From Halobacteriovoraceae bacterium (lineage in GTDB: Bacteria; Bdellovibrionota; Bacteriovoracia; Bacteriovoracales; Bacteriovoracaceae), in NCBI GenBank assembly GCA_002712005.1, contig PASP01000014.1, positions 1-64,000 on the forward strand: a stretch of DNA of 64,000 nt, in the 5' to 3' direction. The number at the start of each line of letters is the position of its first letter. Position 1 is the first letter of the stretch. The notes beneath the pieces were generated by a model. The model did no database searches. It worked only from the letters and a program-made list of their open reading frames with translations, and had not been told where the DNA came from. The translations under genes and the position numbers were made by a program. Shown here one piece after another: positions 1-64,000 of this stretch.

Positions 1-1
1 T

Positions 2-97
2 ATCACTCCAATTGCCATGGAAAAGGGACTTAAGTTCGCAATCCGTGAGGGTGGTAGAACAATTGGTGCCGGTACTGTATCTGAAATTCAAGAGTAA
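2..97 (+). CDS. tuf: Elongation factor Tu, C-terminal end (partial)
   Basis: The last 31 codons of EF-Tu, the GTPase that delivers aminoacyl-tRNA to the ribosome; the rest lies upstream of the window. The frame beginning at base 2 reads [20 protein letters not shown] and ends [10 protein letters not shown] before a TAA. This matches the end of EF-Tu domain 3, including the strongly conserved FAIREGGRT(I/V)GAG motif. It is followed by a strong terminator, so it closes the str-type operon that usually precedes the S10 operon. Confidence 0.95.
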
Positions 98-129
98 TCC
101 TGAAATAATTGCAGTATTTCAATAATATT

Positions 130-163
130 AGTGGAGAGAAATTAAGCCTCTCCACTTTTTTTT
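130..163 (+). terminator. Intrinsic terminator after tuf
   Basis: A perfect 9-bp stem (AGTGGAGAG at 130-138 with CTCTCCACT at 148-156) and a 9-nt loop, followed by a run of eight T. It ends tuf transcription, so the ribosomal operon downstream must have its own promoter. Confidence 0.93.
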
Positions 164-193
164 AAGAAAAAACGAAAATAACTAAAAAAAAGT

Positions 194-222
194 TTGACAT
201 TGGGCCGCAAAATATTTAAAGG
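194..222 (+). promoter_or_regulatory. Probable sigma70-type promoter of the S10 operon
   Basis: A perfect -35 hexamer TTGACA lies at 194-199, between the tuf terminator and rpsJ. The -10 is less clear: AT-rich candidates lie at 213-221 (TATTTA, TTTAAA or TTAAAG), with spacers of 13 to 16 nt rather than the ideal 17. Placement between a terminator and the first gene of a long operon supports it. Confidence 0.5.
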
Positions 223-255
223 TGTGCTTCAAATTAAATTAGGAATAGGTTGAAG

Positions 256-564
256 ATGAAAGCGTCAAGATTGCGAATCAAGCTGAGAGCGTACGATCAC
301 AAGTTGTTAGATAATTCTGTTAATGAGATAGTTCAGACTGCGAAAGAGACTGGAGCAAGAGTTGCTGGTCCTATTCCACTTCCAACTGAGATCAACAAAT
401 TTACTGTTCTTCGTGGACCTCACGTAAACAAGAAGTCTAGAGAGCAGTTCGAAATGAGAACCCACAAAAGATTGATCGACATCGTCGATCCAACACAACA
501 AACCGTAGACAGCCTTATGAAACTTGACCTGTCATCAGGTGTTGATGTTGAAATTAAATACTAA
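256..564 (+). CDS. rpsJ: 30S ribosomal protein S10
   Basis: S10 (102 aa) is a component of the 30S head and, as NusE, of antitermination complexes. Conserved motifs are [13 protein letters not shown] near the N-terminus, [25 protein letters not shown], and [12 protein letters not shown] at the end. I start at the ATG at 256 rather than the TTG at 250. The purine-rich AGGAATAGG at 241-249 sits 6 nt before the ATG, and family members begin shortly before RIRL. It is the first gene of the S10-spc-alpha superoperon. Confidence 0.97.
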
Positions 565-605
565 ATAGTTTAGAGCTTTTGCTCTAGTGACATTAATAAA
601 CCATG

Positions 606-640
606 CACGCATCCCTGTCGTCAGGGTGATGCTGTGGAGG
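606..640 (+). promoter_or_regulatory. Hairpin abutting the rplC ribosome binding site
   Basis: The rpsJ-rplC gap (565-644) holds a small stem TAGAGC-TTTT-GCTCTA at 571-586 and then a longer imperfect hairpin. In the latter, CAC (606-608), GCATC (609-613) and CCTG (614-617) pair with CAGG (622-625), GATGC (628-632) and GTG (634-636) around a TCGT loop, with small bulges. Its 3' arm runs directly into the SD GGAGG (636-640) of rplC. A translational control element is possible; its function is inference. Confidence 0.45.
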
Positions 641-644
641 CTAA

Positions 645-1346
645 ATGACTGAAGAAACAAAAGCAGTTGAAGAAACTGCAGAAAACACTTCTAACACTGT
701 ATCTAACACAATTGATCTAGCAGCGATCTACGGTGTTAAAGCTGGTATGACCAGAATCTTTGATGAAGCTGGTAACCACGTTCCTGTAACAGTAATCAAA
801 CTTGAAAAGAACTTCATTACTCAGGTAAAAAACTCTGAGAAAGATGGATATACAGCTTACCAAGTTGGTTACAATACCAAAAAAGACAAGCACGTAAATA
901 AAGCTACAAAGGGACGTTTAGCGAAAGCTAACGTAGCAAGTGGCCTTACTAGATTTACTGAGCTTAGAGTTGACGAAACTAAAGCTGAAGATTTAGGAAA
1001 AGAGCTTGGACTTGGTAATTTCACACCTTCTACATTTGTAGATGTAACTGGAACTTCTAAAGGTAAAGGCTTCCAAGGGGTTATGAAAAAATATAACTTC
1101 GCTGGTGGACCTGCTGCTCACGGTTCAAAATTCCACAGAACTACAGGTTCTATTGGTAACAGAGCCACTCCAGGTAAAGTTTGGAAAAACAAAAAAATGC
1201 CTGGTCATATGGGATGTCAAACAAAGACAGTTCAAAATCTCCAAGTAGTTGAAGTAAATGAAGATAAAGGTTACATGTTGATTAAAGGCTCTGTACCAGG
1301 TGCGAAAAACAGCTGGGTAAAAATAGCTAAGTCAATCAAGAAGTAA
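645..1346 (+). CDS. rplC: 50S ribosomal protein L3 with N-terminal extension
   Basis: L3 (233 aa) is an early-assembly protein near the peptidyl transferase centre. The core begins at about residue 29 (YGVKAGMTRIFDEAG) and carries the typical TSKGKGFQGVMKKYNFAGGPAAHGS and GNRATPGKVWKNKKMPGHMG segments. The first ~27 residues are an acidic, Thr/Asn-rich extension (MTEETKAVEETAENT...). E. coli L3 begins with only a few residues before KVGMTRIF. The start is fixed by GGAGG 4 nt upstream. The second gene of the operon. Confidence 0.96.
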   Translation: MTEETKAVEETAENTSNTVSNTIDLAAIYGVKAGMTRIFDEAGNHVPVTVIKLEKNFITQVKNSEKDGYTAYQVGYNTKKDKHVNKATKGRLAKANVASGLTRFTELRVDETKAEDLGKELGLGNFTPSTFVDVTGTSKGKGFQGVMKKYNFAGGPAAHGSKFHRTTGSIGNRATPGKVWKNKKMPGHMGCQTKTVQNLQVVEVNEDKGYMLIKGSVPGAKNSWVKIAKSIKK

Positions 1347-1374
1347 GGCAAAGAGTTACTAAAAGGATATAACG

Positions 1375-1992
1375 ATGACTGATATAACAGTTTTAAATTC
1401 AAAATTTGAAGAATCGGGAAAACTAAGTACCACTGTTAGCCTTACAGCTGATGATGTAAAAGCTCCTGCTGTTCATCAAGTTGTTAAAGCTAATTTAGCT
1501 GGAAAGAGACAAGGTACACACTCTACAAAGACAAGAGCTTTCGTAAGTGGTGGTGGTGCTAAACCTTTTAAGCAAAAAGGTACTGGTAGAGCAAGACAAG
1601 GAACAAGTCGTTCTGGTCTTATGGTTGGTGGTGCAAGAGTATTTGGACCTCTTCCAAGAAACTATGAGCAAAAAGTTAATAAGAAAGTATCAAAGGTAGC
1701 TGTTCAGTCAATCATTGCTGATAAGTTACAAGCGGGAAAACTTGTTGTTGTAGATAGCTTTGAATCTACAGGTAAAACAAAAGATATGTTTAAGAGCTTA
1801 AGCGATAAAGGATTACTTCCTGCTTTAGTTGTTACACAAGAAAGTAATAATCCTGCTCTTAGAGCTACTAAGAACATTAGAACAGCAAACTCATTACCAG
1901 TAGCTGCATTTAATGTTTATGATGCTGTTAAGTACGAAAACTTAGTAATTGAAAAACAAGCTTTGGAAACATTGCTTAACAGATTGGTGTAA
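1375..1992 (+). CDS. rplD: 50S ribosomal protein L4
   Basis: L4 (205 aa) lines the peptide exit tunnel with an extended loop and in E. coli also represses the S10 operon. The tunnel loop is visible around residues 44-90: GKRQGTHSTKTRAFVSGGG, GTGRARQGTSRS and GGARVFGP. The SD AAAGGATAT precedes the ATG. It ends 2 nt before rplW, so the two are probably translationally coupled. Length is normal for the family. Confidence 0.97.
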   Translation: MTDITVLNSKFEESGKLSTTVSLTADDVKAPAVHQVVKANLAGKRQGTHSTKTRAFVSGGGAKPFKQKGTGRARQGTSRSGLMVGGARVFGPLPRNYEQKVNKKVSKVAVQSIIADKLQAGKLVVVDSFESTGKTKDMFKSLSDKGLLPALVVTQESNNPALRATKNIRTANSLPVAAFNVYDAVKYENLVIEKQALETLLNRLV

Positions 1993-1994
1993 TT

Positions 1995-2285
1995 ATGGCC
2001 CAGTTAGAAAATGTATTAAAGAAACCGTTGATTACAGAAAAGACATCAATTATTGGTGAGCAAACTAATCGCTACGGATTTGTTGTTGATCTTAAAGCCA
2101 ACAAGAATCAAATCAAGCAAGCTGTTGAATCACTTTACGATGTTAAAGTTCTAAATGTTAAAACAAGCATCCTTCCCGGTAAACTTAAGAGAGCTGGTAA
2201 GGCTATCAAGAAAACGAGTAAGACTAAAAAAGCTTATGTTCAATTGGCCGAAGGTCAAAAGATCGAGTTTTTTAAGGGTGTATAA
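1995..2285 (+). CDS. rplW: 50S ribosomal protein L23
   Basis: L23 (96 aa) sits at the tunnel exit and docks trigger factor, SRP and the translocon. Family motifs are KKPLITEKTS near the N-terminus, RYGFVVDLKANKNQIKQAV in the middle, and VKTSILPGKLKR in the loop. The length matches the bacterial family. It starts 2 nt after the rplD stop, consistent with coupled translation. Confidence 0.96.
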   Translation: MAQLENVLKKPLITEKTSIIGEQTNRYGFVVDLKANKNQIKQAVESLYDVKVLNVKTSILPGKLKRAGKAIKKTSKTKKAYVQLAEGQKIEFFKGV

Positions 2286-2307
2286 GGCTCAAGGCTAAGG
2301 ATTAAAA

Positions 2308-3132
2308 ATGGGAATTACAAGATTTAAACCGACAACTCCTACGCTCAGAGAAAAAGCTGTTGTAAATAGCGATGAGCTTACAAAAGGTGCCAAGGTACTT
2401 AAGTCAGCTTTAGGTTCAATGAAATCAAAAGCTGGTCGTAACAATGCTGGTCGAATTACAACTCGTCACCAGGGTGGTGGAGTAAAAAGAAGATACAGAA
2501 ATGTAGACTTCAAAAGAAGTAAAGAAAACATTCCTGCTAAAGTACAAGCTATTGCATATGATCCAAACAGAACATGTAATCTAGCTCTTATTGCTTATGC
2601 AGATGGATTCAAGACATATATTTTAGCACCACATGGATTAAAAGTAGGGGATACTGTTATTTCTTCTGCTGATGCCGATATTAAAGTTGGTAACTCTAAA
2701 AAGCTAAAAGATATTCCAGTAGGTACTCTAGTTCATAATGTTGAACTTTACCCAGGTGCTGGTGGACAACTTGCTCGTTCAGCTGGTGCTTATGTTCAAG
2801 TTATGGCAAAAGAAGGTGTTGAAATTCTTCTTAGAATGCCATCAGGTGAACTTCGTAAGGTAAGACAAGACTGTAGAGCAACTATTGGTCAAGTTGGTAA
2901 CCTAGATCACGAAAAGAGAAACCTTGGTAAAGCCGGTACTTCTAGAAAGCTTGGTATTAGACCTTCTGTTAGAGGTGTTGCTATGAACCCAATCGATCAC
3001 CCTCATGGTGGTAGTGAAGGTAGAACTTCTGGTGGACGTCATCCTGTTTCACCATGGGGTACACCAACTAAAGGTTACAAGACTAGAAAAAATAAGAGAA
3101 CAAATCGCTACATCGTAAGACGTAGAAAATAG
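2308..3132 (+). CDS. rplB: 50S ribosomal protein L2
   Basis: L2 (274 aa) is a primary 23S rRNA binder needed for subunit association and peptidyl transfer. Visible motifs are [16 protein letters not shown] near residue 45, [25 protein letters not shown], and the C-terminal [20 protein letters not shown] segment with the conserved His near the catalytic centre. The C-terminus is basic ([17 protein letters not shown]). Full length and intact. Confidence 0.98.
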
Positions 3133-3147
3133 TTAGGGAGATAAATT

Positions 3148-3423
3148 ATGGCCCGTTCATTAAAAAAAGGACCATTTGTTGAAATATCATTGATGAAGAA
3201 AGTTATGGCTGCCCAAGGGGAAGGTAATTCCAACAAGGTAATCAAAACTTGGTCAAGAAGTTCTACAATTGTTCCAGAGTTTATTGGATTAACGTTTGCT
3301 GTTCATAATGGGAAAAAATTTATCCCCGTATATGTTACTGATAACATGATTGGACACAAGCTTGGTGAATTTGCACTTACTCGTACATATAACGGGCACG
3401 GTGCGGATAAAAAGAAAAAGTAA
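3148..3423 (+). CDS. rpsS: 30S ribosomal protein S19
   Basis: S19 (91 aa) binds 16S rRNA in the 30S head with S13. It begins with the near-universal [12 protein letters not shown] and keeps [40 protein letters not shown] and RTYNGHG. The SD TTAGGGAG lies upstream. The order L2-S19-L22-S3 is the canonical one. Confidence 0.97.
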
Positions 3424-3452
3424 AAAGTAGTATTTGAATAGGAGAGGTCAGT

Positions 3453-3788
3453 ATGGCCATTGTTGTAAAAAATAGTAGAGTTGGGATTGCTCCTCGAAAA
3501 GTTGCTCAAGTGTGCGACCTTGTAAGAAATAAGAGAGCATCTGAAGCGTTAAAAATTCTTCGTTATTGTGAGAAAAAAGAAATCGCGATTATGCTTACAA
3601 AGCTTATTAACAGTGGTTTGGCCATTGCTGCGGATTCTGAGAAATACGATATTGATAACCTCGTGATTAGTACTGTATATGCTAACGAAGGTCCTACACT
3701 AAAGAGGATTCAACCTCGTGCACAGGGTAGAGCTTTTAGAGTTAGAAAAAGAACTAGTCACGTTTTAGTAGAGATGAAGGAAGCATAG
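3453..3788 (+). CDS. rplV: 50S ribosomal protein L22
   Basis: L22 (111 aa) has a beta-hairpin that lines the exit tunnel; changes there give macrolide resistance in other bacteria. Conserved features are RVGIAPRKVAQVCDLVRNK at the start, the EGPTLKRIQPRAQGRAFRVRKRTSH hairpin at about residues 77-103, and a short C-terminus. The SD is AGGAGAGG. It ends 8 nt before rpsC. Confidence 0.96.
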   Translation: MAIVVKNSRVGIAPRKVAQVCDLVRNKRASEALKILRYCEKKEIAIMLTKLINSGLAIAADSEKYDIDNLVISTVYANEGPTLKRIQPRAQGRAFRVRKRTSHVLVEMKEA

Positions 3789-3796
3789 GATAAGTT

Positions 3797-4426
3797 ATGG
3801 GACAGAAAGTACATCCATATGGGTTTAGATTAGGTTACATCAAAGGTTGGAATTCTAACTGGTACGCTGATAAGACTACCTATGCAAAAACTCTTCAAGA
3901 AGATTTAGCAATTAGAAAGTATATCGAAAAGAACATGAAGAATGCTTCTGTTGCTAATGTTGATATTGCAAGAACATCAGACCAGGTTAAGGTAACTGTT
4001 TATACAGCTAAGCCTGGTGTTGCGATTGGTAAGAAAGGTGCTGGTATTGAAAAAATCAGAAATGACCTTAAGAAACTTACTGATGGTACATTGATTTTTA
4101 ATATTGCTGAAGTTAAGCGTCCAGATTCAGATGCAAAACTTATTGCAGAAAATATTGCATCTCAGTTAGAAAAACGTGTTGCATTTAGACGTGCTATGAA
4201 GAAGGTGATTCAATCAGCTTTTAGAGCAGGTGTTAAAGGTATCCGTGTTAGAACTGCCGGAAGACTTGGTGGTGCTGAAATGGCAAGAGCTGAAGGTTAC
4301 TCTGAAAGAAAAGTTCCTCTTCACACTCTTCGTGCAGATATTGATTACAACACAGCTGAAGCTCAAACAACTTACGGTATTATCGGGGTTAAGGTTTGGG
4401 TTTACAAAGGTGAGATTTACAAATAA
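3797..4426 (+). CDS. rpsC: 30S ribosomal protein S3
   Basis: S3 (209 aa) forms part of the mRNA entry tunnel. It starts MGQKVHPYGFRLGYIKGW. A KH domain carries the nucleic-acid loop GVAIGKKGAGIEKIR at about residues 74-88, and the C-terminal domain has GRLGGAEMARAEGYSERKVPLHTLRADIDY. It ends shortly after VKVWVYKGEIYK, so it lacks the extra C-terminal tail of the 233-aa E. coli protein; many bacterial S3 proteins are equally short. Confidence 0.97.
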   Translation: MGQKVHPYGFRLGYIKGWNSNWYADKTTYAKTLQEDLAIRKYIEKNMKNASVANVDIARTSDQVKVTVYTAKPGVAIGKKGAGIEKIRNDLKKLTDGTLIFNIAEVKRPDSDAKLIAENIASQLEKRVAFRRAMKKVIQSAFRAGVKGIRVRTAGRLGGAEMARAEGYSERKVPLHTLRADIDYNTAEAQTTYGIIGVKVWVYKGEIYK

Positions 4427-4468
4427 TCACCAATTTATACGAATAAATAATTAATGTTGAGGTAGAAA

Positions 4469-4897
4469 ATGCTCAGTCCAAAGAAAGTAAAATGGCGTAA
4501 ACAGCAAAAAGGCCGTATGAAAGGTAAGGCGTATCGTGGAAATACTATAACCTTCGGCGATTTTGCTATACAAGCGACCTCTTGTGGGTATATAACTAAC
4601 CGCCAAATAGAAGCAGCGCGTATCGCTATGACCCGTAAGATTAAAAGGGGTGGTAGTGTATGGATTAAGATCTTCCCAGATAAGGTTCTTACTAAGAAGC
4701 CGGCGGAAGTTCGAATGGGGAAAGGTAAAGGTTCTCCAGATAGTTGGGTAGCCGTAGTTAAGCCCGGTAGAGTTCTTTTTGAGATCAGTCACTTTGACCA
4801 CGATCTAGCTCAGAGAGCTCTAAAACTAGCTTGTTACAAGTTACCTGTTAAAACGAAAATTATTAAGAAAGCTACTGCAGAAGTTGCAGCAGAGTAA
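4469..4897 (+). CDS. rplP: 50S ribosomal protein L16
   Basis: L16 (142 aa) helps position A-site tRNA on the large subunit. Family motifs are [19 protein letters not shown] at the start, [23 protein letters not shown], and [23 protein letters not shown]. Compared with E. coli (about 136 aa) there is a slightly longer Ala/Glu-rich tail. The gap from rpsC (42 nt) is AT-rich and shows no structure beyond the SD. Confidence 0.96.
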
Positions 4898-4911
4898 AAG
4901 TTGAGGAAGTT

Positions 4912-5109
4912 ATGGCTGAAGTGATTAATTTTAAGGATATCAAAGACTTAGATGCAGCTGCTATTGACGCTAAGGTTTCAGAGCTAAGAAAGCAAATTTT
5001 CCAAATGAATATGGAAAAAGCAACTAGCGGAATTGAGAAGCCACATGGGTTAAAAGTGCTTAAGAAAAACATTGCAAGACTTCTTACTGTGAAGAGTGCG
5101 AATAAATAA
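4912..5109 (+). CDS. rpmC: 50S ribosomal protein L29
   Basis: L29 (65 aa) is a small helical hairpin next to L23 at the exit site. The pattern ELRKQIFQMNMEKATSGIEKPHGLK followed by ARLLTVKSANK matches the two-helix L29 fold. The SD TTGAGGAAG precedes the start. Its place between L16 and S17 is canonical. Confidence 0.93.
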   Translation: MAEVINFKDIKDLDAAAIDAKVSELRKQIFQMNMEKATSGIEKPHGLKVLKKNIARLLTVKSANK

Positions 5110-5128
5110 GCTGAAATAGGGTTTAGAT

Positions 5129-5386
5129 ATGACTGAAAATACACAAAATTTAAAGTTTAAAAGAAAATTATACGGCGTAGTAACTTCTGATACGAACGAG
5201 CAAACAATTGTTGTAAACGTAGTGAGAAGATTTAAGCACAGAACTTATAATAAGTTCGTTTCTAAATCTAAGAAGTATCATGCTCATGATGTTGATAATA
5301 AGGCAAAGGTTGGTGATAGAGTAACTATCGTTGAATCAAAGCCATATTCTAAAAAGAAAAAATGGGAACTCCTTAGTATTAACTAA
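5129..5386 (+). CDS. rpsQ: 30S ribosomal protein S17
   Basis: S17 (85 aa) is an OB-fold primary 16S rRNA binder. Recognisable segments are KLYGVVTSDTNEQTIVVNVVRRFKH, KSKKYHAHDVDNKAKVGDRVTIVESKPYSKKKKWEL. Its length is normal, and it is the third gene of the conserved L16-L29-S17 trio. Confidence 0.96.
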   Translation: MTENTQNLKFKRKLYGVVTSDTNEQTIVVNVVRRFKHRTYNKFVSKSKKYHAHDVDNKAKVGDRVTIVESKPYSKKKKWELLSIN

Positions 5387-5425
5387 GAACCTGTTTTAAG
5401 TATATAAGCGGTACGGAGAAATACC

Positions 5426-5794
5426 ATGATCCAAATGCAGACGAAGCTAGATGTTGCAGATAACTCAGGCGCAAAATTTGTAAAATGTATTAAAGTTCTA
5501 GGTGGCTCAAAAAGAATGAGCGCTGGACTTGGTGATGTTGTAGTAGTAGCAGTTCAACAAGCTCTTCCTGGTGGAAAAATCAAGAAAGGTGATGTTAAGA
5601 AAGCTGTAATCGTAAGAACTACTTACCCTCTTAGAAGAGAAGACGGATCATACATCAGATTTGACAAAAATAGCGTTGTTATTCTGAATCCGAATAATGA
5701 ACCAGTTGGAACAAGGATTTTTGGGCCAGTGGCAAGAGAGCTTAGAGGAAAGAACTTCACTAAGATCTGTTCACTTGCACCAGAAGTACTTTAA
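5426..5794 (+). CDS. rplN: 50S ribosomal protein L14
   Basis: L14 (122 aa) lies at the subunit interface and contacts the silencing factor RsfS. It begins [19 protein letters not shown] and retains [30 protein letters not shown] and [13 protein letters not shown]. The length equals that of the usual 122-123 aa family members. The SD ACGGAG is upstream. Confidence 0.97.
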
Positions 5795-5812
5795 TTCTTA
5801 GGGATATAATTT

Positions 5813-6124
5813 ATGCAAAAGCTAAAAGTAAATGATGAAGTTGTAGTAATTGCTGGAAAGGATAAAGGTAAGACTGGAAAGCTTTCTAATATTAACACTA
5901 AGACAAAGAAAGTTGTTGTTGAAGGTGTAAATATGGTTAAGAAAGCTCTTAAGCCTTCACAAGAAAATCCTCAAGGTGGTTTCGCGGAAGTAGAAAGACC
6001 AATCCATGTTTCTAACATTCAAGTTGTTAGTCCTAAAACAAAGAAAGGGACTAGAGTAAGAATCGAAGAAAAAGATGGGAAGAAAGTAATAGTAGCTGTA
6101 ACTTGTGGATCAGTACTCAGCTAA
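5813..6124 (+). CDS. rplX: 50S ribosomal protein L24
   Basis: L24 (103 aa) starts large-subunit assembly. A KOW motif is seen at about residues 6-30 (VNDEVVVIAGKDKGKTGKL), then VVVEGVNMVKKALKPSQENPQGGF. The SD is AGGGATAT. Intact, with the normal gene order L14-L24-L5. Confidence 0.96.
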   Translation: MQKLKVNDEVVVIAGKDKGKTGKLSNINTKTKKVVVEGVNMVKKALKPSQENPQGGFAEVERPIHVSNIQVVSPKTKKGTRVRIEEKDGKKVIVAVTCGSVLS

Positions 6125-6141
6125 CGAAATAGAGGCTTATT

Positions 6142-6681
6142 ATGAGTAGATTAGGAAATATTTACAATCAAGAAATTCGATCAAAGCTTCAGGATAAATT
6201 TGGTTACAAAAATGTAAATCAAATCCCTAAGTTAGAAAAGATCGTTATTAACTGTGTAACTAAAGATTGTGTTGCCAACTCTAAAGTTGTAGACAGCATT
6301 AAAAGCGATCTTGAGGCGATCACAGGACAAAAAGCAGTAACTGCTAAAGCAAAGAAATCGATTGCATCTTTTAAGGTAAGAGAAGGTCAAGCACTTGGTG
6401 CTTCTGTTACTCTAAGAGGTGAGAGAATGTTCGAATTCTTAGATAGACTTATTTCTATCTCTCTTCCAAGAGTAAGAGACTTTAGAGGTGTATCTTCAAA
6501 AGCTTTTGATGGTACTGGTAACTACACTTTAGGTCTTAAAGAGCAAATCATATTCCCTGAAATCAATTACGATAAAATTGATAAAGTAAGAGGAATGGGT
6601 GTTTCAATTGTAACAACTGCTACCAATAATGAAGAAGGGCGTGAGCTTCTTTCTCTTCTAGGTATGCCGTTTAAAAAATAA
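6142..6681 (+). CDS. rplE: 50S ribosomal protein L5
   Basis: L5 (179 aa) binds 5S rRNA in the central protuberance. Conserved features are [12 protein letters not shown] near residue 27, [44 protein letters not shown] and the final [11 protein letters not shown]. Length is standard. Confidence 0.97.
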
Positions 6682-6692
6682 GGTAGAACGAT

Positions 6693-6998
6693 ATGGCAAG
6701 ATTAGCACAAGTCGTAAAGAACGAAAGAAGAAAAAAAGAATCTCAAAAGCAATTAGGTCTTCGTAAAGAGCTAAGAAAAAAAGTTAGAGATGAAAGTCTT
6801 TCTGAAGAAGAAAGATTTGAGGCCCAACTTAAGCTTCAATCTCTACCAAGAAATGCTTGTGAAAACAGAGTAAGAAATAGATGTGAACTAACAGGGAGAC
6901 CTAGAGGATTTTATAGAGCCTTTGGTCTTTCAAGAATTCAATTGAGAGAATTAGCCCATAGAGGGATGATTCCTGGTGTGACTAAGTCAAGCTGGTAA
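6693..6998 (+). CDS. rpsN: 30S ribosomal protein S14, zinc-free long form
   Basis: S14 (101 aa) is a 30S head protein. It is the long form without a zinc ribbon: the CXXC pairs of the ~61-aa zinc form are absent. It keeps [31 protein letters not shown] and ends [10 protein letters not shown] like E. coli S14. A zinc-free S14 alongside a zinc-type L36 (rpmJ) in the same operon is a mixed state. Confidence 0.96.
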
Positions 6999-7015
6999 GG
7001 ACGGAGAGTAGTATT

Positions 7016-7399
7016 ATGATGACAGATCCTATTGCAGATATGTTGACTAGAATGAGAAACGCTTTAAATGCTGGGCATGATAGAGTTGAGTTTCCTGCTA
7101 GTAAGTTAAAAGCGAATGTATGTAAAGTTTTAAAAGATGAAGGTTACATTAAGTCTTTTAAGATTATTGCTAAAGATAAAGCTGATATCAGAATCAAGCT
7201 TCTTTTCAAAGAAGACGCAATTGTTGGACTAGAGAGATACTCTAAGCCAGGTCTTCGTCAGTATCGTGGATATAGAGAAATGCCTAAGGTTCTAAGTGGA
7301 CTAGGGATAAACGTAGTATCTACATCTCAAGGTGTAATGAGTTCAAAAGAAGCCAAGAATAAGAAAGTTGGTGGTGAAGTACTTTGTAGCGTTTGGTAA
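7016..7399 (+). CDS. rpsH: 30S ribosomal protein S8
   Basis: S8 (127 aa) is a central-domain 16S rRNA binder; in E. coli it represses the spc operon. Motifs are DPIADMLTRMRNA at the start and SKPGLRQYRGYREMPKVLSGLGINVVSTSQGVMSSKEAKNK, ending GGEVLCSVW. Two adjacent ATGs (7016, 7019) are possible starts. GGAG at 7003-7006 gives a 9-nt spacing to the first, which I use. Confidence 0.97.
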   Translation: MMTDPIADMLTRMRNALNAGHDRVEFPASKLKANVCKVLKDEGYIKSFKIIAKDKADIRIKLLFKEDAIVGLERYSKPGLRQYRGYREMPKVLSGLGINVVSTSQGVMSSKEAKNKKVGGEVLCSVW

Positions 7400-7431
7400 T
7401 CATCGCTATCTGAAGTTGTGAGGGTAATAAG

Positions 7432-7971
7432 ATGTCAAGAATTGGAAAGCTACCCATTGTAGTACCAGAAAAAGTAGAAGTTAAAGTTGATGGAGCCAAT
7501 GTTTCTGTTAAAGGACCAAATGGTAACCTAGAGTATAGCTTTACTGATCAAGTAAAAATTGAATTAAACAATAAGGAAGTTCTTGTAACTCCAGTTAATG
7601 AGTCAAAAGTTGCCCGTTCATTATGGGGAACAACTAGAACTCTTATTAACAACATGGTTACAGGAGTTACAACAGGCTTTACAAAGTCTCTTGAGTTTAA
7701 CGGGGTTGGTTATAAGGCTGCTGTATCAGGTGATACACTTACTTTAAACCTTGGTTTCTCTCACCCAATTGAGTATAAGCTTCCTGAAGGTGTTTCAGCT
7801 AAAGTTAATAAAAACGTAATTGATATTTCAGGTTCTAATAAAGAACTCGTAGGTTTTGCAGCTGCAAAAATCAGATCATTTAGACCACCAGAGCCTTATA
7901 AAGGAAAAGGTGTTAAATACGCTGATGAGCATATTATTAGAAAAGCTGGTAAGACCGGTGGTAAGAAGTAG
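7432..7971 (+). CDS. rplF: 50S ribosomal protein L6
   Basis: L6 (179 aa) has two repeated domains near the GTPase centre. It begins MSRIGKLPIVVPEKVEV, has NGVGYKAAVSGDTLTLNLGFSHPIEY in domain 2 and the C-terminal signature RSFRPPEPYKGKGVKYADEHI. Length matches the family. Confidence 0.97.
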   Translation: MSRIGKLPIVVPEKVEVKVDGANVSVKGPNGNLEYSFTDQVKIELNNKEVLVTPVNESKVARSLWGTTRTLINNMVTGVTTGFTKSLEFNGVGYKAAVSGDTLTLNLGFSHPIEYKLPEGVSAKVNKNVIDISGSNKELVGFAAAKIRSFRPPEPYKGKGVKYADEHIIRKAGKTGGKK

Positions 7972-7990
7972 GAAAAGTTAGGGTAGTGTT

Positions 7991-8365
7991 ATGAGAAAGC
8001 CAAACGGAAAAGTAAAAAATGCTTCTCTCGGTAGAAGACTGAGAAGAAAGCTTTCGATCAGAAAGCAAATTGTTGGAACTGCTGATAGACCTAGAGTGTG
8101 TATTACCAAATCTAACAAGAACCTTTTTGTTCAAGTAATTGACGATGCTCAATCAAAGACTCTTTTTTCTGTTCAAACATTCGGAAAAAATGCAGTTGAA
8201 GCTAAAGCAACTAAAGAAGGTGCTAAAGCTGTTGGTGTTAAAGTCGCTGAACAACTTAAAGGTAACAGTATTGCAAAAGTAGTATTTGATAGATCTGGTT
8301 ACAAGTACCACGGTGTGGTTGCTGCATTAGCAGATTCAATTAGAGAAAATGGAATTCAAGTTTAA
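7991..8365 (+). CDS. rplR: 50S ribosomal protein L18
   Basis: L18 (124 aa) binds 5S rRNA with L5. A basic N-terminal tail (RRLRRKLSIRKQI) is followed by RPRVCITKSNKNLFVQVIDD, and it ends VFDRSGYKYHGVVAALADSIRENGI, the usual C-terminal signature. It sits between L6 and S5 as expected. Confidence 0.96.
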   Translation: MRKPNGKVKNASLGRRLRRKLSIRKQIVGTADRPRVCITKSNKNLFVQVIDDAQSKTLFSVQTFGKNAVEAKATKEGAKAVGVKVAEQLKGNSIAKVVFDRSGYKYHGVVAALADSIRENGIQV

Positions 8366-8380
8366 TCTCTGAGGAAAGTT

Positions 8381-9001
8381 ATGAGTGAAGAAAATAAAAC
8401 TGTAGAAGGTGAAGTTCAAGCTGAGAAAGCAAATACTGCTGAAGGCGGAAAAGATAAAGAGAAGAAGCAAGCTCGCAAAGGCCGTGGTGGAGCTCCTCGT
8501 GGAAAGAAGCAACCTCAAGTTGCTCCTGAGTTCGAAGAGAGAGTTGTGGCCGTTAATAGAGTTGCAAAAGTTGTTAAAGGTGGACGTAGGTTTTCATTCT
8601 CTGCACTTATGATTGTTGGGGATAAGAAAGGTCGTGTAGGTTTTGGACTTGGAAAAGCAAAGGAAGTTCCTGAAGCTATCCGTAAGGCTACACAAGCTGC
8701 TCAAAAGAACTTAATTCATGTACCTCTTGATGGTGGAACTATTCCACATGAAATTCTAGGTAGATTTGACGCTGGTAAGATTCTTTTCAAGCCTGCTGCT
8801 CAAGGTACTGGGGTAAAAGCTGCTGGTGCATGTCGTGCAATTTTAGAACTTGCTGGTGTTAGAGACGTTTTAACAAAGTCACTAAACGGAACTAACCCTC
8901 ATAATGTTGTTAAAGCAACTTTTAAAGCTTTAAGTGATCTACGTTCAGTAGATGAAATTGCAAAAGTTAGAGGTAAAGATCCTAAAGGTCTTAGATTATA
9001 A
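8381..9001 (+). CDS. rpsE: 30S ribosomal protein S5 with N-terminal extension
   Basis: S5 (206 aa against about 167 in E. coli) helps decoding accuracy. The core starts around residue 50 ([32 protein letters not shown]) and includes [17 protein letters not shown] and [22 protein letters not shown]. The extra ~45 N-terminal residues are low complexity: first acidic ([18 protein letters not shown]), then basic ([16 protein letters not shown]). The SD GAGGAAAG fixes this start, so the extension is probably translated. Confidence 0.96.
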
Positions 9002-9028
9002 GCTTTTAGAGCATATAAGGATTGAATT

Positions 9029-9208
9029 ATGAGTAAAACAATTACAGTTACGTTGAAAAAAAGTGTGATTAGCTGTACAGATAAGCAAAAGGCTTGTGTT
9101 AAAGGACTTGGTCTTAGAAAGACTGGTTCATCAAAGACCTTAGAGAATACTCCAGCTGTTCGCGGAATGATTAAAAAAGTAATTCATCTACTAGAGATTG
9201 CTGAATAA
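9029..9208 (+). CDS. rpmD: 50S ribosomal protein L30
   Basis: L30 (59 aa) is a small large-subunit protein found in many, not all, bacteria. The ATG at 9029 follows the SD TAAGGA. The translation begins MSKTITVTLKKSVI and contains KGLGLRKTGSSKTLENTPAVRGMIKKVIHL, which matches the L30 pattern GLGLR(R/K)...TP(A/S)(I/V)RGMI. It lies between S5 and L15, the canonical position. Confidence 0.95.
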   Translation: MSKTITVTLKKSVISCTDKQKACVKGLGLRKTGSSKTLENTPAVRGMIKKVIHLLEIAE

Positions 9209-9225
9209 GTTGAAAGAGGAATTTT

Positions 9226-9678
9226 ATGTTAACGCTAAATAATTTAAAAAGCCCAAAAGGTGCTCATAAGAACATTAAAAGAATTGGTCGTGGACAAGGT
9301 TCAGGTCAAGGTACACAAGCTGGTAAAGGTCACAAAGGACAAAAAGCCAGAGCTGGTGGTGGTGTTCGTACTGGTTTCGAAGGTGGGGCAATGCCTCTAT
9401 ATATGAGACTTCCTAAGAAAGGTTTCTCAAATGCACCTTTTAAAACAGAATATGCTGAAGTTTCTCTTGCTCAACTAGAAGCAAAATTTGATTCTGGTGA
9501 AGTTACGCGCGAAGCATTAATTGAGAAAGGTCTTCTTAAAGGTATCAATAAAAGACTTCCTATTAAAATTCTTGCAAATGGGGAGATTACAAAGAAGCTA
9601 ACTTTTATTAAGATTAATAAGTTCTCAAAATCTGCACGTGAAGCTATTGAAAAAGCAGGCGGAGAGATTAAAGAATAA
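9226..9678 (+). CDS. rplO: 50S ribosomal protein L15
   Basis: L15 (150 aa) is a late-assembly protein. The Gly-rich N-terminus (KRIGRGQGSGQGTQAGKGHKGQKARAGG) binds rRNA. It continues GFEGGAMPLYMRLPKKGF and ends with the usual C-terminal domain (INKFSKSAREAIEKAGGEI). The SD is AGAGGAA, with secY 24 nt downstream. Confidence 0.97.
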   Translation: MLTLNNLKSPKGAHKNIKRIGRGQGSGQGTQAGKGHKGQKARAGGGVRTGFEGGAMPLYMRLPKKGFSNAPFKTEYAEVSLAQLEAKFDSGEVTREALIEKGLLKGINKRLPIKILANGEITKKLTFIKINKFSKSAREAIEKAGGEIKE

Positions 9679-9702
9679 CTCTTAGTAAAAGGACTTATAT
9701 CG

Positions 9703-11013
9703 ATGGCATCTGCTCAAGGAAAAATCGAAGAGCTTAAGAAGAAAATCTTTTTCACTCTTTTATTACTTTTTGTTTATAGAATGGCAGCTCAAATTCCTGT
9801 TCCAGGAATTGACGGGGCTGCCATGAAGTCGTATTTTGCGGCTAATAGTGGCGGTGTTTTCGATCTGATCAACACCTTCTCTGGTGGTTCATTTAAGCGT
9901 TTCTCTATTCTTGCATTAGGGATTATGCCTTATATCACAACCTCAATTATCTTCAGCTTACTTGGAGAGGTTATTCCTCAGCTTGCAGAGCTTCAAGAAG
10001 ATGCTGATGGTCACAAGAAAATTCAAAAATGGACTCGTTACGCTACCGTTATCCTTTGTTGTATACAGGGTTTTGGTATGGCAGCTGCTTTTGAAACTTT
10101 CAAAAGTCCAGGTGGGCTAGCGGTTATTCCAGAGCCTGGAATGCTGTTTAGACTAACGGCTATGATTACTCTTGCTGGTGGAACGATGTTCCTTCTATGG
10201 TTGGGTGAGAGAATTACAGAGTTTGGCTTAGAAAATGGAGTCTCATTAATTATTTTTACTGGTATTGCTGTAGAGTTACCTTCTGAAATTTTCCAGAAAC
10301 TTACTCTTTTCAGAAATGGTGAACTGAGTGGATTCTCTCTGCTTCTCTTTGTAGCAGTGATACTTGTTTCATTCTATGTAGTTGCTTTCATTGAAAGATC
10401 TCATAGAGCGATTCCAGTTCAATACGCAAAAAAAGTTGTTCACAACCGTGTATATGGTGGAACTCAAACTCTTCCAATGAGACTTGATACTGGTGGAGTA
10501 ATGCCTCCAATTCTTGCGAGTTCACTACTTATGGCTCCAACTACAATGGCCAACTTTATTTCAGCAGATAGCTGGATCAAGCCTTATGTGGATCAAGTTG
10601 TACAAAGTTTATATCCAGGGCAATTACTATTTAATATTCTCTTTGCTTTATTAATTGTTTATATGGCCTACTTTTATGCGCCAATCCAGTTTAAAACGAA
10701 GAAAATTGCTGAGATGTTGCAAAAGAATAATGCTTTTATTCCAGGTTACAGACCAGGGAAGCAGACTCAAGAATACTTAGACTACCTTCTGAATAGACTA
10801 ACGTTTTTTGGAGCATTATTTCTTGTATTTATTTGTATCACCCCAACTCTAATTACTGGGGGAAATACAAGATTTGGTGGAACAGCACTACTTATTCTAG
10901 TTTCTGTATCTATCCGTGTAATGATGAATATTCAGTCGTTTATGTATGCTGATAAATATGAGACTGCTCACAAGTCTCGCGGCAAATATAAAGGCGCAAA
11001 TAGAAGGTTCTAA
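9703..11013 (+). CDS. secY: Protein translocase subunit SecY
   Basis: SecY (436 aa) is the ten-helix pore of the Sec translocon and handles export and membrane insertion, presumably including the many exported proteins in this window. Motifs are RMAAQIPVPGIDG near the first helix, FSGGSFKRFSILALGIMPYITTSII (plug and TM2 region) and a C-terminal cytoplasmic loop VVHNRVYGGTQTLPMRLDTGGVMPPI. It ends basic (KSRGKYKGANRRF). Position after L15 is canonical; adk starts 2 nt after its stop. Confidence 0.98.
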   Translation: MASAQGKIEELKKKIFFTLLLLFVYRMAAQIPVPGIDGAAMKSYFAANSGGVFDLINTFSGGSFKRFSILALGIMPYITTSIIFSLLGEVIPQLAELQEDADGHKKIQKWTRYATVILCCIQGFGMAAAFETFKSPGGLAVIPEPGMLFRLTAMITLAGGTMFLLWLGERITEFGLENGVSLIIFTGIAVELPSEIFQKLTLFRNGELSGFSLLLFVAVILVSFYVVAFIERSHRAIPVQYAKKVVHNRVYGGTQTLPMRLDTGGVMPPILASSLLMAPTTMANFISADSWIKPYVDQVVQSLYPGQLLFNILFALLIVYMAYFYAPIQFKTKKIAEMLQKNNAFIPGYRPGKQTQEYLDYLLNRLTFFGALFLVFICITPTLITGGNTRFGGTALLILVSVSIRVMMNIQSFMYADKYETAHKSRGKYKGANRRF

Positions 11014-11015
11014 AT

Positions 11016-11654
11016 ATGAAGCCACAGTTGATTCTTTTAGGTGCTCCAGGTTCTGGAAAAGGTACTCAGGCTGCTCGACTTGTTTCTGAATTAGGGTATG
11101 AGCATATTTCAACTGGGGACCTTCTCCGTAAAGAAATCAAGTCAGGTTCTGAACTAGGTCAAAGGGTTCAGGGGATCATGGATGAGGGGAAACTTGTCGA
11201 TGATCACACTGTTCTTGAGCTATTAAACTCAAATTGTGATCTTAAATCTAATCAATATATTTTTGATGGATTTCCACGTAATCATGAACAAGCAAAATTA
11301 CTTGATGGTGAAGTATTGAAAGATGCTAAGAGTAGAGCTGTGTATTTTGAGATTGATCTCGATATGCTTGCTGCACGACTTATCAACAGACGTACTTGTT
11401 CTGGATGTGGAGAAATATATAATTTATTGAGTAAGGCGCCTGCTAAAGAAGGTGTTTGCGACAAATGTGGAGCAGAGCTTACTCAAAGAAAAGATGATAA
11501 CGAAGAAACAGTGAAGACTCGTTTACAAGTTTTCAAAGATACTGTTGAGCCAGTATTAAGTTACTATGAAGCAGAAGGTCGTCTCGGCCGAATTGATGCT
11601 TCAGCCGCTCCAGATGCTGTTTTTGATAGTTTAAAGAAACAAACAGAATTATAG
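11016..11654 (+). CDS. adk: Adenylate kinase, zinc-lid type
   Basis: Adenylate kinase (212 aa) interconverts ATP + AMP and 2 ADP. The P-loop GAPGSGKGTQAA is at residues 9-20, the AMP-binding STGDLLRKE follows, and FDGFPRNHEQA is present. The LID has two Cys pairs (RRTCSGCGEIYN and GVCDKCGAEL), the zinc-binding form common in Gram-positives and in some other lineages. It overlaps nothing, but follows secY by 2 nt. The methionine aminopeptidase gene map, often next, is missing. Confidence 0.97.
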   Translation: MKPQLILLGAPGSGKGTQAARLVSELGYEHISTGDLLRKEIKSGSELGQRVQGIMDEGKLVDDHTVLELLNSNCDLKSNQYIFDGFPRNHEQAKLLDGEVLKDAKSRAVYFEIDLDMLAARLINRRTCSGCGEIYNLLSKAPAKEGVCDKCGAELTQRKDDNEETVKTRLQVFKDTVEPVLSYYEAEGRLGRIDASAAPDAVFDSLKKQTEL

Positions 11655-11686
11655 ATATAAAATTAATAGGTCTGGTCTTTTAAAGG

Positions 11687-11715
11687 TTGCATTATAGTGA
11701 TGTAGCGTATATATA
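11687..11715 (+). promoter_or_regulatory. Internal promoter upstream of infA
   Basis: TTGCAT (11687-11692), a 17-nt spacer and TATATA (11710-11715) fit a sigma70-type promoter in the 92-nt adk-infA gap, one of the longest gaps in the ribosomal operon. It would let infA-rpmJ-alpha operon genes be transcribed separately. No terminator is seen before it. Confidence 0.55.
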
Positions 11716-11746
11716 GGCTAGACGCGAAATAGGGCATTTGTTATTT

Positions 11747-11971
11747 ATGGCAGATAAAGAAGTCATTGAAGTAGAAGGTGAAGTTACAGAACTTCTTCCA
11801 AATACCAAGTTTAAAGTGAAGCTTCCTAATGGGCACAGTATTATTGCGCACATTTCTGGGAAGATGAGAATGCACTTTATTAAGATTTTGCCAGGTGACA
11901 AAGTGCTTGTTGAAATTTCAAAGTATGACCTAACTAAGGGAAGAATTACTTACAGAAGTAAAGGTAGATAA
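11747..11971 (+). CDS. infA: Translation initiation factor IF-1
   Basis: IF-1 (74 aa) is an S1-like OB-fold protein that binds the 30S A site. It reads [20 protein letters not shown], then [28 protein letters not shown] and [12 protein letters not shown] start at the ATG at 11747 because family members begin MA(K)(E/D)...; an in-frame TTG 9 nt upstream would add MLF. The SD TAGGG is rather far (about 12 nt). Confidence 0.96.
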
Positions 11972-12009
11972 AATAAGCACTGCTTATTTGTTAAAAAAGG
12001 AAGTGGAAG

Positions 12010-12126
12010 ATGAAAGTAAGAGCTTCAGTTAAGAAAATTTGTAAAGATTGCAAGCAAGTGAAGAGAAAAGGTATTCTTCGTATTGTTTGTAAAGCAAATC
12101 CAAAACATAAACAAAGACAAGGTTAA
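12010..12126 (+). CDS. rpmJ: 50S ribosomal protein L36, zinc form
   Basis: L36 (38 aa) is the smallest ribosomal protein. The ATG at 12010 follows AAAAAGGAAGTGGAAG. The peptide starts [15 protein letters not shown] and has the C-X2-C-X12-C-X4-H zinc ligand pattern (Cys11, Cys14, Cys27, His32), ending KHKQRQG. It lies between infA and rpsM, as in most bacteria. Confidence 0.96.
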
Positions 12127-12157
12127 TAACAACCTTAATTAGAATGGGAGTGTAGCT

Positions 12158-12541
12158 ATGGCGCGTATTCTTGGTGTTGATATTCCTAGAAATAAAGTTC
12201 TAAGTGTAGCTTTGAGATCACTTTACGGAGTGGGACCAAAGGTAGCTTTAGAAGTTCTAGGTAAAGCAGGTGTAAGTCCTGACAAAAGTTCTAACGATCT
12301 TACAGAAGAGGAAACTCAAACAATTCGTAAGATTTTAGAAGAAGAATTCACAGTAGAAGGTGACCTACGTCGTGAGGTTGGCTTGAACATTAAAAGACTT
12401 AAAGATATGGGTTGTTACAGAGGTATTCGTCATAGAAGAGGCCTACCTGTAAGAGGGCAGCGTACACATACGAATGCCAGAACTCGTAAAGGTCCAGCAG
12501 TATCCATTGCTGGTAAAAAGTCTATCAAGTCAATGAAGTAG
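12158..12541 (+). CDS. rpsM: 30S ribosomal protein S13
   Basis: S13 (127 aa) contacts tRNA and 50S in the 30S head. Motifs: [24 protein letters not shown] at the start, [41 protein letters not shown] towards the C-terminus. The tail ends [11 protein letters not shown]. First gene of the alpha-operon portion. Confidence 0.97.
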
Positions 12542-12556
12542 AGTAGGAGCTAAATC

Positions 12557-12943
12557 ATGGTTAAGAAAACTGCTACAAAGAAAAAAGTTAAAAAGAATGT
12601 CTCTAGTGGTATTTGCCACATTCAGGCATCTTTCAACAATACAATCGTTACTTTTACAGATACTCAAGGTAATGCTTTGGCCTGGGCATCTGCTGGTCAA
12701 TTAGGTTTCAGAGGATCTAAGAAATCAACTCCATTTGCTGCTCAGTCTGCTTCATTAGAAGCTGCTAAAAGAGCTATGGAGCACGGTCTTCAAACTGTAG
12801 AAGTTAGAGTTAAGGGACCTGGTGCGGGGCGTGAGAATGCTATCCGTGCTCTTGTTCAAGCTGGATTGAAAATTACAGCTGTTGCCGACAAGTCTCCAAT
12901 ACCTCATAATGGTTGTCGTGCACCAAAAAGAAGAAGAGTTTAA
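12557..12943 (+). CDS. rpsK: 30S ribosomal protein S11
   Basis: S11 (128 aa) is in the 30S platform near the Shine-Dalgarno helix. Visible: [61 protein letters not shown] and the final [18 protein letters not shown], all classical. The next gene is rpoA; the usual rpsD (S4) is not between them. Confidence 0.97.
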
Positions 12944-12969
12944 TTTAAGTTTCACAGGAGACTATTAGA

Positions 12970-13995
12970 ATGGATACATTTGTTGAAAAGAACTGGACTA
13001 ACATGATTAGACCGGTTGCCCTCGAAGGAGAAGCCGAAGTTTCTAACCCTAGTTATGGTAAATTCGTAGCTAGACCTCTAGAAAGAGGATATGGACAAAC
13101 TTTAGGAAATTCTCTGAGAAGAGTATTGTTATCATCGCTCCAAGGGGCGGGGATCGTTGCCATTCGTATTGAAGGTGTTGATCACGAATTTGGTACGATC
13201 AACAATGTTAAAGAAGAAGTTTCTGAAATTATCCTTAACCTTAAAGAAGTACGTTTTAAGTTAAAGGGTAAAGAAGATGTAATCCTTACTCTAGAGAAAT
13301 CTGGAGAAGGTCCTGTTACAGCTGCTAATATTGCTGAGAACTCATCAGTTGAAGTTCTTAATCCTGATCATACAATTTGTAACGTTTCTTCTGGTGGTAA
13401 CATCAGAATGGAAATTAAAATTGCACGTGGTAAGGGTTATGTAACTGCTCTTGATAATAAAGAAGAGTATGATCTTCCAGTTGGTTGGATTTATCTTGAT
13501 ACTCTTTTTTCACCTGTTCATAGAGTAAATTACACTGTAACAAATTCACGAGTTGGGAAAAGAACTGACTATGACAAACTTACTCTTGAAGTTTGGACTA
13601 ATAGTGGTATAGATCCTAACGATGCAGTTGCATACTCTGCAAATATCTTAAGAGATCAGCTAGCTGTTTTCTTAAACTTTGAAGATGAAGATGAAGTAGT
13701 AAGAGTAGAGACTCAGCAGTCACAACCTGCTCAGTCACCTGCAAATAACTTCCTTCTTAAGCCAGTAAGTGAGCTTGAACTTTCAGTTCGTTCTGCTAAC
13801 TGTCTACAGAATGCAAACATCAAGTACATCTATGAGCTTGTTTCTAAGACAGAAGGTGAAATGCTTAGAACTAAGAACTTTGGACGTAAATCTCTTAATG
13901 AAATCAAAGAGATCTTGTCTCAAATGGGTCTTGGACTAGGAATGAAAGTTGATAGCATCATGAAAGAGATGCAAGAAAAGAAGGATGCTGAATAA
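12970..13995 (+). CDS. rpoA: RNA polymerase alpha subunit
   Basis: RpoA (341 aa) dimerises to nucleate RNA polymerase assembly. The N-terminal domain shows ARPLERGYGQTLGNSLRRVLLSSLQGAGI and EFGTINNVKEEV. A linker at about residues 240-260 precedes the C-terminal DNA/activator-binding domain with PVSELELSVRSANCLQNANI and LRTKNFGRKSLNEIKEIL. Full length; the SD is CAGGAG. Confidence 0.98.
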   Translation: MDTFVEKNWTNMIRPVALEGEAEVSNPSYGKFVARPLERGYGQTLGNSLRRVLLSSLQGAGIVAIRIEGVDHEFGTINNVKEEVSEIILNLKEVRFKLKGKEDVILTLEKSGEGPVTAANIAENSSVEVLNPDHTICNVSSGGNIRMEIKIARGKGYVTALDNKEEYDLPVGWIYLDTLFSPVHRVNYTVTNSRVGKRTDYDKLTLEVWTNSGIDPNDAVAYSANILRDQLAVFLNFEDEDEVVRVETQQSQPAQSPANNFLLKPVSELELSVRSANCLQNANIKYIYELVSKTEGEMLRTKNFGRKSLNEIKEILSQMGLGLGMKVDSIMKEMQEKKDAE

Positions 13996-14020
13996 CAGTT
14001 GTTGTTGAGGAGTTGGCGTT

Positions 14021-14377
14021 ATGAGACACCAAAGAAGAAAATATAGAATCGGAACTACACCAAGTCACAGAAAATCACTTGTGAGAAACCTTGCTGTAGA
14101 AGTAATTGAGCATGAGCAAATTAAAACAACTCATGTTAAATGTAAGGCCATTAGACCAGTAGTTGAGAAGCTAATTACTTTAGCTAAGAACGATACTGTT
14201 GCTAATCGTCGTCTTGCTTTCAGAAAGTTAAATAACAAAGATGCTGTTAAGAAACTTTTTGAAGAAGTAGCACCAAAGTTTAAAGAAAGAGCTGGTGGAT
14301 ACACTAGAATTCTTAAACTTGCTGATGGTCGTGTTGGTGATAATTCAAAAATGGGAATTATCGCTCTCGTTGACTAA
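14021..14377 (+). CDS. rplQ: 50S ribosomal protein L17
   Basis: L17 (118 aa) ends the superoperon. It starts MRHQRRKYRIGTTPSHRKSLVRNLAVEVIEHEQI and keeps KTTHVKCKAIRPVVEKLI, then GGYTRILKLADGRVGDNSKMGIIALV. The SD is GAGGAG. It is followed by a strong terminator. Confidence 0.97.
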   Translation: MRHQRRKYRIGTTPSHRKSLVRNLAVEVIEHEQIKTTHVKCKAIRPVVEKLITLAKNDTVANRRLAFRKLNNKDAVKKLFEEVAPKFKERAGGYTRILKLADGRVGDNSKMGIIALVD

Positions 14378-14410
14378 TATTTGTTTTTTACAAATAATCA
14401 ATGCTTTAAT

Positions 14411-14444
14411 AACCTTCTTGAGTAACCCTCAAGAAGGTTTTTTT
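14411..14444 (+). terminator. Intrinsic terminator of the ribosomal superoperon
   Basis: A perfect 12-bp stem (AACCTTCTTGAG at 14411-14422 with CTCAAGAAGGTT at 14428-14439), a 5-nt loop and seven T. The 3' arm contains AAGAAGG, which is also the only SD-like sequence ahead of the next gene's ATG at 14450. Confidence 0.95.
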
Positions 14445-14449
14445 ATTTT

Positions 14450-15067
14450 ATGAGTACTACTTCAAAATCAAATCCCTTTCCCTTCAGTATGAAGATCTCT
14501 ATTGTTGCTCTGATTATGGCAGCAACTTTGGGTTACTCCATTTTAAAGAAAAGACATATAGATGATTTAACCAATTCAGAGAATAGCCTTATTTTAAAAG
14601 AGCTTCCTGACTTTGAAGCCGATGGTGTTTTTGGTCCAAAGGTGACATCTAAGAATCTATTTGAAGACGGTAGTAAAGCTACATTGGTACACTTTTGGGG
14701 TACATGGTGTGGGCCTTGTGAAGCTGAACTTCCAGAATTTATCGAGTTTGTTAAACGCAATAAAGAAAATGGTGTAAAAGCTGTTCTCCTAGCCGTTCAA
14801 GATGATGAGGTCAAGATAAAGAAGTTTTTAAAACGTTTTGGAAAGTTACCCGCTAATATTGTTGTTGCCCACGATAAACCGGGTAAATCAATGATTAGTT
14901 TCGGTACAGTAAAAGTTCCGGAAACCTATCTCTTTGCTCCAAGTGGAAAAAATCTTAATAAATTTGTTGGTCCTCAAACATGGTCACTTCAGGCCATTCA
15001 AAGCAGACTTGATTTCTATATCAGCTCAATAGAAGGTGTTGAGGATAAGGAAATTGAATCACATTAA
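14450..15067 (+). CDS. TlpA/ResA-like membrane-anchored thioredoxin
   Basis: A 205-aa thiol-disulfide oxidoreductase. One N-terminal membrane anchor (about residues 14-32) would leave a periplasmic thioredoxin domain (about 47-195) with the active site FWGTWCGPCEAELPEF (Cys87, Cys90) and a cis-Pro segment KVPETYLFAPSG. Such proteins reduce cytochrome c apoprotein or other exported thiols; the specific partner cannot be told, as no ccm genes are nearby. The ATG at 14450 lies only 5 nt after the T-tract of the preceding terminator. A second Met at residue 14 (14489) is an alternative start, but no SD precedes it. Confidence 0.85.
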   Translation: MSTTSKSNPFPFSMKISIVALIMAATLGYSILKKRHIDDLTNSENSLILKELPDFEADGVFGPKVTSKNLFEDGSKATLVHFWGTWCGPCEAELPEFIEFVKRNKENGVKAVLLAVQDDEVKIKKFLKRFGKLPANIVVAHDKPGKSMISFGTVKVPETYLFAPSGKNLNKFVGPQTWSLQAIQSRLDFYISSIEGVEDKEIESH

Positions 15068-15102
15068 TCATTTTTTGACAGAGCTTTTGTCTAGAAAATG
15101 AT
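15067..15102 (+). other. Imperfect hairpin after the thioredoxin gene
   Basis: ATCATTTT (15067-15074) pairs with AAAATGAT (15095-15102), and GACA (15077-15080) with TGTC (15088-15091) inside it. It starts at the TAA of the thioredoxin gene. No T-tract follows, so it may be an mRNA 3' end rather than a typical terminator. Confidence 0.4.
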
Positions 15103-15153
15103 CCCACCTTGAATCTAAGTTATTGAAATTACAAAATGTTACTAAATTAAGCT

Positions 15154-15170
15154 ATCTAAATTTTTTAGAT
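15154..15170. promoter_or_regulatory. AT-rich palindrome upstream of the sigma54 activator
   Basis: A perfect 7+3+7 inverted repeat (ATCTAAA-TTT-TTTAGAT) about 160 nt before the activator gene. The 262-nt gap (15068-15329) holds this, the preceding hairpin and AT-rich sequence; I see no gene in it and no convincing -35/-10 pair. Operator function is a guess from symmetry. Confidence 0.3.
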
Positions 15171-15329
15171 TAATGCCCTAATTTTAAACAATTTCCTTAA
15201 AGGTCATGAAGATACTGCCGAAAAGTTAAACAGCGATGCATGAACTTTGTCCAAAAAATTACGCTTATTGGTCAGAACTTCTGCAGTGCTTGAAGCAACG
15301 TTTTTTATTAAAACTTTTAGGAGTATAAA

Positions 15330-16910
15330 ATGATCAATTGGAAAGAGATGAAGAACCTTCTGGTTATTTCAAAGCTATCTGAGATTCTATACAAATGGTA
15401 TGGAACAGAGCTTATTTGGACAGATGCACAAGCAAAAATTCAAAGTGGACATTTAGATAAGGACCATGAGTATAAGAATCAATTCTTTGCTGTTCAGATG
15501 GGGATGCCACATGGACATGATTTAATTAATAACGATATCGAAAATATTGCTGATCAATTGAAAGATGGGAAAGAACAAACCATTATTTTCGATAGCTTTT
15601 TTCCACATGTTCAAGGTGTTGCTTCAAGAGTTGTGGTTGATGGCGAATATATGGGAACTGTTTTTGCGTATCCTTTTGTATCAGGTTCATTAAAAGAAAA
15701 AGAAATGAAAGAGCTTATGGCCAGAATGACTGAAGCCGGCGCATCTGATGATGAAGCAAAGTCTTGTATCGAAGATTTGAGAATTCTTGATGAGTCAGAT
15801 GTTGAATATCTACACGAACTCGTTGAACTCGTTGGCGAAGAGATTGTGGAATTCCATGAAGAAATTACTAAAAGAGAGCATAGAATTAAAGAACTTAATT
15901 CTGAGCTAGGTGATAAATATCGCTATCACATGATGATTGGTAAATCTAAGAAGATGCAGCAAATCTACCACCTTCTCGAAAAAGTATCGAGCTCAGAAGC
16001 TTCGGTATTTGTTCAAGGAGAAAACGGTACAGGTAAAGAGCTAGTGGCCAAAGCGATTCACTACTATTCACCTCGAAGAGATAATATGTTCTTAGCCGTA
16101 AACTGTTCGGCTTTCAACGATAACCTTTTAGATTCTGAACTCTTTGGTCATATGAAAGGTGCATTTACAGGTGCTGTAAAAGATAAGAAGGGTCTGTTTG
16201 AACAATCTAATGGTGGAACATTATTTCTCGATGAGATTGGAGATACTAGTCTATCGATGCAGGTAAAACTACTTAGAGTTCTTCAAGAAGGGACATATCT
16301 TCCTGTGGGCGCGACATCGCCTAAGAAGACAGATGTGAGAATTATTGCAGCAACAAACAGAGACATCAAAAAAATGATGGAAACTGGTGAGTTTAGAGAA
16401 GATCTTTATTATAGAATCAACGTGATTAATGTGAATCTACCTCCTCTTAGAGAAAGAAGAGAAGATGTTCCTATACTAATGGATCACTTTCTAAAGAAGA
16501 GATGTGATGAAGCTGGTCTACCCATGAAGTCATACTCCAAGAAATGTATGGAGAAGATGCTAGATTACCATTGGCCAGGAAATGTTCGAGAGCTAGAAAA
16601 CGAAGTTGAAAGACTTGTTGTATTAGCAGGTGACGATAAGATTATTACACCAGAGCATTTATCACCAAGAATTCTAGAGTCGGTAGGTGGACCTCGTGGT
16701 GGTTCAAATGTAGTTAAAGGGATTAATACAAATGGATCTCTGAAGCAGGCACTTGAAGAATTAGAATCACTCATGATTAGAGATGGTCTAAAGCGTTGCA
16801 ATTTTAATAAATCAAAATTGGCCAAAGAGCTGGGAATCAGTAGGGCAAGTTTGATTATGAAAGTAGATAAGTATGATCTCGATAAGAGAAAGAAGGCGGC
16901 AAACGAATAG
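15330..16910 (+). CDS. Sigma54-dependent transcriptional activator (enhancer-binding protein)
   Basis: A 526-aa activator that would remodel RNA polymerase-sigma54. An N-terminal sensory domain (about 1-165) has no phospho-acceptor receiver motif and looks like a small-molecule binding fold. A coiled linker follows, then an AAA+ domain (about 201-440) with Walker A GENGTGKE (230-237), the sigma54-contact loop GAFTGA (277-282) and Walker [11 protein letters not shown] Fis-type helix-turn-helix ends the protein ([20 protein letters not shown]). It starts at 15330 with the SD TAGGAG and ends directly before the structured leader of the carboxylase operon, making that operon a plausible target. 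I found no -24/-12 promoter there. Confidence 0.93.
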
Positions 16911-17018
16911 GGCGATAATTCGCCAGAACGCCGCGTTAAGTGGTCGACAATAACGCAGAGAAATAGCCTCCTAAAGCAGTTTTAAGGTATAGTACCGATG
17001 CTTTTAGGAGGACTATTT
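16911..17018 (+). promoter_or_regulatory. Structured leader masking the carboxylase SD
   Basis: Three hairpins fill the 108 nt between the activator stop and pccB. First, GGCGA-TAAT-TCGCC (16911-16924). Second, GCGTTA (16933-16938) with TAACGC (16951-16956). Third, CCTCCTAAAGC (16967-16977) with GCTTTTAGGAGG (17000-17011, one bulged T), enclosing a nested GGTA-TAG-TACC (16986-16996). The third stem buries the entire SD TAGGAGG. An SD-sequestering switch (thermometer, riboswitch or protein-controlled) is the natural reading; no known riboswitch class is recognised. Confidence 0.6.
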
Positions 17019-18584
17019 ATGACTACAGAATTGCAGGAGCAAAAAAGAAACGAGCTCCTTGAATTAAGATCTAAAGCTGCCCTTGGTGGTGGTGAAGCCC
17101 GAATTGAAAAACAACATGCTCAAGGAAAGTACACGGCCCTTGAAAGAATCTCTAAGATTTTAGATCCAGGTACTTTTGTTGAATTCGATAAATTTGTAAC
17201 CCATAAATGTACATCTTTTGGAATGGAAAAGAAGAAGTTCCTAGGGGATGGAGTAGTAACTGGGATTGGGACTATTAATGGTCAAAAGGTTGCTCTTTAT
17301 TCGCAAGACTTTACTTGTTGGGGTGGGGCATTGGGTGCCGCTCACGCAAAGAAGATTTGTAAAATTATGGACTTTGCACTTGAGAATAGAATTCCAATTA
17401 TTGGAATTAATGATTCAGGTGGAGCGAGAATTCAGGAGGGTGTAGAGTCTCTTGCTGGTTACGCTGATATTTTCTATAGAAATGTTAAGTGTTCTGGTGT
17501 TATCCCTCAGATTTCACTCATTATGGGTCCTTGTGCTGGTGGAGCTGTTTATTCTCCAGCAATTACAGACTTTATCTTCATGGTAGATAAATCATCTTAT
17601 ATGTTTGTAACAGGTCCAGATGTTATTAAAACCGTTACGCATGAAGAAGTAACGAAAGAAGAACTTGGTGGAGCAACCGCTCATAATTCGAATTCTGGTG
17701 TAGCTCAGTTCAATTGTTCTGACGAAGATGATTGTTTTGAAAGAGTAAGAGAGCTTCTTGCTTATATTCCAGCTTCAAATTATAGAAAGCAAGAGCTGAA
17801 AGAAACAAACGATTCGATCTTTAGAGATAATAACAAGCTCAAAGAACTTGTTCCTGCCAATCCTAAGAAACCTTATGACATGAAAGAAGTAATTATCGAT
17901 ATTGTCGATGATGGAAGCTTCTTAGAGGTTCATAAAGAATTTGCTAAGAATATTATTGTAGGTTTCGCATCTGTTGGTGGTGTTAAAATCGGTATTGTTG
18001 CAAACCAGCCACAAATCTTAGCTGGTGTGCTCGATATTGATAGTTCACGTAAAGGTGCTCGCTTTGTAAGATTTTGTGATGCCTTCGATATTCCAATTTT
18101 AACTCTTGTAGATGTTCCGGGCTTTCTTCCTGGTGTAACACAAGAGCATGGTGGGATTATTACTCACGGATCTAAATTACTATTTGCTTATGCTGAAGCT
18201 ACTGTACCTCTAATCACATTGATTACAAGAAAAGCTTATGGTGGAGCTTACGATGTAATGGCTTCAAAACATCTTAAGGCAGATGTAAACCTCGCGTATC
18301 CTACGGCTGAAATTGCAGTTATGGGTGCAGAAGGGGCTGTTAATATTATTTTTAGAAATGAGCTCAAAGGACTAGAAGGTGAGGCTTTTGATAAGAAGAA
18401 AGCTGAACTTGTAGAAAATTACGAAAAGCAATTTAGTAATCCCTATAGAGCAGCTGAGCTTGGTTACGTAGATAGTGTAATCTTACCAGAAGAGACGAGA
18501 ACGAGAATTCACGAATATCTTACTGTTCTTAAAGATAAGAAAGTTGAGCTACCTCAAAGAAAACACGGGAATATTCAGCTATGA
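17019..18584 (+). CDS. pccB: Acyl-CoA (propionyl-CoA) carboxylase, carboxyltransferase subunit
   Basis: The 521-aa carboxyltransferase moves CO2 from carboxybiotin to an acyl-CoA, here most likely propionyl-CoA, giving methylmalonyl-CoA. Crotonase-fold signatures are [42 protein letters not shown] (N-half oxyanion hole), [33 protein letters not shown] and [16 protein letters not shown] (C-half). The start at 17019 has TAGGAGG 7 nt upstream; an in-frame ATG at 16998 would lie upstream of this SD. Substrate is inferred from the methylmalonyl-CoA mutase genes 10 kb away; acetyl-CoA or other acyl-CoAs cannot be excluded. It overlaps pccA by 4 nt (ATGA). Confidence 0.9.
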
Positions 18585-20032
18585 ACATACGTCTAAAAAA
18601 ATCAGAACCAAAAAGAATAATGATTGTTAACCGTGGTGAGATTGCTTCACGTGTTGCTAAGGCCTGTCGTGAGTTGGGTCATACGGCTGTTGGACTTTTT
18701 ACTGATAATGAACCCAATGCTGCTCACTTAGAATTTTGTGATGAATGGGTTCACTTAGAAGGCTCTAGTAACGCTGAAACATATCTTAATGTCGATAAGA
18801 TTGTAGAAGTGGCCAAGAAATACAATATTGATGGAATTCACCCAGGTTATGGTTTTCTATCTGAAAATGGATCCTTTGCTGAGAGACTTAATAAGGAAGG
18901 GATTACATTTATTGGACCAAATACTCACGCCATAAAAGTTATGGGTGATAAAGCGACTTCAAAAGCTTTGGCCAAAGAAGCTGGAGTGCCTGTTGTGCCT
19001 GGAACTGCAGCTGCGGTTCCTACTGTTGAAGAAGCGGTACAGGTTGCAAATGAAATTGGATACCCTGTACTTCTAAAAGCAGTAGCCGGTGGTGGTGGTC
19101 GTGGTATGCGAGCATGTGCTAACGAAGCTGAAGTAAAGAAACAATTTGAAGCCGTTGGACGTGAATCGATGGCTGCCTTTGGTAATGGCGACTTATTGGT
19201 TGAGAAACTCATTGTAAATCCTCACCATATTGAAGTTCAAATACTTGCAGATAAGCATGGTAATGTTTTTCACTTTTTTGAGAGAGAATGTTCTATCCAA
19301 AGAAGGCATCAAAAAATTATTGAAGAGGCTCCTTCTCCATTTATCGGTGAAGATGAGGAACTTCGTCTTCGAGTATGTGAAACTGCTGTTCAACTTGCTA
19401 AAGCTGTTGATTACGATAGTGCTGGAACCGTTGAATTCATTATGGGTGAAGACAAGAATTTCTACTTTCTTGAAATGAATACTCGTATTCAAGTGGAGCA
19501 TCCCATTACTGAAGAGATTACTGGCTTTGATTTAATTATCTGCATGATTCAATCTGCATTTGGAGAAGATATTCAGATTCCTAATCAAGAAGCTATTAAG
19601 AAAACTGGCCATGCTATTGAATGTAGGATTTGTGCTGAAGATCCTATCACCATGTTGCCTGCACCAGGTAGAGTGACAGGGTTTGAGACAAACTTCCCTC
19701 AAGGTGTGAGATTTGATCATTGTTTGTATCGAGGTTTAGAAGTAACTCCAGACTTTGATCCCATGGTTGGAAAGCTCGTTGCAAAAGGATATGTAAGAGA
19801 TGTTGCGATTAGAAAAATGAGAGCAGCTCTCAATGGGCTTTATATTGAAGGTCTTAAAAATAATATACCACTTCATAAAGTTGTTATGGATGAACCAAAA
19901 TTTAATGAAGGGAAATATACTACTAACTACATCAACGAAGTAGCGCCTCAAGAAACAATTGATACTTCTTTCAATTATTCGGATGTTTATAAAAAACTAG
20001 CTGCTGCTGAAGCAAGAAATATGGGGATGTAA
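18581..20032 (+). CDS. pccA: Biotin carboxylase subunit of acyl-CoA carboxylase
   Basis: A 483-aa biotin carboxylase makes carboxybiotin from bicarbonate and ATP. The ATP-grasp fold is evident: [21 protein letters not shown] (N-domain), [19 protein letters not shown], the Gly-rich lid [13 protein letters not shown], the [18 protein letters not shown] segment, and [20 protein letters not shown]. It stops after the BC domain, with no fused biotin carrier. The carrier is the next gene. Start overlaps pccB by ATGA, end overlaps the carrier gene by one base (TAATG). Confidence 0.92.
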
Positions 20033-20538
20033 TGAGAACGTATTTACTAGATGCAGATAAAAATGAATTTGTTGTTGATCTAACTAAGACGATTAAACAT
20101 TCGAGTGACCTTGTTGAGTTTGAGTACAATACTTTAGAGGATAATGAAATCGTTCATTCTGAAAAAATCTTTGTTAAGAAACTAGCAGGGAATTACTATA
20201 TTTCGAATGACAACGTGTCGTGGAAGAAATTAGCTCGTCAGCATATCCCTAAAAGAATACTCAATATTGATAAGGTTTATAATGTATATAGAGGTTATAA
20301 ACCATCTGGTCTTACTTCTGGTTCCAGTGGAGAGTTATTAACTCAAATGCCTGGAAAAGTCGTAAAAATAAATGTTGAAGTAGGTCAGGAAGTTCAAAAG
20401 GGTGATTGTGTTTTAATTCTAGAGGCCATGAAAATGGAAAATGAAATTAAAACAGCTGTAGACGGTGTTATTAAAGAGATACACGTTAAAGAGGGTGACG
20501 CTCTGGAGAGTGGTGTCCTCATGCTAGAAATTGAATAA
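20032..20538 (+). CDS. Biotin carboxyl carrier protein of acyl-CoA carboxylase
   Basis: A 168-aa protein with a C-terminal biotinyl domain (about 100-168). The canonical EAMKMENEI places the biotinylated lysine near residue 134, with the domain's matching half GDALESGVLMLEI. The N-terminal ~95 residues are probably the scaffold that joins carboxylase and transferase subunits (the BT-type region of PccA proteins), here on a separate polypeptide. BirA, which would attach the biotin, is encoded at 57250-57972. Confidence 0.88.
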   Translation: MRTYLLDADKNEFVVDLTKTIKHSSDLVEFEYNTLEDNEIVHSEKIFVKKLAGNYYISNDNVSWKKLARQHIPKRILNIDKVYNVYRGYKPSGLTSGSSGELLTQMPGKVVKINVEVGQEVQKGDCVLILEAMKMENEIKTAVDGVIKEIHVKEGDALESGVLMLEIE

Positions 20539-20556
20539 TTCAAAAATAGGACTGTC

Positions 20557-21525
20557 ATGAACGACTGGGAAAGAGCAAAGAAAGATATCCAAAAGAACGC
20601 GAAATTGATTGTACCTATAGTTGCCATCATATTTCTCTTTATCTTGGGTAAAACGTCATACTACACAGTTGATCCAGATGAAGAAGCGGTAATTATTCGC
20701 TTTGGTCAATATCAAGGAACAGCACTTCCTGGTCTTCATTTTAAACTGCCATTTGGCGTTGATCGAGTTATTCATGTGAAAACTAAAAGAGTTCTGCAAG
20801 AAGAATTTGGTTTTCGAACGAGAGACTCTAGAAGTCGAGTCACAACTTATGAAAGTAAAGATTTCGATACCGAGTCGTTGATGCTTACGGGTGACTTGAA
20901 TGTTGCGGATGTTGAATGGGTGGTTCAATTTCAAATTGCAGACCCATTTAAATTTCTTTTTCAAACTTCATCTCCAGAAAGAAATATTAGAGATGTTTCT
21001 GAGTCAATTATGAGAAGAGTAGTTGGCGATAGATTGGTTAATGAAGTTTTAACAACAGGACGTGTAGAAATTGCTTCTGAAGCAAAAGATCTCATGCAAA
21101 AAGTACTAGATAAGTACGACATGGGTGTGAAGATCGTTACGGTAAAGCTTCAGGATGTTAACCCTCCTAAAGTTGTTAAGAAATCATTGAATGATGTGAA
21201 CGCTGCAAAGCAAGAGCAAGAGAAAGTGATAAATCAAGCTGAAGAGTCTTATAACAAGGTCATTCCTGAGGCCCGAGGTAAAGCTGAAAAACTAATCAGT
21301 GAGGCTCAAGGTTATGCAAAAGCTCAAGTGAACCGATCGGAAGGGGATGCAGAAAAGTTCAAGGCAATGTTAACTGAATACAAGAGAGCGCCATCGATTA
21401 CTAAAAAAAGAATCTATCTCGAGACGATGGCCAGAATTTTGAAGAAAGTTGAAAATATCAGAGTTGTAGATCCAAGTGTTAAGGGAATCCTTCCTGTATT
21501 TCAAGGAGCGAAGAGTGGGAACTAA
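20557..21525 (+). CDS. hflK: SPFH membrane protein HflK
   Basis: HflK (322 aa) forms with HflC a large membrane cage that regulates the FtsH protease. One TM helix lies at about residues 13-32 (AKLIVPIVAIIFLFILGKTSYY). An SPFH/band-7 domain follows (VDPDEEAVIIRFGQYQGTALPGLHFKLPFGVDRVIHVKTKR), then a charged coiled coil (PEARGKAEKLISEAQGYA). The C-terminus overlaps the start of hflC by 11 nt. It follows the biotin carrier by 18 nt and may be read through with it, though the functions are unrelated. Confidence 0.93.
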   Translation: MNDWERAKKDIQKNAKLIVPIVAIIFLFILGKTSYYTVDPDEEAVIIRFGQYQGTALPGLHFKLPFGVDRVIHVKTKRVLQEEFGFRTRDSRSRVTTYESKDFDTESLMLTGDLNVADVEWVVQFQIADPFKFLFQTSSPERNIRDVSESIMRRVVGDRLVNEVLTTGRVEIASEAKDLMQKVLDKYDMGVKIVTVKLQDVNPPKVVKKSLNDVNAAKQEQEKVINQAEESYNKVIPEARGKAEKLISEAQGYAKAQVNRSEGDAEKFKAMLTEYKRAPSITKKRIYLETMARILKKVENIRVVDPSVKGILPVFQGAKSGN

Positions 21526-22492
21526 GACAACGATATTTGCTGGTGTATTATTACTTCTCCTCATAATTGGTAAGTCTACATTCTTTGTTTTAGATGAAGG
21601 AAGACAGGCCATTATTACAGAATTTGGAAAACCTGTAGGTGAACCTATCACGAGTGCTGGACTTCATTTAAAAACGCCTTTTATTCAGGAAGCAAGATTT
21701 GTTGATAAAAGAATTTTAAGCTGGGATGGCTTTCCAAATCAAATCCCTACGAAAGATAAAAAGTATATTAAAGTGGATACAACTGCTCGATGGAGAATTG
21801 TTGATGCTCTCAAGTTCATTCAAACTGTGAGGAATGAAGTGGGTGCTAAGGCGAGACTTGATGCTATTTTAGACTCCGCTACTAGAGATGTTATTTCAAA
21901 TCAAAATTTAGTTGAAGCAGTTAGAAATTCAAACGGTATATTAGATAAGATCAATGAAAAAAGAGATCTTATAAAGAAGTTGAAAGCAGAAGGTAAACCC
22001 ATTATTGAAGATGAGGTGACTGGCGAGATTGAAAAAATCTTTTTAGGAAGAGAAAGCTTAAGTGATAAAATTGTTGAATCAGCAGCCTCAGAACTAAAAG
22101 AATTTGGAATCGATTTAATTGATGTTCAGTTGAGAAGAATCAGTTATGAGAAATCTGTAGAATCAAAAGTTTATGAAAGAATGACGAGTGAAAGGCAGAG
22201 AGTCGCTCAGAAAATTCGCTCGATTGGTAAAGGTGAAAAAGCCAAGATCGAAGGGCGATTAGAAAGAGATCTTAGAGAGATTGAATCTGAAGCCTATAAG
22301 AGAGCACAAATAATTAGAGGTAAGGGTGAGGCAAAAGCTGCAAGAATCTATGCTCAGGCGCTTGGCCAAGATCCCCAGTTCTTCGAATTTATTAAAACTA
22401 TGGAAGTTTATAATGATTCAATCACTGGGGATACAAAGTTTATTTTAAGCTCAGAGTCAGAGCTATTTAAATACTTTAGAAAATTAAATTAA
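21515..22492 (+). CDS. hflC: SPFH membrane protein HflC
   Basis: HflC (325 aa) partners HflK. The TM helix spans about residues 4-23 (TKTTIFAGVLLLLLIIGK), followed by FVLDEGRQAIITEFGKPVGEPITSAGLHLKTPF and a C-terminal helical region IESEAYKRAQIIRGKGEAKAARIYAQA, both typical. I use the GTG at 21515: the SD AAGGAG ends 6 nt upstream and the protein then begins at the usual point before the TM. Its TAA (22490-22492) is staggered by one base from the stop of convergent speA; together they occupy TTAA. Confidence 0.93.
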   Translation: MGTKTTIFAGVLLLLLIIGKSTFFVLDEGRQAIITEFGKPVGEPITSAGLHLKTPFIQEARFVDKRILSWDGFPNQIPTKDKKYIKVDTTARWRIVDALKFIQTVRNEVGAKARLDAILDSATRDVISNQNLVEAVRNSNGILDKINEKRDLIKKLKAEGKPIIEDEVTGEIEKIFLGRESLSDKIVESAASELKEFGIDLIDVQLRRISYEKSVESKVYERMTSERQRVAQKIRSIGKGEKAKIEGRLERDLREIESEAYKRAQIIRGKGEAKAARIYAQALGQDPQFFEFIKTMEVYNDSITGDTKFILSSESELFKYFRKLN

Positions 22493-24396
22493 TCATGCCT
22501 AAGATAGGTGTAGTTGGTTAGGCATTCTTCGTAGAAGTCTACCCACTTAACACCTTGTCTTGGTGCCATGGATCCAGCGGTTACAACTTTAGTAACATCC
22601 TTCTTCATTTTTTGGGCCATATACTCGGGATTATACTGCATTGTAGATAACACCATTGAGGATGTATTACCTCTAATTATTTCTTCAATATAGAAACCTT
22701 CTGGATCATCATTGTCTCCGTATACATGGACTTCATTAAGCCTACCAAAGAGATTATGCATATCTCCCATAACATCTTGATACGCTCCAGTTAGGAAAAG
22801 GCCTATATAATAGTTTTCATTAGCTTTAAGTTCATGAATGGCCATCGTAGGAGTAATCCCTTCCTGGTTTATGAACTTGCGAATCGTGCCATCGCTATCA
22901 CAGGCAATATCAGCAATTGAGCAGTTTACCTCTGGTCTTTCATTTAATCTTGAAAGAGGCATGACTGGTAGAAGTTGATCAATTGCCCAGTGGTCTGCTG
23001 CAGATTGAAAGACTGAGAAGTTACACAGATATTGAGGGGCTATTTGGTCTTCCAGCTGTTGCATATAATCTGGAACAAAATCGAGAGTCTTTGTAAAAGC
23101 AATAATCTTAATAACGGTTTGCCAAAAGATCGTTTCTAATCGAGCACGTTCTTCCAGGGTAATAACCCCAAGATTGAAAGCATTTAAGCCTTGTTCTTTA
23201 ATCTGAACCGACTCATTATAGATTTCTTGGAAGTTATCTTCTGAAATTTTCCACTCAAACATTTCTCTCATATTAGTTACAAGATGGTGTTCACCTGTTT
23301 GAGGTTTAATATCAAACTCTGTTTGAGTAACTGAGATTTTATCGACAACATTAGTAACAACAAGTGAGTGGTGAGCAGTAATGGCCCTACCGCTTTCTGT
23401 AACAATATTTGGATGGGGCACGCTTTCAAGGTTACACACTTGTTTTAAACCATAAACGATATCTGCTACATACTCATTTAAGTGATAGTTAATTGAAGAT
23501 TCTGAATTTGAACGTGAACCATCATAGTCTACTCCTAGTCCACCTCCAGCATCAAAATACTCAAGTTCACAGCCCATTTTATAAAGTTGAGTGTAGATAC
23601 GAGCACCTTCATTAATTGCTGCTTTAATGGTTCGGATATCAGATATCTGAGAGCCAATATGAAAATGGAAGAGTTTGATAGAGTCTTTCATTCCATTTTC
23701 CTCTAGTAACTTTACAGCGCGAATCATCTCAGAAATGGATAATCCAAATTTCGCTCTATCACCAGTCGACTTTGCCCATCTTCCAGTTCCCAGGTTAGAC
23801 ATTTTCCCTCTTAGACCTATGAGAGGGGTTACATTATATTTCTTAGAGAGGGCAATAACCTTATTTAGCTCTGAGAATTTTTCGATAACAATAACAATTT
23901 TTCTTCCAAGTTGAGTACCAAGCAAGGCCAGAGAGAGGTAATCTTCGTCATTGTATCCATTGAGAATGGTAAGAGAGTTAGCATTTGTATTGTATGCAAG
24001 TACTGCTAGAAGTTCTGGTTTTGAGTCGGCTTCTAGTCCATAATCATATTTTTCACCAGCATCTACAATTTCCTCTACAACTTCTCGCATTTGATTAACT
24101 TTGATCGGATAAACCCCACAAAATTTACCGCGATAATCTGCTTCGTCGATTACATCTCTAAATTTTTTATTAATCTTCTTTACTTGAGACCTTAATATGT
24201 CATGAAATCTGATAACGGCAGGAAGAGCCACTTTCTGAGACTTCATTTCTTCGATAACATTTTTGATAATGATTGGAGTACTTGCTTGAGTAGCTTTAAC
24301 AACAAGATTTCCATCTTGATTAATGTCAAAATAACCTTCACCCCAAGTTAGGATATTGTAGGTTTTTTCTGCTTCTTCTCTGTTCCATTCGTTCAT
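22489..24396 (-). CDS. speA: Biosynthetic arginine decarboxylase
   Basis: SpeA (635 aa) is a PLP enzyme that turns L-arginine into agmatine, the first step of the agmatine route to putrescine. The alanine-racemase-like barrel has the PLP lysine segment CGVYPIKVNQMREVVE, and KLFHFHIGSQISDIRTIKAAI and LEYFDAGGGLGVDYDGS. The C-terminal part has HLVTNMREMFEW, CDSDGTIRKFI and GDMHNLFGRLNEVHVY. Length is normal (630-660 aa). It lies downstream of speB on the same strand, separated by only 25 nt. Confidence 0.96.
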   Translation of the reverse strand: MNEWNREEAEKTYNILTWGEGYFDINQDGNLVVKATQASTPIIIKNVIEEMKSQKVALPAVIRFHDILRSQVKKINKKFRDVIDEADYRGKFCGVYPIKVNQMREVVEEIVDAGEKYDYGLEADSKPELLAVLAYNTNANSLTILNGYNDEDYLSLALLGTQLGRKIVIVIEKFSELNKVIALSKKYNVTPLIGLRGKMSNLGTGRWAKSTGDRAKFGLSISEMIRAVKLLEENGMKDSIKLFHFHIGSQISDIRTIKAAINEGARIYTQLYKMGCELEYFDAGGGLGVDYDGSRSNSESSINYHLNEYVADIVYGLKQVCNLESVPHPNIVTESGRAITAHHSLVVTNVVDKISVTQTEFDIKPQTGEHHLVTNMREMFEWKISEDNFQEIYNESVQIKEQGLNAFNLGVITLEERARLETIFWQTVIKIIAFTKTLDFVPDYMQQLEDQIAPQYLCNFSVFQSAADHWAIDQLLPVMPLSRLNERPEVNCSIADIACDSDGTIRKFINQEGITPTMAIHELKANENYYIGLFLTGAYQDVMGDMHNLFGRLNEVHVYGDNDDPEGFYIEEIIRGNTSSMVLSTMQYNPEYMAQKMKKDVTKVVTAGSMAPRQGVKWVDFYEECLTNYTYLRHD

Positions 24397-24421
24397 TTTC
24401 TAGCCTTATCTAAATCTCTGC

Positions 24422-25306
24422 TTAGGTTAAGCAAAGGATAACTTCTCTAACCACTTTTGTAGCGAATACATCACTATTTCCACTGGAATCAATCTCTGGA
24501 GAGAGTTCTACAACATCTGCACCGACGAAGTTTTTATTTTTTAATATTTTAATGAGTTTAATAAAAGAGTGAAATGTTTCTCCACCCGGTTCAGGAGTTC
24601 CTGTCCCAGGGAAAAAAGAGGGATCGAAATAGTCCAAGTCAAAAGTTAAATAAATAGGTCTATCATCATCTATAGCTGAAACTTCAGTGATGAATTCATC
24701 TAAACTTTTTTTGATCGTTTTATTTTGATTCATCCATTCGTACTCTTCACGTGTTCCAGAGCGTATTCCGTATTGAATGAGTTTATGCTTTTCTGTCATA
24801 TGATCTAAGGCTCTTCTTATGATACTTGCGTGACTGAAATGATAGCCTTCGTACCCGTCTCTTAAGTCAGCGTGAGCATCTAAATGAATCAATACAAGGT
24901 CTTCATATGCCTCAAGATAAGTTTTAATTGGAGCATAGGAGATAGAATGTTCACCACCTAAAGTGAGTAATTTAATATTTTCCTTCTTAAGTTGGCGGCC
25001 TTCCATAAGTTTGTAGAAAGCATCATTGGCCTGCTTCCAGTTTTCATACTGGTCATCAGTTTCTCCTACTGGAAGATTTCCTAAGTCGTAGAGGTTTTTT
25101 CTATCCTCAAGGTCATCATTTAAGTAGGGGCTAAAAGATTCAATTCCATCACTAACGGCCCTAATAGCATCTGGCCCATTCTTGGTTCCTTTTCGAAAGC
25201 ATGCTGTACCATCGAATCCAAAGCCTAATAGATTCAGTGAGTTAGCCTCTATTTTGTCACTAGATTGAAAGAAATCGTATGGGCCCTCTTTGGGGGGAAT
25301 CATCAT
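24422..25306 (-). CDS. speB: Agmatinase
   Basis: A 294-aa ureohydrolase that converts agmatine to putrescine and urea. Binuclear manganese ligands are seen in LGGEHSISYAP, LIHLDAHADLRDGYEG and YLTFDLDYFDPSFFPGTGTPEPGG. Of several clustered ATGs I choose that at 25306, 7 nt after AAGGA; the ATG at 25312 is too close to that SD. It pairs with speA for arginine to putrescine. Arginase and guanidinobutyrase are sister enzymes, but the speA neighbour makes agmatinase the best call. Confidence 0.9.
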   Translation of the reverse strand: MMIPPKEGPYDFFQSSDKIEANSLNLLGFGFDGTACFRKGTKNGPDAIRAVSDGIESFSPYLNDDLEDRKNLYDLGNLPVGETDDQYENWKQANDAFYKLMEGRQLKKENIKLLTLGGEHSISYAPIKTYLEAYEDLVLIHLDAHADLRDGYEGYHFSHASIIRRALDHMTEKHKLIQYGIRSGTREEYEWMNQNKTIKKSLDEFITEVSAIDDDRPIYLTFDLDYFDPSFFPGTGTPEPGGETFHSFIKLIKILKNKNFVGADVVELSPEIDSSGNSDVFATKVVREVILCLT

Positions 25307-25486
25307 AAACATGTCCTTAAATAATTAAAATTATGTTTGATTCTATCATTTATGCTCATAAATCTAAAAAGACAAAGAATATGATCATAATTTTTACAGT
25401 CTAAATAAGTTTTGAATTTATTTCATTTTGGGCAGTGGGGAAGGGGAAATATGGAATAATGCTAAGCATGATAAATAGGAGCACCC

Positions 25487-27430
25487 GTGAACCCCAGTAA
25501 ATTGAATACGTTATTAATTCTTCTTCTAAGTACCCAAGTTTTTGCTCAAGAGCAGGATAATCCTTTTGATGTCTTTATGGATGAACTTACTCCATCTTAC
25601 GATATTAAAGTGGAAAGTTTTGAATATGATAAGGAGAATGAAGTAAATGGGAGAAGGGGCTCTTTTAGTTTCACTAATTTCAATGTTGTAAATAGCAGTA
25701 TTTCTACTCAGTTAAATAATGAAAATGGTGTCTATGACGCTGATATTTATATGATCAATCGCCGTATTGGATTTATTAATGATAATTTTAAATTTGCTTA
25801 TAAATTGCGCGATACTGATTTTGAGTTCATAGATTCAATTAAATATGGAAACTTATTATCTACTCATTTTGTAATGAATAGAGATGAGATTTTCATGAAT
25901 AGCGAAGCTATAGAATTCAGAGAGCCCCGAACCTATATTAAAGCTTTAAATTATGAACTTAATTGTGGAAGGCATCCTGATTATCAACTCAATGATGGGC
26001 AAGGTTTAATTTCTGGTTGTATGAATTACTGAACATTAAAACCTGTCGGCCAACCTGGTGTAGATTTTAAATTAAAGTTCTTTTCAGAATCTGAAGAAGA
26101 GTTAGTAAATGTTAACAGCTATCTTACTTCTTTAGAGACAACTCAAGAGACAATTGCAGCATCAGGAATTTCAATCAGTGGCTCATTTGGCGGAACAACA
26201 GAAATAGAAGTCGGGCAATACTCTCTTGAATGCGCTAAGGATAGTGACCTAATAAAGATTAGTGGAAATACTTTAATTAATCCTTGTATGAAGGATCTTA
26301 GTTTTAATACTCCTCGGCTTCAACTTTCACTATTGGAAGATGGCGCGGCTCTAGAGGCAAAAGAATTATCTGTTCAAATTGAAAATGAGGTCGCTAAAAT
26401 TAATTTATCAAGCTTTGGTTACTCTTCTCCTGAAAGTGTTTTTAATATTGGAGAGTTAGAACTAAAGTGTGATGTCTTAAGAGAGGGGGAATTAAGTGAT
26501 TTCAAAACTTATATTGCTTCTTGTTTAACAGAGACTGATCTTGATGCTAGAGAGGCCGTATCTTTTGGTTTTCACCAAACAGGTATTTCTGAAAAGACTG
26601 GTGAGCCACTCAATATAAAAATTGATGGAGCTATTTCAGACCTTAAAATCAAAGAGAATAGACTGATCTTGTCTGCAGATAGACTAGGATTAAATGTTTC
26701 TGAAGAAGTGTTTTTTGAAATAAGTGGATTGGGAGTGAATTGTCAAAAAGATCCGGAGCTAAAAACACTAGAGATTCCTCTGCTACTCGATCATTGTAAG
26801 AAAGATGCGAATGTTGAAACTTCGAATGTGGACTTCCATATTATCAATGAGAAGGCTGAGTCTGTGCGTGGGCAGATTGATACTCGTTTTGTTTATACAA
26901 AAAATGGAGTTCTTAATTTTCATTTAGATCATATAAAAATGGTAGATAAGGAGAGTCGTAAGCTTATTCAAGGACTCTTGGGTAATTGTAAAATGAAAGC
27001 TGATACGGACCTATTTGATGTTGAGTCGATTATTGATGCATGTACAACTCAGATGGCTGTGAATATTCGTAACCTTTTCACGGATGAGAGAGCAACTAGA
27101 CAAGATACATTAAAAAGAAATGACTTCAATATCAATCACTATAGGATTGATGAAGATAAAGCAGGTGTTAGTGATGTGAGAGCTAGTATTACAGATCGTA
27201 AATTAGCAGCTAGCGTTCGTGTAAGAGTTCTCGGTATGAATCTCTTAGTTACCATTCAAGGGTTGGTAAACTGGAATAAAGATACATCGGTACTCACTCT
27301 TGATGTTACTCATTCAAGGCTTCCTTTGGGAATTACTTCTAAAGGGATGTTTATGTCTATCGCTAAGAAGTTTTTAGCTTCAGATATGATAAAGTTTGGA
27401 TCTGGAAATAAGATACATATTCAACTTTAA
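25487..27430 (+). pseudogene. Exported CX17C repeat protein, interrupted by one in-frame TGA
   Basis: One reading frame runs from the GTG at 25487 (SD AGGAG) to the TAA at 27430, broken only by a TGA at 26030-26032 (codon 182). Conceptually 647 codons. It has a signal peptide (LNTLLILLLSTQVFAQ). Five Cys pairs follow at 160/178, 249/267, 328/346, 419/437 and 501/519, each exactly C-X17-C and 79-91 residues apart, set in beta-rich repeats that often begin L-x-C and end C-x-x-(D/T). A last Cys-free domain (about 535-647) closes it. I recognise no family. The pairs probably form disulfides after export. The part after the TGA has no SD at its first ATG (26288). Could be a nonsense mutation, a sequence error or readthrough. 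It ends one base before convergent meaB. Confidence 0.72.
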
Positions 27431-28402
27431 TTAGTGATTTAATAAATAATTTAGCATCTCTTTAGCACCTTGAGATGCTGAAATTTCTCCGTTGACTACT
27501 TTTGTCTCTGAAGATGTCAGCTTCTTTTTGAGCTCTAGGTCGTTTTTTATGTAATGATCAAGTTCTGATTGAAAAAGGCTTTTTAACCAACGTTGAATTT
27601 GTCTTTTCCGGTTATCTTCGAAAAACCCACTTTTCTTTGACTCATTTTGAAAATCAAAAATACTATCTATGATTTTAGGAAGACCTGTTTTTTGAAGTGA
27701 GCTACATGTTAAGACAAGAGGGCTCCAAAACTTATCTTTTTTAATAATATGTAAGGCATTCTGGTATTGAGTTCTAGCATTCTCCGCTAAGACAAGAGTA
27801 TCGCCATCGGCTTTATTGATGATGAGCATATCTGATAATTCAATAATCCCTTTTTTTATTCCTTGAAGTTCATCTCCAGCATTAGGAACCATGAGCACCA
27901 TAAAGAGATCAACCATTGAGGCTACCTCATACTCACTCTGACCGACTCCTACAGTTTCAATAAGTACGATGTCGTAGCCATTCGCTTCACATAGGTATAT
28001 GGACTCTCTTGTTTTAGCTGCAACTCCTCCAAGACTTCCTGTTGTGGGGCTTGGACGAATGAAAGCTGAGTCATTTTGAGAAAGCTCTTCCATTCTAGTT
28101 TTGTCACCAAGAATTGAACCCCCAGAAATAGGTGAGCTTGGATCAACAGCTAAAACAGCTACTTTATGTCCTTTCTTTATAAGCTCAAGCCCAAGTACTT
28201 CTATAAAACTGGACTTTCCCACACCTGGGATTCCTGATATTCCAATTCTTAGGGCTTTCCCCGCGTGAGGTAGAATCTCTTTCATAAGAGTATGGGCTTC
28301 TGTACGATCACTATCAAGAGTGGATTCAATTAGAGTAATCGCTTTTGCCAGTGCTCGACGATTGCCACTTATAACTTTATTAGAGAGATCCTGAAGTTTC
28401 AT
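27431..28402 (-). CDS. meaB: Methylmalonyl-CoA mutase GTPase chaperone MeaB
   Basis: A 323-aa G3E P-loop GTPase that protects and reloads the B12 cofactor of methylmalonyl-CoA mutase. Walker A is GIPGVGKSSFIE, then VLAVDPSSPISGGSILGDKTRM, IRPSPTTGSLGGVA, DIVLIETVGVGQSE and the base-recognition motif INKADGD. All are hallmarks of MeaB/ArgK. The start ATG overlaps the mutase stop by 1 nt (TAATG), so the two are coupled. Confidence 0.95.
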   Translation of the reverse strand: MKLQDLSNKVISGNRRALAKAITLIESTLDSDRTEAHTLMKEILPHAGKALRIGISGIPGVGKSSFIEVLGLELIKKGHKVAVLAVDPSSPISGGSILGDKTRMEELSQNDSAFIRPSPTTGSLGGVAAKTRESIYLCEANGYDIVLIETVGVGQSEYEVASMVDLFMVLMVPNAGDELQGIKKGIIELSDMLIINKADGDTLVLAENARTQYQNALHIIKKDKFWSPLVLTCSSLQKTGLPKIIDSIFDFQNESKKSGFFEDNRKRQIQRWLKSLFQSELDHYIKNDLELKKKLTSSETKVVNGEISASQGAKEMLNYLLNH

Positions 28403-30537
28403 TATTTAGAAGCCTTCTCAATTTCTTCGATAACATGTGCGGCACAATCTGGAATGGGAGTACCTGGTCCAAATACACCCTTTACTCCTGCTTCAAAAAG
28501 AAAATCATAATCCTGTTTTGGGATGACTCCTCCTGCAACGACAATAATATCCTCTGCATCTAGCTTTTTGAGCTCTTCGATTAATGAGGGAACGAGTGTT
28601 TTATGACCGGCAGCTAAGCTTGATACGCCGATAACATGAACATCGTTATCAAGTGCTTGCTTGGCAACTTCTGCTGGTGTTGAAAAGAGGGGAGCTAAAT
28701 CGATGTCAAAACCAACGTCCGCAAATGCCGTGGCAATAACTTTAGCTCCACGGTCGTGTCCATCTTGACCCATCTTTGCTACAAGCATACGAGGTCTTCT
28801 TCCGTGTTTAGCTTCAAAAGATGAGATCTTTTCTTTAATATTCATCCAGTTTTCATCCTGTTCAAAGGCGCTTCCATATACACCACTAACTGTACGTGCT
28901 TGATCTTTAAAACGTCCCCAGTATTTTTCAAGGGCCATTGTAATTTCACCAACTGTTGCTCTTACTCTTGCCGCTTTTACGGCAAGATCAAGTGCATTTC
29001 CCTCACCTGACTGAGCATACTGTTCTAGAGCCTCGATACACTCTTTAACTTTTTTATTATCCCGCGATGATTTAATTTCTTCGAGACTTTTAAGTTGGCC
29101 AAGTCTTACTTTTACATTATCAATTTCGAGAACATCGACGTGGTCATCTGTATCAGTTTTGTATTTGTTAACTCCAACAATGACATCATCACCCTTATCA
29201 ATTCGGGCCTGTTTGGCTGCTGCTGATCGTTCAATATTGAGTTTGGGAACTCCTTTTTCAATGGCCTTAGCCATGCCACCAAGCTCGTCAACTTCTTTCA
29301 TGATTTCTCGAGCTCTTTGGGCAATATCTTGGGTAAGCTTTTCCATCATAAATGATCCACCCCAAGGGTCTACAACATTAGTGATGCCTGTTTCTTCTTG
29401 AAGTATAATCTGAGTATTTCGTGCAATACGTGCAGAGAATTCCGTCGGAAGAGCTATGGCTTCATCAAAACTATTCGTATGGAGAGATTGTGTTCCTCCA
29501 AAGACAGCGGCCATGGCCTCGATAGTTGTACGAATAATATTATTATAAGGATCTTGTTCTGTTAGACTCCAACCAGATGTTTGGCAGTGAGTTCTCAACA
29601 TTGTGGATTTGATATTTGTTGGTTTGTATTGAAAAACAATTTCGTGCCATAGAAGACGAGCCGCTCTAAGCTTCGCTATTTCCATATAGAAATTCATACC
29701 TATACCAAAAAAGAAAGAAAGGCATGGAGCAAAAGCGTCAATCTTAAGACCGGAATTGAGGGCCGTTTCGATATACTCCTTACCATCTGCTAGAGTATAG
29801 GCAAGTTCAAGAGCTGCATCTGCTCCGGCTTCCTGAATGTGGTAGCCAGAAATAGAAATACTGTTGAACTTAGGCATATTCTCTGAAGTATAAGCAAAAA
29901 TATCAGAGATGATTTTCATGGATTGCTGAGGTGGATAGATATAGGTATTTCTCACCATGAATTCTTTTAGAATATCATTTTGAATGGTTCCTGAGAGAAG
30001 TTCAGGTTTTACACCTTGCTCTTCGGCAGCAACGATATAATTGGCCAGAATTGGAAGAACAGCTCCATTCATAGTCATGGAAACAGAAACTTTATCGAGT
30101 GGAATTTCATTAAAAAGAACTTTCATGTCTTCAACAGTATCGATGGCCACACCAGCTTTTCCCACATCTCCTACAACACGATCATGATCTGAGTCATAAC
30201 CACGGTGAGTTGCTAAATCAAAAGCAACTGACACCCCTTGGGCTCCTGCAGCTAGGGCTTTACGATAAAAGGCATTTGATTCTTCTGCTGTGGAAAATCC
30301 AGCATACTGTCTAATGGTCCACGGTCTTCCCGTATACATAGTTGCTCTTGGTCCCCGCATAAAAGGGGCCATACCTGGTAGGGATTGATAGTCATCATTT
30401 CCTTCCAAGTCTTGCTTCGTGTAAAGGGGCTTAATTTTAATGCCTTCAGGTGAGTCTTTAATAAAGTCCGTAAGCTCTTTACCTCTACTTTCTTTATTTA
30501 AAAGTTTTTCCCATTCATTTAGATTTGATTCGCTCAT
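28402..30537 (-). CDS. Methylmalonyl-CoA mutase, single-chain
   Basis: A 711-aa coenzyme-B12 enzyme converting (R)-methylmalonyl-CoA to succinyl-CoA. The substrate barrel carries [31 protein letters not shown] and [15 protein letters not shown]. The C-terminal B12 domain has the base-off motif [13 protein letters not shown] (DxHxxG) and the later GxVxP loop. Substrate and cobalamin domains are on one chain, as in homodimer-type or alpha subunits; no small beta subunit is next to it. I start at the ATG at 30537, preceded by AAGGTGG; an upstream TTG (30552) overlaps that SD. With the carboxylase at 17-20.5 kb it completes a propionate route except for the epimerase. Confidence 0.94.
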
Positions 30538-30662
30538 TAAGACCACCTTCAATAATTATATAAAATGATGAGTATTTACTACCAAATCTAGCGGGAAAGC
30601 TCAAAGTACTTGCTACGAAATAATGGGGATTTATAGTGTTTTTGGGCAGTAATTACCCGTTT

Positions 30663-30690
30663 TTGCTCAGAGTCATAATGATGGTAAAAT
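30663..30690 (+). promoter_or_regulatory. Putative promoter of the 183-aa protein gene
   Basis: TTGCTC (30663-30668), 16 nt, TAAAAT (30685-30690), 37 nt before the GTG start. In the divergent direction a TATAAT (complement of 30555-30560) sits just ahead of the mutase SD with only a weak -35. Confidence 0.5.
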
Positions 30691-30726
30691 AGTAGACTAG
30701 AGTGGTTGTAAACTTGGAGGTAGTCA

Positions 30727-31278
30727 GTGACCAAGGACGATCAGAAGTCATCTAAAGTAATCCTAGAAACATCTCTTCAGTCGTTTTTTTATTCGGAGCT
30801 TCAACAATTCAATGAGAAATCTATGGAGCCTCTTCCCAATGAGACGATTTATTACTCGAGTTTGGTTATGGACTATTTTGGAGATGTCACTCGTTACTTC
30901 GAAAATAGTGAAGGGAAGTTAAAGAATAAGGTTTTAGGGACAAAGTTTTTAAAAAGTTCGAGTCTTCCCAAGGAAGAAAGAAAGAGAGAGTTGAAAGATA
31001 TAGGTGATACTGCATTAGTCATCTGTGGCTATTTTTCAGCATCTTTAAATAATAAGTTAATTGATACTCGCTATTATCAGGACTTGGGGCAATTGGCCTA
31101 TAGGCAACTCAATCATGTTGTCCCATCAGCCTATGATATTCCTTCATTTTTTGATGTTCTCTCTCATCGTTTTGAAAAATTAGCTCAAGTTATTGGCCTT
31201 GTTTCTGAAAAAACTTTAGGCAATGATTTTGGAGCCGATGATGTTTATCTCATCGTCTCCAAAAAGTTAGCCGTATAG
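30727..31278 (+). CDS. Protein of unknown function (183 aa)
   Basis: Not recognised. The GTG start follows GGAGG by 6 nt and its own promoter-like element, so it is a real gene. The protein is mostly helical by composition, with no signal peptide, TM segment or Cys motif; it carries a Lys/Glu-rich stretch (SSLPKEERKRELKDIGDTA) around residues 75-95. Presumably cytoplasmic. The stop lies 1 nt before the convergent peptidase stop. No functional link to neighbours is evident. Confidence 0.75.
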   Translation: MTKDDQKSSKVILETSLQSFFYSELQQFNEKSMEPLPNETIYYSSLVMDYFGDVTRYFENSEGKLKNKVLGTKFLKSSSLPKEERKRELKDIGDTALVICGYFSASLNNKLIDTRYYQDLGQLAYRQLNHVVPSAYDIPSFFDVLSHRFEKLAQVIGLVSEKTLGNDFGADDVYLIVSKKLAV

Positions 31279-31279
31279 A

Positions 31280-33859
31280 TTACTTCCAAGGGTTTTCTTT
31301 ACCAACAATAACCGTACTCCATTTCTGTGACAGAACTTTCTTAAGGTAAGTTAAGAATTCTTCATACTTTAAATCTTCAACCTTTTTGTTGTTATCGTGG
31401 TAGAAGTCGAGTTTCTGCCCTTGAAGAGTTGTAACTGAATAGATATTCGCATAATCATCATTTGTTTGGATATTGAGAAGGTTTTGACCAGCAATCATTG
31501 TTTTGATGCGGTTGAATTCACTCTTAGAGAGACCATTTTCTTTGATTTTATCGAGAATTTTATTGATGGCTTCTAAGGCCGGCTGAACTTTGTCATGGCC
31601 ACTGGCCATATATATTCCCCAGAATCCTGCCTCAAGAGCAGAGAAGTGAATAGGCTGTGCGGTATAACAAAGACCTTGGCGATCTCTAACCTCAACAAAG
31701 AGTTCAGAACTTTGTCCCGATAAATGAGTCGTTAACATTTTTAGAGCGATATTCTCTTTATTGCCTAATGCCTTTATGGGAATTCCAGTAAAGATCTGCG
31801 TCTGCTCTCTATCAAAATGAATATATTCCTTGGCTCCTTTGATTGGCGTAACTTTACCTTTCTTTGGCTTTACTTTCTTGCGGCTTGGTAATTCGCCAAA
31901 AAGAGACTCAAGCTCTTTAATGACATCAGCAAGAGGCTTGTCACCGCAGTAAGTGAAGAGCATTTCATTACTTTTTATATTTTTTTGATGGGTATCTTTA
32001 ATAAGCTTACCTGAGATGGATTTAATTGATTTTGTCGTTCCCAAGATAGACATAGAGTAGGGATGGTTGTTGAACATCAACTCACTAGCTCTATTGAAGC
32101 ATTGTTTAACCGGGTCCTTTTCATGATTTTTTAAAGCTCTTAAAGCAATTTCTTTTTCATGTTTTACAAATTCAGCTTTAAAAGTAGGCTGGAGAAGAGT
32201 CCCTTTAAAATGTTTGAGTAGTGTTTTAAAGTGCTCGCTTTGACCATGAAGAGTTAGCCCATATGCATTTTTTCCAGAAAAAGAATTCATTTGAGCAGAG
32301 AGAAGATCAAGCTCATCTTTCATCGCTTTGTGAGATACTTTTTGATATCCCTTTATAAGGGTAGAGCTTAAGAGTTGGTATAACCCATTTGTTTTAGAAT
32401 TCTCTTCCGTAATCCCACCTTTTAGGTAAGCGTGAAGAACGAATGTAGGATTCATATTATTGTAACGATATACTAATTGAATCCCTGGTTTAATCTCTAA
32501 GAGTTGAACTTGAGGATCATAAGCTGATGTTTTGGTTTTAAAATTGAAAGTACTTTTAAGTTTTGTTTTATCGATCTTCTTGCGTAAGTTTTCTTGAAAA
32601 TTAGCGAGTTGCTTGTGGGATTTTTCTTCGACTTTCTTGTCAGTTAGTGGTGTTTGAACACTGATGTGAAGAGAGCGTTTAAATATCTCATGAAGAGACT
32701 CATTTACTTGAGAGACACTCGTTTCTCTGATTCTTTTGATGAATTCTTCTTCAGCATTGATGTCACCACTTGAGGCAAAACTATGGCCTAGTGAAAATGC
32801 ATAGGACTCTAGAGACTCCATATCGTAAACTTTAGAGGCGATATATTGATTTTTAATTTTTTGTACTTCGTCTCCGGATAAGCCCTCTTTTAATGTGTTG
32901 AGTAGAAGTTTTTCTAGACGAGAGAGAACTTTTGTTAAGTTTTCTTCAGGAAGAAGAATCTTTATGTAGTGAAGTCCACCGTCATTCATGAACATAGTCG
33001 AGCTTCCACAGGTATTGGCCAATGAGTTCTCTAGGACAAGTCCTTGGTAGAGTTGGGAAGTTTCACCGTGACCTAGGCAGTTGATTGCAAGGTCTTCGCA
33101 AGGTGCTTTTCTGTTTTCAAAAGGAGGAGCTTGCATACTAATGCTTAGCTGAATCATTGGGCTGTCTTTTTGGTGTAAATCAAGAACAGGTTTATTTTTC
33201 AGTTTGAAGGCAGGAAAACTTGATCGACCACCTTCGGGGAGTTGATAGGACTCAATCTTTTTAATGATTTCATCCTTCTTCTTTAAGTCCCCTGCCACTA
33301 CGAAGAGAGCATTGCTTAAATTGTAGAAATTTTTTCTAAATTCTGTGAGCTGCTCTCTACTGAAAGAGAGTATATTTTTTTCGGTTCCAAGTATGGGGTG
33401 AGAGTAGCCACCTGTAAAAATTTTCTTTTGAAGATTGTGAAAGGCGAATTGGTTAGGGTTATCCACAGATCTTCTGAATTCTTCGAATACAACTCCTCTT
33501 TCAGGTAAAATATCTTCTTCTTTAAATTCAGGGTTAGAAACCATGTCGAGAAGAATATCTACTGTTTGAGTGAGATGATTAATAGGAGTATTCACATAGT
33601 AACAAGTGTAATCAAAACTTGTGAAAGCATTGAGTTCACCACCAAAACTTTCTACTTCGTGTGCAATTGCTGAGCCTGGACGTGTAGGGGTTCCTTTGAA
33701 AAACATATGTTCTAAAAAGTGAGCGATCCCTTGGTTACTTTTATTTTCGAGAGCTGAACCAGCACGGAACCAAATTTGAACAGAGCCCGCTGTATTTCCT
33801 GGGGCATCAATAAAGAGAGTTTGAAGATTATTTTTGAGCGTTATGAGTTCGTGCTGCAT
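31280..33859 (-). CDS. M16-family zinc metallopeptidase, two-lobed
   Basis: An 859-aa insulinase/processing-peptidase-type enzyme. The inverted zinc motif HFLEH is at residues 47-51 (GIAHFLEHMFFKGTPTRPGSAIAHEVESFGGELNA), with the Glu ligand further on in LPERGVVFEEF. A second M16 half (about 440-859) lacks HXXEH, the usual inactive partner lobe, so both clamshell halves are on one chain. There is no clear signal peptide, so a cytosolic or unconventionally exported enzyme is likely. Substrates are unknown. Transcribed divergently from hemW. Confidence 0.92.
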   Translation of the reverse strand: MQHELITLKNNLQTLFIDAPGNTAGSVQIWFRAGSALENKSNQGIAHFLEHMFFKGTPTRPGSAIAHEVESFGGELNAFTSFDYTCYYVNTPINHLTQTVDILLDMVSNPEFKEEDILPERGVVFEEFRRSVDNPNQFAFHNLQKKIFTGGYSHPILGTEKNILSFSREQLTEFRKNFYNLSNALFVVAGDLKKKDEIIKKIESYQLPEGGRSSFPAFKLKNKPVLDLHQKDSPMIQLSISMQAPPFENRKAPCEDLAINCLGHGETSQLYQGLVLENSLANTCGSSTMFMNDGGLHYIKILLPEENLTKVLSRLEKLLLNTLKEGLSGDEVQKIKNQYIASKVYDMESLESYAFSLGHSFASSGDINAEEEFIKRIRETSVSQVNESLHEIFKRSLHISVQTPLTDKKVEEKSHKQLANFQENLRKKIDKTKLKSTFNFKTKTSAYDPQVQLLEIKPGIQLVYRYNNMNPTFVLHAYLKGGITEENSKTNGLYQLLSSTLIKGYQKVSHKAMKDELDLLSAQMNSFSGKNAYGLTLHGQSEHFKTLLKHFKGTLLQPTFKAEFVKHEKEIALRALKNHEKDPVKQCFNRASELMFNNHPYSMSILGTTKSIKSISGKLIKDTHQKNIKSNEMLFTYCGDKPLADVIKELESLFGELPSRKKVKPKKGKVTPIKGAKEYIHFDREQTQIFTGIPIKALGNKENIALKMLTTHLSGQSSELFVEVRDRQGLCYTAQPIHFSALEAGFWGIYMASGHDKVQPALEAINKILDKIKENGLSKSEFNRIKTMIAGQNLLNIQTNDDYANIYSVTTLQGQKLDFYHDNNKKVEDLKYEEFLTYLKKVLSQKWSTVIVGKENPWK

Positions 33860-33945
33860 GGGTTTCCTTATTCTTTACTAGGATTAGTGATAAATTTGTT
33901 CTAGATTAGTCTACCAGTGTCCCATCTTCATTGCGAGAGGAATAG

Positions 33946-35055
33946 ATGGCCCAGTCGGTTGAATCTCTATACATTCATTTTCCTTTTTGCCGTCACCTTT
34001 GCAATTATTGCGACTTTTATAAAAAAATTCCTAAAAGTGCTGATGATATCACTCCTTTTGAGCAATCGCTTAAGAAAGCACTAAAAAAGCACAAGACTTT
34101 ATTTGGAAAAGAGCATGAATGGGGAGAGTTAAAAACCCTTTATATTGGGGGAGGGACGCCTTCTTTGTGGGGAAAAAGAGGTGCGCTCTATCTAAAAGAG
34201 CTTCTTGATTCAGAAGGAATCCAATTAGCAAAAGATGGAGAGTTTACTTTAGAAGTAAATCCTGGGACATGGAATGAAGAGGGATTGAGCGCCTGGCAAG
34301 AGTTTGGGATAAATCGCTATTCATTAGGTGTGCAGTCTTTGAGAGCCGATTATTTAAAAATCTTAGATCGAGTTCATTCAATGGATGATGTGTTTGATAC
34401 TTTAGAATACTTTAACAAAAAAGGTCATAATTTCTCTGTGGATTTTATGTTGGGACTTCCTTGGTCTGAGCAAAAAAGTCGAAATGTACAAGAAGAGCTA
34501 ACAGAGATTTTAAAATATGATCCGAATCACCTCTCTCTTTATATTTTGACGGCCAAGGGTGGTTATCCCTATAAAGACGAATTACCTCAAGATGATTATT
34601 TAGAAACTGAATTCTTAAAAGTAAGTGATAGACTTCGTTCTGAGGGATACGAACATTACGAAGTATCTAATTTCGCTAAAAAGGGCAAAGCTTCTGAGCA
34701 TAATTTACGCTATTGGCGATGTGAGAATGTTGCTGCATTAGGAGCTAGTGCAGTTGGTTTTTTGAAGGGCCCTAATCTTAGATATAAGTGGAAAGTTGAT
34801 GGTGAAAACTACGCCGAAGAAAGACTCAGTAGCGATGAATTATTGCTCGAAAGAATCTACATGGGACTTAGAATCTCGGATGGTATAAATCCTTCAGAAT
34901 TGTTTAAAGAAGAATCAAAAATAGAGGTTCAGAAGTTATTATATCAGTGGAGTGATCAAGAATTGGGCCATGGAGACTGGGAGCATTTCACCTTAACTTC
35001 GAAGGGTTACCTTATTTTAGACACTCTGGTCCATAAACTTTTTCCTTATTTTTAG
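33946..35055 (+). CDS. hemW: HemW-like radical SAM heme chaperone
   Basis: A 369-aa radical SAM protein of the HemN/HemW family. The 4Fe-4S motif is HFPFCRHLCNYCDF (Cys15, Cys19, Cys22). Then come LYIGGGTPSLW, LEVNPGTW, GINRYSLGVQSL and VDFMLGLPW. A HemW C-terminal domain (SDGINPSELF, LTSKGYLILD) is present. The long HemN N-terminal extension is absent, so a heme chaperone rather than coproporphyrinogen oxidase is the better call. The SD GAGAGG precedes the ATG. Confidence 0.9.
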   Translation: MAQSVESLYIHFPFCRHLCNYCDFYKKIPKSADDITPFEQSLKKALKKHKTLFGKEHEWGELKTLYIGGGTPSLWGKRGALYLKELLDSEGIQLAKDGEFTLEVNPGTWNEEGLSAWQEFGINRYSLGVQSLRADYLKILDRVHSMDDVFDTLEYFNKKGHNFSVDFMLGLPWSEQKSRNVQEELTEILKYDPNHLSLYILTAKGGYPYKDELPQDDYLETEFLKVSDRLRSEGYEHYEVSNFAKKGKASEHNLRYWRCENVAALGASAVGFLKGPNLRYKWKVDGENYAEERLSSDELLLERIYMGLRISDGINPSELFKEESKIEVQKLLYQWSDQELGHGDWEHFTLTSKGYLILDTLVHKLFPYF

Positions 35056-35108
35056 ATAGTGATATTAGAGACTTAGAGTTCTTTTGTAAGAGAATTTAAG
35101 TCATAACA

Positions 35109-35136
35109 TTGACATCTTTTAAACCTATCCCATCTT
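35109..35136 (+). promoter_or_regulatory. Sigma32-like heat-shock promoter of grpE-dnaK-dnaJ
   Basis: TTGACA (35109-35114), a 14-nt gap and CCCATCTT (35129-35136) resemble the heat-shock sigma factor pattern (CTTGAA, 13-17 nt, CCCCATNT). It lies 42 nt before the grpE start. No CIRCE repeat is visible upstream. Confidence 0.6.
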
Positions 35137-35177
35137 GTAGTTCGAATGAAATTAAACTGAAAAAGGATGTTGTAACA

Positions 35178-35750
35178 ATGAGCGAAAGACCGGCAGAGGA
35201 AACGACTGAAGAGAAGATTCTTAAAGATGCTGAAGAAATTAAGGCCGATGCAGAAGAAATAAAAGAAGACCTTAATGAAATCAAAGAAGAATTAGAAGAA
35301 GTTAAAAATAGCGAAGAAAGTGAAGATTATAAAAGTAAGTTCTTCTATCTTGCCGCTGAAATGGACAACATGAAAAAGAGATTTGAAAGAGATAAGTCAA
35401 ATCTTGTTAAGTTTGGAAATGAAAAAGTTCTCTCAGAGCTTTTAGAAGTGGTAGATAATCTCGATCGTACAATTGATGCAATTGCAAACGATGAAGATGA
35501 AAAGGTAAAGAATATTTATCAAGGTATTGAGATGGTGAGGAATCAATTTCTTAATACTTTAAAGAATAATGGTCTTGAAAAAGTAAATGCCCTAGGTGAA
35601 ATCTTCGATCCTAATTTTCATGAAGCTATGGCCCAGCAGCCTGCTGAAGGAAAGAAAGATCAGGAAATTATTCAAGTTTTTCAACATGGGTATTCTTTAA
35701 ATGGAAGGCTTTTAAGAGCCGCAAAAGTAGTAATTGCTAAAAACGATTAA
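35178..35750 (+). CDS. grpE: Nucleotide exchange factor GrpE
   Basis: GrpE (190 aa) releases ADP from DnaK. A long acidic coiled coil (about residues 1-60, [20 protein letters not shown]) leads into [32 protein letters not shown], and the C-terminal head [19 protein letters not shown] and [23 protein letters not shown] start at the ATG at 35178, preceded by AAGGA; the longer frame upstream would begin at the promoter itself. Confidence 0.95.
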
Positions 35751-35770
35751 ATATAATTAAGGAGAAAAAA

Positions 35771-37687
35771 ATGGGTAAAATTATTGGAATCGACTTAGGA
35801 ACGACGAACTCATGTGTAGCCGTTCTTGAAAATGGAAAGTATAAAATTATTCCTAACTCTGAAGGGCACAACACGACTCCTTCTGTAATTGGTTTTGGAA
35901 AAGACGGTGATACTCTTGTTGGTCAAGTTGCTAAAAGACAAGCTGTAACGAACCCAACTAAAACACTATATGGTATCAAGAGATTAATCGGACGTAAGTT
36001 TGATACTCCTGAAGCTAAGAAGTTTTCTGAAGTAGCTCCTTTTGAAATTTTTGCAAATAAAAATGGTGATGCTTGGGTTAAACTTGATGGAAAAGAAATG
36101 TCAGCTCAAGAGATCTCTGCAAAAGTTCTTCAAAAAATGAAGAAATCAGCTGAAGACTATCTTGGTGAAACAGTTACTGAAGCTGTAATTACTGTTCCTG
36201 CTTACTTTAACGATGCTCAGAGACAAGCAACTAAAGATGCTGGTCGTATTGCTGGTCTTGAAGTTAAGCGTATTGTTAACGAGCCTACAGCTGCAGCACT
36301 TGCCTATGGTCTCGATAGTAAAACAGATAAGAATATCGCAGTATTTGACCTTGGTGGGGGTACTTTTGATATTTCTATTCTTGAAATTACAAGTGATGGA
36401 GTTTTCGAAGTTAAGGCTACTAATGGTGATACATTCCTAGGTGGTGAAAACTTTGATGAATCAATCATTAACTTTCTTGCTGAAGAATTTAATAAAACAG
36501 AAGGTATCGATCTAAGAAAAGATCAAATGGCTCTTCAAAGACTAAAAGAAGCGGCAGAGAAAGCTAAGCATGAGCTTTCAACGACTACAAATACAGATGT
36601 TAACCTTCCATTCATCACTGCTGATGCTTCTGGTCCTAAGCACTTAAACATCAACCTTTCTCGTGCAAAGTTTGAGTCATTAATTGCTGATCATATTAAA
36701 GCTCTAGCTGTTCCTTGTGAAACATGTATCAAGGATTCAGGTTTAGCTAAAAACGAAATTGATGAAGTAATTCTTGTTGGTGGATCGACACGTATTCCAG
36801 CTGTACAAGAAAGAGTAAAAGAAATCTTTGGTAAAGAAGCTTCTAAAGGGGTTAACCCTGATGAAGTAGTGGCCGCTGGTGCTGCTATCCAAGGTGGTGT
36901 TCTTGCTGGTGATGTAAAAGATGTACTTCTTCTTGATGTTACTCCTCTATCACTTGGTATTGAGACTCTTGGTGGTGTGATGACAAAAATCATCGAAAAG
37001 AACACGACTATTCCTACTAAGAAGTCACAGGTATTCTCAACTGCTGCTGACAACCAGCCAGCCGTTAGCATCCACGTACTTCAAGGGGAGAGAGAGTTTT
37101 CTAAAGATAACAAAACTCTTGGACGTTTTGACCTAACAGGAATTAACCCAGCTCCACGTGGTGTTCCTCAAATTGAAGTAACATTTGATATTGATGCCAA
37201 CGGTATTATCAATATCTCTGCTGCTGATAAAGCGACTGGTAAATCTCAAGAGATTAAGATTACAGCCGGATCAGGACTTACTGATGAAGAAATCGAAAGA
37301 ATGGTTCGTGAAGCAGAAGAGCATAAAGAAGAAGATGCAAAGAGAAGAGAAGTTGTTGATGCTAGAAATAATCTAGATGCTATGGTTCTTGGTGCTGAAA
37401 AAATGATCAAAGAAGGCGAAGGAAAGATCTCTGACGCTGATAAAGCTGAGCTAGAAAAAGCTATTGAAGAAGCTAAGCCAAAACTTACTTCTGAGAATCT
37501 TGATGAGCTTAAAGCTGCTACAGATGCACTTCAAACTGTAAGTCATAAGATTGCTACTCAAATGTATCAAGCCGCTGGTGGACAGCCAGGTGCCGAAGGT
37601 CAACCTGGAGCTGAAGCTGGTGCGGGTGCTGAGCAACAGAAAAAAGATGACGATGATGTTGTCGATGCAGACTTCAAAGAAGTATAA
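35771..37687 (+). CDS. dnaK: Chaperone DnaK (Hsp70)
   Basis: DnaK (638 aa) is the ATP-driven Hsp70. It starts [18 protein letters not shown] and has [29 protein letters not shown]-type phosphate loop ([14 protein letters not shown]), [11 protein letters not shown] and the linker [20 protein letters not shown] helical lid and a Gly/Ala-rich tail end in [13 protein letters not shown]. The SD AAGGAG is 20 nt after grpE. Confidence 0.98.
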
Positions 37688-37714
37688 GTTTAACTTATCT
37701 AAATTGAATATTTT

Positions 37715-37741
37715 AGGCCCTGGCAATGCCGGGGCCTTTTT
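37715..37741 (+). terminator. Intrinsic terminator/attenuator between dnaK and dnaJ
   Basis: A GC-rich 10-bp stem (AGGCCCTGGC at 37715-37724 with GCCGGGGCCT at 37728-37737, one G-U pair), a 3-nt loop, then five T. Some polymerase must read through if dnaJ has no promoter of its own in the 23 nt that follow, so DnaJ is probably made at a lower level than DnaK. Confidence 0.88.
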
Positions 37742-37764
37742 AAAAAAGTTATAAGGATTAGCGG

Positions 37765-38904
37765 ATGAGCAAAAGAGATTATTACGATGTGTTAGGGGTT
37801 GCGAAGGGTGCAAGTAAAGATGAAATTAAAAAAGCCTATCGTAAACTTGCATTGAAATACCATCCCGATAGAAATCCTGATGACAAAGAAGCTGAAGTAA
37901 AATTCAAGGAAGCTTCTGAAGCTGCTGAAGTCCTTCTCGATGAAAATAAAAAAGCTCGTTATGATCAGTTCGGTCACGCAGGTGTTGATGGCCAAGCTGG
38001 TGGATTTGGCGGAGGTGGCTTTGGTGCCGGTGGCGACTTTGGCGATCTCGGAGATATTTTCGGAGATATCTTTGGCGATATTTTAGGTGGAGGACGAAGA
38101 GGTGGAGGTAGACGCCGACATCGCGGTACTCCTGGAAACGATCTACAAATGACTCTGGATGTGAGTTTTGAAGAAGCTGCATTTGGAGTTGAAAAAAATA
38201 TCTCTCTTACTCGATATGTTGAATGTGAAACTTGTGATGGTTCTGGTGCTCAGAATGGTTCACAGCCTTCAACTTGTGACATGTGTAATGGAATGGGAGA
38301 AGTGAGAAGACAGCAAGGTTTCTTTACCGTGGCTACAACTTGTCCTAAGTGTCAGGGAAGTGGACAGATGATTACGGACCCTTGTGGTTCTTGTTCTGGT
38401 CAAGGAAGAAAGCGTAAGAAAGTTGATCTTGCTGTAAAAGTTCCTGAAGGAATCGACACCAATCAAAGATTAAAGCTCTCCGGTGAAGGAGACGCAGGTA
38501 CTCAAGGTGCTCCTGATGGAGATCTCTATGTGGTGATCAATGTTCAACCACACTCTATTTTTGAAAGAGATGGTTTTAATCTTCATTGCACAGTGCCTAT
38601 TAGTTTCACTCAAGCAGCACTAGGTGATGAGGTTGAAGTTCCTACTCTTGATGGCCGAGTTTCAGTAACAATTGCTGAAGGAACACAGTCTGGTAAGAAA
38701 ATGAGATTAAAGGGTAAGGGAATCCAGAGACTTGGAGCTTACGGTCATGGAGATCTTATTTTGACTATACACGTTGAAACTCCGACAAAACTCAATGGTG
38801 AACAAAAAGACTTGTTGAGAAAGCTAGGCGAAATTAGGGGAGATCATAAATCTCATCCAATGAGCCGTGGCTTCTTTGATAAAGTAAAAGATTTATTTCA
38901 ATAA
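37765..38904 (+). CDS. dnaJ: Chaperone DnaJ (Hsp40, type I)
   Basis: DnaJ (379 aa) stimulates DnaK ATPase and delivers clients. The J domain has the HPD motif ([10 protein letters not shown]). A Gly/Phe-rich region (about 75-115) is followed by four zinc repeats ([36 protein letters not shown]) and a C-terminal substrate domain ([17 protein letters not shown]). Domain order is standard. Confidence 0.97.
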
Positions 38905-38917
38905 TTTATTCTATTTA

Positions 38918-38946
38918 GCCCTAGTTAATGAGTAGTTTACTAGGGC
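38918..38946 (+). terminator. Hairpin after dnaJ, probable weak terminator
   Basis: GCCCTAGT (38918-38925) pairs perfectly with ACTAGGGC (38939-38946) across a 13-nt loop. There is no immediate T-tract, only a pyrimidine-rich stretch (CTTCCTTTCTTTTT) a few bases later. Confidence 0.5.
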
Positions 38947-38999
38947 AATAAAACTTCCTTTCTTTTTATTTGTGAAAACCTAGGCGATTAGCGTTCTGC

Positions 39000-39027
39000 T
39001 TGTGTTCCTTTGCTTTAAAGCTATAAT
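39000..39027 (+). promoter_or_regulatory. Promoter of the LpoA-like lipoprotein gene
   Basis: A perfect -10 TATAAT at 39022-39027 with TTGTGT at 39000-39005 (16-nt spacer), 38 nt before the start codon chosen for the gene. Confidence 0.6.
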
Positions 39028-39064
39028 AGTTAAACCTATAAAATTATTAGAGGTAAGGTTCTCA

Positions 39065-41074
39065 ATGAAGAAATTTCTTTCGATTATTTCACTATCGCTG
39101 CTTTTATTTTTGAGCTGTTGCTCAGATATTTCGATGATCTCTAGAGGGGCTAGAGAGGATCTCTATACATCGGAATTCTTAAGCCAAATTGATTCTATCA
39201 AATCTACTTATAAGAGAGGAGATGCTGAAACAGCATTGAAAAAGTTGAAGGCTTTTGATGAAACTAAAATGTTACCTTCTGAGAAAGCGATGAGAAGAAA
39301 TTTAATTGGGGTTATCTATTTTGGTAAGGCCAATTACGAGCAGGCCATTTTTAATTTTGATCAAGCACTTGCAACATCAAGATTAGATGAGAGTCTAACA
39401 GCACAGATCTATCTTAATCTTTCGAGTAGTTATTACAAATTAGGGATGAGCGAGAAGGCTTTTGAAGTTTTAAGGAATGCTCCCTATACCGCATTAGAGG
39501 GACCTGAGTCGATTAAGTTCCATAAATTAAGATATAGGCTTGCTCAGGAACTCGGTCACGATAGGGAAGCTCTTATTTCTCTTATTTATACCTTGTCTCA
39601 AAAAAATAAGATTAGTGAATTAAGAATAGATCCCCTTTATGAAATTCTTGTTGGAAAGTTTAGAAAACTTGATCAGCGGGAGAAATATAAAGTATTTGAG
39701 GAATTCGAAGAGACGAAACCATTTGTAATCGGTTACTTGTCTTATTTAGAAGCTGAAAAAGTATATTATTCAGGTAAGAAAGATGAAGCTAGTGATTTGA
39801 TTGGTTGGATCTCTGATAACTTTAGGGTCTACCCTGAAATTGCAAACCTAATTGATAACTTTACTTATCGTGTAGAGAACTACGCTAAATTAAATCGACT
39901 CAATATTGGAGGGGTTCTGCCTCTTAGTGGAAAAAATAAAAGTTATGGTCAAAGGGCTTTGATGGGCATTGATGCCGCTTTGAGAGAATTGAAAAAAACA
40001 AATCCAGAAATGCCGGAGTTTAAAATTATTGTTAGAGACTCAAAAGGCTCTGGTGTCGTTGGCGCTAACCAAGTTAGAAATCTTGTTGAAAATGATTTTG
40101 TTTCAGTCATCATAGGTGGTCTCTACTCAACTGAGGCGACTAAGGAATTTGAGTCAGCAAAGAAAAGAGGCGTCTTTTATATCAGTCTTTCTCAGGTATA
40201 TTTAGATAAAGAAGATAAAGATCATTTACTTTTAGAAGTACCCGGATCAATCGAATCTCAAATGAACGAGCTCTTTTCAGAAGAAGTTCTTACTAACTTC
40301 GGAAAAAGGGCTGCGATTGTTTATCCAGAGTCCAAACGTGGAATGTCTTATGTAAATGAATTTTGGAGAAAGGCGAAACTGAATAATATTCCAGTAGCTG
40401 GTGTATATGGCTATGACAAGGAAACAAAGGACTTTAGAGCACCGATAAAAAACCTTTTGGGCTTAAAGTATCCGAGAGCTCGTATGGAAGAATATAAGAT
40501 CTTACAAGAGATACATGAGCTTGAAGATAATAGAACGATTCGAAGAATTCAAACACTCGGTCCCCAAATGGATTTCGACTGGGTTTTTATTCCAATGTAT
40601 CCACTAGAAGCTATTCAAATTATTCCCGTATTTAAATATTACGATGCTAAATCGGTTCCTGTTGTTGGAGGACCTAGTTGGAGAAGTAAGAGATTAAGTG
40701 CAGAGAGCTACAAGTTTAACAATATTCACTTTGTCGGTGATGATGTGGCGAATGCTTCTGATGAGCTGGGAGCTAGCTTTTCAAAGGCCTATAAGAAGTC
40801 TTTAGGTCTAATCGAATTGAGGGCCTTTGATAGTATGAAAATCGCACTGGATTTATTGACGAAAGAAGAGTTTGAAACGAGAGACGAGCTAGATATGTCT
40901 ATTCGAGGTTTAGATCAATTTGTTGGTAAGACTGGAGAGTGGGCTCTAAAAGATGGAATTTGGCTAAAGAAAATGGCAAGTCTGTATTTCAGGAGAGGAA
41001 AAATTATTCCTTTAAAAGTTAAAGAGGTTGAAGAGGCAGAAGAGACAGTTGAAAATTCACAATCTCAACAGTAG
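39065..41074 (+). CDS. LpoA-like lipoprotein: TPR plus periplasmic-binding fold
   Basis: A 669-aa lipoprotein. The signal (MKKFLSIISLSLLLFLSCCSD) ends in a lipobox-like LFLSC. An N-terminal TPR-rich half (about 30-275) includes ANYEQAIFNFDQALATS. The second half (about 280-650) is a type I periplasmic-binding fold starting NIGGVLPLSGKNKSYGQRALMGIDAAL. TPR followed by PBP fold is the LpoA architecture; LpoA activates PBP1a for peptidoglycan synthesis. A solute-binding lipoprotein remains possible. The start at 39065 has GAGGTAAGG upstream. The 3' end overlaps the convergent glycosyltransferase by 18 nt. Confidence 0.82.
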   Translation: MKKFLSIISLSLLLFLSCCSDISMISRGAREDLYTSEFLSQIDSIKSTYKRGDAETALKKLKAFDETKMLPSEKAMRRNLIGVIYFGKANYEQAIFNFDQALATSRLDESLTAQIYLNLSSSYYKLGMSEKAFEVLRNAPYTALEGPESIKFHKLRYRLAQELGHDREALISLIYTLSQKNKISELRIDPLYEILVGKFRKLDQREKYKVFEEFEETKPFVIGYLSYLEAEKVYYSGKKDEASDLIGWISDNFRVYPEIANLIDNFTYRVENYAKLNRLNIGGVLPLSGKNKSYGQRALMGIDAALRELKKTNPEMPEFKIIVRDSKGSGVVGANQVRNLVENDFVSVIIGGLYSTEATKEFESAKKRGVFYISLSQVYLDKEDKDHLLLEVPGSIESQMNELFSEEVLTNFGKRAAIVYPESKRGMSYVNEFWRKAKLNNIPVAGVYGYDKETKDFRAPIKNLLGLKYPRARMEEYKILQEIHELEDNRTIRRIQTLGPQMDFDWVFIPMYPLEAIQIIPVFKYYDAKSVPVVGGPSWRSKRLSAESYKFNNIHFVGDDVANASDELGASFSKAYKKSLGLIELRAFDSMKIALDLLTKEEFETRDELDMSIRGLDQFVGKTGEWALKDGIWLKKMASLYFRRGKIIPLKVKEVEEAEETVENSQSQQ

Positions 41075-42049
41075 TCGGAGCAAACCAGTCAAAGTACCAA
41101 GACCATAGAGTAAATTAATCATTATTTGATACAAGAGGGCCACAAAGAAATATTGTGGCCTTTTTATTGTTACCTTAAGAGTGAATGCCACACTTAAAAA
41201 GATATATAAAGCCCAGATTTGTACATAGGCAGGGTGTAATGAATTGTTTTCTAATAATTGGGTAAAAGTACAAAAAATAAAAATAATCCAACAAGAGGGG
41301 ATCAAAAATAGAATTCCGCTTAAGGAGGGAATCTTCTTTATGCTCTTTATTCTATAAAACCCACTTCTGAACACAGCAAAAGCTAAAGGAACGAGATTGG
41401 CCTTTCTGTAATGAAAGACAAATAGATCAGAGAAGTAATATATCTCGGCTCCCTTTGTTTGAGCCTGATGTATTAGAAGATTTTCTTCATTTCGGAAATA
41501 GGATTCAGGAAATGAAAGATCGTGATCTTTAAGAAAGGAGCGTCTAATCCATAAATGACAAAGAATGAGGTCACGTTCTGTGGCTTTTAGTATTGTCTTA
41601 TTTTGTTTTAAATGGCGAAGACGAGAGTGTGCCGTTGTCATAGGAGATTGAAGAGCAAGGCCTAGTGCCTGCTGAAAATAAGATGCTCTAATCGGAGTTT
41701 GGTCCGGGCCGCCAAAAATATCGATGTTTGGATGTTTTTCTAATAGATAAATCGCTTGCTGAAAATAATGATCGGGAAGGATAATATCATCATCAAAGAA
41801 TAGAACCCATTCTTTTGTTGCGTATTCTAGAGCTGCATTTCTAGCTGCAGCTGGAGTGCTGAATTTTTTATGGATAAAGTGAGTCACTTTACTGGGAATA
41901 TGACTGTCATTTAGCGGTTCATTACTATTATTGACGAGAACAATTTCGACATTACTTACTAAGAGATTAAGCTGATCAAGAAGATCTCTCAGCATTTTTT
42001 CTCTATTGTAGGTTACAATAATGATACTAATTTGATTTGTTACATCCAT
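41057..42049 (-). CDS. Family 2 glycosyltransferase with membrane tail
   Basis: A 330-aa protein. The GT-A domain (about 1-225) has ISIIIVTYNREKMLRDLLDQL at the nucleotide-sugar site, a DXD-like FFDDDIILPDHYF and ARNAALEYATKEWVLFFDD. The C-terminal ~100 residues hold two to three membrane segments (SGILFLIPSCWIIFIFCTF and following). It probably transfers a sugar on the cytoplasmic face to a lipid-linked or surface glycan; donor and acceptor are unknown. No other glycan genes lie adjacent. Confidence 0.88.
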   Translation of the reverse strand: MDVTNQISIIIVTYNREKMLRDLLDQLNLLVSNVEIVLVNNSNEPLNDSHIPSKVTHFIHKKFSTPAAARNAALEYATKEWVLFFDDDIILPDHYFQQAIYLLEKHPNIDIFGGPDQTPIRASYFQQALGLALQSPMTTAHSRLRHLKQNKTILKATERDLILCHLWIRRSFLKDHDLSFPESYFRNEENLLIHQAQTKGAEIYYFSDLFVFHYRKANLVPLAFAVFRSGFYRIKSIKKIPSLSGILFLIPSCWIIFIFCTFTQLLENNSLHPAYVQIWALYIFLSVAFTLKVTIKRPQYFFVALLYQIMINLLYGLGTLTGLLRLLLRL

Positions 42050-42132
42050 ATTCCATACTAGAATAACATTGAAATCATTTATAGAGTAAAGCTTTATTGA
42101 TTTCCAAGTAAGAGAAAAGAGGTGCTAGTTCT

Positions 42133-43144
42133 ATGATTTCGTATTTTAACTTTTATGGCATTGAAGTTAAGTTGATATGTGATCAAATAGAACTTTCTAA
42201 AAAGCTTCATAAAGATTTCTCTTTTTTTAAAGCACGATCAGGCGAAGAGTCTTCAAAGAAGATTGTAATTAGTGCCCAGGCAAAGAAAATTGAAGAATAC
42301 CCCTTCTCCCCAAAAGTTATTCGCTTTCAAAATTCAAAAGTTAGAATCTATGAAAAAGATAAAGTAAGGATTTGTAGTTATTCCAGCAGTGAGACTCCAA
42401 ATAAAGATGAAATCAGTATCTCAAATTTAAAAAAAAAATAAGATTGAAATATTTTGCACAGACTTGAATAGACTTCATGAGCTAACTTATTTGGCAATCC
42501 TTTCAAGAGTTGGGAAAGCATTAGATGAGATTGGATTACATCGATTACATGCGATGGCAGCAATTAAAAATGAAACCCTTTATCTGGGACTTATGTCTAG
42601 TGGAGTAGGAAAGACAACACTTCTTACTCATCTATTATCAGAAGCAGAATTTTCATTAGTATCTGATGACTCACCCCTTATTGATCGCAAAGGGAGAGTC
42701 TATCCTTTTCCAATCAGAATGGGATTTGAAGCGGAGGGAATCATTCCACCGGGCTGGAATGAGGCTCCCTTTTATACCTTAAATAGGAAGGAGTATGGCC
42801 TTAAAAAACTTGTCTCGATAGAAGATATCAAGTCCCCAATAGGTGGGGAGTATAATAGAATTAAGTTATTCAAAGGAGAAAGGGGTTTTGAAAATGCAAA
42901 GCTAAAGCCTGTGTCCTTTCTTAAAGTTTTTAAACATATTTTCGATCAGGGTATTATTGGGGTCGGTCTCCCTATTCTATTTGAGTATTTTTGGGAATTT
43001 GGACCTATAGACTTTTTGAGAAAGATTAAAATCTTTTTTTCGCGCAGTTTGAGCTTCTATTGCTTAGTGAAAAGATCTGAAGTTTATGAGTTTCAGATGT
43101 CTAGCGAGATAAGTGAAAATATCAAAGAAATGAATAGAAACTAA
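42133..43144 (+). pseudogene. HPr kinase-like P-loop protein, frameshifted at an A10 tract
   Basis: Two frames (42133-42441 and the frame open up to 43144) join into one ~336-aa protein if one A of the ten at 42429-42438 is skipped. The continuous frame then reads ...NLK-KNKIEIFCTDLNRLHEL. The second part has a P-loop (LMSSGVGKTTLL) and FSLVSDDSPLIDRKGRVYPF, both like the HprK-like kinase fold seen in proteins found near peptide or polysaccharide clusters. HPr kinase activity itself is not implied. As written, translation stops at 42441, giving only 102 residues without the P-loop. Polymerase slippage on A10, a true indel, or a homopolymer sequencing error would each explain it. Confidence 0.7.
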
Positions 43145-43167
43145 AAAGCACTCAATTAGAGTGCTTT
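43145..43167 (-). terminator. Terminator of the small minus-strand unit
   Basis: A 9-bp stem (AAAGCACTC at 43145-43153 with GAGTGCTTT at 43159-43167) and 5-nt loop. Read on the minus strand the stem ends in five T; on the plus strand the tail is only TTTATT. It lies immediately after the plus-strand kinase-like gene, so it may serve both strands. Confidence 0.75.
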
Positions 43168-43208
43168 ATTAGATTCTTTTTAAAAGAAGTTTGCGTGATA
43201 GGGGAAAA

Positions 43209-43283
43209 TTATTTGTTTTTCCCAGCAGCGATACGCTTTTGGATACGAGCTTTTTTCTTAGCTTGTCCCTTTTTTCTTCTCAT
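43209..43283 (-). CDS. Small basic peptide (24 aa), ribosomal-protein-like
   Basis: On the minus strand a 25-codon frame starts at the ATG at 43283 and stops at 43209-43211. Twelve of 24 residues are Lys or Arg; it begins MRRKKGQAKKKAR and ends AAGKNK. It has a good promoter (TATAAT complement at 43315-43320) and a terminator at 43145-43167, so the 374-nt gap between neighbouring genes is a complete transcription unit of about 165 nt. The start lacks a strong SD (only purine-rich AAGAAAGAAAAGCG). Length and composition recall very small ribosomal proteins (bL37 or bTHX types), without a match I can claim. Alternatively the transcript is a non-coding RNA. Confidence 0.55.
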   Translation of the reverse strand: MRRKKGQAKKKARIQKRIAAGKNK

Positions 43284-43314
43284 TTTAAGTTCGCTTTTCT
43301 TTCTTCACATTCCC

Positions 43315-43343
43315 ATTATACAACCTCTACTGCTAAGTGTTAC
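43315..43343 (-). promoter_or_regulatory. Promoter of the small basic-peptide gene
   Basis: On the minus strand: GTAACA (complement of 43338-43343), 17 nt, and a perfect TATAAT (complement of 43315-43320). Transcription would begin near 43308, 25 nt before the ATG. Confidence 0.65.
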
Positions 43344-43518
43344 GGATAAAGAATTTCGCTCCATATTAGATTCTCTGGGCCAAAATGGCAAGGTAGACGA
43401 ATATATTTGGTCGTTTTTGCACGATTAACGCTAGGGAAATATTGTCATAGAATCCTTCTAAGTGATAAATTTTACATATTCTCACCCCAAGGAGGGGTAA
43501 AGCGTAAAAGGAATGACG

Positions 43519-44562
43519 ATGAGTGCCAAAAAGAGGACTTCAAGCTCTTCATCAAAGAAATTAAATAAAAAAACTAAGACTTCAAAAAAGAAGTCCACTC
43601 CGTCACGCGCGAAGAAGAAAGTATCCAAAAAAACGGCAAAAAAAACGGCAAAGAAAGCGGCAAAGAAATCCGCAAAGAAACCAACAAGCCCAGCCTCACC
43701 CCCACCTTCCTCCACTGAAGAAGACTTCATCAATAGTCCTCTTGCCGTAAAGAAATCTCTCATGCAATCCATGCGAATTCACGGCAACGAGGAAAAGAGA
43801 AGAATTGCTATCGACATGCTCGAGCGCTATACGGGTCACAACTTTGAAGACTTTCAAAAGCAAATTATTCTTACCAATTTCCATTACTATGTTGAAAGAT
43901 TTAACGCTATTTTAGATGACTCTCACTACACTGAGGGTTCAGCTTTTAAAGCGTCGAGCTCAAAGAAAGCAGAGGTCACCATTATAGAATTTGGAGTTGG
44001 ATCGGCAATGGCTGCTCTCATCGGTGAATTGATCTCTGTTGTTGAACCGAAGGCCGTACTCTTTCTTGGGCTTTGTGGAGCAGTTCATCCTTCCTTGAAA
44101 GTAGGAGACTTTATTCTTCCTATTGCCTCCATTCGAGCAGAGGGTGTATCTCGTCACTTTTTACCACGACAAGTTCCGGCTTTGCCTACATTTAAAGTAC
44201 AGAAGTTTGTAAGTCAGATTCTTGTCGAACATGGACTTGAATATAGAACTGGAACGATTCATTCTACAGATTTTCGTTTCTGGGAGTTTGACGAAAAATT
44301 CAAATTAAATTTAATGGAAGAAAGAGTTTTAGCAGTGGAGATGGAAACGGCTGCTTTATTTACAACATGCTTTGTAAGTAAAGTTAGTATTGGGGCTCTA
44401 TTGTTAGTATCTGATTGTCCGCTAAAGCCTGGTGGGATTAAGACGAAAGCTTCAGCGAAGTCAGTATTTAAAAAGTTTACAGATAAGCATATTGAGCTAG
44501 GAATTGAGGCCATGGCCGATATTGCTGAGCGCGGAGAAAATATAAGACACTATCATTGGTAA
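43519..44562 (+). CDS. amn: AMP nucleosidase-like protein with histone-H1-like tail
   Basis: A 347-aa protein in two parts. Residues 1 to about 65 are Lys/Ser/Ala-rich with AKK repeats (KKTAKKTAKKAAKKSAKKP), ending in a Pro/Ser linker. The rest is a nucleoside phosphorylase-fold enzyme: IIEFGVGSAMAALIGELI, VLFLGLCGAVHPSLKVGDFILP, the substrate motif VEMETAALF and LLVSDCPLKPGG. This resembles AMP nucleosidase (AMP to adenine plus ribose 5-phosphate); a related nucleoside phosphorylase is possible. The start at 43519 gives AAAGGA 6-7 nt spacing; the ATG at 43513 is too close. The tail could bind nucleic acid, as in histone H1-like proteins. Confidence 0.85.
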   Translation: MSAKKRTSSSSSKKLNKKTKTSKKKSTPSRAKKKVSKKTAKKTAKKAAKKSAKKPTSPASPPPSSTEEDFINSPLAVKKSLMQSMRIHGNEEKRRIAIDMLERYTGHNFEDFQKQIILTNFHYYVERFNAILDDSHYTEGSAFKASSSKKAEVTIIEFGVGSAMAALIGELISVVEPKAVLFLGLCGAVHPSLKVGDFILPIASIRAEGVSRHFLPRQVPALPTFKVQKFVSQILVEHGLEYRTGTIHSTDFRFWEFDEKFKLNLMEERVLAVEMETAALFTTCFVSKVSIGALLLVSDCPLKPGGIKTKASAKSVFKKFTDKHIELGIEAMADIAERGENIRHYHW

Positions 44563-44586
44563 TTTAATACTAAGTTAAGGATATAA

Positions 44587-45627
<1,041 letters not shown>

Positions 45628-45650
45628 ATAGAAGTTGGGGTCTTAAAGCT

Positions 45651-46508
45651 ATGCTAAACTCATCAAACTTTATAAAGCTTTCTTTAGATGAAATGACGAT
45701 CAAGTTAGGAACTCTTGAGAAGCAAAAAGAAATGATGAAAATATGGATTCGTGGTGAAGAGGCCCAACTTTATAGAGTTTCTAATTTCTATATTTTCAAA
45801 TCCCCTGAAAGAAGAGTGGCTTACTTGAGCTTATTTTCAGAGGGAAAAGAATCTGATGATACCTATGTAGGAAAAAGGATACTCTTTACTTTTAACTTAA
45901 AAGAAGTCGACTATTTTTCTGAAGGGGTCGTGAGTTACGATGAAGTTCACGAAACATTAGTAGTAGAACTTGATAAAGAATTCTATCGTTCAGAAAAAAG
46001 AACTAATGAAAGACTACTTACTTATCCTCATCACCAAGTTTATGTATATTTCAAAGTACAAGATGAGAAAGATGAAAGTAATGTTATCGAATTAAAGAGG
46101 GAAGAAGATAAACTCTATCTCGATTATAAACAAAGACAAAAGAAAGAATTAAAAGAGAAGCTTAAAGAAAAGGTTAGCGATATTGAAGACCTCGTAGGAT
46201 TTCGAGTTTTAGATATATCGCGATCAGGAGTGGCGTTTCTTGTTGGCGAAGATGAAGGGAAGTACTTTTCAGACAGAGCTAAGTATTCTTTCTATGTACT
46301 CTTTGATGGAGACCTCTTTGTCGTAAAAGGGGCTAAGCTTGTTTATAAAGTGGATTATGTTGGCGGTAAAGAAGGAAAGAAAAGATTTAAAGTAGGCTTA
46401 ACTTTTGCGCCAGTTGATAATTTAACTCATTATGTGACAGAGCTTCTGAAAGAAGGGGTAGAAACAGATTCAATTAAAAGAGAATTCGAGGATTTTATAG
46501 ATGATTAA
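45651..46508 (+). CDS. PilZ-like domain protein
   Basis: A 285-aa cytoplasmic protein. After an N-terminal beta-rich region (about 1-110), a putative cyclic-di-GMP PilZ domain begins with an Arg-rich RSEKRTNERLLTYP (the RXXXR element) and continues with DISRSGVAFLVG (the D/NxSxxG element) and FKVGLTF. A charged helix of about 35 residues (KQRQKKELKEKLKEKVSD) is inserted between the two motifs, which is unusual. Binding of c-di-GMP is inferred. It follows mreB by 23 nt and overlaps the next gene by 8 nt, suggesting one operon. Confidence 0.7.
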   Translation: MLNSSNFIKLSLDEMTIKLGTLEKQKEMMKIWIRGEEAQLYRVSNFYIFKSPERRVAYLSLFSEGKESDDTYVGKRILFTFNLKEVDYFSEGVVSYDEVHETLVVELDKEFYRSEKRTNERLLTYPHHQVYVYFKVQDEKDESNVIELKREEDKLYLDYKQRQKKELKEKLKEKVSDIEDLVGFRVLDISRSGVAFLVGEDEGKYFSDRAKYSFYVLFDGDLFVVKGAKLVYKVDYVGGKEGKKRFKVGLTFAPVDNLTHYVTELLKEGVETDSIKREFEDFIDD

Positions 46509-47298
46509 GAAAGTCATTTTAATCACATTTATTCTTTGCCTATCAAGCTGCTCGCAGCTTATGAAAAGGGGTGGGAAAAGTTCGTCTGGAAAGAAGCGAG
46601 GAAGTCAATCATCACGGCCTGCACATTATAATGCCAAACTTACATTACAAGATAAGTCAGGGAAGTTTGAAGTTGTTCGTGAATCAGGAATGGCGAAAGA
46701 TAAGAAGAATTATGTAACGAAGTACCGTGTTTATTCTGTTAGTGGGCCAGGTAGGAAGATTCTTGAGCAGTCAATTGTATTTGCTACTCCCGGCGTTTTA
46801 AGTGATAAGGTTCGATTGATGCGACCCCATCGATCTCAATATAAAGTTTGGTTTGATAAGCAACTTTATCAAACAGAAACGACTGTAAATCCCAAAGAGA
46901 AGTCTTTGGTTGTGAAAATGGAAAGTCCTGAAAAACAGTGGAGCGGAACTAAAAAGTACGTCTTCCCTGGAGGTAATGGTATATTCTGTTACTTTACTCA
47001 AGCCTTTGAGTGTATCAAGTATACGGGATTTATTGATAAGGCCATTGAAGCAAATGCAGGAAAAGTTAGTTTTCATATGATTTGGGATGGTTTTCCCTAT
47101 TTTCATGAACAATATTTAAATATTGCACCCGGACCATTTGCGCAGGCTGAAATGGAATACGATGGAAAAACAAATGAGGGCGAACATCGTTTCTCTGTTT
47201 CTGTTTCAGGTAATGCTATTTTTTATCTTTATAATGAAAATAAAGAATATGTTAAAATGTTTTGGCCTGCCCAAGGTTTATCTCTATACGATAAGTAA
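46501..47298 (+). CDS. Lipoprotein of unknown function
   Basis: A 265-aa protein with a lipoprotein signal: KKVILITFILCLSSCSQ, lipobox LSSC at residues 14-17. A Ser/Lys/Gly-rich linker (about 20-40) leads to a beta-rich domain containing aromatic motifs (IFCYFTQAFECIKYTG, HMIWDGFPYFHEQYLNIAPG). I do not recognise the family. Two Cys in the domain could form a disulfide. Overlap with the PilZ-like gene by 8 nt ties their expression. Confidence 0.78.
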   Translation: MIKKVILITFILCLSSCSQLMKRGGKSSSGKKRGSQSSRPAHYNAKLTLQDKSGKFEVVRESGMAKDKKNYVTKYRVYSVSGPGRKILEQSIVFATPGVLSDKVRLMRPHRSQYKVWFDKQLYQTETTVNPKEKSLVVKMESPEKQWSGTKKYVFPGGNGIFCYFTQAFECIKYTGFIDKAIEANAGKVSFHMIWDGFPYFHEQYLNIAPGPFAQAEMEYDGKTNEGEHRFSVSVSGNAIFYLYNENKEYVKMFWPAQGLSLYDK

Positions 47299-47323
47299 GA
47301 ACTAAAACTAAAGAAGATTTATA

Positions 47324-48409
47324 ATGAGTGAAATTGGCCAATTGATTATGACAGGAATATCAGGAACTCAACTCACTGATGATGAGAGAGCTTTCCTAGA
47401 GTCTGAAAATATTGGAGGAGTTCTCCTCTTTTCTCATAATTATGATAGCCCTGCTCAGTTAGCTGAACTCGTTAATAATATTCAACAAACTCGAAATGAA
47501 TATCCTCTTTTTATTGCTGTTGATAATGAAGGAGGAAGAGTATTTCGTTTTAAGTCTGGTTTTACCCAATTTCCTCCAATGTATGATGTTGGTTTGACAG
47601 ATAGTCCTAAGCTTTGTTTTCACATTGCAAAAATTATGGCCGATGAGTTAAGTGCTTGTGGGGTTAATTTTAATCTTTCTCCTGTTTGCGACATTTGGAC
47701 AAACGAGAAGAATAAAGTAATCGGGGATAGAGCATTCGGAAAAGATGAAGAGACTGTTTCTAAGTTTGTATCTTCTATAATAAGAGGCCTTCAAACTCAT
47801 GGCATTCTCTCCTGTGCAAAGCATTTTCCGGGACATGGTTGTACAAAGAAAGACTCACATTATGATTTACCAATCGTAAAAAGGACTCGTGAAGAGTTGG
47901 AAGAGGTTGAATTTAAGCCATTTATTAAAGCAATTAAATCAAGAGTTGAATGTGTCATGATGGCCCATTTAATTGTTGATGCCATTGATAGCGAATTGCC
48001 AACTTCATTAAGTCCGGCAGCTTATAAAATTCTGAGAGATGAGTTCAAGCATACAAAACTTATCATTACTGATGACATGGAAATGAAAGCTATTACGGAT
48101 AACTATGGAGTAGGAGAGGCCGCAGTGATGGCCATTACTGCTGGTGCTGATATAGTTGAGTATCGTAGTATGGAAAATGCGAAAATAGCTCTTGAAGCAT
48201 TAAAAGAAGCTAAACGTACTAAGGTCATTAAAAATGACCGACTAAAAGAATCCTTTGATCGTATAACGGCAGCTAAGAAAGAGTATTTATCTGAATACAA
48301 TCCTATATATATTCCTGAAATCACAAAGAAAATTAATACAGGAGCTTCCCAAGTTCTTATGTCTGAAATTAATGAGAAAATTGATCAGATAAAGCAAACG
48401 GTAAGCTAA
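47324..48409 (+). CDS. nagZ: Beta-N-acetylglucosaminidase, GH3 (NagZ type)
   Basis: A 361-aa family 3 glycoside hydrolase that removes N-acetylglucosamine from anhydromuropeptides in peptidoglycan recycling. Motifs: IGGVLLFSHNYDSPAQL, FIAVDNEGGRVFRF, the catalytic-loop signature CAKHFPGHGCTKKDSH, and LIITDDMEMKAI with the nucleophile Asp. No signal peptide, consistent with a cytosolic NagZ. Slightly longer than E. coli NagZ (341 aa) because of a C-terminal helix. It is beside mreB and an LpoA-like gene, so cell-wall genes are grouped loosely here. Confidence 0.92.
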   Translation: MSEIGQLIMTGISGTQLTDDERAFLESENIGGVLLFSHNYDSPAQLAELVNNIQQTRNEYPLFIAVDNEGGRVFRFKSGFTQFPPMYDVGLTDSPKLCFHIAKIMADELSACGVNFNLSPVCDIWTNEKNKVIGDRAFGKDEETVSKFVSSIIRGLQTHGILSCAKHFPGHGCTKKDSHYDLPIVKRTREELEEVEFKPFIKAIKSRVECVMMAHLIVDAIDSELPTSLSPAAYKILRDEFKHTKLIITDDMEMKAITDNYGVGEAAVMAITAGADIVEYRSMENAKIALEALKEAKRTKVIKNDRLKESFDRITAAKKEYLSEYNPIYIPEITKKINTGASQVLMSEINEKIDQIKQTVS

Positions 48410-48562
48410 CGAATCCTAATTAATCATTTATTTTTAAAGCCTTATAGGGACTTTCTTTCCCTTTCCCTTTGATTTTTAAGCTTGGTGTTATTCTAAGAAC
48501 ATGAGTTATTTTGGATGCTTATGGTCTTCATGGCCTTTTCGTAAATGGGGAGACGAAATAAA

Positions 48563-49468
48563 ATGTTAATGTATGCCGCCTTGGCCTTAGTGGGAATTGC
48601 TGTCTTTTTGGTAACGAGTTTAGTTACCCAGGAAGAAGATGAATATAAGGCCCAAGAAAAACTAGAGTCTGGTGCAGGTACAGATAAAGAAACTTTAGCC
48701 CAGCACGGAATCGTTCTTAGGTATTCACGACCCTTCTTTCGTCGTTACGTAACTCCTATTGTCCAAAGTTTAAAAAATAAAAAGAAGATCAGGGAGAAGT
48801 ATAAGAGAAATCTTGCAGCAGCAGGATTAACAGATGTATTAACTCCTGAAGACTTTTTTAGTTTCAAATTATTCTTGATTATAGGTTTTCCTATTATCTT
48901 TTTAGCTCTTCGTGCTTTCTTAGAAGAGACTTGGCCATTTAATTACATGATCTTTATTTCCATCTTCGGATTCTTTTATCCTGATTTGTGGATGAAAGGG
49001 AAAATTCAACAGCGGCAAGCAGAGGTTATGAGAAATATGCCTTTTGCTGTCGATATGCTGGCACTAAGTGTGGAAGCAGGACTTGATTTTATTGCAGCGA
49101 TGGCAAAAGTGAATGAAAAAGCCAGACCGTCAGCACTTACAAAAGAATTTGAAATTTTAATGAAAGAAATCAAAATTGGGGCAACCAGAGCAGAGGCATT
49201 AAGAAATATGGCCTGGAGAATTGACTTGATTCAAATCTCATCTTTTTGTGCGACTTTGATTGCTGCAGACTCTGTTGGGGCAAGTATTGGTCCAATTCTA
49301 AAAGCCCTAAGTGCAGAAATCCGACAGAAGCGATCATCCGACGTTGAGAAAGCTGGGGCAACAGCCGCAACAAAGATTCTCTTTCCAATGCTTTTTCTAA
49401 TTGTTCCGGCTGTATTTATTATTGTTGCAGCTCCTCTCGTTTTAGAAGCATTAATGGGGAATAAGTAG
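48563..49468 (+). CDS. TadC-like type II/Tad secretion membrane protein
   Basis: A 301-aa type II secretion F-domain protein. TM segments: residues ~1-18 (MLMYAALALVGIAVFLVTS), a pair around 110-150, and a C-terminal one (LFPMLFLIVPAVFIIVAAPLVL). The core has FAVDMLALSVEAGLDFIAAMAKVNEKARPSALTKEFEILMKEIKIGATRAEALRNMAWRID, typical of TadC. With TadB it forms the inner-membrane platform of Tad/Flp pilus systems; TadB, the ATPase and the pilin are not in the window. I choose the ATG at 48563, with GGGGAG 10 nt upstream; the ATG at 48545 has no SD. Adjacent genes suggest regulation through FHA proteins. Confidence 0.82.
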   Translation: MLMYAALALVGIAVFLVTSLVTQEEDEYKAQEKLESGAGTDKETLAQHGIVLRYSRPFFRRYVTPIVQSLKNKKKIREKYKRNLAAAGLTDVLTPEDFFSFKLFLIIGFPIIFLALRAFLEETWPFNYMIFISIFGFFYPDLWMKGKIQQRQAEVMRNMPFAVDMLALSVEAGLDFIAAMAKVNEKARPSALTKEFEILMKEIKIGATRAEALRNMAWRIDLIQISSFCATLIAADSVGASIGPILKALSAEIRQKRSSDVEKAGATAATKILFPMLFLIVPAVFIIVAAPLVLEALMGNK

Positions 49469-49818
49469 TGGTTAAGAAATATATCGAAATAAAAAAAGAT
49501 AACTTAGTCGTAGCAAGTCAGGTTGAAATAGCTGATAACCCAATATCTAGAATGATAGGACTTATGTTTTCTAAGAATTTAGGTGAGAGAGACGGGTTGC
49601 TTATCTCTCCTTGTAATTCGATTCATACTTTTTTTATGAGATATGAACTAGATATTGTTTTTTTAAGTAGAGATAACAAAATTGTAAAAATAATAAGAAA
49701 GATGAAACCTTGGCGAATGACGTGGATGTATTTTAGGGCTGCCAAGGTCTTAGAGATGATGGGGGGAACTCTACCAGCTGAAGTTGAAGCTGGAGATGAG
49801 TTGAATATAAATGTATAA
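49468..49818 (+). CDS. DUF192 family protein
   Basis: A 116-aa protein of the DUF192 family: RMIGLMFSKNLGERDGLLISPCNSIHTFFMRYELDIVFLSRDNKIV and LEMMGGTLPAEVEAGDEL. Many relatives have signal peptides; this one starts directly in the fold and is probably cytoplasmic. Biochemical role unknown. The GTG start overlaps the tadC-like stop by one base, and its end overlaps the next gene by 8 nt, so it is part of the same operon. Confidence 0.88.
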   Translation: MVKKYIEIKKDNLVVASQVEIADNPISRMIGLMFSKNLGERDGLLISPCNSIHTFFMRYELDIVFLSRDNKIVKIIRKMKPWRMTWMYFRAAKVLEMMGGTLPAEVEAGDELNINV

Positions 49819-51370
49819 ATTAGTTGTCGTTGCAGGAAAATTAAGAGGACAAGAATATATTCTAGAAAATGGAGAGAATACTCTTGGACGTGATTCAAGT
49901 TGTTCGATTCATTTTCCTGTTCAGGGTGTATCTAAAAAACATTTCTCCATAACGGTTAGTGGAGATACTTGTTATATAGCTGATCTTGGCAGTTCAAATG
50001 GTACCTTTGTTAATGGGAAAGCAATTAAGCGAGCTACCGTTCAGAATAAAGATAAGATTGCTCTTCCTGATTCAATTCTTCAGGTAGTCTATGTAGAAGA
50101 AAAGAAAGTAATTATCAAAAAGCGGGTCAATAATGATGAAGAAGATGATAGCGACTTCATGGATCCGGGTACGCCTCCGAGTAATATAATTTCAAAGGTA
50201 TTTTGGAGCTTTAAGCATAAAGTGATGCCTATTCTTCATGGAATTAATGAAGAATATGAATGGCAGCATCTTTTGGCCATTTTAGTGGCTTTGTTTTCAG
50301 TAGCTGCAATTTCTCTTACGATTTTTCCGGCATTACAAGATGCAAAGAAGATACTTCTTAATGAGACAGCAACTCGAGGAAGTAGTTATGCTGATATGGT
50401 GGCACGAATGAATAACCGTGCCCTTGAACAAAGAAGATTGGAGAAAATCGATACCGACTTTATTAGTAAAGCCGATGGTGTTGCTGAATACAGATTGTTT
50501 GATATGAACGGGATTATTTTAAGACCGTTGGCACAATCAAATAAGTATGTGAGTGACCCATTCTTTATTATGGCGTGGGAGTGGGCTAAAGAGACTCGAG
50601 AAAAGAAAGATATAGTACTTAAAAAACTCTTAGATGATGGAACGATTGGTATTGCTAAGAAGATTACTTCTTTTAATCCAAAAACCGCGCGAGAAGAATC
50701 AGTTGGGGTTATTGCAATTAAGTTTGAACCGGCTTCTTTAAAAGTTGAGGCTGCAAAGTCGAGAAAGGCCTACCTTGAAGCACTTGTGACGACTGCTCTA
50801 GTGGCCATCTTCTTCTTTGGGTTTGTGTATTATTTAACGGTACGACCTCTTGAAGAGATCAATTTTCAAATTGAAGAAGCACTGAGAGGAAAACGGAAGA
50901 ATCTTGATAGCCGTTTCCTTTTTCAAGAGTTAAAGCCGCTGAGGAATTCTATAAATGCACTCTTAGCACGTATTAGAGAGTTAAATAATGAGGATGATGA
51001 TGATTTTGCTGAAGAAGAAAGTGATGAAAGTTATGTGAGACAACTCTATGAATTCATGCAAGGAGCAAATGGGCCGACCATGATTTTAGATTCCCATAAG
51101 AATCTTTCGCATATCAATATGGAGGCAGAAGATCTCACCGGGATGAGGGAGACCGCAAGTCAAGGAATGAGCTTACTTGATGTTTCAAGAGAGCAAGGGT
51201 TCGCAGCAACAGTGATTGAATTATGTGATGCAAGTGCAAATAATATGGGAACTAATCAGCAAGGTGAATATGATCTTGGAGGGGTTACGCACACGATTCA
51301 TGTGTCTTCACTGATAGGTAAAGATAATTTTGCAAAATCATTTTATATAACATTTGTGAGAGTTGATTAA
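49811..51370 (+). CDS. Membrane receptor: FHA, two TM, HAMP-like, PAS
   Basis: A 519-aa protein with an N-terminal FHA phosphothreonine-binding domain (about 1-100: TLGRDSSCSIHF, VSKKHF, DLGSSNGTFVNG). A linker with acidic residues follows, then TM1 (152-173) and an extracytoplasmic segment of ~150 residues (174-323). TM2 (324-343), a HAMP-like linker starting VRPLEEINFQIEEAL, and a C-terminal PAS domain (about 408-519: NGPTMILDSHKNLSHINMEAEDLTGM) complete it. It looks like a sensor that has no kinase, cyclase or methyl-accepting output of its own; signals would pass through FHA-phosphothreonine contacts. Coupled by 8-nt overlap to DUF192. Confidence 0.82.
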   Translation: MYKLVVVAGKLRGQEYILENGENTLGRDSSCSIHFPVQGVSKKHFSITVSGDTCYIADLGSSNGTFVNGKAIKRATVQNKDKIALPDSILQVVYVEEKKVIIKKRVNNDEEDDSDFMDPGTPPSNIISKVFWSFKHKVMPILHGINEEYEWQHLLAILVALFSVAAISLTIFPALQDAKKILLNETATRGSSYADMVARMNNRALEQRRLEKIDTDFISKADGVAEYRLFDMNGIILRPLAQSNKYVSDPFFIMAWEWAKETREKKDIVLKKLLDDGTIGIAKKITSFNPKTAREESVGVIAIKFEPASLKVEAAKSRKAYLEALVTTALVAIFFFGFVYYLTVRPLEEINFQIEEALRGKRKNLDSRFLFQELKPLRNSINALLARIRELNNEDDDDFAEEESDESYVRQLYEFMQGANGPTMILDSHKNLSHINMEAEDLTGMRETASQGMSLLDVSREQGFAATVIELCDASANNMGTNQQGEYDLGGVTHTIHVSSLIGKDNFAKSFYITFVRVD

Positions 51371-51375
51371 AGAAT

Positions 51376-52395
51376 ATGGTAGATAAGGCTTCAGCAGTAA
51401 AGATTGTAAAAGGTATAAAAACTCCGAAGGAGCCAGGGGTATACCACCGTCTACTTTGTATGACAGGACGAAATAAAGGGATGTCCTATTATATAAAGAG
51501 TCGAAGAATTGTTATGGGGAGATCTGAAACAGCTGATGTTCAGATTTTAGATGGGAAGTCATCCCGTGAACATGCTGAGCTTACATTAGTTGGTGGAAAG
51601 TATGTATTAACTGATCTAGGTAGTCAGAATGGTGTAATTGTAAATGACCTCAAAGTCAGTCAGCACACCTTAACGGATAATGATAAAATTATTATAGGGC
51701 AGACAGTATATAAGTATAATCGCGTTGAAGTTTCTGAAACCGAATTAATACCAGTTGATGAAGACGATGAGTACGAAGATGAAGACGAAGATGAGAGTGA
51801 AGAACTAGAAAGCGATAAGAAAGAGAAGAAGTCCAAAAAGAATAAGAATAAAGATCCAAAGAAAAAGAATAATATGATGATCATTCTTATTGTTGTTCTT
51901 GCAGCTGTCTTTTTAATTCCTTCAGAAGAGGAAGGAGGAAAGAAGAAAACTCGAAAAGGTAAGACAGTCGGAGATATTGCTCCAGACCAGATTAACATAG
52001 CAGAATATAATGAAGAGGAAATCTCTGACCCAGATGTTAGAAAGAAGTTGGAAGCTTATCTTCATCGAGGGCAGAGAGAGTATAGAGAAGGGAACTTTTA
52101 TAGGGCCATTGAACAATTCGAATTAGCCCTTATTTTGGTGCCCAATCATGGATATGCCACATTTTATAGGCAAAGAGCGGAAGAGAGTTTGAATAAATTT
52201 GTCGATAAGATTGTGGCTAAGGCAGAAAATGATATTGCAGCTCTAAGATACCGTTCAGCCGTTATACAATATTGTTCAGTGATAACTTTTTTGCAAGATA
52301 ATCCAAAACATCCAAAGTATGTAGAGGCAGAAAAGAAAATAGCTGAGCTTGAAGTCAAAATGGGAGTAGATGAAGGTGAATTTAAATGTTTCTAG
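51376..52395 (+). CDS. FHA-TM-TPR protein
   Basis: A 339-aa protein: FHA domain at about residues 22-117 (IVMGRSETADVQILD, SSREHAEL, DLGSQNGVIVN), an acidic run (128-147) and a Lys-rich run (149-165). One TM segment (MMIILIVVLAAVFLIP, 167-182) is followed by TPR-like helices (about 215-335: REGNFYRAIEQFELALILVPNHGYA). With FHA inside and TPR outside, it could link a phosphothreonine signal to a periplasmic assembly. Its end overlaps the next gene by 26 nt. Confidence 0.82.
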   Translation: MVDKASAVKIVKGIKTPKEPGVYHRLLCMTGRNKGMSYYIKSRRIVMGRSETADVQILDGKSSREHAELTLVGGKYVLTDLGSQNGVIVNDLKVSQHTLTDNDKIIIGQTVYKYNRVEVSETELIPVDEDDEYEDEDEDESEELESDKKEKKSKKNKNKDPKKKNNMMIILIVVLAAVFLIPSEEEGGKKKTRKGKTVGDIAPDQINIAEYNEEEISDPDVRKKLEAYLHRGQREYREGNFYRAIEQFELALILVPNHGYATFYRQRAEESLNKFVDKIVAKAENDIAALRYRSAVIQYCSVITFLQDNPKHPKYVEAEKKIAELEVKMGVDEGEFKCF

Positions 52396-54745
52396 AGATA
52401 ATGAGTCTCTATATCAAATAAATTTTACCCAAGAGATTGAGGATAATAATGGTGCTCCCCTGACATTCTTTGTCGGAAGGGGGGGCGATTGCCAAGTCCA
52501 ACTTGATGATAAGCAAGTATCCAGAGAGCACGCACGAATTAAATTTGAACATGGCGACTGGTCCATCGAAAAGGTTTCCTCTTTTAATACCATTAGTTTG
52601 AATGGATCGTTTTGTGAAACAGCTAAATTAAAAAATGGTGATCTCATCACCATAGGTCCCTTTACATTAAATGTAGAGTTAGATGAAAGTGTTGTTATTG
52701 AGCCTGAATCTGTAGAGGAAGATCCTAAAGATCAAGATAATGAAGAGGGAGCTGCAACTGCTTCTGGGATTGATGTTGGCCTTGGTAGTGATGAGGCTAC
52801 GGAAATATTGAGTTCAGAGCAGGCTGAAGAGCTAAATGAGCCTGCTCATGAAAGTGAGGATACAGATGATCTTGAAGACAATCAAGATCTTGATAATGGT
52901 GAGTTTTCAGACCAAGAGATTCAAGACTCACCTTCCGATTATCAAGCCTTTGATGATAATGCTACTTCAGAGTTTGATAGCTTAGAACAGCCGGCTGAAA
53001 ATGATGATAACTTTTCTGTAGACGGAGATGATGGCTTCTCTGATGATGATTTTTCAAATGATCTAGGTGATGGTGAGTCGGATGGCTTTAATGATGAATT
53101 CATGGATTCAGATATGGATGAGTCTTATGACATGGAAGCTTATGACGATGATGAAAAAACACAGGTTATAAAATCATTTGCTTCTTTCTCTTTGGAACTT
53201 TTTGGAGAGTATGCGCCGTATGATAAGTTCGTCATAGAAAAGCCCGAAACATTTATTGGACGTGACCCTGAGAAGTGCGACATTGTTCTTAATGACCCTG
53301 AAGTTTCAGGTGTCCACGCTGTAATTAAGAAAAATGCAATTACTTGTACATTAGAAGACTTAAAATCCGCCAATGGAACCATTTTAAATGGTGAAAGAGT
53401 AAATTCTCACGATTTAACAAGTGAAGACGAATTCATTATTGGTGGAACAACTTTTACCGTCAAAATTCAATCAGACTTTCTTCAGCAAGAACAATCTAGA
53501 ATTATGCCTGTAGAGGATAATCAAGTTGTTGAAGTTGAAGAGATTGTTGAGGTAGATGAGAATTTTGATGGTGACTTCGATGATCAAGATGGTGAAATTA
53601 TTGAAGGGGGTCAGGACTTTGGTGGAGGTTTTGAAGAAAAGAATTCTTCATTATTCAGTAAAGATGCACTTAAAGATCCTGAGAAAAGAAAGAAAATACT
53701 TTATATATTAGTTGGTCTCATGGCCCTATGGGTTTTACTTGAGGAAGAGGAGCCTAAGAAACCAAAGATTGATCCTAAAGCTAAGGAAGCAGCTGAAGCA
53801 AAGCAGAATCAAAAAGTTGTTCCAGAGGCAGAAAAGCAACTCACACCTGAACAACAAGAGTTTGTAGAGGGACAGTATTTATTGGCCAGTCAATATTTTG
53901 CTGAGAAGAAATATTCTGAAACAATCATGGAGCTGGATAAAATCTTTGCTATCACAAAAGAATATAAGAATGCACGAACACTTTATGGATTAGCAAAAGA
54001 AGGATTGGCCGAATTAACTAAGCTTCTTGAAGAAGAACGTAAAGAAAAAGAGCGTAAGCTACGAGATCTAAAAGTTAGAGAGCTTTTAGAAAAAGCTGAA
54101 GCAGCTGTTAAAGAAAAGAAAATGGATTTTGCTAAAAATTTATTTAAAGAGATTACGAGGCTAGATCCTGAAAACTTTGATGTGACTCGATTAAAGCTAG
54201 AGGTTGAAGCATATGAAAAAGAAATCGAGAGAAAACGTGTAGAGAAAGCTCAGAAAGAAGCTGAACGAAAACGACAGGTTCAAGAGTTGGCACCAGGGAA
54301 GTCGTTTTATCAGCGTAAAGATTGGTACAAGGCCAAACTGAAATTACAAGACTTTTTACGTCTAAAAGGAATGGATGAGGATCTCGTTAAGGATGCAACT
54401 CGAATGTTGGAAGAGTCGACTCGTAAGTTAGATAGTATTGTGAACCCCCTTCTTGGAAAGGCGAGATCTCTTAAAGAGGGGCAAGACCTTAAGGGAGCTT
54501 ACGAACTCTATCTTGAAATTTTAAAGTATAATCCTGCTCATGTTGAATCTCTAAATGAAATGGATGAAATTAGAGAACGCTTAGAGTTAAGAAGTAAAAA
54601 GGTTTATCGTGAAGCGATCATTGCTGAATCACTTTCCCTATATGATGATGCAAAAGAGAAGTTTCAAGAAGTACAGCAGATTAGCCCTACAGATAGCGAC
54701 TACTATAAAAAAGCTACGGAAAAGCTAAAAGATTATCTAGATTAG
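52370..54745 (+). CDS. Double FHA-TM-TPR protein
   Basis: A 791-aa protein. FHA-1 (about 30-104: FVGRGGDCQVQLDD, VSREHARI, SFNTISLNG) has a degenerate final motif. An acidic, Asp/Glu/Ser-rich spacer of ~155 residues follows. FHA-2 (about 270-372: FIGRDPEKCDIVLNDPEVSGVHAVI, SANGTILNG), another acidic stretch, one TM segment (ILYILVGLMALWVLL, about 445-460), and a long TPR region to the end (QYFAEKKYSETIMELDKIF, KNLFKEITRLDPENF, GAYELYLEILKYNPAH) complete it. The layout is that of the preceding gene with a second FHA added, suggesting duplication. The SD GGGAG is within the upstream gene. Confidence 0.85.
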   Translation: MKVNLNVSRDNESLYQINFTQEIEDNNGAPLTFFVGRGGDCQVQLDDKQVSREHARIKFEHGDWSIEKVSSFNTISLNGSFCETAKLKNGDLITIGPFTLNVELDESVVIEPESVEEDPKDQDNEEGAATASGIDVGLGSDEATEILSSEQAEELNEPAHESEDTDDLEDNQDLDNGEFSDQEIQDSPSDYQAFDDNATSEFDSLEQPAENDDNFSVDGDDGFSDDDFSNDLGDGESDGFNDEFMDSDMDESYDMEAYDDDEKTQVIKSFASFSLELFGEYAPYDKFVIEKPETFIGRDPEKCDIVLNDPEVSGVHAVIKKNAITCTLEDLKSANGTILNGERVNSHDLTSEDEFIIGGTTFTVKIQSDFLQQEQSRIMPVEDNQVVEVEEIVEVDENFDGDFDDQDGEIIEGGQDFGGGFEEKNSSLFSKDALKDPEKRKKILYILVGLMALWVLLEEEEPKKPKIDPKAKEAAEAKQNQKVVPEAEKQLTPEQQEFVEGQYLLASQYFAEKKYSETIMELDKIFAITKEYKNARTLYGLAKEGLAELTKLLEEERKEKERKLRDLKVRELLEKAEAAVKEKKMDFAKNLFKEITRLDPENFDVTRLKLEVEAYEKEIERKRVEKAQKEAERKRQVQELAPGKSFYQRKDWYKAKLKLQDFLRLKGMDEDLVKDATRMLEESTRKLDSIVNPLLGKARSLKEGQDLKGAYELYLEILKYNPAHVESLNEMDEIRERLELRSKKVYREAIIAESLSLYDDAKEKFQEVQQISPTDSDYYKKATEKLKDYLD

Positions 54746-54753
54746 GAAGATAA

Positions 54754-55494
54754 ATGATAGATTTAAAAAGTTATGCTTCTCGCACTGATAAAGGCCCCTA
54801 TCTTCAAATAAATGAGGATAATGTTGAAGTTGATCTCGTGAATAAGCTCTATATGTTATTTGATAGTTTTGGAGGCTCTTCTGTTGGAGATAAAGCCGTT
54901 TTTTTAGTTTTAGATACAATTAAGAAATTCTATACTCGGATAGCTGGGGATCCTGAAGCAACACTTCCATTTTTTTATAGCCCTAAATATCTTCTTGAGG
55001 GAAATGCTCTCATCAATGCAATGGAGTATGCTCATTTTCTTCTCAAAAAAGAAAATAAAGATAAAGAAATGGACTCAAAGGGGGGAGCCTCTTGTATAGC
55101 TATTTCTCAAGCTGAAAATATATTAACTCTCGCTGCTACTGGAAATTGTTTGGGCCTAATTTACAGTAAGGGAAATATGAAGGTCATTTCTAATCCGGAT
55201 AACTTTGAATTCATTAGTGGAGATTTCTACGATAAAGAATTTGTTACTGCACCTGCATCTGGTTTTGGTCTCTTTAATGATCTTCACTTGAATATATCAG
55301 AGGTGCGAGTCAACAGTGGTGATCGAATTCTATTATTGAGTGATGGTGTTTACGCAAGAGTAAATCATAAAGAGATAAAAGACATAATCTTATCAGAAGG
55401 AACAAAATCATCTGATAAAATTGATATGTTATTTGATCTTGCGAATAAAAGAGGGAATATGGATAACCAGTCAGCCCTTCTTTTGAATTTTTAG
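54754..55494 (+). CDS. PP2C-type serine/threonine phosphatase
   Basis: A 246-aa PPM/PP2C-fold protein. Metal-binding acids appear conserved: NEDN (Glu21, Asp22), FDSFGG (Asp37, in place of the usual DGHGG), LLSDGVY (Asp197) and NMDNQSAL (Asp237). The GGAS element (110-113) is there; the usual GDSR is changed to GNCL. So the fold and metal site look usable, with altered surrounding loops. As the last gene of the operon it would be the eraser for phosphothreonines read by the four FHA domains upstream. A Ser/Thr kinase is not found in the window. Confidence 0.8.
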   Translation: MIDLKSYASRTDKGPYLQINEDNVEVDLVNKLYMLFDSFGGSSVGDKAVFLVLDTIKKFYTRIAGDPEATLPFFYSPKYLLEGNALINAMEYAHFLLKKENKDKEMDSKGGASCIAISQAENILTLAATGNCLGLIYSKGNMKVISNPDNFEFISGDFYDKEFVTAPASGFGLFNDLHLNISEVRVNSGDRILLLSDGVYARVNHKEIKDIILSEGTKSSDKIDMLFDLANKRGNMDNQSALLLNF

Positions 55495-55528
55495 TCTACC
55501 TATTTACTCTGTTATGGTGTGGATTTTC

Positions 55529-55594
55529 CGAATTATTAATTCGAATACTTCTGTAGCTATTGATTAGCCGCCGAGTTTAGGCGAGAATAATCAA
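55529..55594 (+). promoter_or_regulatory. Palindrome and hairpin ahead of the receiver protein
   Basis: A 15-nt palindrome CGAATTA-T-TAATTCG (55529-55543), operator-like. Then a hairpin with TTGATTA (55560-55566) and TAATCAA (55588-55594) enclosing CGCC (55569-55572) and GGCG (55580-55583), directly followed by the SD AAAAGG of the gene. These suggest separate regulation from the FHA operon. No clear -35/-10 was found. Confidence 0.45.
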
Positions 55595-55604
55595 AAGGTT
55601 AGCT

Positions 55605-57257
55605 ATGGAAAATAAAATATTAGTCGCAGATGACAGTCCCACAATTCAAAAAGTAATTAGTATCACTTTAGCGAATAAAGATTATATTCTTGATTCTGCT
55701 CATAGTGAACAAGAGCTTTTAGAAAAAGTTGGTACTCATGATTATCAACTCGTTTTACTCGATTATAATCTTTCAGAAACAGCGACAGGCCTTGATCTTA
55801 CTAAACAGATTAAAAAAGATAATCCGAATATTCATATTATGGCCATGCTTGGAACCTTTGATAGCGTGGATGATAATGAGTTAGAGGATGCTGGTTTCTC
55901 AGATAAGATTGTTAAGCCTTTTGAAAGCTCGAAGTTCATTCAAAAAATAGAAAATATATTTGTTTCATCACCACAGTCAGATATTGATATGGATGAAGAT
56001 ATTTTCTCTGAAGCTGATGAAGATCATTCAGGTGAAGAAGAAAATGAAGACTCTTTTGATAGTGATGAATGGAGCATGGCCGCTCCAGATGTTATCAATG
56101 ACAATGAAGAAGAGTCCGTTGGAATTGAAGATCTTCAAGAGGTCGACAATAAAAATCCTCTCAGGCAAGAAATGGCCGGCTGGGGGATGAGTGTTCCTGA
56201 GGTTATTGGGGCATCATCCTCACATGAGGATGAGGAAAGTACTCTTTTCCCACCTTCTATTGAAGGTTCAGATGAAGAGATTGATGAACTTGTTGCTGGG
56301 CCATCCTTAGAGTCAAGTGAGCAAATTTCTTTTGATGATTCTGATCTCCTTTCAGATGAAAATGATGATGATATTGAAGACGAAAATAGAGATGAAGAAG
56401 GTGATATTAACAGTGAAGACCTGACACAAGAGATCACTTTACCGGCGGATTTTTCTGAAAATGAAGTTGAAGGTGAAGAACAAAGTCTTCCCGACTCTGA
56501 AGACCTCGATTATCCAAGTCTAAGCTTAGAGGATGAAAAAGAAGACGAAACAGCAGAAGACACAGATAGACAGCCTCAACTCACTTCTCTAGATGAATTA
56601 GATATGGATGATGATTACTCCGATGATGAAGATCTAGATGCAACTGATCCTCAGCTTATTATCGGACCTAGTGAAGATAGTCCTGACTTAATCAATTCAA
56701 TAAATGATGATATCTCACCAGATGAATTTTGGGCAGCAGATGTAGAAGACTCAAGTGGCGAATCTGTAAGTGAAGAGATCGAAGATGGTGAATCTGATGC
56801 AGAACTTCTGAGCTTGGGAGAAGAAGATGAAGAAGATTATGAAATTTCAGCGCATACTCCAATAAGTGAAGAACCAAAAACTACTGAACTTGATGAGAGC
56901 TCAAGAGCGACCTTAGATGCTTTAAGCAACCTTAACGAAATCGGTCCAAAATTAGAAAGCGAAGAAAGAGAAGTTGGACCAAAACTTGAAGTCGAGTCCC
57001 GTGAAGTTGGGCCTAAGTTAGAAAAGGTCGATAGAGACTCACTCGCTCAACAAATTAAGACTGAAATTCTCAATGAGCTCAAGCCTCTTATAAAAGAGAT
57101 TGTTCAAGAGAGTGTCAAAGAAGCCCTGCAAGAGTCAAATACTACAACAGCAGAAAAAGTAGCTTGGGAGATTATTCCTGATCTTGCAGAGAATCTTATT
57201 AGGAAAGAAGTTAAAGAGGTTTCTCAAAAAGTGATGAGTAAACATTCGCTTAACTAG
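55605..57257 (+). CDS. Receiver-domain protein with long acidic tail (RomR-like layout)
   Basis: A 550-aa protein. The N-terminal CheY-like receiver (about 3-120) has the acidic pair DD at 9-10, phospho-acceptor Asp53 (LVLLDYNLS) and the conserved Lys104 (KIVKPF). Then ~320 residues very rich in Glu, Asp and Ser, a triple repeat of GPKLE (about 446-470), and a C-terminal helix region ending AWEIIPDLAENLIRKEVKEVSQKV, a motif I associate with deltaproteobacterial receiver proteins. The receiver plus disordered acidic tail resembles RomR, the polarity hub of myxobacteria and Bdellovibrio; orthology is unproven. It has no DNA-binding or enzyme output. Its 3' end overlaps convergent birA by 8 nt. 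Confidence 0.75.
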   Translation: MENKILVADDSPTIQKVISITLANKDYILDSAHSEQELLEKVGTHDYQLVLLDYNLSETATGLDLTKQIKKDNPNIHIMAMLGTFDSVDDNELEDAGFSDKIVKPFESSKFIQKIENIFVSSPQSDIDMDEDIFSEADEDHSGEEENEDSFDSDEWSMAAPDVINDNEEESVGIEDLQEVDNKNPLRQEMAGWGMSVPEVIGASSSHEDEESTLFPPSIEGSDEEIDELVAGPSLESSEQISFDDSDLLSDENDDDIEDENRDEEGDINSEDLTQEITLPADFSENEVEGEEQSLPDSEDLDYPSLSLEDEKEDETAEDTDRQPQLTSLDELDMDDDYSDDEDLDATDPQLIIGPSEDSPDLINSINDDISPDEFWAADVEDSSGESVSEEIEDGESDAELLSLGEEDEEDYEISAHTPISEEPKTTELDESSRATLDALSNLNEIGPKLESEEREVGPKLEVESREVGPKLEKVDRDSLAQQIKTEILNELKPLIKEIVQESVKEALQESNTTTAEKVAWEIIPDLAENLIRKEVKEVSQKVMSKHSLN

Positions 57258-57972
57258 GTCTTAAGCTACCAGTAAGAACTTTTTGAATTGCGCCCTCTGT
57301 TTCTAAAAGAGCCTCTCCAAAGGTTGATATTCCTATAAACTTGCCTTGAGAAGAGTTTTGATGATCTGTAATAGTCACCTGTTGATCTAGATGAAAGCAG
57401 TATTTTTTGAATTCTTCCTGAATTATTTTTTCATCCATTCTTTTTGTAAGAAGTGATTTGTAAATTTCACATGGAAGTGTTGAGGCAAAGTCGGATTGCC
57501 ACTCTTGCTTTTCTTCAAAGATTCCGCCTACTGGATATGGAAAATTAAATTCTCGCCTTTCTTCTTCTGTCACATATAAATTGATTCCAACTCCTGCAAC
57601 GATAGTTCCTTCAACGAGCTGACAAATAATCCCACCGACTTTTTCACCTTTAGTGTTTATTAAGTCATTTGGCCATTTGAGTAAGAGGTGAGGACTAAAA
57701 TATTTGGCCAAAAAGCAGCCTATTTCTAAAGGAGTAAGAGTTAGAGTTTGATTTGGTTCTAAGGTAAAACTAAAGGCAAGAGCATTCTCGAGATGACGCC
57801 ATTGACTACCTCGTCTTCCATGTCCAGCATCTTGCTTACTTGTAGAGACAAGAATTGGACTACGTAAATCTTGAAAATGATTCTTAATATAAGACTGAGT
57901 GGAGTCGACTGTCGGTAAATGTAGAGTTTGCATAGCTCTTTCCATGTTAATTCTTTTAAAGTGCAAGGCCAT
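57250..57972 (-). CDS. birA: Biotin--[acetyl-CoA-carboxylase] ligase
   Basis: A 240-aa biotin protein ligase that adenylates biotin and attaches it to carrier lysines, such as that of the carrier protein at 20032-20538. Motifs: VDSTQSYIKNH, the biotinyl-AMP loop GHGRRGSQWRH, LLKWPNDLINTKGEKVGGII and GVGINLYVTEEE. The N-terminal DNA-binding domain of E. coli BirA is missing, so it is an enzyme only. The start is uncertain: Met1, Met10 (57945) and Met14 are all possible, none with a strong SD. Confidence 0.9.
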   Translation of the reverse strand: MALHFKRINMERAMQTLHLPTVDSTQSYIKNHFQDLRSPILVSTSKQDAGHGRRGSQWRHLENALAFSFTLEPNQTLTLTPLEIGCFLAKYFSPHLLLKWPNDLINTKGEKVGGIICQLVEGTIVAGVGINLYVTEEERREFNFPYPVGGIFEEKQEWQSDFASTLPCEIYKSLLTKRMDEKIIQEEFKKYCFHLDQQVTITDHQNSSQGKFIGISTFGEALLETEGAIQKVLTGSLRPS

Positions 57973-58015
57973 TTGTTAATCTAATCATAATTATCATCAC
58001 AATCAAGGATATCCA

Positions 58016-58720
58016 ATGTCTATTATTGAGCGCTCAACTCCCCGTAAAGTTACTTTTACTCCTAATATTAATCCCTACGCAGAAGGTTCTGTAATTGCTG
58101 AATTTGGTAATACAAAAGTTCATATCACAGCAATCGTAGAAGATAGTGTGCCGCCATGGCTAAAAGGAAAAGGACAAGGCTGGGTTACCGCTGAATATAA
58201 TATGCTACCAGGAGCAACTCATACCCGAAGCCGTCGTGAAAGAAGCAAGGTAGGAGGGAGAACCTATGAAATTCAAAGACTGATTGGAAGAAGTCTTAGG
58301 GCCATTGTTGATTTAGAAAAACTTGGAGAGGTTAGTATACAGGTAGACTGTGATGTTCTCGTTGCTGATGGAGGAACAAGAACGACTTCTATTTCTGGAG
58401 CCTATGTCGCATTGAACTTGGCAATCAAGAACTTGATGGAAAAAGGTGTGATCAAAGAAAACCCTATTAAAACTCAATTGGGAGCAATTAGTGTGGGCGT
58501 GAGTAAAGAGGGAAAAGTAATTGCTGATCTTAATTATGAAGAAGATTCCAGCTGTGAAACAGATATGAACATAGTAATGACGAGAGAAGGTGAGTTTATT
58601 GAAATTCAAGGAACAGCAGAAGGTAATCCTTTTTCTAAGGATCACCTTGCCGGATTATTAGAAGCTGCTGAGTCTTCACTTCAAGTAGTTTTTGAAGCAC
58701 AGGATAAGGTTTTAGCATGA
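58016..58720 (+). CDS. rph: Ribonuclease PH
   Basis: RNase PH (234 aa) is a phosphorolytic 3'-5' exoribonuclease that trims tRNA 3' ends. Family motifs: [86 protein letters not shown] and [17 protein letters not shown]. The length is normal. The ATGA overlap couples it to rdgB, a common pair. Confidence 0.97.
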
Positions 58721-59319
58721 GTATAGAATTGCTTCTTGCGACAGGTAATGAGCATAAAGCGAAAGAGTTTTCAGAGCTTTTTGATAAGAATGTCGTTTCA
58801 ATAACAGCAGCTCCAAATAAAATAGAGGTTGTCGAAGATGGGACAACCTTTAATGAAAACGCCCTAAAGAAGGCCAAAGCTTACTATGAAGAATTTGGTA
58901 AGCCGGTTATGTCCGATGACTCTGGCCTTGTTGTAGATGCTTTACCTGGGGAGCTGGGGATTCATACGGCACGTTTTGGAGGTGATGGATTAACTTCTCA
59001 ACAAAGGAATGAATTACTCTTAAAGAGAATGGAAAATGTGGCTGATTCTGAACGCTCAGCTTATTTTGTTTGCGTCCTTTGCTTTTATCTAAATGATAGT
59101 GAAGTATTCTTCTTTGAAGGAAGAATGAAGGGAAAAATTTCACACTCTATAAAAGGGGAAGAGGGCTTTGGTTATGACCCCGTCTTTATAGCTGAAGGTG
59201 CCGATGCAGAGGGCAAGACAGTGGCCATGATACCCGATTGGAAAAAAGAAAATAGCCATCGATCTCTAGCATGTCGCCATGCCCAAAAATTCTTTAAAGA
59301 AAGGGATGGACAAAACTAA
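58717..59319 (+). CDS. rdgB: XTP/dITP pyrophosphatase
   Basis: A 200-aa Ham1/RdgB enzyme that hydrolyses non-canonical purine nucleotides (dITP, XTP) to monophosphates, preventing their incorporation. Motifs: [73 protein letters not shown] and [14 protein letters not shown] overlap with rph. The tRNA gene follows 39 nt after its stop. Confidence 0.96.
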
Positions 59320-59358
59320 TGCTGTCCACTATAAAACACAGACCAAGAAAAATTCAGA

Positions 59359-59435
59359 CGGAGCGTAGCGCAGCTTGGTAGCGCACCTGCTTTGGGAGCA
59401 GGGGGTCGCTGGTTCGAATCCAGTCGCTCCGACCA
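59359..59435 (+). tRNA. tRNA-Pro (anticodon TGG)
   Basis: A complete 77-nt cloverleaf with encoded CCA. Acceptor CGGAGCG (59359-59365) pairs with CGCTCCG (59425-59431), followed by ACCA. The anticodon arm CCTGC-TTTGGGA-GCAGG has TGG, reading proline codons. The T arm contains GGTTCGAATCC. No introns. It lies directly after rdgB and may be processed from the rph-rdgB transcript. Confidence 0.97.
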
Positions 59436-59440
59436 TTTAT

Positions 59441-59476
59441 AAAAAAGCCTGTTGAGAAATCTACAGGCTTTTTTTT
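59441..59476. terminator. Bidirectional terminator after tRNA-Pro
   Basis: AAAAAAGCCTGT (59441-59452) pairs perfectly with ACAGGCTTTTTT (59463-59474) around a 10-nt loop, followed by two further T. On the complementary strand the same stem also ends in a T run, so it can terminate both the tRNA transcript and the convergent amidase gene. Confidence 0.93.
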
Positions 59477-59532
59477 GCTCAAAATCTAGAGCTTAAAAAT
59501 TTCTAAAAAGCGATCTCAAAATATTTTGAAAA

Positions 59533-61131
59533 TTATAAGTGAAGAAAGTCAGGAGATTTTCGAGGACTAAATTGTTTTTGGTAGGAGTGAACATATTGAA
59601 GAAGTTTCATTTCTTGAAATTCATCTGCCATAAGTTCAAGACCCACTGGAAGATCATGGTAAATGACTTGATTGATTTCATCTGAAGCATAACCAATAGG
59701 CATGGTAATGGTAGGATGACCACTAAAAGGGCTTAGTTTATTTGCTGGCCCAGATGAAGTTGGGCTTTCTCCTAATATTCCTGGAAGGCCAGTAATCGTT
59801 GGGTAGATTAGAACGTCATATTCGGTGAAAAGCTTTTTAAAAATTGGACGAATGAACTGAGGTCTCTCTACTGTGTTCTTAATATATTCAGGATGTGATT
59901 GAGGAGCCTGTCCATATTGAAAATAGAAGTCCATCGTAGTTTGTGAATCGGTTGAAAATAAAGAGGCATTGTAAATTTCATCAAAGCTTCGAGGATGTTT
60001 ATCTTGGGTAGAATCCCAGGTCTGAAGATATCGAGTCAGAGCAGAGGAAAACTCTAAAGCGGAAATTGAATTGTATTCAGTTAACATTTTTCTAAGATGA
60101 GGAATTTCAATTTGAGTGACTTGGGCTTCGGCTTTTGTGAAATTAGCAATAGCCGCTTGAGCGAGTTTGATAACCTTTGGATTGTCTCCAAAGAGTAGAG
60201 GAACGACAGCTATCTTTGCTCCTTTTAAGGCATGATCATCGAGTAAAGAATGAAATTGATCAATATTAAAATGTTGTAAATAATCTCGTTCACTCTTCAT
60301 TAGAGAAGATTGAATATCAAACTGTGCTCTATGGTTACTCATATTAGAGCTGTCATATTGAGCGAGAATTTGCATCATTAGGGCACAATCTGAAGCCACT
60401 CGACAGATCGGTCCAGCCGTATCTTGAAAAGGCGATAGAGGCATAATTCCATGTTGAGAAATAAGTCTTAATGATGGCCTTAAGCCGATTAAGCTTTGAT
60501 TGCTAGAGGGAATTCTAATTGAGCCACCTGTATCGGTTCCTATTCCAATTGTGGCCAAGCTTGCAGCTACAGCAGAAGCTGTTCCAGAGGATGAACCTCC
60601 AGGTCCTCTTTGAGTATTATAAACATTACGCGTTTGGCCCCCAAGAAGACTAAAACCTTTAAAACTGAGCGCATACTCATGAAGATTTGTTTTTCCAATA
60701 ATAATGGCATCTTCAGAAAGAATTTTTTCTACAATAAATGCATTATAGTCGGGTCTTGAATCAGCGAGAGCTCCTCCTGTTGTTGGGAGAAAGGAAGTAT
60801 TGATATTATCTTTTAGCGCGATTGGAATGCAGTGAAGTTTTTTTAATTCTTTAGAATTTTTTGATTCTTGATCTAGCTTTCGTGCTTTTTCTAAAGCATG
60901 GGGATTCAGACTTAGAAAAATATTGAGATCATTTTGAGGAGAATCAATATGATATATATCATCAAGAGTTTGAGTAATGATCTCTTCGCAAGTGGTGATA
61001 TTTTCTTTTAGGGCCTTATGGATTTCAGAAACGGATTTCTCTTTTATAGAAAAGGCAAAAATATGAGAGAAGCCATTAAAAAAGTAGAGGATCAAAAAGC
61101 TTAAAATAAGTTTTCGATTCAGAAGATTCAT
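59533..61131 (-). CDS. Exported amidase-signature enzyme
   Basis: A 532-aa amidase. A signal peptide (RKLILSFLILYFFNGFSHIFA) is followed by the Ser-cisSer-Lys catalytic framework: IPIALKDNINTS (Lys about 110), GPGGSSSGTASAVAASLA (cis-Ser) and IGTDTGGSIRIPSS (nucleophile Ser). It ends with GHPTITMPIGY. Substrates may be peptide amides or related compounds; GatA is excluded by the signal peptide and lack of gatC/gatB. Only 3 nt separate it from the hydrolase upstream, so the two form an operon of exported hydrolases. Confidence 0.88.
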   Translation of the reverse strand: MNLLNRKLILSFLILYFFNGFSHIFAFSIKEKSVSEIHKALKENITTCEEIITQTLDDIYHIDSPQNDLNIFLSLNPHALEKARKLDQESKNSKELKKLHCIPIALKDNINTSFLPTTGGALADSRPDYNAFIVEKILSEDAIIIGKTNLHEYALSFKGFSLLGGQTRNVYNTQRGPGGSSSGTASAVAASLATIGIGTDTGGSIRIPSSNQSLIGLRPSLRLISQHGIMPLSPFQDTAGPICRVASDCALMMQILAQYDSSNMSNHRAQFDIQSSLMKSERDYLQHFNIDQFHSLLDDHALKGAKIAVVPLLFGDNPKVIKLAQAAIANFTKAEAQVTQIEIPHLRKMLTEYNSISALEFSSALTRYLQTWDSTQDKHPRSFDEIYNASLFSTDSQTTMDFYFQYGQAPQSHPEYIKNTVERPQFIRPIFKKLFTEYDVLIYPTITGLPGILGESPTSSGPANKLSPFSGHPTITMPIGYASDEINQVIYHDLPVGLELMADEFQEMKLLQYVHSYQKQFSPRKSPDFLHL

Positions 61132-61134
61132 AGT

Positions 61135-62271
61135 TTAGATGAGAGGTTCGACAAGCTTAGCAGCCATTTCATCTGCAATATCTTCGTCAATAGGTCCGTA
61201 AAGAGGATGGGAACTTAAGGAATGCCCCTTGCCCTCAAAAAGTTTAAACTCTGGAATTGTTTTCATCATATGAATATTGTCTGCTAAGAATTCCATTTGT
61301 TGACGGCTAGGTGCCTGTGAATCAATTGAGCCATTGAAGTAAGTAATAGCTCCAGTGAAATCTTTTAAATTTTCTACAACAGATGTGTCATCTAGAAACC
61401 ACTTCTTCCACCATCCATAACCAGAGAAGACCACATCATTTTGGATATAAGGCTTGTGATCTGGTTGAATCAAAGAATTAGCAACGACAAATGAGAACTG
61501 ATATGTAAAAGAGGTCTTTAGTCCAAAACGATTCCATACCCCAGTTGGGCTGAGAAGAGTTTGAATAGGAACAACTCCATTAAATTGAGAGTTATCATAT
61601 CCTTTCATTATTTCTAGATTAGTTAAAATGTCATCAGAGTCGGTATCCATTGCAAAGGCATAATCAACAGAACGATCTACAAACTGCCAACGTACAAGTG
61701 ATTTTGGACTTTCCGTAACGCCACCAAAGAAAACAACTCCAAGAGGGGAGACGCTTTTTCTAGCAACCATTCTAGAAATATTAATTGAGCCTTCACTATG
61801 GCCAAGCATGCTTATTTTTTTTCCATTAATTTTAGGATGAGATGTGGCCGTGTCGTAAACAAGTTGAATATCTTCAAGTAACGTTTTGGCCGTTAAGCTT
61901 GAGCGGATATCTTCATCAAGACAACGTTCAATAGCTGGTCGGTCGACAAGATCACAACTTACGCCACGATAATCATAGCGAATCGTTGCAACACAATAGT
62001 TTTGCGTGATTCGATTGGAAAGGTCTTTGAAAACAAGATCCCTCTCCGTTCCGCCAATTCCTAAAGAAACATTTCTGTAGTAGAGGCCAGTTCCTGCAAC
62101 TAGCATTACAGCAGGATACTCTCTTTGATTACAGTGTTCAGGAAAGTCGATTTGGATGCCAAAAGAGGTTACACCATCTTTAGTATTTACGATGATTTCT
62201 TCGCTAAATGCTGAAGTATTAAATACGCAAAGAATCGTTGTAAGAAATACGATTGATTTCGCTAAACTCAT
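61135..62271 (-). CDS. Exported alpha/beta hydrolase
   Basis: A 378-aa protein with a signal peptide (LAKSIVFLTTILCVFNTSAFS). The alpha/beta hydrolase domain has YPAVMLVAGTG near the oxyanion region, RYDYRGV, the nucleophile elbow MLGHSEGSINISRM (GHSEG) and the final His in EGKGHSLSSHPLYG. I start at the ATG at 62271: the SD AGGAGG ends 4 nt upstream. A longer frame to 62301 would lack an SD. It is probably an esterase or peptidase acting in the periplasm or outside the cell. Confidence 0.88.
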   Translation of the reverse strand: MSLAKSIVFLTTILCVFNTSAFSEEIIVNTKDGVTSFGIQIDFPEHCNQREYPAVMLVAGTGLYYRNVSLGIGGTERDLVFKDLSNRITQNYCVATIRYDYRGVSCDLVDRPAIERCLDEDIRSSLTAKTLLEDIQLVYDTATSHPKINGKKISMLGHSEGSINISRMVARKSVSPLGVVFFGGVTESPKSLVRWQFVDRSVDYAFAMDTDSDDILTNLEIMKGYDNSQFNGVVPIQTLLSPTGVWNRFGLKTSFTYQFSFVVANSLIQPDHKPYIQNDVVFSGYGWWKKWFLDDTSVVENLKDFTGAITYFNGSIDSQAPSRQQMEFLADNIHMMKTIPEFKLFEGKGHSLSSHPLYGPIDEDIADEMAAKLVEPLI

Positions 62272-62398
62272 TGGCCCTCCTAAGTAGAAAGTAACTATCA
62301 TGAGGAAAGTTGATTAGACAACAATGTAAGAAGAATTAAGTAAAGGATACAGTAAATTAAAAGGACTTTAAGAAAAGTATAACTATTTCAGTAATTTA

Positions 62399-62427
62399 CA
62401 GTCGAAAACAGAGATTGTATTCGACTG
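62399..62427 (-). other. Hairpin after the small exported protein gene
   Basis: CAGTCGAA (62399-62406) and TTCGACTG (62420-62427) pair perfectly across 13 nt, in the 180-nt gap between the small exported protein and the hydrolase. No T-tract on either strand, so it may be an mRNA end or a Rho-linked site rather than a standard terminator. Confidence 0.4.
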
Positions 62428-62451
62428 CTTATGGTGGGTTTTGAAATACAA

Positions 62452-62871
62452 TTAAGGAAGGTAAACGGTTATACCAACTATTTTCTGTAGGTTAGGGTCT
62501 GTCCCTGAGCAAGAGCCAACAGGAGCGCTTTCAAAACTATCTAATGATTCATAACGTGCGCACTGTGTAATGAGTGTTCCTTCATGATTATAGAGCTCAA
62601 TTTGAAAAGAATAGTAGCCACCATTGTCTTCTTTTTTAGTCCAAAGAATTCTGGCCGTGTAATCTTCTTTTTGAATGATAAGTCTGCGGCCTGAGTTAAG
62701 AGGAGGCTCTTGCATAGAGTATTCTTCAATGGGGTAGAGGGCTTGAGGTAAGCATACAGGATCTAGTTGGCGACAATTTTCTTTGCTCCAGAGTCCGACT
62801 TTGAAATCCATTGCATGAATATTTAAGGCCAAAAAGAGTAAGATAATTGCGAATAAGCTTCTATTGATCAT
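62452..62871 (-). CDS. Small exported Cys-containing protein
   Basis: A 139-aa protein, not recognised. A signal peptide (MINRSLFAIILLFLALNIHA) is followed by a beta-rich mature domain with four cysteines (CRQLDPVC and later QCARYES, GSCSGTD), which could form two disulfides. I use the ATG at 62871 because GGAG lies 6 nt upstream; the ATG at 62883 is part of that SD region. Secreted or periplasmic; function unknown. Confidence 0.75.
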   Translation of the reverse strand: MINRSLFAIILLFLALNIHAMDFKVGLWSKENCRQLDPVCLPQALYPIEEYSMQEPPLNSGRRLIIQKEDYTARILWTKKEDNGGYYSFQIELYNHEGTLITQCARYESLDSFESAPVGSCSGTDPNLQKIVGITVYLP

Positions 62872-62942
62872 GAGGGTCTCCATAAAAATTTAGTGGGAGA
62901 GAAATTACGTTACTTTTTAAGCATTAGCAAAAGCAAGTGTTG

Positions 62943-62986
62943 TGACGCAGACTGGTGATGAAAGAAGGAGTATTTGATCTGCGTCA
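62943..62986. promoter_or_regulatory. Long-spaced inverted repeat upstream of smc
   Basis: TGACGCAGA (62943-62951) and TCTGCGTCA (62978-62986) are perfect 9-nt inverted arms separated by 26 nt. A second stem AGCTTTT (63034-63040) with AAAAGCT (63050-63056) follows. They occupy the ~280-nt intergenic region (62872-63154) with no convincing gene. They could be operator half-sites or a structured RNA. Confidence 0.4.
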
Positions 62987-63065
62987 TGAATGAAGAAAAA
63001 TTGATCTTAAATTGTTTTTTCGCAGACATAGAAAGCTTTTGGGCCTTCAAAAAGCTCAAATAATC

Positions 63066-63095
63066 TTGTACACTTTGTCATGCATTTTATATGCT
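63066..63095 (+). promoter_or_regulatory. Candidate smc promoter
   Basis: TTGTAC (63066-63071), 18 nt, TATGCT (63090-63095). The resulting leader of about 50 nt is A/C-rich (repeated ACACA) and nearly free of G, hence probably unstructured, with AGGAAG before the start. Confidence 0.4.
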
Positions 63096-63154
63096 AAGGA
63101 ATACACAAACCGACACACAACGCATAACACATACACACAACATAGGAAGAGATT

Positions 63155-64000
63155 GTGAGATTAAAGAGACTAATCATCCAAGGCTTCAAGTCCTTTAAGG
63201 ATAGAACTACGATCAATTTTGATGACGGGATCACCGGTATCGTTGGTCCAAACGGCTGTGGTAAGTCAAATATTGTAGATGCCCTTTTTTGGGTGATGGG
63301 TGAGCAGTCTGCTAAGCACTTACGTGGTAAGTCTATGCGTGATCTGATCTTCTCTGGTTCATCTAAGTATAATCCTGGTGCCTTTGCAGAGGCTACTCTT
63401 GTCCTAGAAAATGATACTGGTAAGCATATTCATATTGGTAATAAAGTAGCTTCTCCTTCAGAGATTCAGTTGACTCGTAAGCTTTATAGAAATGGTGAGA
63501 CTGAATATCGTATTAATGGTGAGCCGGCTCGTCTTAGAGATATTCAAGAAGTATTCATGGATACTGGGGCTGGAGCCAAATCTTATTCTATTATCGCTCA
63601 AGGGGAAATTAATAGACTTGTTCAGGCAAAACCTGAAGAACGTCGTGTGATGATTGAAGAAGTTGCTGGAATTACAAAATTTAAAGCAAGAAAGAGAGAG
63701 TCTCTTCGTAAGATTGAAGCAACTGAGTCAAACCTCTCTCGCTTAAATGATCTTCAGATTGAAATCGAAAAGAACTTACGTTCACTACAGAAGCAAGCCG
63801 AAAAAGCCGAAAGAGCCCGTTCTCTTAAAGAAAAAATCAGAAGAAATGAATTAGTCGTTAACTCTCATAAAGTTTTTGATTTCTTAAAAGCCTACCGCGA
63901 AGACCATCAGCGCTTCAATGAGCTTGAGCTTGAATTAGAGAACTGGAGAGTGGAAAAGAATAGTTTAGAAATTTCACTTGAAGATGAGAGACTTCAAAAA
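63155..64000 (+). CDS. smc: Chromosome segregation protein SMC, N-terminal part (partial)
   Basis: The first 282 codons of SMC, the ATPase of bacterial condensin; it continues past the window. The start is GTG at 63155, after AGGAAGA. The head domain begins RLKRLIIQGFKSFKDRTTI, has the Walker A GIVGPNGCGKSNIVDALFWVMGEQSAK and IRGKSMRDLIF-type Arg loop (LRGKSMRDLIFSGS). It continues with YSIIAQGEINRLVQAKPEERRVMIEEVAGITKFKARK and enters the coiled coil at about residue 165. Motifs are textbook, so the identity is safe. Confidence 0.95.
   Translation, partial: MRLKRLIIQGFKSFKDRTTINFDDGITGIVGPNGCGKSNIVDALFWVMGEQSAKHLRGKSMRDLIFSGSSKYNPGAFAEATLVLENDTGKHIHIGNKVASPSEIQLTRKLYRNGETEYRINGEPARLRDIQEVFMDTGAGAKSYSIIAQGEINRLVQAKPEERRVMIEEVAGITKFKARKRESLRKIEATESNLSRLNDLQIEIEKNLRSLQKQAEKAERARSLKEKIRRNELVVNSHKVFDFLKAYREDHQRFNELELELENWRVEKNSLEISLEDERLQK

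Follow-up and report, generated by a model that had tools for sequence, protein, structure and literature searches.

Why a gene for a Tad pilus platform protein lies among FHA and phosphatase genes, with none of its usual Tad partners beside it, is the question raised by a 64,000-nucleotide stretch of DNA from a Halobacteriovoraceae bacterium related to predatory bacteria (contig PASP01000014.1, positions 1 to 64,000; hereafter the window). An earlier note on this DNA had proposed an undescribed phosphothreonine circuit attached to a re-purposed or split Tad apparatus.

A tadC gene heads a compact block of FHA and phosphatase genes

The block occupies positions 48563-55494 and, as determined from open reading frames, Pfam searches and AlphaFold2 models, encodes TadC, a DUF192 protein, three FHA proteins with four FHA domains and a PP2C-fold phosphatase, in agreement with the contents given in the earlier note. 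All six genes are on the + strand, and neighbours overlap or sit at most 8 nt apart. The first gene, tadC (48563..49468; T2SSF, 1.9e-15), encodes the inner-membrane platform protein of a Tad (type IVb) pilus; a longer start at 48545 is available, and alignment of homologues favours 48563, the start already chosen in the note. The DUF192 gene (49468..49818; DUF192, 1.4e-20) has a GTG start, overlaps the tadC stop and always takes second place in the block among relatives. It is followed by the genes of FHA1 (49811..51370), FHA2 (51376..52395), FHA3 (52370..54745) and the PP2C-fold phosphatase (54754..55494), the last in the position of Bd0475 of Bdellovibrio bacteriovorus. The 3.96 Mb genome encodes 11 FHA domains, 4 of which fall within this 7 kb block (0.02 expected; Poisson P about 6e-9). 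Neither promoters nor terminators were predicted clearly more often than in shuffled sequence. A response regulator gene (55605..57257, +; Response_reg, 3.5e-18), encoding a REC domain, a long acidic linker and a C-terminal helix, stands 3' of the PP2C gene in 14 of the 15 other loci of the window's family (f1); since this neighbour is retained only in that family, it is accessory at most.

The remaining Tad genes lie on a second contig

The genes tadB and tadA and a candidate for the pilin gene, noted earlier as missing beside tadC, were found elsewhere in the same genome (G000), where contig C4 carries a complementary Tad set of peptidase, putative pilin, CpaB, secretin, TadZ-TadA and TadB. 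Pfam matches in this locus included Secretin (9.3e-15), RcpC (6.5e-24; RcpC/CpaB) and Peptidase_A24 (1.4e-7), and the secretion ATPase TadA (T2SSE, 6.3e-58; L007 10731-12968) is a CbiA-T2SSE fusion. The pilin-like gene (L007 16422-16757) had no Pfam match and reads GQSTVEYILLLVIV by eye, the Flp-type pattern sought being G-x4-E-Y plus a hydrophobic stretch. Pfam detected no TadC in the C4 Tad locus, so the tadC of the window is the only one of the genome, in which single-domain T2SSF proteins number just two, TadB on C4 and TadC in the window. Several features expected of a Tad/Flp system are present: a TadA/CpaF ATPase, TadB and TadC, an RcpA/CpaC secretin, CpaB/RcpC and an A24 prepilin peptidase. 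The block represents the other, separated half of the single Tad pilus machine of this organism, a split system as the note had suspected, and not a re-purposed one.

The block is conserved across the Bdellovibrionota

A search of other genomes recovered the block across the phylum, TadC and FHA1 co-occurring in 96 of 97 sampled Bdellovibrionota genomes. The sole exception (G029) is without both and retains TadB, TadZA, secretin, CpaB and a YD-repeat gene. Of the 80 named loci from the window's order, at least 61 have the complete six-gene arrangement. Families f4, f8, f12, f15, f17 and f19 together provide 12 loci in which the remaining Tad genes directly adjoin the 3' end of the block, and in family f9 a few genes intervene; this direct contiguity indicates an ancestral Tad locus that was split later. 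The earlier note had named as refuting its proposal a complete Tad locus elsewhere that has its own tadC, with the FHA genes not co-conserved; the Tad locus found on C4 lacks tadC, and the FHA genes are conserved together with the tadC of the block.

The FHA proteins keep their phosphothreonine-contact residues

FHA1 (FHA, 4.9e-17) is a sensor-type protein composed of a cytoplasmic FHA domain (DNA 49880-50065), a transmembrane segment, an extracytoplasmic alpha/beta domain, a second transmembrane segment, a HAMP-like helix and a PAS domain. Pfam detected the FHA domain in all 69 orthologues and PAS in 38 of them. Its AlphaFold2 model matched WalK and phosphopeptide-binding FHA proteins, and the FHA domain itself matched phosphopeptide-binding FHAs including that of Bdellovibrio DgcB. 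For the extracytoplasmic domain, a sequence search of the PDB returned chance matches only and a second structural comparison was dominated by the FHA domain, so its fold is assigned from the whole-model match to WalK only. FHA2 (FHA, 2.2e-15; TPR, weak) has a cytoplasmic FHA domain (51508-51699), one transmembrane segment and a TPR-containing C-terminal part predicted to lie outside the cytoplasm. FHA3 (FHA, 5e-34, two copies) carries FHA domains at 52472-52657 (FHA3a) and 53252-53443 (FHA3b), acidic linkers, a short hydrophobic segment and a TPR-like C-terminal part; its position and architecture are those of Bd0474. The Pfam count of one, one and two thus bears out the four FHA domains of the note, whose description of three membrane proteins holds for FHA1 and FHA2 and is less certain for FHA3, as the hydrophobic segment of about 16 residues is below the 19-residue cut-off for transmembrane segments.

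In the window, FHA1, FHA2, FHA3a and FHA3b each have Arg, Ser, His and Asn at the phosphothreonine-binding positions, and judged by these residues the pockets of FHA1-3 are intact. Across families, FHA1 and FHA2 conserve the contact residues, and so for the most part does FHA3b, where His is lost in 9 of 39 sequences; in FHA3a, Asn is usually missing among relatives.

The sixth gene is a predicted PP2C phosphatase in the window's family and degenerate in most others

The sixth protein of the window matched Pfam PP2C weakly and below the cut-off (2e-3). This call was confirmed by its AlphaFold2 model (pLDDT 92.7, pTM 0.90), for which the best PDB matches in Foldseek were all PP2C phosphatases, including tPphA (6e-18) and the T6SS phosphatase PppA (7e-18). 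The four acidic metal ligands, D22, D37, D197 and D237, are all present, and among 64 sequences of the window's order D22 and D37 are invariant and D197 and D237 are kept in at least 90%. The clade of this protein bears the signature D-x-ATLPF ... GN-x-L-x-N. In the window's family, which keeps the ligands, the sixth gene looks catalytic.

Outside this family the gene is eroded or degenerate in most other families, and locus comparison did not find it in families f3, f7 and f9. The Bd0475-type protein of Bdellovibrio (228 aa, annotated as hypothetical) had no match in Pfam, so profile-profile alignment was needed, in which the 15 control comparisons all stayed below 2% probability. It has none of the four PP2C metal ligands, and by sequence we regard Bd0475 as a pseudophosphatase in Bdellovibrio-type genomes, a status not described earlier in the literature examined. 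Given this pattern of erosion and of families in which the gene was not found, the machine does not depend on erasing by it. The writer-reader-eraser logic formulated earlier therefore stands for the strongly conserved readers, while its eraser applies to the window's family and not as a general rule.

An unlinked Hanks kinase is the best candidate writer

No kinase gene was found in or near the block. Sought elsewhere in the genome, as the note had advised, a single Hanks kinase was found on contig C7, and in ten genomes that were checked its orthologue was the sole PF00069 kinase seen. This unlinked core kinase is the best candidate for the writer. In two incomplete genomes of family f2 no PF00069 kinase was seen and the block is retained. 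A weak kinase match near the C4 Tad locus (C4:93548) was rejected, since its sequence looked UbiB/ABC1-type rather than Hanks-type.

Known systems and alternative explanations

The closest counterpart is Bd0470-Bd0475 of B. bacteriovorus, which encodes TadC, DUF192, FHA1, FHA2, FHA-FHA-TPR and PP2C-fold proteins in the same order and is likewise unlinked from the main Tad locus (bd0109-0119); its sixth gene differs in lacking every PP2C metal ligand, whereas that of the window has four. Predation phenotypes are on record for Bd0470 and Bd0474 of this operon (PMC6561027, PMC12034629): Bd0470 (tadC) mutants fail to attach, and mutants of Bd0474, the FHA3 counterpart, attach without killing (PMC6561027). 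The block also resembles Kil, the Tad-like contact-killing pilus of Myxococcus xanthus, in that Tad genes form two separate clusters accompanied by several FHA proteins. Kil assembles upon prey contact with an upstream FHA cascade proposed, and a supermatrix tree built from the ATPase, the platform proteins and CpaB placed Bdellovibrionales in the Kil clade (PMC8460266), the main text of that paper not containing the word "phosphatase". The KilF ATPase has an N-terminal FHA domain, whereas TadA of the window genome is fused to a CbiA/MinD/TadZ-type domain and gave no FHA match in Pfam. The block accordingly belongs to a Kil-like Tad system whose Bdellovibrio operon is already known to matter for predation, and the earlier idea of an undescribed one does not hold; what is new is to see its gene set as a probable signalling unit, ancient and conserved, within the Tad pilus locus.

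The T6SS pathway PpkA-Fha-PppA likewise places an FHA reader and a PP2C eraser next to a surface machine that depends on contact, and the PP2C model of the window closely matches PppA. However, the kinase is unlinked here and several membrane FHA proteins replace one Fha. A T6SS origin of the FHA/PP2C pair was rejected, as a search of the window genome for the sheath gene (VipB/TssC) gave no match. DgcB, an FHA-GGDEF protein of Bdellovibrio, exemplifies phosphothreonine-gated FHA control of prey invasion (PMC6733907); unlike the block, its output is c-di-GMP instead of a pilus machine and its gene is located elsewhere.

A rather unlikely but serious alternative casts the FHA proteins as structural adaptors at the base of the Tad machine, with no need for phosphorylation, and the PP2C-fold protein as an assembly partner and not an enzyme. 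They would then compare with SctD, a T3SS ring protein whose cytoplasmic domain has an FHA fold, and the FHA domains of the block also match Yop-YscD_cpl in Pfam. The PP2C-fold gene moreover holds its place yet loses its ligands in many families, completely in the Bd0475 type, and AlphaFold-Multimer pairs Bd0475 with Bd0473 (ipTM 0.60; PMC12034629). However, a structural fold alone would need none of the phosphothreonine-contact residues kept phylum-wide in FHA1, FHA2 and mostly FHA3b, nor does this role fit the strong conservation of the PP2C ligands in the window's order.

It is improbable that the FHA and PP2C genes serve another phosphothreonine pathway, such as DgcB/c-di-GMP or envelope control, and merely travel with tadC: their fixed place between tadC and the remaining Tad genes in several families and the joint absence of FHA1 and TadC from G029 argue against it, even though a DgcB-type FHA-GGDEF gene sits 3.6 kb from the candidate kinase in the window genome and a kinase of this kind may act on several proteins (PMC6733907). 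A re-purposed or decaying tadC with no working Tad machine would fit a window devoid of other Tad genes and a tadC far from tadB, but is very improbable in view of the complementary set on C4, the 79-86% identity of TadC with its nearest relatives and the matching split in Bdellovibrio, whose tadC is required for attachment.

Proposed role in prey contact

We consider it probable, with some reservation, that the block combines one half of the single Tad (Kil-like) machine of this organism with a dedicated phosphothreonine signalling module whose writer is the unlinked Hanks kinase. TadC and the unlinked TadB would together make up the platform in the inner membrane, with the TadZ-TadA ATPase as its motor. 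FHA1 may pick up an envelope or cell-state signal via its extracytoplasmic and PAS domains, while FHA2 and FHA3 would act as cytoplasmic phosphothreonine readers linked to TPR domains outside the cytoplasm. The kinase would phosphorylate at least one Tad or FHA protein, possibly upon prey contact, and FHA binding would then license the pilus machine to assemble or fire at the contact site, with the PP2C phosphatase as a putative reset.

More tentatively, a Tad machine gated by phosphothreonine may be ancestral to all Bdellovibrionota, with one core Hanks kinase as writer and a sixth gene that repeatedly turned from an active PP2C eraser into a dead pseudophosphatase (Bd0475) acting by binding FHA proteins. 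The hypothetical protein Bd0475 gains a fold and a hypothesis. If the proposal is true, the module that leads from prey contact to pilus assembly and killing would reside within the Tad locus itself, where its readers and its eraser or pseudo-eraser can be named, and just one kinase is a candidate for its writer.

Composition of the TadC-FHA block

The six plus-strand ORFs at 48563-55494 overlap or nearly touch, as the earlier note had laid them out, and Pfam matches to T2SSF (tadC), DUF192 and four FHA domains (FHA1, FHA2, and FHA3a and FHA3b of FHA3) bear out its gene assignments, while its PP2C gene, the sixth, matches weakly by sequence (Pfam) and is secured by an AlphaFold2 model and PDB matches. 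The 7 kb of the block hold 4 of the 11 FHA domains of the genome (chance P about 6e-9). The nearest named relatives of the window TadC are mostly Bacteriovoracaceae metagenome assemblies (79-86% identity), which places the window alongside Bacteriovorax and Halobacteriovorax in the phylum Bdellovibrionota. In the window's family (f1) only, the block is followed by a response regulator (55605-57257) whose acidic linker is long and whose C-terminal helix looks conserved. An MreB-type ORF of 257 aa (44854-45627) aligned to profile positions 77-326 only and, as called with a putative start and frame, is without its N-terminal part.

The phosphothreonine-contact residues of FHA1 (G-R, S, R/K, H, N-G) are kept in 38 of 40 sequences, with the Arg replaced in two, and those of FHA2 are kept apart from one Asn change. 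FHA3b retains G, R, S and N, its His being replaced in 9 of 39 sequences; nearly all FHA3a sequences have G-R-S-R-H, the Asn usually missing. By structure comparison, the FHA domain of FHA1 superposes on phosphopeptide-binding FHAs, including Bdellovibrio DgcB. The rest of FHA1 (TM, extracytoplasmic alpha/beta domain, TM, HAMP-like helix and PAS) resembles, as modelled, a WalK-type sensor.

The block is one half of a divided Tad locus

Of the T2SSF proteins of the genome, two are of PilC/GspF type with a double domain; the other two have a single domain, one lying in the window and one on another contig, C4. One strand of C4 carries an A24 prepilin peptidase, a pilin-like gene, two TadE-like genes, CpaB, a secretin, a TadZ-TadA fusion, and TadB followed by a YD-repeat protein; this Tad locus has no TadC. 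The C4 locus and the window block are complementary halves; of the "re-purposed or split" system suggested before, the split is what holds. In relatives with both halves on one contig the separation is hundreds of kilobases (in G039, TadC at C1:468687 vs TadB at C1:44449). In almost all Tad loci observed in the phylum (L007 8130-9755 on C4; also L092-L098, L104, L106 and L108), the gene after TadB encodes a YD-repeat (RHS) protein, at the position of Bd0109; it is a candidate extracytoplasmic Tad accessory. One f4 genome has a TadA-TadB fusion of 917 residues (L097 13125-15878), T2SSE plus T2SSF in one protein.

No complete Tad locus having its own tadC and lacking co-conserved FHA genes turned up; a TadC orthologue and FHA1 are both present in 96 of 97 genomes sampled across the phylum (in family f9 FHA1 matches are weak, position being checked in G017 and G025 only). 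The order tadC-DUF192-FHA1-FHA2-FHA3 is constant in the families examined except f9, where the third FHA gene scores best against FHA2. Of 80 named loci from the window's order, at least 61 have all six genes in sequence, and contig ends interrupt many of the rest. In 12 loci (f4, f8, f12, f15, f17, f19) the block leads directly into pilin and TadE genes, CpaB, CpaC and TadZA, with TadB and the YD-repeat gene included in sufficiently long stretches; in f9 the block and the remaining Tad genes are separated by a few genes. Contiguity is ancestral and the separation derived. G029, the sole sampled genome without a TadC orthologue, also lacks FHA1 and keeps the rest of the Tad locus; of its five T2SSF domains, PilC/GspF-type proteins account for four and TadB for the fifth. 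This joint absence, a single event, is the expectation under co-function.

Gene 6 is a PP2C that has lost its ligands in several families

The model of the window gene 6 (64 orthologues aligned; pLDDT 92.7, pTM 0.90) has PP2C phosphatases as its best PDB matches, including PppA of the T6SS threonine phosphorylation pathway (TM 0.79/0.84). The PP2C fold of gene 6 extends to ten families. The full set of four acidic ligands occurs in 15/16 sequences of f1, 4/8 of f8, 1/2 of f13 and 1/1 of f20, and in 0/10 from the remaining families sampled; no PP2C-fold gene was found in the loci of f3, f7 and f9. The Bdellovibrio-type families f6, f11 and f18 have a gene at the same place with no ligands, whose alignment (15 sequences) matched a PP2C alignment with 99% probability (E 5.8e-18, 204 columns), each of 15 control comparisons giving <2%. 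The single contig of G073 (3,782,950 bases), which we take to be B. bacteriovorus HD100, matches Bd0470-Bd0475 in gene order and approximate lengths. Its gene 6 agrees with Bd0475, listed as a hypothetical protein of 228 residues (PMC12034629). Judged by its residues, gene 6 has decayed to a putative pseudophosphatase in Bdellovibrio-type genomes. The proposed eraser looks catalytic in f1 and is not supported phylum-wide.

A candidate kinase outside the block

No kinase is linked to the block, as noted before. The genome has three Hanks-type kinases, one of which (691 residues, contig C7) has orthologues across the phylum and is the sole kinase detected by PF00069 in ten checked genomes; none was found in two f2 genomes, both incomplete. 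If any Hanks kinase serves the block, this unlinked one is the best candidate writer. This kinase (L192 9814-11889) and a gene for a DgcB-type FHA-GGDEF protein (L192 5331-6245) are 3.6 kb apart, and in G008, G016 and G024 the kinase has short FHA proteins at a distance of 6-8 kb; such proximity might mark it as the writer for DgcB. On contig C16, a short kinase gene adjoins a second PP2C gene (L194 1547-3064), a separate kinase-phosphatase pair.

Implications for predation

The block is not an undescribed system, since the Bdellovibrio operon with its need for predation and the split, FHA-rich Tad loci of Myxococcus are already known. Within the open-licence literature, which is no proof of priority, several points appear to be new: that the six-gene block is fixed phylum-wide and was ancestrally contiguous with the Tad locus, that its sixth gene is a PP2C which has decayed to a putative pseudophosphatase in Bdellovibrio-type genomes, and the argument for a single kinase.

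In B. bacteriovorus, a transposon mutant of Bd0470 (tadC) loses attachment and killing, and one of Bd0474 (the FHA3 counterpart) attaches, yet killing and rounding are blocked (PMC6561027). Two-hybrid testing showed binding between Bd0474 and Bd0075, a TPR protein, and a Bd0473-Bd0475 interaction is predicted (PMC12034629). The related Kil machine of M. xanthus assembles upon prey contact, and its authors suggested a T6SS-like, FHA-based cascade (PMC8460266). That the block belongs to the Tad machine is near certain, and that machine is likely under phosphothreonine control; by analogy with Kil, prey contact may be the trigger. Combining these phenotypes, binding partners and contact assembly, we propose that after contact the block would license a Tad/Kil-like machine via phosphothreonine and FHA, and that the PP2C would provide the reset in lineages where it is kept active.
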